From positions 1,792-45,521 of the forward strand of contig PAXN01000053.1 in NCBI GenBank assembly GCA_002715005.1: 43,730 nucleotides of DNA. The letters run 5' to 3'. The notes under the pieces are model-generated. The model was not told where the DNA came from and did not search any database. It saw nothing but the letters and a program-made list of their open reading frames with translations. A program made the translations under genes and the position numbers. Of the stretch, positions 1 to 43,730 are shown piece after piece; position 1 is the first letter of the stretch, and the number at the start of each line of letters is the position of its first letter. This stretch comes from Rhodospirillaceae bacterium. Lineage in GTDB: Bacteria; Pseudomonadota; Alphaproteobacteria; UBA8366.

Positions 1-33
1 AACTAAAGAAATGCCAAATCCTTTTCTTTCCAT
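1..33 (-). CDS. Start of a truncated gene after the tyrosine kinase (unknown product)
   Basis: Only the first 11 codons lie in the window. On the minus strand an ATG at 33-31 opens a frame reading MERKGFGISLV to the window edge. A GGAAG ribosome-binding-like sequence lies about 8 bases upstream, inside the end of the kinase gene, and the stop-to-start gap is 4 bases. A charged start followed by hydrophobic residues would suit a signal peptide. In known exosortase A loci the gene after the kinase often encodes an outer-membrane beta-barrel protein, so that is the best guess from position alone. Too short for any real assignment. Confidence 0.4.
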   Translation of the reverse strand, partial: MERKGFGISLV

Positions 34-37
34 TTTG

Positions 38-964
38 TTAGCTTCCATTGCTTCCATAGTAGTAGCCGTAATAGCCAGGTCCATTGTCTTGTCTCAGTGA
101 TTTATTAACGACAAATCCAATTGCCATTTCAGGATTCAAGTGAGATACAGAATTCTTTATATCATGAATCTTACTGCGGCCTTCCTCACAAACAACAATA
201 GCCTGACCTGCCAAGTTTGCAAGGACTGAAGTTTCGTTAATTCCTAACAGTGGCGGTGTATCTATAATAACGATACGATCTTTGTAACGTGTTGAAAATT
301 CGTCAACTGTAGCCCGCATAACTTCGCTTGCAAGAAGTTCATTAGATAAATGGTGAGATTTACCAGCAGCGATAAGCTTAAGCTTAGGTATGTTTGTAGA
401 GAGCATTACATCCGAAATGTTTTGCTTCTCCCCTAGAAGATATTCAATCAGTCCCTCTCTGTTTCGAGAGCCGAGCGTTTTCATAACGTTGGGCCTCAAT
501 ACGTCAGCATCAACAAGTAAAACTGTTTTATCTTGTTCTGATGCAATACTGAGAGCCAAGTTTACGGCAGTAAAAGTTTTTCCTTCACCTGGCTTAGAGC
601 TTGTCACCATTACAACGTTGCTGCGGTCAAGTGTTTTTGATAAAGGCCCAAATGCATTTGAAAGAATTTTGCGTTTTATTGCTCGATATTCTTCATTTAT
701 TAATCTTCGCTCAGCGCTATTATCCACCATTCCTTTTGCACTTAGTGAATCTAGGTCTAGTCGAATTTCATCATTTGCACTGACAGAATTTACATCAGAG
801 TAGTCATTTGTACTTTCCGGTTTTTCATCTGAAATCTTAGCCTGAGCAGAAACACCAACCGACTGAGTCTCTTGACCAAAGGCTTCACTTTCAGGTTCCT
901 CTGATTGATTCTCAATAGCCTTTGTTTTTTTGTTTTTCGCCAATGCTTTTTCAATAGTACTCAT
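38..964 (-). CDS. Exosortase A-associated polysaccharide tyrosine kinase (CpsD/CapB-like, BY-kinase)
   Basis: Cytoplasmic bacterial tyrosine kinase that would pair with the upstream chain-length protein and control polymer length by cycles of tyrosine phosphorylation. Numbering from the longest frame, a polar low-complexity N-terminus (to about 80) is followed by a P-loop ATPase: Walker A TSSKPGEGKT near 122-131, Walker A' VLLVDADVLRP near 149-159, Walker B IVIIDTPP near 232-239. The C-terminus carries a tyrosine cluster (GYYGYYYGS), the expected autophosphorylation tail. The EEYRAIKRK segment near 92-100 is typical of these kinases. The longest frame begins at a GTG (967), but an ATG at 964 overlaps the preceding stop as TGATG and is preferred. 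About 308 aa, a normal length for the separate-kinase form. The subfamily is inferred from the locus. Confidence 0.9.
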   Translation of the reverse strand: MSTIEKALAKNKKTKAIENQSEEPESEAFGQETQSVGVSAQAKISDEKPESTNDYSDVNSVSANDEIRLDLDSLSAKGMVDNSAERRLINEEYRAIKRKILSNAFGPLSKTLDRSNVVMVTSSKPGEGKTFTAVNLALSIASEQDKTVLLVDADVLRPNVMKTLGSRNREGLIEYLLGEKQNISDVMLSTNIPKLKLIAAGKSHHLSNELLASEVMRATVDEFSTRYKDRIVIIDTPPLLGINETSVLANLAGQAIVVCEEGRSKIHDIKNSVSHLNPEMAIGFVVNKSLRQDNGPGYYGYYYGSNGS

Positions 965-2508
965 CACATAAAACGCTCATATAAGTTTATATTCATCATT
1001 GACAATAGAACTAGGGCACCATATGTCGCAAGCAATATTGAAGATAAAGCAAGAAATATCAACAAATGTTTTCTTTGTTTTTTGCGAACACTTGCAATTT
1101 CCAGGTCGGCTACAGTTCCATAGATTGGAAGTGATACCAGCGCAGACAACTGCTCGGCCCTCGTCAAGACCGGAGAAAATTGTGAAACAATAAATGCGAG
1201 ACCTAAACCGCCAGCGAAGCCAATAACCAAAGTTACGGTGTAAAGCAATACCCTGTTTGGGCCTGAAGGTTGCCTAGGTAAAATTGGCGGAGATATAACA
1301 CGGAACTTTAGATCATCGTCTGAAATGTCAGCTTTTTTCCCTAATTCGGCAGAATCTTGTCTTTGCAATAATTGTTCGTACTTACTTTTAATAATACCGT
1401 AATCTCTGTTTAGTGCCTTCTGCTCTAGTTCTAGTTGTGGTACGAAATCAATTTTCGCTTGCAGTTCAGCTATTTGGGATTCGAAATCACTTTCTCGTAC
1501 TTGCAACAATGCTAGCTGACTTTCTAATTGCCCAATATCTATTGACAATGGGTTATCGGCGCTCATCGAAGAAGCATTTTCGATACTAGCAATATAGCTT
1601 TCTACTTCTTTTTCTCTCAGAGCTATTAATCTGTCGAGCAAATTATTAGTTTCGATAACATCAGGGTGTTCGTCAGTAAAGCGAAGCTTCAATTCATCTA
1701 GCTTATTTTCCAGAGCTTCAATCCTCGAGTCGAAACGAGTTGGAATCAGTGCACCTTCGTTAGAACCTGCGCTTTGCATCAGCTTTACATTTTTTCTTAA
1801 GGAAGTGATTTGTTCCTTGATTTCAACCATTGTGCGTCTAGTGGTTGCTAGATTACTTTCGGCAGTTTTAAGCCTGGAGTAATAAGAGCCTGTCTCAGGT
1901 AATATGTCAGAATACTTTCGCTTAAAGTCTGCAACACGCATTTCTGCTTCAGTTAACCTTTGCTCATACTCATCAATTTGCTGCTGTAAAAATTGATACG
2001 CTGAGTCTGATTGAACACGATTTTTACCTAGACTTCCTTCTATGAGGAGGTTTAATGTCTCTTGGACAACATTTCTTGCAATATTAGGATCTTGGTTATT
2101 ATATGAAATATTATATATATTACTTCTACCACCAGAACTGATCCTGATGTCGCCTTCAAGCTCTCTAATCAACTGGTCGAAAGCACCAGGACCGATTGCT
2201 TTCAAGTCAAGGTCCGTCTCGCGCGCGATTCTTTCTAGGTTTTCCCTGCTTTTTAGCGTCTTGGCTATTAGGCTAACTTCTTGCGCTTCATTTGGGTTGA
2301 TTACTAAGCCCCGTAGTAATGGAGCTAACATTGATCGAGTATCAACATGTACTCTTGCAGAGCTTGAGTATGTGTCTGGTAGCGAAAGTACATACAAGAA
2401 GCCGAGGGGGCAAATTAGCCAACTAACGAAGAGTATATACCTTTTCTTGATCCATATGCCTTTAAGGTAATCAAGTACCTGGGCGTATAACTGCTGTAAG
2501 TCGAACAT
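964..2508 (-). CDS. Polysaccharide chain-length determinant / co-polymerase (Wzz-like, exosortase A type)
   Basis: Inner-membrane protein that spans the periplasm and sets polymer length together with the kinase encoded just downstream. It has a first membrane segment around 24-45, a Wzz-type N-terminal domain (LPDTYSSSARVHVDT), and a long charged coiled-coil-rich periplasmic part of roughly 150-420. A proline-rich stretch (ISPPILPRQPSGPNR) precedes a second membrane segment around 425-447, as in the Wzz family. A third hydrophobic segment near 480-502 is an extra feature also seen in the PEP-CTERM/exosortase version. At 514 aa it is longer than O-antigen Wzz and has no fused kinase. It lies 15 bases after the export lipoprotein gene and overlaps the kinase start, so the three are one transcription unit. 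Confidence 0.9.
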   Translation of the reverse strand: MFDLQQLYAQVLDYLKGIWIKKRYILFVSWLICPLGFLYVLSLPDTYSSSARVHVDTRSMLAPLLRGLVINPNEAQEVSLIAKTLKSRENLERIARETDLDLKAIGPGAFDQLIRELEGDIRISSGGRSNIYNISYNNQDPNIARNVVQETLNLLIEGSLGKNRVQSDSAYQFLQQQIDEYEQRLTEAEMRVADFKRKYSDILPETGSYYSRLKTAESNLATTRRTMVEIKEQITSLRKNVKLMQSAGSNEGALIPTRFDSRIEALENKLDELKLRFTDEHPDVIETNNLLDRLIALREKEVESYIASIENASSMSADNPLSIDIGQLESQLALLQVRESDFESQIAELQAKIDFVPQLELEQKALNRDYGIIKSKYEQLLQRQDSAELGKKADISDDDLKFRVISPPILPRQPSGPNRVLLYTVTLVIGFAGGLGLAFIVSQFSPVLTRAEQLSALVSLPIYGTVADLEIASVRKKQRKHLLIFLALSSILLATYGALVLLSMMNINLYERFM

Positions 2509-2523
2509 CTACTTCCCTTTGTT

Positions 2524-3159
2524 CTAGAACCAAGCTTCAGGTACTATCAATATATCTCCAGGGAGCATATCCACGTTTTTACTAATATCTCCATCTCGTA
2601 TTAAATCATCAATAAACACTCTGTACACTTTTTGCTCCCCGTTCTCTATCCGTATCAATTGGGTGTTGTTTCCATCCGCAAACTCAGTGATTCCGCCAAC
2701 AGAAATCATTAAGTCTAAAAGTGTCATGTTCTCTTTGTAGTTGACCGCTCTAGGGTTAGTGGCTTCACCAATAACCCTTACTTGTTCGCTAAACGGCCCA
2801 ACGTAACCTCCAATCGTAACCGATACTCGAGGATTATTGATATAAACACTAAGTTGCGCCTCTAACTCCCTTGCAAGTTGAGTTGGAGTTCTACCAGTGA
2901 CCTCTATATCTTCGATTAATTTAGTAGTAATCATTCCGTCAGGCCTAACACTAAACGAACCCGACAATTCAGGGTTTCGCCATACAAAAATATTTACAGA
3001 ATCGCCTGGACCTATAAGGTACTTGTAATCATTAATATCTGTTGTGTAGGATGGGTGTAACGTTGCATTGGGAAGCACGTTATTGGATGAGCAACTCCAC
3101 AGACAAAGTAATATGGAAATTACGCAAGTTAATCTAAAGCTTAACATCTGTACCTTCAT
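2524..3159 (-). CDS. Polysaccharide export outer-membrane lipoprotein (Wza-like, short exosortase A type)
   Basis: Outer-membrane export protein through which the finished polymer leaves the cell. The N-terminus is a lipoprotein signal: basic start, hydrophobic core, then LWSC with the acylated cysteine near residue 23. A polysaccharide-export domain follows (YLIGPGDSVNIFVWRNPELSG near 48-67, then SVRPDGMITTKLI), and then a SLBB-type domain (VRVIGEATNPRAVNY onward). At 211 aa it is much shorter than E. coli Wza (about 380 aa), which is usual for the PEP-CTERM-associated group. An AAGGA sequence about 10 bases upstream supports this start. First gene of the leftward operon, divergent from the initiating transferase gene. 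Confidence 0.9.
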   Translation of the reverse strand: MKVQMLSFRLTCVISILLCLWSCSSNNVLPNATLHPSYTTDINDYKYLIGPGDSVNIFVWRNPELSGSFSVRPDGMITTKLIEDIEVTGRTPTQLARELEAQLSVYINNPRVSVTIGGYVGPFSEQVRVIGEATNPRAVNYKENMTLLDLMISVGGITEFADGNNTQLIRIENGEQKVYRVFIDDLIRDGDISKNVDMLPGDILIVPEAWF

Positions 3160-3271
3160 TTCGAGCGATCCTTGTTAAATCCTTTTTGAAAGCGAAAGTT
3201 TACTCATAGGTTATGAACTCATTGTTAACTGAATTAAGAGATTAGGCAAGCCTTTAAGGCTCTTAGTTTGG

Positions 3272-3294
3272 GAATATTCTTTTGAAAAATATTC
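3272..3294. promoter_or_regulatory. Inverted repeat GAATATT-N9-AATATTC in the divergent intergenic region
   Basis: The 233-base gap between the leftward export operon and the rightward biosynthesis operon holds a perfect 7-base inverted repeat with a 9-base spacer (arms 3272-3278 and 3288-3294). Its central place suits an operator controlling both directions. A smaller inverted repeat, AGCCT-TTA-AGGCT, lies at 3249-3261. Neither is followed by a T-run, so I do not read them as terminators. The regulator is unknown. Confidence 0.35.
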
Positions 3295-3314
3295 AAATGT
3301 AGATTCCGGTTCTA

Positions 3315-3343
3315 TTCAAAGTTTATGTATATTGATTTAAGAT
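3315..3343 (+). promoter_or_regulatory. Possible sigma-70 promoter for the rightward operon
   Basis: TTCAAA (3315-3320) and TAAGAT (3338-3343) are 17 bases apart and about 50 bases ahead of the first gene of the 22-gene operon. Both hexamers match the consensus only partly. No clear sigma-54 site and no ops/JUMPstart sequence were seen in this gap. A weak candidate, offered because a promoter must lie here. Confidence 0.3.
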
Positions 3344-3392
3344 GCTAATCATAAAGCTGCGTATGCGTTAGTAACGCCAGGGAACGAACTTA

Positions 3393-4805
3393 ATGGCAAC
3401 AAACAATAAAAAGCAAAATAAACGCTCGAATTTGCTTGTAATCTGTGATTTTACACTAGTGAGTTACATTACATACCTCATGTATGTGATGCTTGATAAT
3501 TACTATTTCGACGGTTCAGTGAATACGCTAAAGGTTTTAACCACTACCTTTTTGTTTACTTTTTTAATCGTAATATCGTCTCTCTCTGTAGGTCTTTACG
3601 AAAGTAAATTAAGAGAGACCTTCAGAGGGATAATTAGACGAATTTTTGTTAGTGTTGGCATCGCTTACTTTTGCATTGAAATAGTCAGTGCAACTATTGG
3701 AACGTCTTTGAAAATTCATCCGTATTTTCTCCCTGCTTCTGCGGCAGTCTCTATCATTACCCTTGTGGTTTTTCGTTACTTTACTACACGCTTAGGTTTG
3801 CTTGGACTGGGTAAGACCCGCACGTTAATAATTGGGGCGGGGGAACGTGCGTCAATTATAGAAAAGCGGATGAGAAGGGACGTTGATAGAATTGGTTTTG
3901 ATTTGGTCGGTTTTATTCCCGTACCGGGTGATAATCGAGAAGATGGTATAAAGTCAGAAAAGATTGTACATATTCGACTAGAGCAAAATCTCCGTCAATT
4001 TATCTATGATAATGATATAGAGGAGGTTGTTATTGCATGTGATCAGCGCAGGGGGACTTTGCCTCTAGAAGAGTTATTTGAATGCAAATTAAGAGGTATC
4101 GAAGTAACAGAGTTGCTGGATTTCATGGAAAGAGAAACAGGTCAAATTGTAGTTAATCTTATGTATCCTTCGTGGGTAATCTATTCTAACGGCTTCTCAA
4201 CCCAAAACTATCTAAGAGACTCCCTAGATTACGGGATCAATGCTTTTCTTGCGCTTATTGTATTTCTACTAACGTGGCCATTTATGTTGCTGACTGCTGT
4301 TTGTATTTACCTTGATGACGGCTTTAAAACGGGCACATCAGTATTGTATAAACAAGAACGAGTTGGGCTTAATGGCAAGTTATTTCGAATTATGAAGTTC
4401 AGAAGTATGCGTCCTGATGCTGAAAAAGATGGAGCAAAGTGGGCTTCGAAGGATGATGACAGAGTGACACGCATTGGCCACTTTATTAGAAAATATCGAA
4501 TAGATGAATTGCCACAACTGTTTAATGTTTTTAGAGGTGAAATGGCCTTTATTGGACCAAGGCCAGAGCGTCCAGAATTTGTAGAGCAACTTGTTCGTGA
4601 GATCCCATATTACAATCAAAGACACAACGTCAAGCCGGGGTTGGCTGGTTGGGCTCAACTTAATTACCCCTACGGGGCATCCGTAACCGATTCGATGGAA
4701 AAGCTTAAATTTGATTTGTACTACGTTAAGCACCAAAGTCTTTTACTCGACTTGTTAATTTTAATTAGAACGACTGAAGTAGTTTTGTTTGGACGTGGAA
4801 GATAG
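3393..4805 (+). CDS. Initiating undecaprenyl-phosphate sugar phosphotransferase (exosortase A system, EpsB/WcaJ-like)
   Basis: Polytopic inner-membrane enzyme that moves the first sugar-1-phosphate onto undecaprenyl phosphate and so starts the repeat unit. The N-terminal half has about four or five membrane segments (to about 130), followed by a nucleotide-binding-like cytoplasmic domain with a GAGERA motif near 148-153. Another membrane hairpin follows (about 281-306). The C-terminal catalytic domain shows the family signatures: KFRSMRPDAEKDGAKW near 335-350, RKYRIDELPQLFNV near 366-379, GPRPERPEF near 388-396, and VKPGLAGWAQLNYPYG after that. At 470 aa it is a normal length. AGGGAA lies 8 bases before the ATG. 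The first sugar cannot be read from sequence. Confidence 0.92.
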   Translation: MATNNKKQNKRSNLLVICDFTLVSYITYLMYVMLDNYYFDGSVNTLKVLTTTFLFTFLIVISSLSVGLYESKLRETFRGIIRRIFVSVGIAYFCIEIVSATIGTSLKIHPYFLPASAAVSIITLVVFRYFTTRLGLLGLGKTRTLIIGAGERASIIEKRMRRDVDRIGFDLVGFIPVPGDNREDGIKSEKIVHIRLEQNLRQFIYDNDIEEVVIACDQRRGTLPLEELFECKLRGIEVTELLDFMERETGQIVVNLMYPSWVIYSNGFSTQNYLRDSLDYGINAFLALIVFLLTWPFMLLTAVCIYLDDGFKTGTSVLYKQERVGLNGKLFRIMKFRSMRPDAEKDGAKWASKDDDRVTRIGHFIRKYRIDELPQLFNVFRGEMAFIGPRPERPEFVEQLVREIPYYNQRHNVKPGLAGWAQLNYPYGASVTDSMEKLKFDLYYVKHQSLLLDLLILIRTTEVVLFGRGR

Positions 4806-4827
4806 TTTTTACTTACGGGAATAACCT

Positions 4828-5685
4828 TTGAAAAATGCAATGACAGTAGATGTTGAAGACTATTTTCAAGTTTCGGCATTCGAGAAATCAATTTCGCCCA
4901 ATGATTGGACGAAACTTCCACTGAGGGTGGGGGATAATACAAATAGGTTGATAGACCTATTTGCCGAGCATAATGTCAAAGCAACTTTTTTCTGTTTGGG
5001 ATGGGTTGCTGAAAAGTGTCCTAGTGTTATAAAGAGACTTGTTTCTGAAGGACATGAGTTAGCTAGCCATGGATATGACCATACCCGGCTTGGCTTTTTA
5101 GATAAGAAGGGCTTTGCTCAAGACGTTAGCCGAAGTAAAAAGGTTCTTGAAGATACAGGTGGTGTGAAAGTTGTGGGTTACCGTGCACCAAGTTTTTCTA
5201 TCAACGAGCATACCCAGTGGGTTTATGAATTACTTTCTGAATTAGGGTTTACATACTCTTCAAGTACATATCCGATAGAACACGACTTATATGGAGTTCC
5301 CGATTGGCCTCGCTTCATACATACTCGACCAGAGGGAATTATAGAGATCCCAATCCCTACTTTGCGCAACAACAATACTAATAAAGGTATCGGAGGTGGT
5401 GGATATTTTAGGCTTTTTCCTTATTGGTTATCGAAACGAAGGATTGATGGTTTTCTAGAATCTGAAAACCAACCGTACAACTTTTACTTCCACCCTTGGG
5501 AGATTGATTCCAAACAACCTCGCATAAAGAAATTACCCATTAAATCCCGTTTTCGGCATTATGTGAATCTTAGTAAAATGGAAGGAAAACTTCGTTCTTT
5601 ATTGACAGATTTTGAATGGGGCACGATGACAGATGTTTATGGACTGAAGGAACAGGCGCAATGTCGGAAAGAGTTTGTAAGCTAG
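4828..5685 (+). CDS. Exosortase A-associated polysaccharide deacetylase (TTG start)
   Basis: NodB-fold carbohydrate deacetylase expected to remove N- or O-acetyl groups from the glycan. Metal-site motifs are visible: TVDVEDYFQ near 6-14 with the catalytic and metal aspartates, SHGYDH near 80-85 with two histidines, RAPSF near 119-123, and FHPWE near 221-225. The start is a TTG: GGGA lies 7 bases upstream, and family members begin just ahead of the DVEDYFQVSAFE block, whereas the next ATG (4840) has no placed ribosome site. At 285 aa it is the usual length. It lies 22 bases after the initiating transferase and overlaps the FemAB-like gene by 25 bases. The acetylated substrate is unknown. Confidence 0.9.
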   Translation: MKNAMTVDVEDYFQVSAFEKSISPNDWTKLPLRVGDNTNRLIDLFAEHNVKATFFCLGWVAEKCPSVIKRLVSEGHELASHGYDHTRLGFLDKKGFAQDVSRSKKVLEDTGGVKVVGYRAPSFSINEHTQWVYELLSELGFTYSSSTYPIEHDLYGVPDWPRFIHTRPEGIIEIPIPTLRNNNTNKGIGGGGYFRLFPYWLSKRRIDGFLESENQPYNFYFHPWEIDSKQPRIKKLPIKSRFRHYVNLSKMEGKLRSLLTDFEWGTMTDVYGLKEQAQCRKEFVS

Positions 5686-6704
5686 CGACAGAGAAACATG
5701 ACTTTGAGTTGTGGGATACTTATGTCGATAACCATAGTGAGGGAAGTTTCTTTCATCTCAGTGGCTGGCGAGATGTAATTTGTGAGGTCTATAAACATAC
5801 GCCTTATTATTTAATTTTGGAAAGTAATAAAACTATCTGCGGTGTGCTACCGTTGTTTGAACAAAAAAGTAGGTTGTTTGGTCATGTCCTAATTTCCACT
5901 CCGTTTTGTGTGTATGGCGGAGCTATAGCCGATGATGACGGCGGATTGTTACAATTGGAAAATGCAGCCGCAGAGCTAGGAAAGAAACTCAATGTTGATT
6001 ACGTTGAGTTTAGGTATACGAAGCCACGCAGTAATAATTCGAATCTTATTCTTAATTGTAATCATTCCACTTATCTCATGCCTATCCCTGATGATGAGCA
6101 AGCGATACTACAATCAATAAAGAAGAAGCAACGAGCTAATGTGAGACAGTCACTGAAGAATGAACTAACAGCAAAGGAAACATCAGATATAAGTGAAGTT
6201 CATCGTATTTACTCTGAGAGTGTAAGGAATCTGGGAACACCTGTGTTTCCAAAGCGATATTTTTCAAAACTCAAAGAGGTATTCAGTGACCGGGTAGAAC
6301 TTTTGAGTATAAAAAATGGCGAACAGCCGGTATCTGCAGTTTTGTCTTTCTACTATAAAAATAAAGTCTTACCATACTACGGAGGAGGCACTCCAGAAGC
6401 TAGATATTGCCGTGGTAACGACTTTATGTATTACAGCCTAATGTGCCGGGCCAGGGAAAAACGTGATTGTGAAGTATTTGACTTTGGGCGAAGTAAAAAC
6501 AATTCTGGCTCGGGAAGCTACAAGAAAACCTGGGGTATAGAGCCACAGCCTCTTTATTATTATTGTCAATTAGTTAGAGCTACTAATTTGCCAAACTTAA
6601 GCCCAGATAATCCTAAGTATAGATATTTCATCAAAATGTGGAAAAAGCTTCCTTTGTTTGTTACTGAGCGCTTGGGCCCTTACCTGAGCCGCTTTTTAGG
6701 TTAG
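5661..6704 (+). CDS. FemAB-family protein, exosortase A-associated (GNAT-like acyl/aminoacyl transferase)
   Basis: Two-lobed GNAT-fold protein related to FemABX peptidyltransferases. The set next to exosortase A has no settled reaction and is thought to attach an acyl or amino-acid group to the glycan. Typical stretches are GSFFHLSGWRDVI near the N-terminus, KKKQRANVRQSLKN in the middle, and FDFGRSKNNSGSGSYKKTWG near the C-terminus. The longest frame begins at 5616, but the ATG at 5661 has AAGGAA 8 bases upstream and a family-like start, so I use it (347 aa). It overlaps the deacetylase end by 25 bases, implying translational coupling. Assignment to the family is firm; the reaction is not known. 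Confidence 0.85.
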   Translation: MSERVCKLATEKHDFELWDTYVDNHSEGSFFHLSGWRDVICEVYKHTPYYLILESNKTICGVLPLFEQKSRLFGHVLISTPFCVYGGAIADDDGGLLQLENAAAELGKKLNVDYVEFRYTKPRSNNSNLILNCNHSTYLMPIPDDEQAILQSIKKKQRANVRQSLKNELTAKETSDISEVHRIYSESVRNLGTPVFPKRYFSKLKEVFSDRVELLSIKNGEQPVSAVLSFYYKNKVLPYYGGGTPEARYCRGNDFMYYSLMCRAREKRDCEVFDFGRSKNNSGSGSYKKTWGIEPQPLYYYCQLVRATNLPNLSPDNPKYRYFIKMWKKLPLFVTERLGPYLSRFLG

Positions 6705-6740
6705 AGCACAGTCTGCTAATTTTTTCAGGATTATAAGTCA

Positions 6741-8189
6741 ATGAGGCAAAATTCAGTAAATTTCTATTTGACTCTTGGGGGATTGGCGTTTTTAGTTTGG
6801 GCATTCGTTTATTTCCAAACACTACAACACATGGTTATGGTGTGGTCTCAGTCCGAAACCTATAAACATTGTTTCTTTATCATCCCTATAACAATTTATC
6901 TTCTATATGAAAAGAGGGCACTTCTCAAAAGCTTAGATTATCGGCCTACTTGGTTGTTAATTGCACCGTTGCTGTTCATTCAAGCGTTATTTGTTTTAGC
7001 ACAGCAATTAAATGTACAACTTGTTGCTCATTTTTGTGCTGTTACTTCTCTTATAATAATTATCTGGACGCTGGTCGGAAATCATGTTTTCAAAGCTGTA
7101 GCGTTTCCTATTTTCTACCTTTATTTCGCCGTTCCTTTTGGCGAAGAGTTTGTTCCACATCTGCAAGTAATTACCGCAGATATAAGCTGCCAACTTCTAA
7201 TCGCGGTAGGCATTCCGGTCTATCGGGAGGGATTGTATCTGTATTTACCAAACGGGACCTTCCATGTTGCAGAAGCTTGCGCTGGAATACGATTTTTAAT
7301 AGGCACTTTTGCACTGGGCGTGCTCCTAGCGTATCTAAACTATCAGCGCGTATGGAAGCGGGTATTATTTTCATTGGTTTGCGCTTTTGTACCAGTAATC
7401 GCGAACGGAATTAGAGCATTTGGCATTATGGTTATAGGGCATGTTACTGACATGCAGCATGCGGTAGGAGCTGATCACTTGGTATATGGGTGGTTTTTCT
7501 TTTTATTTGTCCTAGTTATTTTGTTCTTTTTAGGAAATGTTGCTAACGATGCTCAAGCTAATTACTCAAGTAACGGAGAAGTTGGAAAAATAGAAGCTCG
7601 TTATCCTGTAGTTCTTACGTCCGTGTTAGTGCTTCTTTTGCCATTAGCGTCGAGCTTCAGCGCGAGTAAACACAGTTTATCAAAAGATATTAACGTCAGT
7701 CAGTTACTAGATTCCTATTATCAAGTTGGAGAGCAAGCTTCATTTAACTGGATGGAAGTTGGCGATGATACTATTCAACCGTCATGGACCGGTATTTTGA
7801 ATGAAATCCCATTGAGATTAACCTATCGAGATGATAGCGACGAGCAGGAATTAGTCAGCTCTTTACATCGACCATTTAACGATGACGAATTCAGCCTTCT
7901 CAAAGCTAAAGAACTAATTCGAAGAAACAACGATTCTTTCGAAATAATTAAGATTCAAAACGTACATGGACATAGCAAGAGCCTATTGATTTGGTATCAA
8001 TTGGAAAACCGTTCCGTAGCACCTGCTTTAACCGCAAAGTGGCAGCAGTTTCTCAATCGTATGTCTAGCAAAAGAGCCGATGGTTACTACGTCGTTGCAG
8101 AGATACCCGAAAACCTTTCAGTTGATATAGTATTAAAGCGGTTAGGCACTCTACCTCTACCTCCGACTGAAACAAAGGCTGCGCGATGA
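6741..8189 (+). CDS. xrtA: Exosortase A with fused C-terminal EpsI domain
   Basis: Polytopic inner-membrane cysteine protease/transpeptidase that recognises PEP-CTERM sorting tails and processes those proteins at the membrane. About eight membrane segments fill residues 10-265. The catalytic triad of the family is present: Cys180 in AEACAGIRFL, Arg225 in ANGIRAFGI, and His246 in GADHLVYGW. After a further membrane segment near 288-303 comes a periplasmic EpsI-like domain to residue 482, which is separate in some organisms. AGGA precedes the ATG by 10 bases. Its companions (FemAB, amidotransferase, deacetylase, ligase) are those of known XrtA loci. No PEP-CTERM substrate is encoded in this window, so its targets lie elsewhere. 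Confidence 0.95.
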   Translation: MRQNSVNFYLTLGGLAFLVWAFVYFQTLQHMVMVWSQSETYKHCFFIIPITIYLLYEKRALLKSLDYRPTWLLIAPLLFIQALFVLAQQLNVQLVAHFCAVTSLIIIIWTLVGNHVFKAVAFPIFYLYFAVPFGEEFVPHLQVITADISCQLLIAVGIPVYREGLYLYLPNGTFHVAEACAGIRFLIGTFALGVLLAYLNYQRVWKRVLFSLVCAFVPVIANGIRAFGIMVIGHVTDMQHAVGADHLVYGWFFFLFVLVILFFLGNVANDAQANYSSNGEVGKIEARYPVVLTSVLVLLLPLASSFSASKHSLSKDINVSQLLDSYYQVGEQASFNWMEVGDDTIQPSWTGILNEIPLRLTYRDDSDEQELVSSLHRPFNDDEFSLLKAKELIRRNNDSFEIIKIQNVHGHSKSLLIWYQLENRSVAPALTAKWQQFLNRMSSKRADGYYVVAEIPENLSVDIVLKRLGTLPLPPTETKAAR

Positions 8190-9268
8190 CTAAGACTATT
8201 TTTCACGTAGTGTATGGACTTCACGTTGGTGGTCTTGAAAGAGTACTAATCAACACCGTCTCTCGTATGCCCAATAATTATGCACATACAGTAGTCTGTC
8301 TAACATCTTATTCTGACTCTTTTGCTTCACTCCTTCCTAGTAACGCAAACGTAATAGCGTTGGGAAAAAAAGATGGTCAAGACTTTGGACTTTTTTTTAA
8401 ATGGTGGAAACTTTTGCGAGCTTACAAGCCGGACGTGGTTCACAGCTATAACCTCGCGACGCTTGAACTTCAAGTATTATCAGCCTTATCAGGCGTAAAA
8501 GTTCGGGTTCATGCAGAGCATGGACGAGACGTATATGATCCTTTTGGCGATAATAAAAAATATCAGTTGCTAAGACGGTTAGTTTCACCGTTCATTCACA
8601 CTTGGGTTTCAGTTTCAACAGAGTTACATATGTGGCTAATGAATACTGTTGGTCTTCCTAATAGTAAAACAAAGTTAATTAGAAATGGTATCGATACTAA
8701 ACTCTTCACACCTCAACACAAGCCGAGTGACGAGTTTGTCGTTGGTAATGTGGGTCGCTTGAACCCAATCAAAAATCAGACCCTCTTAATAGATGCGTTC
8801 TGCTTAGCGGCTTATCGTAACGCTGAGTTTGCGCAGAAAGCGAGACTGAGTATTGTAGGCGAGGGAGAAAGCGAATCGATTTTACATGACCACATTACTT
8901 CAAAGAATATGGCTAAAAAAATAAGCTTAATAGGGCTTCGAGAGGACATGCCTGACGTGTACCGAAGCTTTTCCGTATTCGTTATGTCATCTATCGGTGA
9001 AGGTATACCAATGACATTGTTAGAGGCCATGGCTAGTGGTGTACCCGCTATCGTTACGGACGTTGGCGGGATGCCTGAGGTCGTTACGGGAAAGGAAGGT
9101 ATAGTTGTCCCTTCGCAGAACGCAGATGCGTTGGCCGATTCACTGATACTGCTTTTCGAGTCGTCGGATTTACTTAACAGTTTCGCAAATGCATCACGTG
9201 AAAGAATTTGTAAATATTTTGATGAAGATAAGATGGTCTCTGATTATTTATCGTTATACAACCAATGA
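8186..9268 (+). CDS. Glycosyltransferase family 4, exosortase A-associated
   Basis: Cytoplasmic GT-B retaining glycosyltransferase that would add one sugar to the lipid-linked repeat unit. The N-terminal lobe begins HVVYGLHVGGLERVLINT, a form characteristic of the PEP-CTERM-associated group. The C-terminal nucleotide-sugar lobe has NVGRLNPIKNQTLLIDAF followed by the EGIPMTLLEAMASGVP segment with the conserved glutamates near residues 270-285. At 360 aa it is a usual length. Its ATG overlaps the exosortase stop (ATGA), and the amidotransferase follows after 9 bases. Donor and acceptor are unknown. Confidence 0.9.
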   Translation: MTKTIFHVVYGLHVGGLERVLINTVSRMPNNYAHTVVCLTSYSDSFASLLPSNANVIALGKKDGQDFGLFFKWWKLLRAYKPDVVHSYNLATLELQVLSALSGVKVRVHAEHGRDVYDPFGDNKKYQLLRRLVSPFIHTWVSVSTELHMWLMNTVGLPNSKTKLIRNGIDTKLFTPQHKPSDEFVVGNVGRLNPIKNQTLLIDAFCLAAYRNAEFAQKARLSIVGEGESESILHDHITSKNMAKKISLIGLREDMPDVYRSFSVFVMSSIGEGIPMTLLEAMASGVPAIVTDVGGMPEVVTGKEGIVVPSQNADALADSLILLFESSDLLNSFANASRERICKYFDEDKMVSDYLSLYNQ

Positions 9269-9277
9269 GAAGCCGGT

Positions 9278-11179
9278 ATGTGTGGAGTTAGTGGAATATT
9301 TAGTTTTAATAAAGAGCAACATGTATCTAAACAAGTGTTAGAATATATGAACAACGCTCAAATGCACAGAGGACCGGATGCTGAAGGTTACTTCTATGGA
9401 GACGGAGTTGCACTAGGGCACCGTCGTTTATCAATAATAGATATTACTGGCGGCGGTCAACCTATCTACAGCGAAAATAAGGATGTTGTAATTGTTTTTA
9501 ATGGTGAGATTTTCAATCATCATGAAATTGCCGAAGAGCTTAAATTAAAAGGCTACTCCTACCAAACTCACAGTGATACTGAAACGATATTACACTCATG
9601 GAGGGAATGGGGAGTAAAGTGTCTAGATAAGCTGCGAGGAATGTTCGTCTTCCTCATATGGGACGAAGTAAAGCAACAACTTTTTGTGGCAAGAGATAGG
9701 TTAGGAATCAAGCCTCTACATTATTCTCAATTGGCTGACGGTAGTGTTATTTTTGGCTCAGAGCTGAAAGTTTTAAAAGCGCACCCTGAATTAGACCGAA
9801 CACTAAATTATTCAGCAATCGAAGATTATCTTACTTTTGGTTATATACCTGACCCAAAGAGTATCTATTCTTCAGTTCAAAAGTTAGAAGCGGGCCATTA
9901 CTTGTTATTTCAGCGAGGGAAATCAGGAACTTTGCCCAAGCCCGTGCAATATTGGGATTTACCCTGGGACCAACCACAATATGATGAACTAGACAAAGAA
10001 ATTTTAACTGAGCGTTTTCGCGAAGCCGTGGATATCCGTTTAGAGTCAGAAGTTCCTTTGGGAGCGTTCTTATCAGGGGGGGTTGATTCAAGCGCGGTCG
10101 TAGCTATGATGGCCGGCCTGCAAAAGGAGCCTGTTACAACATGCTCAATAGGTTTCGATGTCCCTGACTATAATGAGTCCGAATTTGCGTCACTAGTTGC
10201 TAAGCAATATAAAACCTCACACCATTTAGAGGTAGTCAATCATGAGGATTTTACGTTGATTGATAAAATGGTTGAGTTATATGACGAGCCCTATTCTGAC
10301 TCATCGGCCCTCCCTACCTACAAGGTTTGCGAGCTAGCAAGAAAACATGTGACAGTAGCGCTTTCTGGAGATGGCGGGGACGAGCTTTTCGCAGGCTATC
10401 GGAGGTATCGCCTTCACATAAACGAACAAAAAGTACGAGATGTTATTCCCGACGCGATTAGGCGACGCGTTTTCGGTTTTTTAGGCAGTATCTATCCCAA
10501 GCTCGATTGGGCCCCTCAATTCTTACGAGCCAAAACAACCTTTCAATCTTTATCAATGAGTTCTTCGGAAGCTTACCTGAATAGTGTAAGTAAACTGCGA
10601 TTCGATGAGCGAAGAGCTCTTTACCATAAAGGCTTTAAGAGTCACATTGGAGAATACAACTCGAATCAAGTATTTGACAACGTACTTAAAGGTAAACGAT
10701 TTAAAGATAAGCTTAAAGAAGCACAGTATCTCGATTATAAAACTTGGGTAACTGGTGACATCCATACAAAAGTAGATAGAGCAAGCATGGCGCATGGACT
10801 AGAGGTTCGAGTTCCAATATTTGACCATAAACTAGTAGAGTGGGGGTTCAGACTGCCCTCAAAGCTAAATTTGAATAACGGTGAAGGGAAGTTCAGTTTC
10901 AAAAAGGCGCTAGAGCCTTTCCTATCAAAAGACACTCTATATCGAGAAAAAATGGGTTTTAGCGTACCAATGGCTGATTGGTTGCGCGGGCCGTTGAAAC
11001 AAAAAATGATGGATTTGTTATCATCTGAATGTGTTTCTAAACACGAAATTTTCGACAAAAATGCATTGTTAGAGAAAGCTCAACAGCACATTAGTGGAAA
11101 ATACGACCATGCAGCTGCGTTGTGGACAATAATGATGTTGTGTCAGTTTTTAGTAAAAGAAGAAAAAGAGAGACATTAA
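9278..11179 (+). CDS. Exosortase A-associated amidotransferase (asparagine synthase-like)
   Basis: Two-domain glutamine-dependent amidotransferase related to AsnB. The glutaminase half opens with MCGVSGIF, giving Cys2 as the N-terminal nucleophile, and carries HRGPDAEGY near 30-38 and NGEIFN near 75-80. The ATP-pyrophosphatase half has the SGGVDSS loop at 266-272. At 633 aa it matches the exosortase-associated group rather than E. coli AsnB (about 554 aa). In these loci it is thought to amidate a sugar carboxylate or otherwise transfer nitrogen to the glycan, not to make free asparagine; that is inference from context. Its stop overlaps the next start as TAATG. Confidence 0.9.
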   Translation: MCGVSGIFSFNKEQHVSKQVLEYMNNAQMHRGPDAEGYFYGDGVALGHRRLSIIDITGGGQPIYSENKDVVIVFNGEIFNHHEIAEELKLKGYSYQTHSDTETILHSWREWGVKCLDKLRGMFVFLIWDEVKQQLFVARDRLGIKPLHYSQLADGSVIFGSELKVLKAHPELDRTLNYSAIEDYLTFGYIPDPKSIYSSVQKLEAGHYLLFQRGKSGTLPKPVQYWDLPWDQPQYDELDKEILTERFREAVDIRLESEVPLGAFLSGGVDSSAVVAMMAGLQKEPVTTCSIGFDVPDYNESEFASLVAKQYKTSHHLEVVNHEDFTLIDKMVELYDEPYSDSSALPTYKVCELARKHVTVALSGDGGDELFAGYRRYRLHINEQKVRDVIPDAIRRRVFGFLGSIYPKLDWAPQFLRAKTTFQSLSMSSSEAYLNSVSKLRFDERRALYHKGFKSHIGEYNSNQVFDNVLKGKRFKDKLKEAQYLDYKTWVTGDIHTKVDRASMAHGLEVRVPIFDHKLVEWGFRLPSKLNLNNGEGKFSFKKALEPFLSKDTLYREKMGFSVPMADWLRGPLKQKMMDLLSSECVSKHEIFDKNALLEKAQQHISGKYDHAAALWTIMMLCQFLVKEEKERH

Positions 11180-12417
11180 TGAAGCCTCCTTTGTTGTTCC
11201 TGTGCCACAGAATGCCCTTTCCTCCAAATAAGGGGGACAAGATTACCACTTTTAATCTTATGAATTATTTAAGCAAGCGTTTTGATCTTTATTTGGGAAG
11301 CTTTATTGATGATGAATTTGATAAGAAATTCATAGACGAGGTAAAAGCCTACTGTAGGGAAGTTAAATTTATCGACATCACGCGCAAACGATATCTAACC
11401 AGTGGTTTAAAATCCCTGGTGTTAGCCGAGTCTGTTTCTACTGCACATTACAGAAATGAAGAATTACAACGATGGGTTCACAAGGTTATTAATGAGCACG
11501 GTATAGACTATCTGTTTGTATATTCTTCAGGGATGGCTCAGTTTATTGACTTTCCAGAATACAAAGACAAAAAGCGTGTTTTAGATATGGCTGATGTGGA
11601 TTCAGATAAATGGCGTCAGTACTGTGAAAACAAGCCCTTCTATTCAAAAATTATTTATGCACGAGAATATAAACTACTAAAAACACTAGAGCAAAAGATT
11701 CTTTCAGAGTTTGACGCAATAACGTTAATAACGGATGAAGAGCGAGACTTGTTTAAGTCACTTTCTCCAAAAGCTTATAGTGACAAGATAGTTACGCTTA
11801 GCAATGGTGTTGATACTGATTATTTTGACCCTTTAGCTAAATTTGATCACACTGACAGCCCATGTGCGGAGAGCTTGTCAATTTGCTTTACCGGCGCAAT
11901 GGATTATTGGGCAAATGAAGATGCGGTGGTATGGTTCTGTGAAAAGGTGTGGCCGCTAATAATAGAAGAGCACCCAGCACTGATTTTCTACATAGTTGGT
12001 GGGAAACCCACGGAGCGTGTTAAAAAACTGGCCTCAATTAAAGGCGTTTTTGTAACAGGGAGAGTCGTAGATGTGCGTCCTTACATCGACAAAGCTCTAG
12101 TCGCCGTGGCAACTTTGCGTATCGCTCGAGGAGTCCAAAATAAAGTACTTGAAGCAATGTCTATGGCCAAGCCGGTAGTTATGACCTCTATGGCTCAGGA
12201 GGGAATAGCCTTACCCACAGAGCAAAAGAGATTAGTTATTGATGATGAAGCTATTATGGCTCAGACTATCCTAAATTTGGTCTCCGACAATGCGCGCTCT
12301 ACCGCAATCGGCGAAAAAAATCGCAAATGGATAGTTGAGCGATATAGTTGGGAAGGTGCACTTAAGCCTCTCGATAAACTTTACCCAAGGAAAGATAGAA
12401 ATGATAGTACGAGCTAA
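11179..12417 (+). CDS. Glycosyltransferase, exosortase A-associated (GT4-like)
   Basis: GT-B glycosyltransferase. The N-terminal LCHRMPFPPNKGDKITTFN block is the hallmark of the PEP-CTERM-associated group often listed as sugar transferase Stp1. The C-terminal lobe contains FTGAMDYWANEDAV and a VQNKVLEAMSMAKPVV segment with the family glutamate. The open frame runs back to 11122, but the ATG at 11179 overlaps the amidotransferase stop (TAATG), sits behind a GAGAGA sequence and starts at the conserved region, giving 412 aa. It overlaps the heptose kinase gene by 17 bases. The sugar transferred is unknown. Confidence 0.88.
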   Translation: MKPPLLFLCHRMPFPPNKGDKITTFNLMNYLSKRFDLYLGSFIDDEFDKKFIDEVKAYCREVKFIDITRKRYLTSGLKSLVLAESVSTAHYRNEELQRWVHKVINEHGIDYLFVYSSGMAQFIDFPEYKDKKRVLDMADVDSDKWRQYCENKPFYSKIIYAREYKLLKTLEQKILSEFDAITLITDEERDLFKSLSPKAYSDKIVTLSNGVDTDYFDPLAKFDHTDSPCAESLSICFTGAMDYWANEDAVVWFCEKVWPLIIEEHPALIFYIVGGKPTERVKKLASIKGVFVTGRVVDVRPYIDKALVAVATLRIARGVQNKVLEAMSMAKPVVMTSMAQEGIALPTEQKRLVIDDEAIMAQTILNLVSDNARSTAIGEKNRKWIVERYSWEGALKPLDKLYPRKDRNDSTS

Positions 12418-13435
12418 AGCGCCACTTCGTATAGGGTTAGCGGGAGGCGGCACGGATGTATCCCCATATAGCGATAAATATGGTGGTTTTATACTAAATG
12501 TCACACTCGACATGTTTGCTTACGCGACAATACAGACAAGGGATGACGATAAAATCTGTTTTGCAGCTCAAGATATAGAGCAAAAGTATACACAAAACAT
12601 ACAGGATGAGCTTATAGTTGAAGATGAATTAATTCTTCACAAAGCTATTTACAAACGAGTCATACAAGACTTTAACGGTGGCAAGCCTATAGCTCTTGAT
12701 ATTATAACGTTTTCAGATGCTCCTCCGGGGAGTGGCTTAGGCTCTTCTTCGACTATGGTTGTAGCTATTCTCGCTGCCTTTAGGGAACTACTTAAATTAC
12801 CTCTTGGTGAATATGATCTAGCGCATCTCGCTTATGAAATTGAGCGAGAGGATTGCAAATTGTCGGGGGGTAAACAAGACCAATACGCAGCCACATTTGG
12901 TGGTTTCAATTTTATGGAATTTTACCAAGATAGAGTTCTAGTCAATCCGCTGCGTATCCGAAATGATATACAGAACGAGCTCGAGAGCCAGATCATACTT
13001 TATTTCACGGGGCTGTCTCGAGACTCTGGTAAGATAATAGATGACCAAATAAAAGCATCAACCAAAACAGATAGTGACAAGTCATTGGAAGCATTGCACA
13101 AGGTTAAGCAGAGTGCTTTTGAAATGAAAGAGTGTCTACTGAGAAATGATATAGAAGGTATGTCAAGAGTTTTAGAGGCTTCATGGTTGGCTAAAAAGTC
13201 AACGTCATCTTCAATCTCAAACTCCTACATTGAAGAGGTAGCTTCTATGGCTATCGAAAATGGTGCAAAGTCTCTAAAACTATCAGGGGCTGGGGGAGGT
13301 GGTTTCATGATGCTTTTTGTTGACCCTGTAGACAAGCAACCGCTCATAAAAAAGCTAAAGCAAACTTCAGGGCAAGTACATAATTTTCAATTTACAAATT
13401 TTGGGGTAAAAGCGTGGACGGTACACAATATATAA
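12401..13435 (+). CDS. hddA: D-glycero-alpha-D-manno-heptose 7-phosphate kinase (GHMP kinase)
   Basis: Phosphorylates D-glycero-D-manno-heptose 7-phosphate at C1 in the alpha configuration, the second step towards GDP-activated heptose. The N-terminus RAKAPLRIGLAGGGTDVSPY and the ATP-binding loop PPGSGLGSSSTMVVA (GLGSSS at 112-117) are typical of HddA-like GHMP kinases. A third motif, LSGAGGGGFMMLF, lies near the C-terminus. The open frame extends back to 12335, but ATG 12401 has AAGGAAAG about 6 bases ahead and matches the family start, giving 344 aa. It is followed directly by the isomerase and guanylyltransferase of the same pathway, which argues against other GHMP sugar kinases. Confidence 0.88.
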   Translation: MIVRAKAPLRIGLAGGGTDVSPYSDKYGGFILNVTLDMFAYATIQTRDDDKICFAAQDIEQKYTQNIQDELIVEDELILHKAIYKRVIQDFNGGKPIALDIITFSDAPPGSGLGSSSTMVVAILAAFRELLKLPLGEYDLAHLAYEIEREDCKLSGGKQDQYAATFGGFNFMEFYQDRVLVNPLRIRNDIQNELESQIILYFTGLSRDSGKIIDDQIKASTKTDSDKSLEALHKVKQSAFEMKECLLRNDIEGMSRVLEASWLAKKSTSSSISNSYIEEVASMAIENGAKSLKLSGAGGGGFMMLFVDPVDKQPLIKKLKQTSGQVHNFQFTNFGVKAWTVHNI

Positions 13436-14010
13436 AAAGCCACTTTGAAAAGAGTATTGAGGTCAAACAGAAAATACTTGCTGATGGTGTATTGATTGAG
13501 CGAATTGTTAAAGCTAGCGAATTGTGTATCGAAGCGCTGCAACGTGGAAACAAAGTAATGTTTGCAGGAAACGGCGGCAGCGCTGCTGATTCTCAACATC
13601 TTGCAGCTGAATTTGTTAGCAGGTTCAACTTTGACCGCCCTGGTTTGCCTTCGATTGCTTTGACTACAGACACTTCGATGCTAACAGCTATTGGTAATGA
13701 TTATGGCTTTGAAAATCTATTTTCTCGTCAAGTACAGGCGAATGGCAGAGAAGGCGATATATTTGTTGGAATAAGTACATCTGGAAATTCGGTAAATGTT
13801 GTGAAGGCAGTAGAACAAGCGAAAGAGATGGGCATACATACTATTGCTTTATGTGGTGATGCAGGAAAGTTACCTGAAATGTGTGACATAACGCTCAACG
13901 TACCTTCAACGTGCACGCCTTATATTCAAGAGTCACACATCAGTATTGGTCACATTATTTGTGCTATTGTCGAAGAAACACTGTTTGCTAAATATAAACC
14001 TAAGGAGTAA
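13414..14010 (+). CDS. gmhA: Phosphoheptose isomerase (sedoheptulose 7-phosphate isomerase)
   Basis: Converts sedoheptulose 7-phosphate to D-glycero-D-manno-heptose 7-phosphate, the first committed step of heptose-nucleotide synthesis. SIS-domain protein with GNGGSAADSQHLAAEF at 52-67 (active-site histidine and glutamate near 62 and 66), STSGNS at 121-126 for phosphate binding, and QESHISIGH at 172-180, which supplies the other zinc/active-site residues. At 198 aa it is a normal length. The start is a GTG inside the end of hddA (22-base overlap), with GGGGTAAA in front. Probably a second copy serving the polysaccharide, since most Gram-negatives have another for LPS core. Confidence 0.9.
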   Translation: MDGTQYIKSHFEKSIEVKQKILADGVLIERIVKASELCIEALQRGNKVMFAGNGGSAADSQHLAAEFVSRFNFDRPGLPSIALTTDTSMLTAIGNDYGFENLFSRQVQANGREGDIFVGISTSGNSVNVVKAVEQAKEMGIHTIALCGDAGKLPEMCDITLNVPSTCTPYIQESHISIGHIICAIVEETLFAKYKPKE

Positions 14011-14012
14011 TT

Positions 14013-14738
14013 GTGGAAGCCATTCTTCTTGCCGGTGGTCTAGGGACTCGGTTGTACAGTGTGACTGGAGACAATTACCCCAAGTGTTTAGCGAAGGTAA
14101 ATGATGTACCTTTTTTACACTACATACTCTGGAATTTTCGAAACCAGGGTGTAAAGCGATTTGTATTAGCAGTTTCTCATCTTTCTGATATGGTAGAACA
14201 AGAAGTTAGGCATCATTTCGCAGATTGGGATATTGATTTCTCTATTGAGCGAGAACCACTTGGGACCGGTGGAGCAATAAGGCAAGCGCTAGCGCTTTGT
14301 CGTAGCGAACATGTGATAGTTGCAAATGCAGATTCTTTTATTGAATTTTCTTTACTGAAATTCGTTCATGAAATGCGTGAAAACGAAAGCGAGCTTGGGC
14401 TTGTATGCACAGAAGTTGATGACCTGTCTCGATTCGGCGCTGCCAATATTGAACAAGGAAAGCTCATAGGTTTTTCTGAAAAAGGGAAGAGCGGCAAAGG
14501 GTTTATTAATGCAGGTATATATTGGTTGAACACTTCTAACGACGCCTTTTTAGGCCAACCGGAGTGTTTTAGCTTTGAAAAAAATGTACTAGCTAATAGA
14601 GAGTTACATATAAATGTGTTCAAAACGAAAGGTTTATTCTTCGATATTGGAACCCCTGGAGATTTTGCTGGTGCTCAACGCCTTGTAGATTTGAATAAGG
14701 GGCTCTTTTCCACATCACCTAAGATAGTAGAAGAGTAA
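14013..14738 (+). CDS. hddC: D-glycero-alpha-D-manno-heptose 1-phosphate guanylyltransferase
   Basis: Nucleotidyltransferase that joins GTP and D-glycero-alpha-D-manno-heptose 1-phosphate to give the GDP-heptose donor. The N-terminus EAILLAGGLGTRL is the classic sugar-nucleotidyltransferase signature, with KCLAKVNDVPFLHY after it and EPLGTGGAIRQAL near residues 84-96. At 241 aa it fits HddC. It begins at a GTG with AAGGAG 5 bases ahead and only 2 bases after gmhA. The kinase-isomerase neighbours choose HddC over other nucleotidyltransferases. The 1,7-bisphosphate phosphatase step (GmhB) is not encoded here and is presumably supplied from elsewhere. Confidence 0.88.
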   Translation: MEAILLAGGLGTRLYSVTGDNYPKCLAKVNDVPFLHYILWNFRNQGVKRFVLAVSHLSDMVEQEVRHHFADWDIDFSIEREPLGTGGAIRQALALCRSEHVIVANADSFIEFSLLKFVHEMRENESELGLVCTEVDDLSRFGAANIEQGKLIGFSEKGKSGKGFINAGIYWLNTSNDAFLGQPECFSFEKNVLANRELHINVFKTKGLFFDIGTPGDFAGAQRLVDLNKGLFSTSPKIVEE

Positions 14739-14743
14739 AGCTG

Positions 14744-15937
14744 ATGGAAATTGTCACCATTAGCACACTTTATCCAAACAAGAACGATCCGAAGCATGGT
14801 GTTTTTGTTCATACGCGATTAAAGCAACTTTTGCGTGCTTACCCAGAAATATCAGCTACCGTAATTGCCCCTGTGCCGTGGTTTCCTTTTTCATGGAAAA
14901 AGTTTGGAGAATACGCTAAATATGCCGGTGTTCCATACAGCGAAACCATAGACGGTATCACGATATTCCACCCCAAATATGTGGTCCTACCTAAAGTTGG
15001 AATGTATATAACTCCATTTTTCTTATCGAAAGCTATCAAAAAGACATTACAAAAGCTTCTAAAACGTAAAAATGTCGATTTGATTGATGGACACTACTTT
15101 TTCCCAGACGGAGTTGCTATTGAAAGCGTGGCAAGTAGATTTAATATTCCGTTTACCTGTACTGCTAGAGGTACAGATATCAATTTAGTACCCACATACC
15201 CAAAAGCTCGAAAAATGTTACATTCGGTTTTCGCAAATTCATCCCACATGATGAGTGTTTGCCAAGCACTTAAGGATGAAATGATGACACTAGGAGTTGA
15301 AGATAGCCGGGTAACTGTTGTAAGAAATGGAGTGGATCTATCACTTTTCAGTGCTAGTGATGATGATACTCAGAAAACTTTGAAAAGCTCCTTGGGATTA
15401 GATACTCCGCATTTAATTATCTCAGTCGGTTGGCTGATAGAGCGAAAAGGTCATCACTTAATCATTGAGTCACTAAAAAAGCTAAATGACGTAACTTTGG
15501 CAATCGCAGGAGATGGTCCCGATCTAAAGAAACTGCAATTACTTGCTAAAGAGTCCGGAGTGAGTGAAAGAGTTAAATTTCTAGGGGCGCTAAGCCAATC
15601 GAGTTTAAATGAATGGTTTCGAAGTGCGGATCTTTCAGTTCTTGCTTCAAGTCGTGAAGGCTGGGCAAATGTACTATTGGAGTCAATGGCATCAGGGACA
15701 CCTGTTGTTGCAACGAAAGTTTGGGGGACGCCCGAAGTAGTTAAAACAAAAAGTGCAGGAATTTTAGTTGATCGTTCAAGTGATGCTATCGCAAAGGGAG
15801 TTCGTCAATTGCTTGAAGAGAAGCCTTCACGAGTCCAAACGCGTAAGTACGCTGAGCAGTTTTCATGGAGTGAAAGATGCGATTCTCTTTATAGAATTTT
15901 TCTTTCGATTGTTGAAAACAAGGAAAGCCCATCATGA
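14744..15937 (+). CDS. Glycosyltransferase family 4
   Basis: GT-B glycosyltransferase of 397 aa. N-terminal acceptor lobe: STLYPNKNDPKHGVFVHTR, a form common in exopolysaccharide GT4 enzymes; the segment DGHYFFPDGVA follows near residue 116. Donor lobe: SVGWLIERKGHHLIIE, then SSREGWANVLLESMASGTPVV with the two conserved glutamates. It follows hddC by 5 bases, so it may be the transferase that uses GDP-heptose, but this rests on position only. Confidence 0.85.
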   Translation: MEIVTISTLYPNKNDPKHGVFVHTRLKQLLRAYPEISATVIAPVPWFPFSWKKFGEYAKYAGVPYSETIDGITIFHPKYVVLPKVGMYITPFFLSKAIKKTLQKLLKRKNVDLIDGHYFFPDGVAIESVASRFNIPFTCTARGTDINLVPTYPKARKMLHSVFANSSHMMSVCQALKDEMMTLGVEDSRVTVVRNGVDLSLFSASDDDTQKTLKSSLGLDTPHLIISVGWLIERKGHHLIIESLKKLNDVTLAIAGDGPDLKKLQLLAKESGVSERVKFLGALSQSSLNEWFRSADLSVLASSREGWANVLLESMASGTPVVATKVWGTPEVVKTKSAGILVDRSSDAIAKGVRQLLEEKPSRVQTRKYAEQFSWSERCDSLYRIFLSIVENKESPS

Positions 15938-17136
15938 GCGTTAAAGAAAAGACGATCATCACGTTTAAAAGGTACTTTCTTATTACGGGCTTGTTAGGTC
16001 ATATTGTGCTGATTGTATTTTTTGTATTGCGTCCAGACCTAGTTGATAAAGTCTCAAGCAAAGTTTTGAGCAAGTATTATGCGTCGGCAAAAGCTAGTGA
16101 GCGTAAAGAAATGCTCAAATTTCCGAACCTTCAACAAGAAATAGAAGCAGTTATTTCACCTTGGCAGCCAAGCAATGAATACAGTGTTTCTAACTTACAC
16201 TTTGTTAATGGGAAGCCTTTCGAATCTCTCCAAATTGCACTCAAAAGCCTGAACGATGGTGACACACTCGAAATCGCACAAGGCGTATATTCTGAACCTT
16301 TTGAAGTACATCAAAATCGTCTTACCATCATTGGTAGGGGGCATGTGGTTTTTGAAAAAGCAGCAATAAGAGGAAAAGGGTATATTGTTAATTATGCTGA
16401 TGATTTAACGATTAAAAACATTGAATGCAGGGGGGTTACGGTAGGTGACCGTAACGGAGCTTGTATCCGCCAAGAAGGGGCAAATTTAACCTTAGAGCAT
16501 GTGTATTTTCACAATAGCGAAAATGGAGTACTTGAAGCCACTGGCAAAAATAGCAAAATTCTTATTTACGATAGTCGTTTTGAACAGTTGGGGCGTCTTG
16601 GCCGGGCTCATGGTATCTATACTAACACAGCTGAGCTTTATATTTACGATAGTATGTTTATTGCTTCGAAGAGTGAAGGACACGAAATCAAAAGTAGGGG
16701 ACCAGTTACCGAAATACATGGCAGTATTATAGCCTCTCTATCAGGTGTAGATAGCCGGCTAATTGATGTTCCAAATGGTGGTAAGCTCGTTTTAGATAAA
16801 TCATTGCTTCAGCAAGGGGCTATGTCATCGAATGGACAAGCGATCGGTTACGCTCAAGAGGGGAGAAAGCATACCGAAAATAGCATCACACTTAGAGAGA
16901 GCGTCTTTATATTCGACAGAATTGGCTATGACAGTATGTTGGCAACAGACAACCAGTTTGTAGAAACCGCAATATCGCAAAATATTATAGTAGGTGAGGT
17001 TGACACACCGGATTTAGATACCTCAAATTTAATATATGAAAGTAGGGAGGAAATTGGTTTTCCTGAATACCCGTTTCTTCCAAATGCTTGGTGTGCTGAG
17101 CAAGATAAATGTCCAATAAGAACGCAAAGTCAATGA
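15934..17136 (+). CDS. Membrane-anchored right-handed parallel beta-helix protein
   Basis: Function not known. A single hydrophobic segment near 14-34 with a basic start anchors the protein in the inner membrane, leaving a periplasmic domain of about 365 residues. That domain has repeating short strands with spaced N, G and I residues (for example LTIKNIECRGV, LTLEHVYFHNSENGV, KILIYDSRFEQ, ELYIYDSMFIAS, TEIHGSIIA), which is the pattern of PbH1 beta-helix coils found in pectate lyases, alginate lyases and C5-epimerases. FESLQIALKSLNDGDTLEIA ahead of the coils resembles the N-terminal cap of such enzymes. It could trim, epimerise or bind the nascent glycan. No catalytic residues could be assigned. 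ATGA overlap with the previous gene. Confidence 0.75.
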   Translation: MSVKEKTIITFKRYFLITGLLGHIVLIVFFVLRPDLVDKVSSKVLSKYYASAKASERKEMLKFPNLQQEIEAVISPWQPSNEYSVSNLHFVNGKPFESLQIALKSLNDGDTLEIAQGVYSEPFEVHQNRLTIIGRGHVVFEKAAIRGKGYIVNYADDLTIKNIECRGVTVGDRNGACIRQEGANLTLEHVYFHNSENGVLEATGKNSKILIYDSRFEQLGRLGRAHGIYTNTAELYIYDSMFIASKSEGHEIKSRGPVTEIHGSIIASLSGVDSRLIDVPNGGKLVLDKSLLQQGAMSSNGQAIGYAQEGRKHTENSITLRESVFIFDRIGYDSMLATDNQFVETAISQNIIVGEVDTPDLDTSNLIYESREEIGFPEYPFLPNAWCAEQDKCPIRTQSQ

Positions 17137-18299
17137 AGATACTCTATCACCACAGAGTTGCCAGCAAAGACGGGCAATATGTTCATATTGAGGAAATCGT
17201 AAATGCACTTCGCAAGCTAGGTCACAACGTTCACATCGTAGCACCGAAAATGACTGAACAGTCTAGTTTTGGTAGCAATGGTGGGTTGGTGAGTAAACTA
17301 AAGAACCATTTACCCCAAATGCTATATGAGTCTATTGAATACTCTTATAGCTTTTGGGCGTTTTTTAAAATGCTGTGGTCTATCTGGAAATTCAAGCCCG
17401 ATGTAATTTATGAACGCTACAACTTGTTCTTTACGGGCGGAATTTGGGCAGCGAAACTTTGCAAAGTGCCTTTGCTGTTAGAGGTCAACTCTCCCTTGTA
17501 CGAAGAACGGATTGACTATGGTGGCCTTTCTCTGAGGCGGCTCGCAAGGTGGTCTGAGTATTATGCTTGGCGTAATGCTGACGTTGTATTGCCAGTCACG
17601 CAAGTGCTTGCGGAATTCATATATGTTGCAGGGGTGCCTAAAGATCGCATTGAAGTAATTCCTAACGGGGTCGATGAGGCGCGTTTTAACCCGTCTTTGT
17701 ATTCTCAACGGCTACCTAAATTAAAGAACAAATGTGTAGTAGGCTTTGTAGGATTCTGCAGGGAGTGGCACCACCTTGATAAAGTCATGAGATCGTTAGC
17801 TTCCCTTGATAGACAAGATATTGTTTTTCTACTTGTGGGAGATGGTCCCGTGTTGCCTCGTCTAAATAAGCTTGCTGATGAATTGGGTTTTACGGAGCAA
17901 TTTATATCCACAGGCCTAGTTTCTAGAGATAAAATGCCATATTGGTTGAGTCAAATAGACATTGCACTGCAGCCAGCGGTTACTCCATGGGCGTCGCCTT
18001 TGAAGCTGCTTGAATATTTAGCGATGGGGAAAGCGATACTGGCAGATGATAGCCCCAATATAAAAGAGTTGTTAACTGATGAGCACAATGCGTTACTTTT
18101 TCAAAGTGGAAACCTTGAAGATATGGTTGATAAGTTAATTAGAATGATTTCATCGCCTGCACTCGTCGACAAGCTTTCTAAGTCTGCTTCACAAACAATT
18201 GAGCGAAGATCTTTACAGTGGATAGGAAATGCCCAGGTAATCGAAAATTTAGCAGAGGAAAGGGTGCTGAAGAGAGGTCAATTTGATGCCTCTCAATAA
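17133..18299 (+). CDS. Glycosyltransferase family 4
   Basis: GT-B glycosyltransferase, 388 aa from the ATG that overlaps the beta-helix gene stop (ATGA at 17133). The open frame reaches back to 17109, but MKILYHHRVASKDGQYVHI is a standard N-terminus for this group. The donor lobe has VGFVGFCREWHHLDKV and VTPWASPLKLLEYLAMGKAIL, which places the conserved glutamate. The ribosome site is weak, so translation probably depends on coupling to the upstream gene. The substrate is unknown. Confidence 0.85.
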   Translation: MKILYHHRVASKDGQYVHIEEIVNALRKLGHNVHIVAPKMTEQSSFGSNGGLVSKLKNHLPQMLYESIEYSYSFWAFFKMLWSIWKFKPDVIYERYNLFFTGGIWAAKLCKVPLLLEVNSPLYEERIDYGGLSLRRLARWSEYYAWRNADVVLPVTQVLAEFIYVAGVPKDRIEVIPNGVDEARFNPSLYSQRLPKLKNKCVVGFVGFCREWHHLDKVMRSLASLDRQDIVFLLVGDGPVLPRLNKLADELGFTEQFISTGLVSRDKMPYWLSQIDIALQPAVTPWASPLKLLEYLAMGKAILADDSPNIKELLTDEHNALLFQSGNLEDMVDKLIRMISSPALVDKLSKSASQTIERRSLQWIGNAQVIENLAEERVLKRGQFDASQ

Positions 18300-19227
18300 C
18301 CTACAAGCTAAAATAAATAAAGCACGATTCCAGAAGGTTGCGTTTAACGCACGCTCTACAGGTATGTATCCATCGAATAAAGACGCTAATGTTGTATTAT
18401 TATCGCAAGTTTATCACGGTGCGGTAGATATGGCTCTTTTGGCGCTTAAAAGCTTCGCTTACCAGTTGGGAAGTTGCGCAATAGAAATTGTTGATGATGG
18501 CTCTCTTACGAATGAAGATAAAAACCTGTTCAAAGAACACTTCTCCGATTTAACAATTACTAACATTAACGACATCTATGTCGGTCACTGCCCTCGAGGC
18601 GGGACATGGGAGAGGTTAGTCAGAATACTCGAACTCTCCAGAGAGCGCTATGTAATCCAAGTAGATACTGACACGTTGACCATGTCCGCTATTCCCGAAA
18701 TTTCCAAAGCGGTTAACGAGAATAGAGCATTTACGATTGGAAACCCTATTTTCAGTTTTCCTGTGTCCCCTGAGTACATGTCAGCCCTCTCAAAGAGGTG
18801 GAACGGTGCTCATGTACAAGTAGAAACGGAAAGAACTCTCACAACCCTGCAATCTGAAAGATTTCAAAAATACTGTCGTGGATGCTCCGCTCTCACTGGG
18901 TTTCCTATAATGGGGCCCAGTTTTGAGAGGCTAGAAGCGCTGTCTCAAGAGCTAGAGAGTAAGTTGGGGCATAAAAAGTGGAACGAGTGGGGCTCAGAGC
19001 AAGTTGCGAGTAATTTAATGGTTTCATTGTCAGACGAGCCCTTCATTCTGCCATGGCCCAAGTATGCAAATTACGGCTTCCCATCGACAGGAAAAGGGAA
19101 CAAAGACCCTGATAATTTTATAGGCAAAGTGTCTACACTACACTTTATAGGAAGTCATCGCTTCAGTTCGCGAGTATACGAAAAGTTATCACAATACGTA
19201 ATTAATGAGTTTTTGAGGCATCTGTAG
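18286..19227 (+). CDS. Conserved hypothetical protein, possible GT-A-type glycosyltransferase
   Basis: I do not recognise a named family. The protein is about 313 aa, soluble and without a signal peptide. It has features of a GT-A fold: an early beta-alpha-beta region with IVDDGSL near residues 68-74 and a likely metal-binding DTDT within YVIQVDTDTLTM, followed by a region with CRGCSALTGFPIMGPS. It may therefore transfer a sugar in the same pathway. The frame opens at a TTG (18283), but ATG 18286 with AGAGG 8 bases upstream is preferred. It overlaps the previous gene by 14 bases, and its stop overlaps the start of the small peptide gene. Confidence 0.65.
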   Translation: MPLNNLQAKINKARFQKVAFNARSTGMYPSNKDANVVLLSQVYHGAVDMALLALKSFAYQLGSCAIEIVDDGSLTNEDKNLFKEHFSDLTITNINDIYVGHCPRGGTWERLVRILELSRERYVIQVDTDTLTMSAIPEISKAVNENRAFTIGNPIFSFPVSPEYMSALSKRWNGAHVQVETERTLTTLQSERFQKYCRGCSALTGFPIMGPSFERLEALSQELESKLGHKKWNEWGSEQVASNLMVSLSDEPFILPWPKYANYGFPSTGKGNKDPDNFIGKVSTLHFIGSHRFSSRVYEKLSQYVINEFLRHL

Positions 19228-19322
19228 TGATAGACAATACCGTTTTTTTACTTGAAATTGTGCTTCTAGTTTGGTTATCGCTTCAGGCTATAAAAATAGA
19301 CAATCAGGACGATGATAAGTAA
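19227..19322 (+). CDS. 31-codon single-span membrane peptide, coupled to its neighbours
   Basis: A small frame below the usual length cut-off fills the gap between two genes exactly. A GTG start at 19227 shares its first base with the preceding TAG, and its TAA shares its last base with the next gene's ATG (TAATG). GAGG lies 8 bases upstream. The peptide is MIDNTVFLLEIVLLVWLSLQ followed by AIKIDNQDDDK: one hydrophobic segment of about 15-17 residues and a charged tail. The start/stop fit and ribosome site argue for a real gene. It might assist the polymerase/ligase encoded next, or serve mainly to couple that gene's translation. No family recognised. Confidence 0.55.
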   Translation: MIDNTVFLLEIVLLVWLSLQAIKIDNQDDDK

Positions 19323-20674
19323 TGCGTGATTATCTTTTAGTGTTAATTTTACCGCTTTTACTTTACGCAGCATTGAGAAAACCATTTTTATCAATATCAT
19401 TCTGGATTTGGTCTGCCCTTGTGCCTCCCTTCTTATGGGCTCATGGCGGTTTAGCGACATCAGTGCGTTGGAACTTTCTTTTCGCAGTGGTGACGATGGC
19501 GAGCTTTGCGATTAACAAGGGAAATAAGAAACCTCCAAGTGGCGCCATCTTCGTTCTTTGTGTCATCTTTTTTGCACATTGTGTCATCAGTACAATGCTT
19601 AACAATGGTTATGGTCCTTATGTTTGGTTTAGATTCGATTTATTTTGGCGGACCTTACTACTTTTCTTTTTTATTGCTGTAGTTATAAGAAAGCAAGTTC
19701 ACTTTGAGTCTGTTGCTTGGGGGATTACTCTATCATTCGGAGCGCTTGCAATGATAGAAGGAGCGAAATTCGTTATATCCCTAGGTGGTCATAACATTTT
19801 TGGTTTAACTCCAGCATTTAATGATAATAATCTATCAGCATTAGCGTCCTTGATGTGTATTCCTATAGCAATTTTTCTGGCTCGCCAATACAAAGACAAC
19901 TTTTATTTTAAAAATGGATTATATGGCGTAGCGTTTTTCAATGTCATGTTCGTGCTCGGAACTGATTCTCGTGGTGCGTTTTTAGGATTAGCCGTGTTCA
20001 GCATTGCATACTGGTTAAAGTCAAAAAACAAGCTTCGTGATGGGTTTGTGATGTCGTTAGGCGGATTAGTGGCACTAGCCATCCTATCTGACGAGTGGTT
20101 TAACAGAATGGAGACTATTGGCGATGCGGGTGAGGATGGGTCGTTTCAAGGTAGATTGAAATCTTGGAAGCTTGCTATGTTAATGGCAATTAGACATCCA
20201 TTTTTTGGAGGGGGATTCGATTCTACATTCACCAATAGAGGAACTATTAACAGTCTTATTGCAGATTGGGAGACGTTGTCTTGGATACCTAGTGCGACTC
20301 TTAATGTTGGTGATACGGTTTTTGTAGCCCACAGTATTTACTTTCAAGTGTTGGCTGACCACGGTTTTCTTGGTGCTATCTGGTATGGTTTCATCGTATT
20401 AATCACGTTGAAAAACCTCAGCAGTATAGCAAAGACAAGTAAAGTATTCTGGCATGTTAATTTAGCAGAAATGCTCAGGCTCTCGCTTATTGCCTTTCTA
20501 ACTGCTGGCGCAGCTCTTAGTTCAGCCTATAACGATTTGTTTTTTGCGCTCGTAGGAATGACCGCTGCACTTTCTGCTGTCGTTAAAGGTGAAGAAAAAA
20601 GAGTCGCAGAAGTGCGAGTGAAGACGATGCAACAAGTAAGGTTTGGTAATGAGACTGGCCATATTAATACATGA
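19322..20674 (+). CDS. O-antigen ligase/polymerase-like membrane protein, exosortase A-associated (putative O-glycosylation ligase)
   Basis: Polytopic inner-membrane protein of 450 aa with roughly ten to twelve hydrophobic segments, in the Wzy/WaaL superfamily. The large periplasmic loop has the stretch TIGDAGEDGSFQGRLKSWKLA followed by HPFFGGGFDSTF, characteristic of the exosortase A-associated ligase set; GTDSRGAFLGLAVF sits upstream. Such proteins join lipid-linked glycan either to itself (polymerase) or to another acceptor (ligase), and the two roles cannot be told apart from sequence. It is the only clear Wzy/WaaL candidate in the window, so it may be the polymerase for this locus. Starts by TAATG overlap with the small peptide gene. 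Confidence 0.88.
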   Translation: MRDYLLVLILPLLLYAALRKPFLSISFWIWSALVPPFLWAHGGLATSVRWNFLFAVVTMASFAINKGNKKPPSGAIFVLCVIFFAHCVISTMLNNGYGPYVWFRFDLFWRTLLLFFFIAVVIRKQVHFESVAWGITLSFGALAMIEGAKFVISLGGHNIFGLTPAFNDNNLSALASLMCIPIAIFLARQYKDNFYFKNGLYGVAFFNVMFVLGTDSRGAFLGLAVFSIAYWLKSKNKLRDGFVMSLGGLVALAILSDEWFNRMETIGDAGEDGSFQGRLKSWKLAMLMAIRHPFFGGGFDSTFTNRGTINSLIADWETLSWIPSATLNVGDTVFVAHSIYFQVLADHGFLGAIWYGFIVLITLKNLSSIAKTSKVFWHVNLAEMLRLSLIAFLTAGAALSSAYNDLFFALVGMTAALSAVVKGEEKRVAEVRVKTMQQVRFGNETGHINT

Positions 20675-21740
20675 CTACACTGCTATGGGGGGCACGGAGA
20701 GAGTCACCCTTCAGCTTTGTAATCAATTAGCAAAACACCACACTATTACTTTAATTTCGGTGCAGCAAACAGGTAAGGAGCCTGCTTTTATCTTATCAGA
20801 CAACGTTCAAGTTAAATTTCTCAGCGATGACGCTGCCAATATGCTTAGAACTTTGCCACAGAAAGTCTATGTGTTAAGAAAAATCTTAGGCGAAATTAAA
20901 CCGAATGCCGTTATTGCTTCAGACTCTCAGATGGCACTATTGAGCCTTCCGGCAACAATTGGTAAACGTTATCAGAAGATTGTGTGGGAGCATTTTAATT
21001 CACAAATTGAAACTCGGTTTGGTAGTCGTTGGTTTGCTAGGAGACTGGCTGCCAGATTTGCTCACACTATAGTTGTGTTAACTCAGCAGGATAAGCGAGA
21101 GTGGGAAAAGAAATATCATTGCAAAGCTTCTGTTGTCGTGCACGCTAATCCCTGCGCATTACCACTGCCACTACTTAATCCATATAGAGATGCCCACGTC
21201 GTATTGTCTGCTGGACGTTACACTGAGCAAAAGGGGTTTGACCTTTTAGTGAAAGCATGGAAGTGCTTGTCGAGTGAAATGCGACAAGGTTGGGTTCTTC
21301 GAATAGTAGGTCCTAACGGCAGTGCGAAAACAGAACTCTTGGCCGCAGCTAAAGACGATGAGAGTATTCGAATTGAAGGCCCTTCTTCAAACATGAAAAA
21401 ATGTTACTTAGATGCTGGGATTTTTGTTTGCAGTTCTCGCTACGAAGGGTTCGGCTTAACCATCGTAGAGGCTATGACGCATGGTGTGCCAGTTATTGCT
21501 TTCGATTGTCCTATGGGACCAGCCGAAATAATAAAAGAGGAATATGGCAAAGTCGTTGAATTGGCAAATATAAGTGCCTTGTCTAGAGAACTAGCATCAA
21601 TGATTGAAAGTAAATCAAATCGACAATATTACTCAGAACGTTCATTTGAACGTGCATCCCATTTCACACCGGAGATAACAATAGGGCGCTGGGAAAGTTT
21701 GTTAGAAGTATGTGCCGATAAGGAAATAAAAATACCATGA
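20649..21740 (+). CDS. Glycosyltransferase family 4
   Basis: GT-B glycosyltransferase of about 363 aa. The N-terminal lobe begins MRLAILIHDYTAMGGTERVT, a usual GT4 form. The donor lobe has VLSAGRYTEQKGFDLLVKAW and SSRYEGFGLTIVEAMTHGVPVIAFDCPMGPAEII with both conserved glutamates. The longest frame begins at a TTG (20643), but ATG 20649 has TAAGG 7 bases upstream. It overlaps the ligase gene by 26 bases and the next gene by 4. The CPMGPAEI motif is common in galactosyl/N-acetylgalactosaminyl transferases, only a weak hint of specificity. Confidence 0.88.
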   Translation: MRLAILIHDYTAMGGTERVTLQLCNQLAKHHTITLISVQQTGKEPAFILSDNVQVKFLSDDAANMLRTLPQKVYVLRKILGEIKPNAVIASDSQMALLSLPATIGKRYQKIVWEHFNSQIETRFGSRWFARRLAARFAHTIVVLTQQDKREWEKKYHCKASVVVHANPCALPLPLLNPYRDAHVVLSAGRYTEQKGFDLLVKAWKCLSSEMRQGWVLRIVGPNGSAKTELLAAAKDDESIRIEGPSSNMKKCYLDAGIFVCSSRYEGFGLTIVEAMTHGVPVIAFDCPMGPAEIIKEEYGKVVELANISALSRELASMIESKSNRQYYSERSFERASHFTPEITIGRWESLLEVCADKEIKIP

Positions 21741-22627
21741 TACGTCACATTGAAGTGTGTGTGGTTGCACATAATGAAGAAGACTTTATTGTTTCATGTT
21801 TAGAGAGCATAGAAGTGGCTTTAGCTAATATGCCAGAGTCCATAGCTTTCAAAGTCCATATTGTTAATAACGGAAGTTCAGATAGCTCAGAATCTATTAT
21901 TGATAGTTTCTGTTCCACCCGAGATGATTTCGACGCCAAACATATTAGGCTAGGCGATAAATCCAACGCTTGGAATGTTGCTATATATGAATTAGTGCAG
22001 AATAGTGAAAGTCTGATTGTAATGGTCGATGGTGACTGCACAATAAGTGCAGATAGTTTAGTCGCTTTGTTGGAGGGCGCGAAATTAAACACTGATGCAT
22101 ACCTTCTAGCTGCTATACCAGAGCCTATAGGCCGCTACAGTGAAAGTATCACCAGAAATACTCTAAACGGTAAAGCACTAAGTGGTAACTTTTACGCTAT
22201 CACGCCATTATTCTATGAGAAAATAAAACAAACCGGCTTTATGCTACCTGTCGGGTTAATTGGCGATGACAGCCTTTTAGCTTGGGTTGCTCAATGTGAT
22301 TTTAAATTGAGCAATGGAGTTAAAAATGGATTGATGGTTGGAATAAAAGGGGCCCTATTCGGTTACCACAGGCTGGTCCCTAATACGTTTAAAAATATAA
22401 AGATGTACTGGCGTAGGCTACAGCGCTATAGCTTGAGACACATCCAACAAAACTGTATTAAAGCGTATCTTACCCTTGAAAATGACGACTTTGCTTCATT
22501 GCCTAGTCATGTTGTTGAGCTATACCGTTACCACAGGCCAGAACACATTAGGACGGATAACAGACTGAATACTTTTTTAGACACGCGGACCTCAAAGCAA
22601 ATAAAAACTATTAGTGTCGAAAAATGA
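21737..22627 (+). CDS. Glycosyltransferase family 2
   Basis: GT-A inverting glycosyltransferase, 296 aa. The N-terminal nucleotide-sugar region has VCVVAHNEEDFIVSCLESI and IVNNGSSDSS, and the metal-binding DGDC lies near residue 95 in MVDGDCTIS. A GDDSLLAWVAQ segment downstream resembles the acceptor-side ED/DD region of the family. The C-terminal part is basic and soluble. Starts by ATGA overlap with the previous gene and ends by ATGA overlap with the flippase, so it belongs to the repeat-unit assembly set. Sugar unknown. Confidence 0.8.
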   Translation: MIRHIEVCVVAHNEEDFIVSCLESIEVALANMPESIAFKVHIVNNGSSDSSESIIDSFCSTRDDFDAKHIRLGDKSNAWNVAIYELVQNSESLIVMVDGDCTISADSLVALLEGAKLNTDAYLLAAIPEPIGRYSESITRNTLNGKALSGNFYAITPLFYEKIKQTGFMLPVGLIGDDSLLAWVAQCDFKLSNGVKNGLMVGIKGALFGYHRLVPNTFKNIKMYWRRLQRYSLRHIQQNCIKAYLTLENDDFASLPSHVVELYRYHRPEHIRTDNRLNTFLDTRTSKQIKTISVEK

Positions 22628-24102
22628 GTATACAAAAAAAGTTAACAGTGGCTTACCTTTGGAATTTGCTCGGTAAGTGGGGTGTTCGTTTTATTGGGAT
22701 AGGTAGTACGCTTGTTCTAGTTAGGTTGTTGGACCCTTCTGCGTTCGGCCTAGTCGCTCTTGCAACTATTTGTATCGGCTTTTTTGAAACCTTGACAGAC
22801 ATTGGTATAAATAGGTATTTAATATCTCAGACACAGCTCGATAAACAAGCAATGGACTCGAGTTGGACAGTCGCTTTGCTACTAAAGATCGCTTTAATTT
22901 TTTTGATTATAGCGTTATCTGGCTTTCTTGCTGACTTTATGAATGCTCCTGAAATTCAGTTGATAATTGTAGTTGTGGCTTGTTCGGGTATTTTCTCTGC
23001 GCTTAATAATATTGGATTAGTCCAATTTGAAAAAGAGCTTGATTTTAAGCGCGTTTCTGCTTTGCTGCTCAGTGCAAAGCTAGTGTCAACAGCGGTTATG
23101 CTAGTGATTGCCTTTTGGTTACAAAATTATTGGGCTCTAGTGGCGGGTGGTGTTTGTAATGCTTTGGTTTATTGTATCGGATCTTATCAAATATCATCCT
23201 ATCGACCAGAGCTTAATTTCAATATTGCGAAAGGTCAGTTGAGGTTTTCTGGTAAAATTATGGTTCGTGCTGTACTGGGGTACACTCGAAATAAACTCGA
23301 TACATTTCTTGTGGGGCGTTTATTCGATAATGGCGCTGTAGGCAAATATAGCATTGGCCTTGAATTCGCAGTACTGCCTCTTGCCGAAGTGATTACCCCA
23401 GCGTCTACAGCAATGTTCCCTGCCTTAGCGGGCTATAAGAACAATAAACAGGAACTATTCGATAAAACCTACAAATACTTTGGTCTGGTCTATGGTTTTG
23501 TAATGCCTTGTGTCGTTGGAATTTGGTTTGTTGCCCCTCAATTTTGCGACGTTATTTTAGGGCCGAAATGGGCAGATACAGCCCCGGTAATGGCAGCCTT
23601 GAGTGTGATGATGTTACCTTATCCACTAACGGCAATTACTAACAACTTATTTGATTATCTCGATAAAACCCAGTATAGCCTGTTTAGTGATTCGATGGGG
23701 ATAGCACTTCTAGTCGGTGCTTTCTGCTTTTTTACATTTAGTGAACTGTCTGATTTTGCTTGGGCTAGAGGTGTTGTTGCGCTTATTGCCTTCCTATGTA
23801 TACTAATTTTTACACGGCTCACGATTGGCTTGTCTATCAAAAAAATGTCGAGCGTTTTATTGTTACCATCTTTAGCCGCTTCGGCAATGTGGAGTTGCCT
23901 AGAGTATGGCTATCATTTTACTGAATTGTCACTTTTAGCGCTTGTAGGAAATATAACAATTGGAGCTGTTGCTTATTCAATGGCTCTATCAATACTCCTC
24001 AGAATATTCGCGAAGTTCGACCCTACATGGGAGTTTTGGTGGATAAAACTTAAGACTTTACCGGTAAAGCTTTACACAGAGTTGAGCAAAAACCATGCTT
24101 AA
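22624..24102 (+). CDS. Wzx-type polysaccharide flippase (MOP superfamily)
   Basis: Polytopic inner-membrane protein of 492 aa with about twelve to fourteen hydrophobic segments. It matches the polysaccharide transport subset that carries WzxC/TuaB-like proteins: AYLWNLLGKWGVRFIGIGST at the start, then LVRLLDPSAFGLVALATI. It should flip the lipid-linked repeat unit to the periplasmic face for polymerisation. It stands after a run of glycosyltransferases and is followed by the acyl-modification pair. A second, different flippase is encoded at 34307-35614. Confidence 0.9.
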   Translation: MSIQKKLTVAYLWNLLGKWGVRFIGIGSTLVLVRLLDPSAFGLVALATICIGFFETLTDIGINRYLISQTQLDKQAMDSSWTVALLLKIALIFLIIALSGFLADFMNAPEIQLIIVVVACSGIFSALNNIGLVQFEKELDFKRVSALLLSAKLVSTAVMLVIAFWLQNYWALVAGGVCNALVYCIGSYQISSYRPELNFNIAKGQLRFSGKIMVRAVLGYTRNKLDTFLVGRLFDNGAVGKYSIGLEFAVLPLAEVITPASTAMFPALAGYKNNKQELFDKTYKYFGLVYGFVMPCVVGIWFVAPQFCDVILGPKWADTAPVMAALSVMMLPYPLTAITNNLFDYLDKTQYSLFSDSMGIALLVGAFCFFTFSELSDFAWARGVVALIAFLCILIFTRLTIGLSIKKMSSVLLLPSLAASAMWSCLEYGYHFTELSLLALVGNITIGAVAYSMALSILLRIFAKFDPTWEFWWIKLKTLPVKLYTELSKNHA

Positions 24103-24766
24103 GACAATCATTAGGCATTTAAGTTTGTTTTTGTTGGGGGCAATTATAACTGGCGTAGCGTTTCTATCTATTGATAAAGCAAGACGAGCAGTTTTAAATT
24201 ACTTATCTCTTCACACTTCCAGCCCGGTTGTGCTTATTCTTGGAGATTCACACTTTGCTAGATCTGACGTTTGGTCAGATATTTGGTCTTTAAAGCCATG
24301 GCAAATCCGTAACCTAGCCGTTGATGGTTATCAAGCTCGTCAAGTTTATGCATTATACCGGGACCAAGTAGCGAGTGACGACCATTGTATAGTGATGGTT
24401 ATGGTTGGCATTAACCGGACAGATAAAGACAGGTCAGATGATGCGGCACATGCAATCGATAAACTAATCCGCCTTGCTCAAAAACGAAAAAAAAGGCCCG
24501 TTATTTTAGAGGTTATGTACACTGAAAACCCGCATGATAGTGCGTACGTCAAAAATTTAAATGAGCAGTTGCAAAGCATCACTGAATCAAATAATACTAA
24601 GTTTGTAAAAGTAAATCATGAGCTTAGTAACGGGGGGAAGCTTCTGCCTCAATACAGCCGTGATGGATTACATTTAAATAATGCAGGCTATTCCGCACTT
24701 TTTAAAGAAATACGGGCGCAAACACTGCAATTTATATCAAATGAACTAGAACAATGTAGAGGCTAA
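24095..24766 (+). CDS. Membrane-anchored SGNH/GDSL hydrolase-like protein
   Basis: SGNH-fold esterase/acyltransferase domain behind a single N-terminal membrane segment (about 8-25), so the domain is periplasmic. Block I is VLILGDSHF with the nucleophile Ser52. The glycine/asparagine blocks are likely MVMVGINRTD near 101-110, and block V is RDGLHLN with Asp190 and His193. At 223 aa it is the compact size. It overlaps the flippase by 8 bases and is followed after 4 bases by an acyltransferase-3 gene; together they resemble the two halves of fused acyltransferase-SGNH O-acetylation proteins. It may complete acyl transfer to the glycan or remove acyl groups. Confidence 0.82.
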   Translation: MLKTIIRHLSLFLLGAIITGVAFLSIDKARRAVLNYLSLHTSSPVVLILGDSHFARSDVWSDIWSLKPWQIRNLAVDGYQARQVYALYRDQVASDDHCIVMVMVGINRTDKDRSDDAAHAIDKLIRLAQKRKKRPVILEVMYTENPHDSAYVKNLNEQLQSITESNNTKFVKVNHELSNGGKLLPQYSRDGLHLNNAGYSALFKEIRAQTLQFISNELEQCRG

Positions 24767-24770
24767 ATTC

Positions 24771-25781
24771 GTGTTTGGCACATACCGACTAATATTAGCG
24801 TTCATGGTGGTTTTTTTGCACTTGGCAGGTTGGCCAGGTTTTGGAGAGTATGCAGTTTTTACTTTCTTTTGTTTAAGCGGCTATTTAATGACTTTTATAA
24901 TGCAGCAAAACTATGGTTATGGAAGGCAGGGGGTGAAAAAGTACGCGTTTGCTAGAATGCTTCGTATCTATCCATTGTATATCGCTGCTTGTTTACTGAG
25001 TGTTGTAACTTTAATTATTATTGGGGAAGAAGCTACTAGTGCAGTTATATTTAATTTACGTTGGCCCGAAGGAATTATTAATACGCTCTCCAATCTTACA
25101 CTAATGAACTTCGATCATAAATCACCTGCGCTTGTCCCCCCCTCGTGGGCATTAACTGTAGAAATTATTTATTACGCTTTAATCGGGCTGGGGCTCTCAA
25201 AGACGAAGACTAGAACCTGGTTATGGTTTGGCGCAGGCGTGATGTATACAGTTGCTATATTCGCAACAAACCTTCCTTGGTGGGACTATGGCTATTTTCA
25301 TCCAGCTGCTGCCTCTCTTCCCTTCGCTACAGGAGCATTAATGTACCACTATAAAGATGAGATAGGGAGGACCATAGGAAGGTTTGCGCGACTTGATGTG
25401 GCTATTCTTTTATACGGCTTTGTTCTATTAAATTGGTATTGGCAGTATAAAAACGGGTCAGGTTTATCCATTGGCTTTTATATCAACTTTTTGATTAACT
25501 GCCTTCTTCTTGCTGTCTTAACTCACGTAAAAGTAAAAAACAAAAGATTGCTAAGTTTTGATAAAAAAATGGGTGACCTTAGCTATCCTATATACCTAAT
25601 ACATTGGACTGTCGGTGTGCTCGTGTTTTATGGTTCTGCACAGTTAGGGTTTGAGCTTACCAAGCGCACTGAAATGTTTGCAATAGTTTCGATACCTTTC
25701 ATGCTGTTGTTTGGTCAACTGACTGTAATGAGTATCCATAAGCCTGTAGAGACTTTAAGAGACTGGATAAAAAGGAATTAA
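24771..25781 (+). CDS. Acyltransferase 3 family membrane protein (glycan O-acyltransferase)
   Basis: Polytopic inner-membrane acyltransferase (OatA/OafA/WecH superfamily), 336 aa with about ten membrane segments. The signature of the first helix is present: YRLILAFMVVFLHLAG with the conserved His17, followed by FTFFCLSGYLM and an R-rich RMLRIYPLY. VPPSWALTVEIIYY is the usual middle motif. It starts at a GTG with AGAGG about 8 bases ahead. Expected to carry acetyl or another acyl group across the membrane for transfer to a sugar hydroxyl. Last gene of the long rightward operon; its stop overlaps the stop of the opposing gene. Confidence 0.9.
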   Translation: MFGTYRLILAFMVVFLHLAGWPGFGEYAVFTFFCLSGYLMTFIMQQNYGYGRQGVKKYAFARMLRIYPLYIAACLLSVVTLIIIGEEATSAVIFNLRWPEGIINTLSNLTLMNFDHKSPALVPPSWALTVEIIYYALIGLGLSKTKTRTWLWFGAGVMYTVAIFATNLPWWDYGYFHPAAASLPFATGALMYHYKDEIGRTIGRFARLDVAILLYGFVLLNWYWQYKNGSGLSIGFYINFLINCLLLAVLTHVKVKNKRLLSFDKKMGDLSYPIYLIHWTVGVLVFYGSAQLGFELTKRTEMFAIVSIPFMLLFGQLTVMSIHKPVETLRDWIKRN

Positions 25782-26950
25782 TTATTGCATATTGACTTGA
25801 TGCGCTTTGCGATTTCTTGTTCACCACGTGCCTTGCGAATTTTTATAGTGTTTCTCTTCCAATCTTCATAATTGGCGAGAGACTGCTCTGGCTTGTCTGC
25901 TAAATCTTTAAAAAAATTAAACAAACCTGACTGATCAGATCTCAATATCCCAAACTCGCCATACTTTTCCCCAATAGCTATATGTGATTGATTTGAAGTC
26001 GTTATCAGCGGTTTAGCTGCAGCGAAAGCGTCAATTATACTTCCACTTGAAACATAAGATACTGAATTTGGAAGTGGAAGGCACACAAGATCCATTGTTC
26101 CGAGCAACTCGACAAACTTTTCTCTTGCTAAGTGGGTTTTGTGAGGGGGCAGTGCTAGTCCAGAGGTGTCAAACTCTGAGGCTTGACCAGTATTTTCTTT
26201 TCCTATTGCGTAAAATTTTAAATTATCGCTATTAAACTCTTTAGCGATTTTGCAAAAGACATCAAATCCTTTACCTTTTCCGCAATGACCCAAGAAAGCA
26301 ATTTTAATAGGTTCTCCAGCAATCAAAGTCTTTGGGGGTAACCATTCAGATTCGAGTACAGGATGTTCAACAACTTCTACTGAGCCTTTCATAGCAGGAG
26401 CTATGTCTAAAATAACGTCATCCAACCCCAGTTCCAGTACTAATAACTTTTGATTTTTTGGCAATCCGCGCCTTAAGACTGAGATATAATCGAAATAGCG
26501 CTCTATAGGGTTTCGAGAACGCCAGCTTTTGCTTATTCCTAGTTGATTATGCTGTAAGAAGTGGCATTCGCCGGGCATGTTTTTCCAAAACTTCTGCACA
26601 ACGCTAATTACTGGCGCTCTGGCTCCAAGTACGGTAAGTAGGTCAATATTTTCTAAATCGAAATTTTCGGAAAGCCACTTTGTATAGTAACGAGCAGCTC
26701 TTCTGCCATAGAATGGGTGATGATAAGAATGACTAGAAAGCAATTCATCAAATTGTGGTATGACTTTATAGTTTACGTTACAAAGCGTACCAACTTGTGT
26801 TTTTAAATTTTCTACATGACCATCGCATGCTGCAAATGTGATGCGTTTTTCAGGGTATGCTAAAGACACAGCTTTTAAGTAACCTTCATTAAAAGGTAAG
26901 TGCATTTCACTATGGCTAACCATATCTATTAAAACAATTTCTTTTGTCAT
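25778..26950 (-). CDS. Glycosyltransferase (GT4-like)
   Basis: Predicted GT-B protein of 390 aa. The N-terminal lobe is divergent (VLIDMVSHSEMHLPFNEGYL and then SLAYPEKRITFAACDGH). The C-terminal lobe has IAFLGHCGKGKGFDVFCKIA, a KFYAIGKENTG strand and VSYVSSGSIIDAFAAAKPLI, where the family glutamate position is a serine/isoleucine region, so it is an atypical GT4 member. It is last in the leftward block and converges with the acyltransferase gene, the two stops overlapping by 4 bases. Function as a glycosyltransferase is likely, specificity unknown. Confidence 0.7.
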   Translation of the reverse strand: MTKEIVLIDMVSHSEMHLPFNEGYLKAVSLAYPEKRITFAACDGHVENLKTQVGTLCNVNYKVIPQFDELLSSHSYHHPFYGRRAARYYTKWLSENFDLENIDLLTVLGARAPVISVVQKFWKNMPGECHFLQHNQLGISKSWRSRNPIERYFDYISVLRRGLPKNQKLLVLELGLDDVILDIAPAMKGSVEVVEHPVLESEWLPPKTLIAGEPIKIAFLGHCGKGKGFDVFCKIAKEFNSDNLKFYAIGKENTGQASEFDTSGLALPPHKTHLAREKFVELLGTMDLVCLPLPNSVSYVSSGSIIDAFAAAKPLITTSNQSHIAIGEKYGEFGILRSDQSGLFNFFKDLADKPEQSLANYEDWKRNTIKIRKARGEQEIAKRIKSICNN

Positions 26951-27001
26951 TATTTTGTCATCGTCTTCTTCAAAATTTACAAGCTTTAACCACAGTTTTT
27001 G

Positions 27002-27778
27002 TTACAAAAGTACGCTTTGTTGAGCTTTAGAATCTAATAATATTCTTACTTTGTTATAAGTACTTTGGCAATCTTTGAAATATTGACTCTTTGCGTAAGG
27101 AACCTGAATGGGTATAAGTCCCGACTGAATTATTTCCCCTTTTAAAAGCGAACTTGAAGAGTCTCCTGCTTTTTCTCTACCCGTGTTATGCATTTTTTCA
27201 TATTTTGTTGATAACGGGGGGGTAAGCTCAAGGAATTGAGAAATTTTCTGCAGCGTTAAAGTTGGTTTCGATTTGATCGCATCCGCATCAAAGTACAAGT
27301 AGTTGAAATTTTTAACCGACGCAATTTCAGCAAGTAGGTCAAGCCTTTCACAGTAATAGGCAGCAGCAAATTTAGGGTTTGTAAGTTCATGGCCGGGATT
27401 TAATTTTTGGTACAAAGATACAATGCTTGGAATGGTGAATTCTGGCGCTCTGATACTTATGAGAAAGTGGCTTTTAGGATGCTTTTGTATGCGCTCGCTT
27501 ATGTGGTGTTCGTTGTGCAGAACTTTATCAAACATATATACACTGTTTTTCTTTAAACTATGTTCTTGAGAATAAAGTATCTTTTGGCGCATTAAGCTTT
27601 TTACACTGTAATAACCTATGTGCATTTCGTAATAGCCATTAATGTGCTTATGGCTACCGAGTAAATGCCCCATTAAACTTGTATTAGCTCTCATATGGCT
27701 AAGTAAAAAAAGGTGCTTCTTACTAGATAGTAAAGAGGGAGTAGTTATTATCGAGCGTAAAGCTTGGGAGTACGACAT
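27002..27778 (-). CDS. Sulfotransferase-like protein
   Basis: 258 aa soluble protein with sulfotransferase-fold signs. Residues 23-42 (LFLLSHMRANTSLMGHLLGS) fit the strand-loop-helix that binds the 5'-phosphosulfate, and HFLISIRAPEFTIPSIVSL near 104-122 fits the 3'-phosphate-binding strand and helix with Arg110 and Ser118. It would move sulfate from PAPS to a hydroxyl, most plausibly on the glycan made here; sulfated polysaccharides are common in marine bacteria. It is embedded among glycosyltransferases, 9 bases after a large membrane protein gene. The loop is not the strict consensus, so the chemistry is inferred. Confidence 0.65.
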   Translation of the reverse strand: MSYSQALRSIITTPSLLSSKKHLFLLSHMRANTSLMGHLLGSHKHINGYYEMHIGYYSVKSLMRQKILYSQEHSLKKNSVYMFDKVLHNEHHISERIQKHPKSHFLISIRAPEFTIPSIVSLYQKLNPGHELTNPKFAAAYYCERLDLLAEIASVKNFNYLYFDADAIKSKPTLTLQKISQFLELTPPLSTKYEKMHNTGREKAGDSSSSLLKGEIIQSGLIPIQVPYAKSQYFKDCQSTYNKVRILLDSKAQQSVLL

Positions 27779-27787
27779 TAGCTTTGT

Positions 27788-29875
27788 TTATCCTGTAACT
27801 CTATAGATACCCCAAGCATCTAATTGTGCTAAAGGCTTTAAGGAAAGAGACTCTATGATTTTCGGAGGTAAAGATTCGGCCACAATAACAGTTATACCTG
27901 CAAGCTTGATAGACGATTGGTATAACACTAACTGCTCGGCCGTTAAACGATCTAGATTATCTGTTAGCGTTTGTAGGCGCTCCCTTAATTTCGTTTCTTT
28001 TGATGAAAAATATGGCTGGCTCCAATATAGAGGTCGTGAAGCTATTAGCTTTGCATCTCTAACTATCATGGGGAGCATTTGTGCGACAATATTTTGCGCA
28101 ATAATAGTATCGGATTTTGATGTAACTCGAGCCGTTTCTTTCGCAGCACGCATGGCTTCGAAAGGAACTTTGTGAAGAATGAAGGATGATGAATATCTTT
28201 GTAAAGCATAGCCGCCATTAAGTGCTATAAAGACCGCAAAGATTGAAAATAAAACTGAATATGACAGTGTTTTCGCATTCTTGGTTAACAAAGGACTATT
28301 CGGAACGAACAACTGCATTATTGCGGTTGAATTTTGAATTATCAACGCACTGCTAAGCGCGATGAGCAATGATAGCGGAGCTGCCCAATGAAAACGCCAG
28401 ATGAGGTTTCCAGGGCCTATGGTATTACCGAGAAAGGTCGCTAATGGATGACTAAAGCAGAGTATTAATATTAGGCTGAGCCAGCGAAGTGAAAGTTGTC
28501 GCTCTTCAGTTTGCGAAGCGTAAGAGACTATAAGGGCAACGAAAACGATACTCAATATGATAAAGAGCGAATAATTATCGCCAAACAACCAATACATTGA
28601 CGATATTGGACGTTCAGCAGGTTGCATCGGTGGTACTGTAGATAACGTAGAAGTTAACGCTAACGTTTCATTGATGTTAGCTAGCGTAGAAACAGGAGAG
28701 AATGAGTTTACGTCGGCGATTGCCGTTTTGACGACTACTAGCATCACCAAATTAGGTAAACTAACCAAAGCTAAGAGTACAAAGTTCTTTAATAATGCCT
28801 TTATATTCCATTCGGAAAATGCAAGAAGTGAGATACCGGCTACAAGCCCTCCAATGTAGAAGCCAGTGCTTGAAACACCACCGCAAGCAATCATCGCTAA
28901 ACCTGTTGCGATCAAGTAACGACGCGAGTTAGTTCGACACCATAATAAAACCATTAGGCAAGTCAATGGCGCATAGAGCATGAGAAGTAGGGCTTTACCT
29001 TGGAAAAATCGAGGTATAAAGAAAAAACCGTGCATGTGATTATGGGTAGACCAAAGAAGTAAGAAAGCTAGGGAGAAAAGAGTTCCCATCAGTGCTTGTT
29101 GCGGTACAAAATGTCTGACAAAAGTATAAGTTACCCAAGGTACAAAAATAACCATAATGCATGGCGCAATTGTATAGTACCAAGTGAGGTGATTAATGCC
29201 GCTAGAATACGATAACGCAGCAATAATAAACTCCCAACTTTGGCCAAGGTTTAGTGCAAAAATGTGGTTCGGTAAGTTTTCATTGTAAATGGTATCAACA
29301 GAAAACACCGGGGCTTGGGGATGTTGAAAAAGTCCTACGATATAAGAAATGAAATGTGTGTCGTCGGCATTATTAACATTGCTCAGTAAATATAGTAAGA
29401 CCAAAAATATAGAGCACAAGCTTAAACATAATACGTGACTTTTTGGTGCTTGTTCTGAAGAGACGATAGCTTTGTGGTAGCTCGTAGTTACCTGAGATAA
29501 TAATAGTGTTGCACTACCAGTTGCAGCAATAAACCATGTGTAGCTAAATTCGTTATCAATACCTAAAGCCGTAATTAAAAGCGTGATTGCAAATGTAATG
29601 GCGCTGAAAATTAATAGGCTCTTTGAGCGTGAATTAACTGTATCGGAGGGAGAGATAACCGTTGGAACAATGATTGCGCTGAAAGTATGCAATTTGATTG
29701 ACACCGCTAATACAGCGGAAAAAAAGACAACAAACGGAAAGAGAGCATTCAAATCTGCAAATGACATTTCCAAGCTTTGCGCCGGCCACAGAATAAGACA
29801 GCTAATCGTTATCAAAAACAACAAAAAACTAAAAATAGTTTCCAAAGCACGCACAAAGTACAAAGAGAGACTCAT
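27788..29875 (-). CDS. Large polytopic membrane protein, possible GT-C-type glycosyltransferase
   Basis: 695 aa with around fourteen to sixteen hydrophobic segments and a soluble C-terminal tail of about 130 residues. I do not recognise a named family. An acidic pair at 171-172 (NNADDTHFISYIVG) lies just after a membrane segment, the place where GT-C enzymes (mannosyl-, arabinosyl- and oligosaccharyl-transferase folds) carry catalytic aspartates, and the helices are arranged similarly. A GT-C enzyme would use a lipid-linked sugar at the periplasmic face. A polymerase role is an alternative. It sits 9 bases before the sulfotransferase-like gene and 147 bases after a glycosyltransferase gene. 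Confidence 0.55.
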   Translation of the reverse strand: MSLSLYFVRALETIFSFLLFLITISCLILWPAQSLEMSFADLNALFPFVVFFSAVLAVSIKLHTFSAIIVPTVISPSDTVNSRSKSLLIFSAITFAITLLITALGIDNEFSYTWFIAATGSATLLLSQVTTSYHKAIVSSEQAPKSHVLCLSLCSIFLVLLYLLSNVNNADDTHFISYIVGLFQHPQAPVFSVDTIYNENLPNHIFALNLGQSWEFIIAALSYSSGINHLTWYYTIAPCIMVIFVPWVTYTFVRHFVPQQALMGTLFSLAFLLLWSTHNHMHGFFFIPRFFQGKALLLMLYAPLTCLMVLLWCRTNSRRYLIATGLAMIACGGVSSTGFYIGGLVAGISLLAFSEWNIKALLKNFVLLALVSLPNLVMLVVVKTAIADVNSFSPVSTLANINETLALTSTLSTVPPMQPAERPISSMYWLFGDNYSLFIILSIVFVALIVSYASQTEERQLSLRWLSLILILCFSHPLATFLGNTIGPGNLIWRFHWAAPLSLLIALSSALIIQNSTAIMQLFVPNSPLLTKNAKTLSYSVLFSIFAVFIALNGGYALQRYSSSFILHKVPFEAMRAAKETARVTSKSDTIIAQNIVAQMLPMIVRDAKLIASRPLYWSQPYFSSKETKLRERLQTLTDNLDRLTAEQLVLYQSSIKLAGITVIVAESLPPKIIESLSLKPLAQLDAWGIYRVTG

Positions 29876-30022
29876 TATGTTGAAAGTCCATTTATTCTAT
29901 TCAATGCAATAGCATACAAACAAAAAGGCTTACTTTAAATTTGTAATTGCAGATATAGTAAAAGTTATTGAAATGAGTATTCGTTGGGGACGATCAAGTT
30001 TTAGCCTTTATACGCTTTGATA

Positions 30023-31027
30023 CTAATCCTTTATTACTTTTTGTAACACCACGTTCGAGACAATCTTCGAAACAGAATCACGAAACCTAGCGTTTATTTC
30101 TATATATCTTTCTCGCGACCCTTCGCCTCTGATTTTCAGTTGCCTAATATCTGTTTGCAGTATGTCTTCAATCTTTTCTTCTAAATCGGATTCACTAATT
30201 TCGTAAAGATCGCTGAAATATCTTTGCTCCTTGGCGCTAGCCTTAATAAGGCAGCCTTCTTCTGTTACCAATTCGGCCATCACACCGTTGTTAGTTGTTA
30301 AAACAATCGCGCTTGTAGATAACCCTTCTACGATTGTATGCCCAAAACCCTCTGCTTTAGATGGACACAAATGAATACCGTGTGTGTTAGCTATATGTAC
30401 CAGTTCTTTATCTGTTACAAAATTAGTTATTAGCCTTATATTGTTGTGTTCAGAGAATTCTGTAGCTTCAGGTAAAGAAGATACTACGGTTAATTGTGGC
30501 CACTCAGGGTGCTTAGCCCAACATTCTAAAACTGCTAAAGTACCTTTTTGAGGGCTTTTACCTCCTACATGTAGAAACTTGCCGTAGTCTGGTTTTACAT
30601 TTGGTAGATTTATATCTCTGGAAGAAAAGCCTAGATAATAGATTTCAGAAGCTATACTTTTTACTTTAGCTAGTGCGTACTTACTTTTTACCAACGTTAT
30701 TACATCACTTTTGGCCATTTCCGCAGCACTTAAACTTCTTAGCCACTCTTGATTTGGTATAAAAATGTTTAAATCATTAAATCGTTTCAAGCCGCTTTGC
30801 ACCTCTTCAAGATGAAATGCGATTTGTTTTCTAAAGGTAAACTTTCGAAAGACGATTCCAATAAGTTGAAAGAAAGCGAAGGCAATACCTTTGTTTTTAG
30901 ATACTATATGGACAGTGGTGTTGGGTAGGCATGAACACCATGCAGAGGAAAGTATCTCTGCGTCGTTTAATAGCCCTTTCGAAGCCACTGGAAGAAAAAT
31001 GTTAAGATGTACTTTAAGGCTTTTCAT
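30023..31027 (-). CDS. Glycosyltransferase (GT4-like)
   Basis: GT-B protein of 334 aa. The N-terminal lobe begins LKVHLNIFLPVASKGLLNDAE. The donor lobe shows FLHVGGKSPQKGTLAVLECW and the strongly typical CPSKAEGFGHTIVEGLSTSAIV with the conserved glutamates. First gene of the leftward block that also encodes the GT-C-like and sulfotransferase-like proteins. The 147 bases between its stop and the next gene (29876-30022) contain nothing I can name, though a weak promoter there cannot be ruled out. Donor unknown. Confidence 0.82.
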   Translation of the reverse strand: MKSLKVHLNIFLPVASKGLLNDAEILSSAWCSCLPNTTVHIVSKNKGIAFAFFQLIGIVFRKFTFRKQIAFHLEEVQSGLKRFNDLNIFIPNQEWLRSLSAAEMAKSDVITLVKSKYALAKVKSIASEIYYLGFSSRDINLPNVKPDYGKFLHVGGKSPQKGTLAVLECWAKHPEWPQLTVVSSLPEATEFSEHNNIRLITNFVTDKELVHIANTHGIHLCPSKAEGFGHTIVEGLSTSAIVLTTNNGVMAELVTEEGCLIKASAKEQRYFSDLYEISESDLEEKIEDILQTDIRQLKIRGEGSRERYIEINARFRDSVSKIVSNVVLQKVIKD

Positions 31028-31046
31028 AAAGTGTTTATTATTTTTC

Positions 31047-31058
31047 TATTCATGAATA
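31047..31058. promoter_or_regulatory. 12-base perfect palindrome between divergent genes
   Basis: TATTCATGAATA reads the same on both strands and lies 19 bases upstream of the leftward glycosyltransferase start, in the 151-base gap shared with the rightward fucosyltransferase-like gene. It could be an operator for either promoter. In DNA this AT-rich such a palindrome can occur by chance. Confidence 0.2.
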
Positions 31059-31178
31059 ATAACTTAGCGTTCTTTGCAATTAAATGTAAAACTAGTCTTA
31101 GTATTACACACTTTACCTCAAAAGGGAGTTTTATGGAGATTTGTAAATGTCTCAAGTGGCGTTCATAGGTGGGCGATA

Positions 31179-32030
31179 ATGAAAAGAATTATAATTTCTG
31201 CACATATCTTTTTAAGAAGATATGTTTTACAAAGCAGTAGATTACATGTCCATATAGATTCTTCACACGGTTTGTTTGCACAATTAAATTGGTGTGTGTA
31301 TATTGCTTATTACTGTGAAATAATAGGTCTCAGACCTACTTTTAAACTCACTAATGCCAATTACTCTGATGACAGTTCATGCTTTCTAGGGAGCGTTTTT
31401 GAACACGAGTGTGGCAGCGATTCGCGGTTTTTAAAAATTAAACATATTTCTGAATTTCCTATTTCCCCAAGGCTATACCAAGAAATAAGTATTGCAAAAG
31501 CTCACTTGCTTTTTTTTGATTTATTTTCGTTACAAGAAAAAATAAAAAAGTATACAGACGAGTTTGTATCTAAAAACTTTGGGAAGTCCGTTTTAGGTCT
31601 TCATTTAAGAGGTACTGATAAAAGAGCTGAAGCACCTCCAATCACTGAAGAAATGATTTGTCAAAAAGTTGATGCTTATCTGGAAAAAAACGAAGTTGAT
31701 ACAATCTTTGTTGCATCAGATGAAGCACGGTTTATATTATTGATTAAAGAGAAATATGACTCTAAAGAAATAAATGTCTGCTTTCATGAAGATCTAGTTA
31801 AAAGTCAAAGTGGTCAACCTATACACCTTAATAATGAGCATGGAGATAAAGAGCGGAAACTTTTTGAAGCTGTGGTCAATAGCGTATTGCTCTCAAGAAC
31901 CGATTATTTAATCAAGAGTGCTTCTTTTCTTTCTGCTTGGTCCTGCATTTTTAACCCAACTCTTTCAGTTGAAGTAATTAATATCCCTTATAAAGAGAGC
32001 CTTTGGTTCCCAGATTCTAAACTAGTATGA
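31179..32030 (+). CDS. Fucosyltransferase-like glycosyltransferase (HxRRxD-type superfamily)
   Basis: About 283 aa. The motif LGLHLRGTDKR near 139-149 corresponds to motif I of the alpha-1,2/alpha-1,6-fucosyltransferase and NodZ superfamily, where the basic residues bind GDP-fucose. The later stretch EAVVNSVLLSRTDYLIKSASFLSAW fits motifs II and III that close the donor site. The N-terminus (HVHIDSSHGLFAQLNW) is like the glycine-rich start of such proteins. The frame is open back to 31074, but ATG 31179 with AGGTGGG ahead is the likely start. GDP-fucose synthesis genes are not in this window, so the actual donor is uncertain. Confidence 0.7.
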   Translation: MKRIIISAHIFLRRYVLQSSRLHVHIDSSHGLFAQLNWCVYIAYYCEIIGLRPTFKLTNANYSDDSSCFLGSVFEHECGSDSRFLKIKHISEFPISPRLYQEISIAKAHLLFFDLFSLQEKIKKYTDEFVSKNFGKSVLGLHLRGTDKRAEAPPITEEMICQKVDAYLEKNEVDTIFVASDEARFILLIKEKYDSKEINVCFHEDLVKSQSGQPIHLNNEHGDKERKLFEAVVNSVLLSRTDYLIKSASFLSAWSCIFNPTLSVEVINIPYKESLWFPDSKLV

Positions 32031-32034
32031 CTCT

Positions 32035-33270
32035 ATGAAAATATTACACCTTTGTACAAGCGACTTGGCTGGAGGGGCAGCTCGAGCAGCATTCAGGTTA
32101 CATCAAGCGCAACGAAAAGCGGGGATTGAGAGCTTTATGTTAGTAGTTAACAAAGCTTCTGACGACCCGTTTGTTTTATCCGTTTCAAAGACAAGGTTTA
32201 TTTTTATTACTTTGGCCAATGCAGTTCGAAGGTTTATTGTACAAAAACAAAAGACTAGCAATACAACGTTGCATTCGATAAATTTTTTTTCTAGTGGTCT
32301 ACACAGAGTTATTAATAAACTGAAGCCTGATATCGTCAACTTGCATTGGATCTGTGGTGAGATGCTTGCAATTCAAGACGTAAAAAAAATAAAGGCGCCA
32401 ATTGTGTGGACAATGCATGACATGTGGGCATTTTGTGGAAGTGAGCATTACGGAGAAGAAGGCCACGATGTAAGGTTCGAAGAAGGATATACTCCTCTAA
32501 ACCGCCCCGATAACCATACAGGGCTTGATATTGATAGCTGGACATACTCGAGAAAGTGCAAGCACTGGAGTAAACTCAGAATTAATATAGTGGCGCCCAG
32601 TAGGTGGTTGCATCAATGTGTATCAAGAAGCAAATTATTGTCAAATCAAGATGTAAAAACGATCAGTAATTGTATAGATCATAGAGTTTTCAAGCCCCTT
32701 GACAAAAGGGCATCAAGAAACATGTTGAATTTACCTGTAGACAAAAAATTGATACTTTTTGGAGCGTTCAATAGTACATCGGATCCTCGAAAAGGAGTTC
32801 ATGTTTTGAGAGATGCTCTAAAGTCCTTAGTTAAGTCAGATGTTGAACTCGTTGTTTATGGTGCTAGTCATGGGGATATAGAAGGACAGACAGGTATAAA
32901 AACCCATTATTTGGGAGTCTTACACGATGAATTTACTCTTGCTGCGGCTTACAGTGCAGCTGATGTATTTGTGGCTCCTTCATTACAAGATAATTTACCT
33001 AATACTCTTGTTGAATCATTGGCATGCGGGACTCGCTGCATTGCTTTTGATATTGGAGGAATGCGAGACTTAATTCCTAACGACAAATTTGGTCAGTTAG
33101 TTTCACGAATCAACTCGGAGGACCTTACAGAAGCTATTTCTCAAGAATTGTCTGTCCAGTATTCACCTTCTATCGTGGCAAGTCTTTCCGCGGGCTTAAG
33201 AGACGAAAAACTAATTGTGAAGAGCTATTTAGAAATATATAAAAAAGCAATAACCGATTACACAGATTGA
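32035..33270 (+). CDS. Glycosyltransferase family 4 (WcaC-like)
   Basis: GT-B glycosyltransferase of 411 aa. It begins MKILHLCTSDLAGGAARAAF, the GGAARAA form typical of colanic-acid WcaC-like enzymes, and has WTMHDMWAFCGSEHYGEEGH, another mark of that group. The donor lobe has LFGAFNSTSDPRKGVHVLRDA and APSLQDNLPNTLVESLACGTRCIAFD. It starts 4 bases after the fucosyltransferase-like gene and ends the short rightward block. The 45-base gap to the convergent gene (33271-33315) shows no hairpin with a T-run. Confidence 0.87.
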   Translation: MKILHLCTSDLAGGAARAAFRLHQAQRKAGIESFMLVVNKASDDPFVLSVSKTRFIFITLANAVRRFIVQKQKTSNTTLHSINFFSSGLHRVINKLKPDIVNLHWICGEMLAIQDVKKIKAPIVWTMHDMWAFCGSEHYGEEGHDVRFEEGYTPLNRPDNHTGLDIDSWTYSRKCKHWSKLRINIVAPSRWLHQCVSRSKLLSNQDVKTISNCIDHRVFKPLDKRASRNMLNLPVDKKLILFGAFNSTSDPRKGVHVLRDALKSLVKSDVELVVYGASHGDIEGQTGIKTHYLGVLHDEFTLAAAYSAADVFVAPSLQDNLPNTLVESLACGTRCIAFDIGGMRDLIPNDKFGQLVSRINSEDLTEAISQELSVQYSPSIVASLSAGLRDEKLIVKSYLEIYKKAITDYTD

Positions 33271-33315
33271 AGTTGAAGTTGTTCTACATGTTTTGATACT
33301 CAGAATTATTTTATG

Positions 33316-34317
33316 CTAGGAGCGAATCCACGTAGTTCGTTTTGGATGTTTCGCAAGAATCTGCATCAAAACGTGACCTAGTAAGGGTAGGGATACTAAT
33401 CGAGAGAGGATATCTACTAAAAACAGTCGCCATGTATTCTTTTCTTTTCTAGCAAGACACATAAAGTAATGTGCAGTTCTTTTGTCACCTTTCACTAGCA
33501 ATTCTAATACTTGACCTGAAAGAAAGTTAGCCATTGACGCAGTGGGAAGCCTGTAAAATGCAGCTGCATTTCCCTTGGTGGATATTAAGTCTTCATTTAT
33601 CGTATTGGATTGCATGAAGCACTGTTTTGCAAGTTCGGCATAGTATGCCTGATCTAATGCTCTAAGTCTGTTTGCTGACACCCCTTCTTTTCCAAAAATT
33701 CCCCTTTCATAAAGAAATTCAGGGACTACATAAAAAGACCCAAGTCGAGATAAGCGAAGCCACAAATCTATATCCTGTGAATACTTAAAAAAATCTCGAT
33801 AGCCACCTACTTCATTATATGCGGTCTTTCTAAACATAACTTCGCCATGGCTGAAAGGATTGTTCCCTGATAAAAAGTCTTCCGCTTCTGGGGTTAACTT
33901 TGGAAAAGTAACTGGGGTTTTTAACTCACTTTCGCAAATTGCATGGACATTGTGGTAAAAGCAGCCCACCGCGACATGTTGGGGGTTAGTCGCCAATATC
34001 TTATGCTGCTTACAAATTCGTTCAGGCAGTGCTACATCCCCATTTCCTTGAATTGCAATAAACTCCCCTTGGGAATTATCAATAGCTAACTTGATTGCAC
34101 TTGTAAAGCCTCTATTCTCTGAAGTTATAATGCGAAAGCGTCTGTCATCAATACTCTGAAGTATGTGATTTACTTTGCTGTCTGTGCTGCCGTCATTAAC
34201 TATGACAACTTCAAATGAGCAAAAGGTTTGGGTTTTTAATGACTCAATAGTCTTTTCGAGAAATTCGCTTCTGTTAAAAACAGCCATACATACGGATACA
34301 CTCGGCTTATCCATCAT
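33316..34317 (-). CDS. Glycosyltransferase family 2
   Basis: GT-A inverting glycosyltransferase, 333 aa. SVSVCMAVFNRSEFLEKTIESLK and VVIVNDGSTDSKV form the nucleotide-binding start; IQGNGDVALPERICK near 94-108 occupies the DXD region with only one clear aspartate (the usual NDDD is NGDV), which is a slight oddity. FSHGEVMFRK and YSQDIDLWLRLSRLG are usual downstream motifs with the catalytic-base-like D/E region. It overlaps the flippase gene by 11 bases and is the last gene of the leftward block. Start chosen at the first of two consecutive ATGs. Confidence 0.85.
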   Translation of the reverse strand: MMDKPSVSVCMAVFNRSEFLEKTIESLKTQTFCSFEVVIVNDGSTDSKVNHILQSIDDRRFRIITSENRGFTSAIKLAIDNSQGEFIAIQGNGDVALPERICKQHKILATNPQHVAVGCFYHNVHAICESELKTPVTFPKLTPEAEDFLSGNNPFSHGEVMFRKTAYNEVGGYRDFFKYSQDIDLWLRLSRLGSFYVVPEFLYERGIFGKEGVSANRLRALDQAYYAELAKQCFMQSNTINEDLISTKGNAAAFYRLPTASMANFLSGQVLELLVKGDKRTAHYFMCLARKEKNTWRLFLVDILSRLVSLPLLGHVLMQILAKHPKRTTWIRS

Positions 34318-35614
34318 TTGCGCCTCTACTTTTTGGTGGTATGTTTAGGTCTGCTCTCTCAACCGAAAAAAATTTTCTAATCGATAGTTGGCTGTGTGTT
34401 TTAAAAAGGTTGATAGTTACTATTGCTGAAAAAAAGTAACTGATACTTGTTGATACGGCTGCTCCAGTTGCTCCATATTTAGGAATTAATAAAAGGTTTA
34501 AAACGATATTAAGGCTGACCGATATCGCCATTATTATGAGGCTGTACTGAGGCTCTCCCCGACCTGCGTAAAATGCATTGATAACCTTAAAGTAAACACC
34601 GAATGCAATACCGGGAATGAGCCAAAGCATTACATCAGGAACATGCTTGAATGATTCTCCAAATATCGGCACTGTTAGCCAAAATGCCCCAATGTAAACA
34701 AATAAGCTGCAGATCAACGTAGCCCAAAATGTCAGTCTGGCAGATTTTGCTACCGATGAATAAAGATCTTGAGTCGTACTGGAAGAGCTTGCTGACATTA
34801 ATGCAAAAACAACGGCGGTGACGAGTTGCCAATTCAATTCCGAGAGTTGTACGCTAAGAGCATATAGTCCTAATTCATGTTCTGACGACAAATAAGTCAT
34901 GAGCAAAATGTCAGCCTTGTAATTAGCATCAATTAGAAACAATGCTACGGCATATACGATGCCTTTTTTAAACATCCCACTAAAGACACGCCATGAAATT
35001 TTGAGGGATTTCTTTTCGCTTTTAGCAAAATATAAGTACAAAGTTAAACTGAAGTTCAGAATTGAAGAGACAAGCGTGCTCAGAACTGCGAGAAATACTG
35101 ATAAACCAAAGACGACTTCAAATAAAATGAGTAAGAGTAAGTTCAAAGCTTTCTGCCACCAAACTACTCTGTTAAAAGATGATATCGCGCCTTTACCCAA
35201 GAATACACCACGAAAAGCATTCACTGAGAGAGTCAATGGGAGTGTACTCGCAACCGCTACTATAAGGGAAAGTGTGAGATACTCAGGTCCGAACAAGTAC
35301 ATTGTCGTAATAACTAAGCCAGTACCGAGAGAGCCAGCCAGCACTATGTAAATAAATAAGCACCCTAAAATGGTGTCATCTTCAGCTAATTTTTTACCAG
35401 TAAAGTACATAGCTGCTTGGCGCATGCCACCTTCGACTAGAGCACTAAAAAGCTGCGGGTAAACAAATACAGCCGCTAGCATACCTCTACCTTCTGCACC
35501 CAAAAAACGCGCTACGATTATTGTTGAGAGCAGGCCAACAAAAAGCGATAGCATTTGTGTTGAAAAGATAGCGGTTATATTTTTAAAGAGGGGCGATGAG
35601 AGGTTCTTAGCCAT
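34307..35614 (-). CDS. Second polysaccharide flippase (Wzx-like, MOP superfamily)
   Basis: Polytopic inner-membrane protein of 435 aa with about twelve membrane segments. The start FKNITAIFSTQMLSLFVGLLST and then IIVARFLGAEGRGMLAAVFVYPQ is a typical polysaccharide-transport N-terminus, and SLNIVLNLLLIPKYGATGAAVSTSI is the common last-third signature. It should move a lipid-linked oligosaccharide across the membrane. It differs clearly from the first flippase (22624-24102), so the locus may serve two glycans. It overlaps the MurB-like gene by 8 bases and the family 2 transferase by 11. Confidence 0.88.
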   Translation of the reverse strand: MAKNLSSPLFKNITAIFSTQMLSLFVGLLSTIIVARFLGAEGRGMLAAVFVYPQLFSALVEGGMRQAAMYFTGKKLAEDDTILGCLFIYIVLAGSLGTGLVITTMYLFGPEYLTLSLIVAVASTLPLTLSVNAFRGVFLGKGAISSFNRVVWWQKALNLLLLILFEVVFGLSVFLAVLSTLVSSILNFSLTLYLYFAKSEKKSLKISWRVFSGMFKKGIVYAVALFLIDANYKADILLMTYLSSEHELGLYALSVQLSELNWQLVTAVVFALMSASSSSTTQDLYSSVAKSARLTFWATLICSLFVYIGAFWLTVPIFGESFKHVPDVMLWLIPGIAFGVYFKVINAFYAGRGEPQYSLIIMAISVSLNIVLNLLLIPKYGATGAAVSTSISYFFSAIVTINLFKTHSQLSIRKFFSVERADLNIPPKSRGANDG

Positions 35615-36581
35615 ATTTTAGTTCGGCAATTATATGGGCTGGCGTTAAATCACCAAAAGAGTCAACGTAATGGGCTTCTGCATCCATTAGATAACCTGTT
35701 CTTTGGAAAACGGCTTTGCGCGACAAATGGATTAGATAAAGAATATCGTCGCTTGAAGCTTGCCCATTATTAACTATGAAATTAGCGTGAACCTCAGAGA
35801 TCTGCGCACCGCCTCTCCTAAACCCTTTTAAGCCAGCCTTTTCAATCATCATGCCTGGGGGGCCGAACTCTTCGTACATCTTTGGATTACTTATGAATAC
35901 TGAGCCACAACTTGGTAGCTTTCTTGGAAATTTAGCTGAGCGAGCCCTTAATATTGCAAGCATATCTCTCTTGATTTTTTTTGAAACGCCCGATTGAAGC
36001 TTCATCTTCGCCGAAACAATAATCTCACTATTCTTTTGAAAGAGGGATTGGCGATAAGAAAAATTGCAATCTTTGACATCTCGCTCAATGGTGTCGCCTT
36101 TGGGAGTTAGTGATTTTACTGACAAAAGAGTTTCAGATATCGATCTTCTCAGGCTTCCTCCGTTCATGTAAATTAACCCGCCAAAAGTCCCTGGAATCCC
36201 ACAAATATGTTCGACACCTTTAAGGCCTTTTTCTGCCAAGTTACGTGCAAGTTTAGGTACCCAAACACTACTACCAACTAAAACTACATTCGGCTCTACG
36301 TAATCAATAACGTTTAAAGCTTTTGTCATAACGATAATAGGAACTTTTATTATATCATCCGTAAACAAAAGGTTCGAAGTGCAGCCCACTAAAAGGTATG
36401 GCAGATTCTCTTCATTACACTTCATTAGCGCACATTTAAGTTGTTCGAAGTCCTTTGGAACAATCACTAACTCAGCTTTACCGCCAGCTTTCCAGTAACT
36501 ATATTCGCTTAAACTAACATTGCAAAACGAATCTCCGATTCTAGAGGCGCTTTTTAAGAATAGTTTCTGGAGAGGTGTCAT
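35607..36581 (-). CDS. MurB-like UDP-N-acetylenolpyruvoylglucosamine reductase paralogue
   Basis: FAD-dependent reductase of 324 aa that would turn the enolpyruvyl ether made by the adjacent MurA-like enzyme into a D-lactyl ether, using NADPH. Visible motifs: GCTSNLLFTDD near 66-76 and GIPGTFGGLIYMNGG near 128-142 for FAD, YRQS near 176-179 for the substrate, CGSVFISNP near 225-233 with the serine that donates the proton (Ser227), and GGAQISEVHANFIVN near 257-271. A glutamate near 302 (DAEAHYV) occupies the C-terminal catalytic position. The key residues appear intact, so it is probably active. Placement between a flippase and glycosyltransferases points to a role in an extracellular glycan rather than the cell wall. 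Confidence 0.82.
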   Translation of the reverse strand: MTPLQKLFLKSASRIGDSFCNVSLSEYSYWKAGGKAELVIVPKDFEQLKCALMKCNEENLPYLLVGCTSNLLFTDDIIKVPIIVMTKALNVIDYVEPNVVLVGSSVWVPKLARNLAEKGLKGVEHICGIPGTFGGLIYMNGGSLRRSISETLLSVKSLTPKGDTIERDVKDCNFSYRQSLFQKNSEIIVSAKMKLQSGVSKKIKRDMLAILRARSAKFPRKLPSCGSVFISNPKMYEEFGPPGMMIEKAGLKGFRRGGAQISEVHANFIVNNGQASSDDILYLIHLSRKAVFQRTGYLMDAEAHYVDSFGDLTPAHIIAELKYG

Positions 36582-37852
36582 TTTATGATTTCTATTTTTG
36601 CGCCTAGTGAGCGCATTTTTTCGTAGAAACTGTCATAGCCTCTTCCAATTTGCCACGCGTCGTCAATCAAAGTCGTACCATCAGCAATAAGACCTGCTAG
36701 GCTTAGTGCAATACCTGCTCTCAAGTCTAATGCTTTGACCTCTGCAGCAGACAGTGCATCACCACCGTTAACGACAAGCATATTGCCATTTTCAAAGGAG
36801 TTTAATCCCATTTTATTTAGCTCTTTTGCGTACGCATAACGACCGGGAAAGCGGAGGTCTACGAACTTAGATTGACCTTTTGCTTTTGCTGCATATACGG
36901 CTAATATTGGTTGCATATCAGAATTAATGCCAGGGTAGGGACCAGTACTCAACTCAAGGGGAAAACAGCGAGAGCCCTTTACGATCATCGAATTTTTGTG
37001 CTTGTAAATTTTCGCCCCGGATTCTCTCAGGTAAATCAAAGGAATCTCAAGGTGCTCGTATGGAAAATCAAGAATCTCAACTTCTCCATTTGTAATCGAT
37101 GAGCCTACAAGCCAAGTCAACGCTTCGACATTATCAGGGATAACCTCGTGAGTAGCACCTCTTAGATATGGTTTTCCTCGAACTTCAATGTGCTCTTGTC
37201 CATGGACTATAATTTCGGCGCCCATAGAATTCAAAAGCGAGATTAAGTCTAAGATTTCGGGGCGCACATGAGGATTCCAAATTCTTGAGGTACCCTCAGC
37301 CAAGCTACTTATCAAAATCGCATTCTCTGTAGCACCTGTCGAGCGCATGGGTAACTTTACTTCACAAGCCTTTGTCCGCCCTTTGTATTTTTTCTCTGCA
37401 ATTAAAAAACCATTAACTTCGGATACACTTGCGCCGAAGGCTTCAAGTACCGTGATATGTATGTCATAAGCTCTAGATGACCCTTTCTCGCCAATACTAC
37501 ATCCCCCTGGCAATGGAACCGCACCATAACCGAACCGAGTAAAAAGAGTGCCCAAGATGAGTAATGTATTTCTAATAGATCGACCATCCCAGTCTAGTGT
37601 TGTCTTGCACTTTTTCTGCTCTGACACAATAAGCGTATCACCGAGTACATTAGTGGTTTTACCTAGCTCATTAAGCATTTCTTTATGGACTTGTGCATCC
37701 AATAACGATGCTGGATAATTGCTGATTGAAACATCTTCATTAGTCAGTAACGTTGCAGCCATCAACCTAAGGACAGAGTTTTTTGCTCCACTAACTTTTA
37801 CAGTTCCTTGTAGCGTAGAATTTTGGATCGCAATTTTATTGAACGTTTTCAT
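36578..37852 (-). CDS. MurA-like UDP-GlcNAc 1-carboxyvinyltransferase paralogue
   Basis: Moves enolpyruvate from phosphoenolpyruvate to O3 of a UDP-sugar (UDP-GlcNAc in the classical enzyme). The inside-out alpha/beta-barrel family is clear from VSGAKNS with Lys24-Asn25, and PGGCSIG with the catalytic Cys118. Asp312 in INSDMQ matches the general base, and Arg338 (PGRYAY) and Arg378 (DLRAG) match PEP-binding arginines. The loop after the cysteine is longer (GEKGSSRAYDIHI) than in E. coli (about GARPVDLHI), suggesting a distinct subgroup, as does NSDMQ for PTDMQ. At 424 aa it is of normal length. It overlaps the MurB-like gene (ATGA). The GlcNAc substrate is assumed, and a different UDP-sugar is possible. 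Confidence 0.88.
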   Translation of the reverse strand: MKTFNKIAIQNSTLQGTVKVSGAKNSVLRLMAATLLTNEDVSISNYPASLLDAQVHKEMLNELGKTTNVLGDTLIVSEQKKCKTTLDWDGRSIRNTLLILGTLFTRFGYGAVPLPGGCSIGEKGSSRAYDIHITVLEAFGASVSEVNGFLIAEKKYKGRTKACEVKLPMRSTGATENAILISSLAEGTSRIWNPHVRPEILDLISLLNSMGAEIIVHGQEHIEVRGKPYLRGATHEVIPDNVEALTWLVGSSITNGEVEILDFPYEHLEIPLIYLRESGAKIYKHKNSMIVKGSRCFPLELSTGPYPGINSDMQPILAVYAAKAKGQSKFVDLRFPGRYAYAKELNKMGLNSFENGNMLVVNGGDALSAAEVKALDLRAGIALSLAGLIADGTTLIDDAWQIGRGYDSFYEKMRSLGAKIEIIK

Positions 37853-37920
37853 CTTCTTCCGTTTATTGTATTTGAATTTTTTATCAAACTAACCAAAAAA
37901 TTTTCATTATGTTAGTACAT

Positions 37921-38682
37921 TCAACGAGGAGGTTGTTGGTATTGGAAAATGTGTTTAATTTTTCTGTATGGAAAATAAAGGCTCCAGTATAGTCCGTAAA
38001 CAAGCTTCATTGAAACTGAATTGGCGTGAATACTGTGGATTTTTTTCTCATCATTAAATCGTTTTTTTAGTGTTTCCCAATCATTTCTAGAACTGATTCC
38101 CGTATCGCGCATCACGGCTAGAATATGTGGACAAAAAGCCACACGAACGTCCTTTAAGTACAATCTCAAAAAAAACTCGTAGTCCATTGCTATCGGAATG
38201 TCTTTGTTGAAATTACCATACTTTGTAAAAACACTTTTAGCGCATAGACAGCCCTGATGCCAAATACCAGTTTTGAATTTTGTTAACCAATCTAAACCTC
38301 TAGAAGTCTTGCGCTGCATGTTTTTTCCAAAAAGAATGTCACAAAGTACTAAGTCGTATCCACTTTCAATATAAGGTGCTACATTCTCAAGTGCATGTTT
38401 GTCATAAAGAAAGTCATCAGCATGGATGAAGGCAATATAATCCCCAGTTGCCAATTTAATTGCCTTGTTCATAGCGTCAGCGATACCGTCATCTTTTTCA
38501 GATACGACGATGTCTATTTTATCGTTATACTTTTCAATGATCTCTGGGGTAGAGTCTGTAGATTTTCCGTCAATTATAATGTATTCGAATGCATCGTACG
38601 TCTGCGATATTACACTTTTAATACAGCCTTCTAAGTGAGTTTCGTTATTATAAACAACTGTAACTATAGAAATTTTTTTCAT
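37921..38682 (-). CDS. Glycosyltransferase family 2 (WcaA-like)
   Basis: Short GT-A inverting glycosyltransferase, 253 aa. The start SIVTVVYNNETHLEGCIKSV is standard. IIDGKSTDST and VSEKDDGIADAMNKAIKLA are the hallmarks of the WcaA-like subgroup. FIHADDFLY near 88-97 holds the metal-binding ADD, and IWHQGCLCAKSVF gives the HQ motif. The 68 bases between it and the MurA-like gene (37853-37920) are very AT-rich, with no hairpin seen. Sugar unknown. Confidence 0.85.
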   Translation of the reverse strand: MKKISIVTVVYNNETHLEGCIKSVISQTYDAFEYIIIDGKSTDSTPEIIEKYNDKIDIVVSEKDDGIADAMNKAIKLATGDYIAFIHADDFLYDKHALENVAPYIESGYDLVLCDILFGKNMQRKTSRGLDWLTKFKTGIWHQGCLCAKSVFTKYGNFNKDIPIAMDYEFFLRLYLKDVRVAFCPHILAVMRDTGISSRNDWETLKKRFNDEKKIHSIHANSVSMKLVYGLYWSLYFPYRKIKHIFQYQQPPR

Positions 38683-38705
38683 TCAGTTTTTCTTCTATTA
38701 GCCTT

Positions 38706-39737
38706 TTAAAACCGATGTAAGATATTATGGTAGAGTTCGATGTATCGGTGAGTCATCTTTTCTATTCGGAAATTTTCTTTGGCGAATTGAAAATTTTGTT
38801 TACCAATTCTTTCTCGAAGCTCTGAGTTTGAACTGAGTTTTTCTATTTTTTCTACGAAATTATCTATGCAATTTAGGTCGCATAGAAATTCTTGTTGTGG
38901 AAATAGTTCGGGAAGTGAAGAGACATTGTGGGATATTACAGGTTTAGCGCAGAACATTGCTTCGACTGCTGTTAACCCAAACCCTTCCATTCGAGAAGGA
39001 AATAAAAAAATATCACAATAGTTATAATATTCATTTAGTTGGTTTTGATTGAGTTTACCAATAGATATAATCTTAGATGAAACATTTTTCTTTGCTTTTG
39101 TTCGTAGACCAGAGGTTGTGAGTAAAACGAACCTGTCATCTAATCTTTCCATTATTTTTTCTAATAAGTCGAAGCCTTTTCTTTTTGTCTGGTTACCGAC
39201 ATACAGGAGTTTTATCTTATCACTGGTATTAGGTATTAACTCGTTTTCAAGCTTTTTTCTATAAAAAACGTCATCACTAACTCCATTGTGAACAGGTACA
39301 CATTTTTTTTTAAAAATACTATACACCTCTTTGGCCGCATAATGGCTGACAGCGGTGACCGCATCTGCTCTGTCAAAAGACAATTTCTCAAAGTGCTTGA
39401 CAAGAAGTTTGTGAAATATTCTTTGTGGCACACTCTTGAATTTATCTAGTTCTCTATTGTGAACCACAAGGTGCTCAGTGACAAATAGGGGCTTATTTTT
39501 TTGTTTGAACACAAAGCCGTTCCAACTATTAGTATGAATTATATCCGCATCTGTTTTAAAATCTTTTTTCAACAACCAAGGTACATACTGATAAAAATGT
39601 GGATACTTCTGTATTTCCACATTTATTCCGTTTTTAGTCAAAGAGTCAGCAAGATTATATGTCCAAACGTCGCTTCCAGAACCGCATTCAACAAGAGGAA
39701 AGCATATTTTGAGATTATCATCTTTATTTATTGACAT
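38706..39737 (-). CDS. Glycosyltransferase family 4
   Basis: GT-B glycosyltransferase, about 343 aa. The N-terminal lobe has VECGSGSDVWTYNLADSL, and a FVTEHLVVHNRELDKFK segment follows the first helices. The donor lobe has LLYVGNQTKRKGFDLLEKIM and FPSRMEGFGLTAVEAMFCAKPVI with both conserved glutamates. The longest frame begins at a TTG (39749), but ATG 39737 with a GAG-containing ribosome-like site is preferred; it overlaps the upstream gene end by 14 bases. Base composition is low even for this window, unlike the genes just upstream. Confidence 0.85.
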   Translation of the reverse strand: MSINKDDNLKICFPLVECGSGSDVWTYNLADSLTKNGINVEIQKYPHFYQYVPWLLKKDFKTDADIIHTNSWNGFVFKQKNKPLFVTEHLVVHNRELDKFKSVPQRIFHKLLVKHFEKLSFDRADAVTAVSHYAAKEVYSIFKKKCVPVHNGVSDDVFYRKKLENELIPNTSDKIKLLYVGNQTKRKGFDLLEKIMERLDDRFVLLTTSGLRTKAKKNVSSKIISIGKLNQNQLNEYYNYCDIFLFPSRMEGFGLTAVEAMFCAKPVISHNVSSLPELFPQQEFLCDLNCIDNFVEKIEKLSSNSELRERIGKQNFQFAKENFRIEKMTHRYIELYHNILHRF

Positions 39738-40953
39738 GGTTAAACTCAAAGTTATGTAGCTTAGATCTAAACTTTTCGACGGTATTTGAAATAAGATAGT
39801 TTTTCTTCGCGAACGTAAACGCTTCCGCAGTTAAAGATTTGCCTTGGTCTGACAGGGCTAGTGCCAGTGCATTAGCAAGATTATCAGCGTTACCAGGCTC
39901 AGAGAGCCAGCCCGTTTTACCATGAATCACAGCATCAGGAATGCCACCGCTATTGGTGCCAACTACTTTGCACCCAGCAAGCATGGCTTCTACAAAGGTT
40001 AGACCTTGTGCCTCTATCCACCCGTCGTTAGATTGTTTCGAAGGCCCAGCAAACACATCTGCCGCTGCGTAATAGTTGTAAATTTCTTTGCTATTCACCC
40101 ACCCTACAAATGTTACAGATTCAGTAATATCTAAGTTTTCAGCCAATTCTCTAAAACGACATTCATCATGTCCGCTTCCCACAATCGCTAAATGCACCGA
40201 CTTTCCACTATCGATAAGTTTTTTTGTAGCATCTATTAACTCTCCAACGCCTTTTTCTTCGTTAACTCTCCCCACAAAGAGGATTAAGTGTTTAGTGTTT
40301 TCGGGTAGTAGCGCTGCTCTTAACTTAGAAACTTGTTCATTGCATAAAGTAGGTAAAGGTAAAATGCCAGTGGGAATAAGGATCACATTGTCCGCTGAAA
40401 GTGGAGAGAGTTCTTCTGCTTTTGCTTTCGTTACTGAGCTATTTACTGTTACTACATTTGAGTGTTTTAGAGAAAAAGATTTAAACTTTCTCAGTGTTTT
40501 ACCATCTAGCGCTAATACATCACCACCATGAATGGTTGCGACGTGCTTTGCCCTCGTGAGTTTACTCACTAGCGCACATACAAAGCCCTGAGGAATAAGC
40601 CAGTGAGAATTTATCCAAGTAGGCTTCCAAAACAATGTCTGAATTAGGGTGAAGAAAAACTCGCAGGCCACTAAAACAGGTAATTTAAGCTTGTTAACCC
40701 AATTTTTCTTTAAATTCCCCAGCGCGCCACCTTGGTAACATACCGTTTGCCCTGATTCAGGCAGCCAATACCGAAAACGACGAATTTCCACATCGTCCAT
40801 AATGTCTTTGCGTTTAGCTCCTTCAAAGTGCGGTGCCAACACCCTTACTTTTACCCCTTGATTTACCAATTCACGGGCAAAGTTATGAACGAACGGCGTA
40901 GTGTTATCGCCAGGCCAGCGTGGGTAGTTAGAAGTAACAATTAAAATTTTCAT
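39724..40953 (-). CDS. Glycosyltransferase family 4
   Basis: GT-B glycosyltransferase of 409 aa. Start MKILIVTSNYPRWPGDNTTP and then FVHNFARELVNQGVKVRVLAPH are typical of exopolysaccharide GT4 enzymes. NSHWLIPQGFVCAL and TIHGGDVLAL are conserved acceptor-side blocks. The donor lobe has FVGRVNEEKGVGELIDATK and GPSKQSNDGWIEAQGLTFVEAMLAGCKVV with the conserved glutamates. Its ATG overlaps the preceding stop (TAATG). Sugar unknown. Confidence 0.88.
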   Translation of the reverse strand: MKILIVTSNYPRWPGDNTTPFVHNFARELVNQGVKVRVLAPHFEGAKRKDIMDDVEIRRFRYWLPESGQTVCYQGGALGNLKKNWVNKLKLPVLVACEFFFTLIQTLFWKPTWINSHWLIPQGFVCALVSKLTRAKHVATIHGGDVLALDGKTLRKFKSFSLKHSNVVTVNSSVTKAKAEELSPLSADNVILIPTGILPLPTLCNEQVSKLRAALLPENTKHLILFVGRVNEEKGVGELIDATKKLIDSGKSVHLAIVGSGHDECRFRELAENLDITESVTFVGWVNSKEIYNYYAAADVFAGPSKQSNDGWIEAQGLTFVEAMLAGCKVVGTNSGGIPDAVIHGKTGWLSEPGNADNLANALALALSDQGKSLTAEAFTFAKKNYLISNTVEKFRSKLHNFEFNHVNK

Positions 40954-41939
40954 TAGGGCTTAGTGTTGCGCTCGTTATCGCGTTCTTGGTGGTCATCAAG
41001 CATCTGCAGTTCCATTCTGCGCACCTTCTCTAGCGTTTGCTCAATAAGCTGGCGATTGAAGTTTATTAGGTCGGCAAGTATGGCTATAAGAAACGTGATA
41101 ATACCCAGTACTGTTAATACACCACCAAGTATCAAAGACTGAAGATGGCCGTTACCGTCACCCATCAAATAGAAAATGAGAAAGCGTATAATGGGTATAA
41201 GGCCAATTAAGGTAATTATCGCCCCAATTAGCACAAAAACTCTTAACGGTTGATACATGGTGTACATGCGTACTATGGTGGTTAATTGGCGCTCTATAAA
41301 TTTAGGAATGCTGGTAAAAAGGCGAGACTCTCGAGTTTTTGCATTGGTCTCTACGGGAACATGGGTAACAGCCATGTGCTTTTTACCTGATTGAATAAGC
41401 GCTTCAATGGTATAGCTAAAAGGGCTGATAATATTAAGCTGCAGTGCCGCTTCTCTGCTGTAGGCGCGAAAACCGCTTACCGCATCGGGTACTTGAACAC
41501 CCGACACCTTCTTAACCACATAGCTGCCTACTTTCTGAAGCAGCTTTTTTAACGGGGAAAAGTGTTCAATATCTTGCGTGTTTCTGTCGCCTACTACAAC
41601 GTCGGCTTTGCCTTCAAGTACCGGAACAACAAGCTTAGCGATATCCCAGCCCGCATACTGATTATCACCGTCGGTATTGACAATAATGTCAGCGCCACGT
41701 TTCAAACATTCGTCTATGCCTTTGCGGAAGGTGCGTGCAAGCCCTCTGTTATTTTTATTTTTTATTATATGGTGCACACCAAGCGATTTCGCTACCTCAA
41801 TGGTATTATCGGTAGAACCGTCATCAATTATCATGTATTCGATAACGTCAATACCATCAATATGTTCCGGCAAGTCCTTCACGGTCTGGGGCAATGTACG
41901 TTCTTCGTTGTAGCAAGGTATTTGAATAATTAGTTTCAT
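40953..41939 (-). CDS. Glycosyltransferase family 2 with C-terminal membrane anchors (DPM1/GtrB-like)
   Basis: GT-A enzyme of about 328 aa with two C-terminal membrane segments (around 235-258 and 268-292), like polyprenyl-phosphate sugar synthases (dolichol-phosphate mannose synthase, GtrB). MKLIIQIPCYNEERTLPQTV and MIIDDGSTDNTIEVA form the donor site, NTDGDNQY is the DXD region, and DAVSGFRAYSREAAL is a hallmark of the group. If so it makes an undecaprenyl-phosphate sugar for a periplasmic GT-C transferase. A GTG start at 41948 is open, but ATG 41939 with GTGGA about 6 bases ahead and the conserved start is preferred. More GC-rich than its neighbour at 38 kb. Confidence 0.85.
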   Translation of the reverse strand: MKLIIQIPCYNEERTLPQTVKDLPEHIDGIDVIEYMIIDDGSTDNTIEVAKSLGVHHIIKNKNNRGLARTFRKGIDECLKRGADIIVNTDGDNQYAGWDIAKLVVPVLEGKADVVVGDRNTQDIEHFSPLKKLLQKVGSYVVKKVSGVQVPDAVSGFRAYSREAALQLNIISPFSYTIEALIQSGKKHMAVTHVPVETNAKTRESRLFTSIPKFIERQLTTIVRMYTMYQPLRVFVLIGAIITLIGLIPIIRFLIFYLMGDGNGHLQSLILGGVLTVLGIITFLIAILADLINFNRQLIEQTLEKVRRMELQMLDDHQERDNERNTKP

Positions 41940-41948
41940 AATTTCCAC

Positions 41949-42944
41949 TTAGCTAAGCATTGCTTTTATTTTCAGCCAATAAGTTCGTATGAACCACTTA
42001 ATGCTAAATCGGCAGGCCAGTGCTTTACTGGCGTATACTGCGGCGTCTTTTGTTCTATTAGTTGAAAGTAACTCGTGAGTAATGTGTTGATAAATAAAGC
42101 CTAGATACGCTAAGCAATAGGTACGCAGCGAAGAACGTTTTAGCAGTAGGGCTCCTTTTTGGAATACTGTTACCTGATACAAGCGTTTTTCCAGCATGTT
42201 TACCACGGTTGTCATATTATCTTTTTTACTTGTATCAGGAATTAAATGTCGAGAGACTACGCAGGGGTTGTACAGTATTGTATCTGCTCGGTCTAGCGTT
42301 CGAAGATATAGGTCTCGGTCGCATTCCCAACGAATATTTTCGTCCATTCCGTTTATGCTTAAATAAAGCTCTCGTCTTATAATAGAGCAATTCAAATGCG
42401 CGAAACCATGGCTTTCGAGCAGTTCAGGAACGCTCACGACCATCGTTCCTTGAACGTCAGACTGCTTATATTGTAGTCTTTCAGCTAAATCTTCTAGCCA
42501 TATAGGGCCTTGCTTCACGACACCGTCTACGAATACTGCTGTTTGATTCGTGTAATAGGCATCTACTGTAGCTTCACAATTGGCAATGCTTTCAAATGCT
42601 CGTGCTAGATGATCAGGATCAATCCATTCGTCGTCGTCATCGAGGAAGCAAAGGTATTTTCCAACGCCAACCAAGGCACCAGTGTTCATTGAGTAACTTT
42701 GACCGTGTCCAATGGGGCGTTTTATTTGATATCTAAAATAAACGTTTGAAGGCGTTTCCTTTTCAAACTGCTTGTAAGCTTCAAGAAACTCTTCATCAGA
42801 ACCATCGTTTACAACAATTACTTCAAAGTTAGTGAATGTCTGAGATAAAACCGAACTTAGTGCCTTTTTGAACAGGTCGACTCTATTTCGAGTAGGGATC
42901 ACGACACTAAAAAATGGGGTGTTTTTTACATCAGTGTTCGTCAT
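41949..42944 (-). CDS. Glycosyltransferase family 2
   Basis: GT-A inverting glycosyltransferase of 331 aa. FFSVVIPTRNRVDLFKKALS and VIVVNDGSDEEFLEAYKQF are the donor-site motifs, GHGQSYSMNTGALVGVGKYL leads to FLDDDDEWIDPDHL with the metal-binding aspartates near 98-102. NCSIIRRELYLSINGMDENIR and WECDRDLYLRTL follow, giving the acceptor/base region. Overlaps the deacetylase-like gene by 4 bases. Sugar unknown. Confidence 0.87.
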   Translation of the reverse strand: MTNTDVKNTPFFSVVIPTRNRVDLFKKALSSVLSQTFTNFEVIVVNDGSDEEFLEAYKQFEKETPSNVYFRYQIKRPIGHGQSYSMNTGALVGVGKYLCFLDDDDEWIDPDHLARAFESIANCEATVDAYYTNQTAVFVDGVVKQGPIWLEDLAERLQYKQSDVQGTMVVSVPELLESHGFAHLNCSIIRRELYLSINGMDENIRWECDRDLYLRTLDRADTILYNPCVVSRHLIPDTSKKDNMTTVVNMLEKRLYQVTVFQKGALLLKRSSLRTYCLAYLGFIYQHITHELLSTNRTKDAAVYASKALACRFSIKWFIRTYWLKIKAMLS

Positions 42945-43730
42945 AGCTTGCGTACCAATGGGTGTTCGTTGATAGTAAAAAAATCACCATTCAATGATTC
43001 TTCAAACCAATTAACGAAAGACAGTATTTTTTCTATAAACTCGCCACGTTCCCTATCATTTTTGACATAGGGAGTAAGACCAGCTTTCACACTAGGCGAG
43101 TGAAAAGATAAAATAAAATAAGTTTGTCCGAGTGCATTTTGAAATTTAACGACATTCTTCATATCAGTAAGCGAAAAGCCCTCTGGGGAGAGTCTATGTA
43201 GCTTAGCTCGGAAAACCTTCTTCAATACTTTTATAAACAAGTTTTCACTTGAGTATGAAGTTGGCGAAGAGTTGAAATAGTTGCGAACAAAAGAGAAGGG
43301 CGAAACAACAGCACTTGAATGTGGCCAGCTTAGGATTTTGTTTTCTAATTTTATATCGTTATTGAAGTTTCTAAAATCAGGCCCATGTTGATGTCGGTAA
43401 TCAGCGAAAGGACTAATACTTACGTCAATCTTGTACCCTAATTCATTTAAAACTTGGTGCGTGTTATCCCCGATACCGTATCTTCCTGCGAGATAAGTTA
43501 CTGGACGAGTTCCAGTTTGCTCGGAAATTTTGCTTGTTAGTTCTGCAAGCTTTGCGCGTTCTTGTTCGTAACCTAAATTACCTGGATAAGATAGATGCTC
43601 CGGAACGAACCCTACCGTTTGTTCAAAAGGAGGGTTGACCCATGGATGCAGGTGAGCTGCAAACTCAACTTTCTTTGATATCTCTTTACTTGCTTTAATA
43701 TTGGCAATGCAATTCTGGCCTTGCGCACTA
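42941..43730 (-). CDS. Polysaccharide deacetylase-like protein, 5' end outside the window
   Basis: The frame stays open from its stop at 42941 to the window edge, so the start lies beyond base 43730; the visible part is about 262 aa. A shorter call starting at a TTG (43240) would cut the protein in the middle of a conserved region. The upstream codons read FAAHLHPWVNPPFEQ, with an HxHPW metal-site motif, then LSYPGNLGYEQERAKLAEL and PVTYLAGRYGIGDNTHQVL, as in NodB-fold deacetylases of the group found in surface-polysaccharide loci. FILSFHSPSVKAGLTPYVKN near the C-terminus supplies a further conserved histidine. Predicted to deacetylate a glycan. It overlaps the family 2 transferase gene by 4 bases. 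Confidence 0.75.
   Translation of the reverse strand, partial: SAQGQNCIANIKASKEISKKVEFAAHLHPWVNPPFEQTVGFVPEHLSYPGNLGYEQERAKLAELTSKISEQTGTRPVTYLAGRYGIGDNTHQVLNELGYKIDVSISPFADYRHQHGPDFRNFNNDIKLENKILSWPHSSAVVSPFSFVRNYFNSSPTSYSSENLFIKVLKKVFRAKLHRLSPEGFSLTDMKNVVKFQNALGQTYFILSFHSPSVKAGLTPYVKNDRERGEFIEKILSFVNWFEESLNGDFFTINEHPLVRKL

Follow-up and report, generated by a model that had tools for sequence, protein, structure and literature searches.

Lactyl-ether sugars and related enzymes

Reports of lactyl-ether sugars in bacterial surface glycans go back to the 1990s. Two Alteromonas EPS contain 3-O-(1-carboxyethyl)-D-GlcA (PMC2901825). MurNAc is described from the LOS core of Psychrobacter arcticus, the O1 O-antigen of Yersinia ruckeri and the capsule of Vibrio vulnificus ATCC 27562 (PMC4515632), and Proteus penneri has the (S) isomer (PMC10609480). 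Such 1-carboxyethyl sugars belong to the same class as the product predicted here and are known as structures (PMC2901825, PMC4515632). The first-pass annotation of the present locus mentioned them from marine Alteromonas polysaccharides, and the Alteromonas sugar named above bears this out (PMC2901825). It also took a dedicated muramic-type sugar pathway in an EPS locus to be new; as chemistry, muramic-type sugars of surface glycans are already described (PMC4515632), and the gene pair recurs across phyla. No description of a MurA/MurB pair in a polysaccharide locus, nor of a gene for lactyl-ether synthesis, was found in the open-access literature searched, which includes few subscription papers.

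The closest enzyme is the housekeeping MurA (EC 2.5.1.7), which shares its fold, length, catalytic residues and about 35% identity with the MurA-like protein studied here. The latter, however, belongs to a separate clade (EPS MurA) with 29 fixed residues of its own, scores below the equivalog cut-off and is encoded in a polysaccharide locus. Likewise, the housekeeping type II MurB shares the FAD_binding_4 and MurB_C domains and the catalytic R, S and E with the MurB-like protein, whereas the EPS MurBs have N233 replaced, form lineages of their own and also occur in a polysaccharide-locus context. A MurA-fold paralogue with another acceptor, the 3'-OH of UMP, is the nikkomycin enolpyruvyl transferase NikO (PMC6801904). 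Its structure gave a TM-score of 0.85 to the model of the MurA-like protein, but the two are only 23-24% identical and NikO is part of an antibiotic pathway. To our knowledge, NikO has no MurB partner.

Organisation of the locus

The window, i.e., the whole stretch of 43,730 nucleotides that was analysed, carries the MurA-like and MurB-like genes as adjacent, intact open reading frames at 35607-37852 of the minus strand, overlapping by 4 bases (Table 1). Read along that strand, five glycosyltransferase genes are followed by the MurA-like gene, the MurB-like gene, the Wzx gene and a further GT2 gene. The coordinates of the last four genes overlap by 4, 8 and 11 bases, which suggests that they are translationally coupled. 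The Wzx and glycosyltransferase flanks were confirmed, and no mur or fts genes were found near the pair, whose neighbours are glycosyltransferases and Wzx only. The coordinates, family matches and flanks thus agree with the first-pass description of an intact, coupled pair between a Wzx flippase and glycosyltransferases, far from any mur or cell-division cluster.

Table 1. Features of the polysaccharide locus around the MurA-like/MurB-like pair
Feature	Position	Strand	Remarks
GT2 glycosyltransferase, recurrent neighbour of the pair, cluster c5	33316..34317	(-)	putative candidate transferase for the modified sugar
Wzx-type flippase	34307..35614	(-)	8-base overlap with the murB-like gene; recurrent core module, cluster c1
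MurB-like FAD reductase (P0002), type II	35607..36581	(-)	324 aa; start overlaps the murA-like stop by 4 bases
MurA-like enolpyruvyl transferase (P0001), EPS clade	36578..37852	(-)	424 aa; catalytic residue Cys118; insert in the loop around residues 122-126
GT2 glycosyltransferase, immediately upstream of the MurA-like gene	37921..38682	(-)	same strand
GT4-type glycosyltransferase	38706..39749	(-)	same strand as the pair
GT4-type glycosyltransferase	39724..40953	(-)	same strand as the pair
GT2 glycosyltransferase, C-terminal membrane segments (DPM1/AglJ-like)	40953..41948	(-)	same strand as the pair
GT2 glycosyltransferase	41949..42944	(-)	same strand as the pair

Housekeeping copies in the genome

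Three PF00275 genes are present in the genome: a MurA beside a dcd-like gene, an AroA beside a cytidylate-kinase-like gene and the MurA-like gene of the window, whose product is 35% identical to the housekeeping MurA. Likewise, there are two MurB genes, and the housekeeping copy, located between murC-like and ddl-like genes, is 31% identical to the MurB-like protein of the window. The same MurB query against about 90 other genomes of the genus, family, order and class returned a single MurB per genome, with an identity of at most 36% in almost every case, and two MurBs were found only in the genome of the window. The first-pass annotation had allowed that the genome might lack any other murA or murB; as the genome search revealed separate housekeeping copies of both (and of aroA) elsewhere, this is not the case, and the pair cannot be the single-copy, essential murA and murB.

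Distribution and phylogeny

When one genome for each species was scanned, 168 relatives of the family alignment were obtained. The best 80 of them, 54-70% identical to the protein of the window, were analysed and come from Pseudomonadota, Bacteroidota, Verrucomicrobiota, Planctomycetota, Cyanobacteriota, Spirochaetota, Thermodesulfobacteriota, Armatimonadota, Balneolota and Omnitrophota. The same adjacent pair is also present on plasmid records of Agrobacterium, Qingshengfaniella and several Rhizobium (56-57% identity for MurA and 40-44% for MurB), and beyond these plasmid pairs the identity drops sharply to 37% or less. Two further plasmid matches were excluded: a Sphingomonas murA (36% identical; H12) had neither polysaccharide neighbours nor a local MurB, and a Paenibacillus murA/murB (H35) sits in a mur/fts cluster. 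No viral relatives were found in two scans. At a strict threshold, a MurA of the clade was present in 2 of the 385 genomes of the class of the window, 3 of 105 Psychrobacter genomes, and 2 of 297 genomes in each of the families of Photobacterium and Agaribacter.

The MurA and MurB trees were built with a quick method and the simple LG+G4 model. All 80 EPS MurAs lie on one side of a branch with an SH-aLRT support of 91, and the 18 housekeeping MurAs sampled form a clade supported at 99; identity is at least 51% among the EPS MurAs and at most 40% between the two groups. The MurA-like protein of the window has its nearest relatives in Agaribacter and Pseudoalteromonas (starred branch), whereas the housekeeping MurA of the same genome groups with those of Rhizobium and a Rhodospirillales genome. 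This difference, together with the patchy distribution, points to horizontal transfer, as judged from the sequences.

The MurB partners fall into at least two supported lineages, that of the window (31 rows, support 100) and a mostly Bacteroidota one (32 rows, support 100), with a few scattered members, so MurBs were recruited more than once as partners of a single MurA clade. In the pair of Haematobacter (L031), the MurB belongs to the window's lineage, but the MurA is far more divergent and its placement is unsure. The comparison with housekeeping enzymes proposed in the first-pass annotation thus sets the EPS MurAs apart from the housekeeping MurAs sampled and their MurB partners in lineages of their own.

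The MurA-like protein

The MurA-like protein matches PF00275 over residues 11-413 (6.6e-64) and the NCBIfam MurA subfamily (5.5e-108); against the TIGR01072 murA equivalog it scores 351.6 bits, below the cut-off of 392.7. Residues K22, N23, R91, C115, R120, D305 and R397 (E. coli MurA numbering) are kept, and the catalytic residues are conserved in 79-80 of the 80 clade members (the best 80 of 168 relatives). The predicted model (pLDDT 90.6) can be assigned confidently to the MurA fold, with TM-scores of 0.90-0.92 to the crystal structures of the E. coli and E. cloacae enzymes.

Extra MurA copies can affect the response to fosfomycin in other settings, which is the ground for regarding the pair as a fosfomycin-type self-resistance or target-replacement copy. 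However, the fosfomycin-reactive Cys is kept in 80/80 members, the neighbours are polysaccharide genes and a MurB would be pointless for such a role, which makes this explanation hardly credible.

The loop after the catalytic Cys reads GCSIGEKGSSRAYD in the MurA-like protein against GCTIGARPVD in E. coli MurA, i.e., it is 4 residues longer, and residues 120-126 are poorly ordered in the model. The insert occurs in only 5 of the 80 clade members (the window, L034, L035, L028 and L045) and in the outlying Haematobacter protein, so the long loop is not what defines the subgroup, and loop length was ruled out as a clade signature. The commonest loop of the clade, GCKLGERKYDLH, is equal in length to that of the housekeeping MurA, and the clade-wide mark in this region is R-[KA]-[YF]-D replacing R-P-V-D. 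Of the earlier suggestion that a longer loop marks a subgroup of its own, the loop itself proved real and the subgroup is upheld by the tree and the residues, but the one does not identify the other.

The 29 residues fixed in the EPS MurA clade (the best 80 of 168 relatives) and never found in the 18 housekeeping MurAs include A92N, V161R, V163T, E188R, R232N, P303N, V327R and Y393W; moreover, H394 is replaced by Gln (H394Q) in 79 of the 80 EPS MurAs. Three of the invariant residues are new arginines at positions 161, 188 and 327 of E. coli MurA. Several of the changed positions, namely 92, 161, 163, 188, 232, 303, 327 and 394, belong to what we take to be the sugar-nucleotide pocket, their nearness to the sugar being drawn from the literature and from general knowledge. 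V163 lies in the diphosphate-binding region of MurA (PMC8698320), Glu188 and Val327 are placed in the active site by a docking paper (PMC8587927), and a role in the activation of Cys115 has been proposed for His394 (PMC9346081). The fixed changes in the pocket may also be historical.

The MurB-like protein

The MurB-like protein matches PF02873 (4e-25) and the MurB equivalog (8.9e-80), and its scores exceed both equivalog cut-offs (201.5 vs 144.5 bits for TIGR00179 and 267.8 vs 259 bits for PRK13905). The catalytic R159, S229 and E325 of MurB are present as R177, S227 and E302, and the best PDB matches are MurBs of the Gram-positive type. In the literature, N233 is given as a residue that contacts the diphosphate (PMC12844806). 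All 16/16 housekeeping MurBs have Asn at this position, the window protein and 27/28 members of its lineage have Ser, and 32/32 members of the other lineage have Arg.

The recurring gene module

Open reading frames were clustered around 84 loci and the window; 81 of the loci had a clean MurA reading frame. The recurrent order is MurA, often a CysE-like hexapeptide acyltransferase, Wzx, MurB and one of two glycosyltransferase types, and the window shows it in the reduced form MurA-MurB-Wzx-GT2. Wzx is present in 62/81 loci and one of the two glycosyltransferase types in 57/81. The ATP-site motif of Mur ligases was absent from all 81 loci, and the lactyl carboxyl would therefore presumably not be peptidylated.

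A reserve pair for peptidoglycan synthesis, like MurA1/MurA2 of Gram-positive bacteria, would have the same fold and catalytic residues as those observed. This reading is nevertheless very improbable in view of the constant Wzx/glycosyltransferase operon setting with no mur or fts genes near, the sporadic distribution (2/385 in the class) and the fact that the loci lack the Mur-ligase motif. There is good support for a role of the pair in making a surface glycan.

A MurB gene lies within the fetched stretch in 70 of the 85 loci. For 14 loci that lack a local MurB, the genomes were searched: an extra MurB was encoded elsewhere in 4 and only one MurB was found in 10, so a MurA-only variant exists in which the reductase is not obligatory. 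These 10 genomes, and a beta-propeller-like gene near the place of MurB in three loci (L075, L094 and L099), would fit a pathway in which the enolpyruvyl ether is the finished modification and MurB is secondary or, in some loci, absent. On the other hand, the dedicated MurB of the window is adjacent, overlapping and, judging by its residues, catalytically complete, and the number of extra MurBs equals that of extra MurAs in 16/16 genomes, a set in which loci with a local MurB predominate; we consider an enolpyruvyl end product improbable. The sequence of the beta-propeller-like gene gives no support for a role as a substitute reductase.

Genes for uronate or hexosaminuronate sugar nucleotides occur in 35 of the 81 loci, a figure without a background rate for polysaccharide loci. 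The window's own cluster has none of them, and a UDP-glucose dehydrogenase gene is located elsewhere in its genome. The epimerase cluster is mixed, with UDP-GlcA epimerase-like and other sugar-nucleotide epimerase-like members.

Acceptor sugar and proposed pathway

Another product would be ordinary UDP-MurNAc, the example given in the first-pass annotation: the pair would then be a second source that feeds MurNAc to the surface glycan and spares the peptidoglycan pool. MurNAc does occur in the surface glycans of P. arcticus, Y. ruckeri and V. vulnificus (PMC4515632), and the family models name both proteins as UDP-GlcNAc/UDP-MurNAc enzymes. However, the housekeeping pair already supplies UDP-MurNAc, and just a transferase would be needed; moreover, the MurA-like protein falls under the murA equivalog cut-off, pocket positions are changed in 80/80 MurAs and N233 of MurB is replaced in both lineages. 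Because the cell already makes UDP-MurNAc and the sugar-nucleotide pocket and N233 are changed, we regard this product as unlikely, and the true one likely differs from it. Of the earlier proposal, a dedicated pair for a surface glycan, separate from the housekeeping enzymes, is upheld, whereas UDP-MurNAc as the example of its product has become less likely.

The invariant Arg residues at 161, 188 and 327 and the uronate genes in the loci suggest a UDP-uronic acid as the acceptor, with UDP-GlcA as the leading candidate; the 3-O-lactyl-GlcA of Alteromonas EPS would be a product that fits (PMC2901825). This can serve only as a lead, since the epimerase cluster is heterogeneous and absent at the window, and no background rate is available.

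Our preferred reading, to which we assign a probability of about 0.62, is that the pair constitutes a surface-glycan tailoring pathway that forms the lactyl ether of a UDP-sugar on an acceptor that is probably not UDP-GlcNAc, where we infer the reaction, acceptor, product and transferase. The MurA-like enzyme would move the enolpyruvyl group from PEP to a ring hydroxyl of the UDP-sugar, O-3 by analogy, and the MurB-like flavoenzyme would reduce it to the lactyl (1-carboxyethyl) ether. One of the operon's glycosyltransferases would add the acidic lactyl sugar to the repeat unit, which Wzx would then flip.

In a broader sense, there is a slightly better than even chance that the clade represents a widespread, horizontally moving route, derived from MurA and MurB, to lactyl ethers of sugars other than UDP-GlcNAc, e.g., UDP-3-O-lactyl-glucuronic acid, for surface polysaccharides. 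With its conserved operon and list of pocket residues, the EPS MurA clade offers a concrete candidate for lactyl-ether synthesis that can be assayed. Moreover, the automatic annotation of these genes as peptidoglycan murA and murB could mislead analyses of essentiality, drug targets and completeness.

Genes adjoining the MurA/MurB operon

The MurA/MurB operon is adjoined by a complete exosortase A/PEP-CTERM exopolysaccharide locus (window 38-24102), with matches to families TIGR03007, 03027, 03013, 03006, 03019 and 03108. Genes for proteins resembling HddA, GmhA and HddC, together with one for a GmhB-like phosphatase, occur at window 12335-14738 and 4110-4673 of the fetched locus L171; this set likely constitutes a GDP-D-glycero-D-manno-heptose pathway serving a surface glycan.

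Features of the window and of fetched loci
Feature	Location	Remarks
XrtA	window 6741-8189	part of exosortase A/PEP-CTERM locus
O-ligase	within window 38-24102	TIGR03097; exosortase A/PEP-CTERM locus
Protein with PEP-CTERM-like tail	L171 9698-10561	upstream
Protein with PEP-CTERM-like tail	L171 13533-14402	upstream
Beta-propeller-like protein	L075 13130-14326	
Beta-propeller-like protein	L094 12428-13618	
Beta-propeller-like protein	L099 8105-9307	
Divergent MurA-like + MurB pair	L031 10590-12933	Haematobacter massiliensis plasmid

Variation among EPS-MurA loci

In many loci (L036, L037, L043 and others), a CysE/EpsC-like hexapeptide acyltransferase (neighbour cluster c2) is encoded between MurA and Wzx. 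Three EPS-MurA loci without MurB (L075, L094 and L099) carry a gene for a beta-propeller-like protein with PQQ-type repeats, located beside or near Wzx, roughly where MurB would be expected; no obvious signal peptide was found in these three proteins.

The MurA-like protein of L031 is very divergent (34% to the window protein) and is partnered by a MurB from the window's lineage, and the same locus contains a UDP-glucose dehydrogenase and an epimerase. This pair possibly represents a further subfamily.
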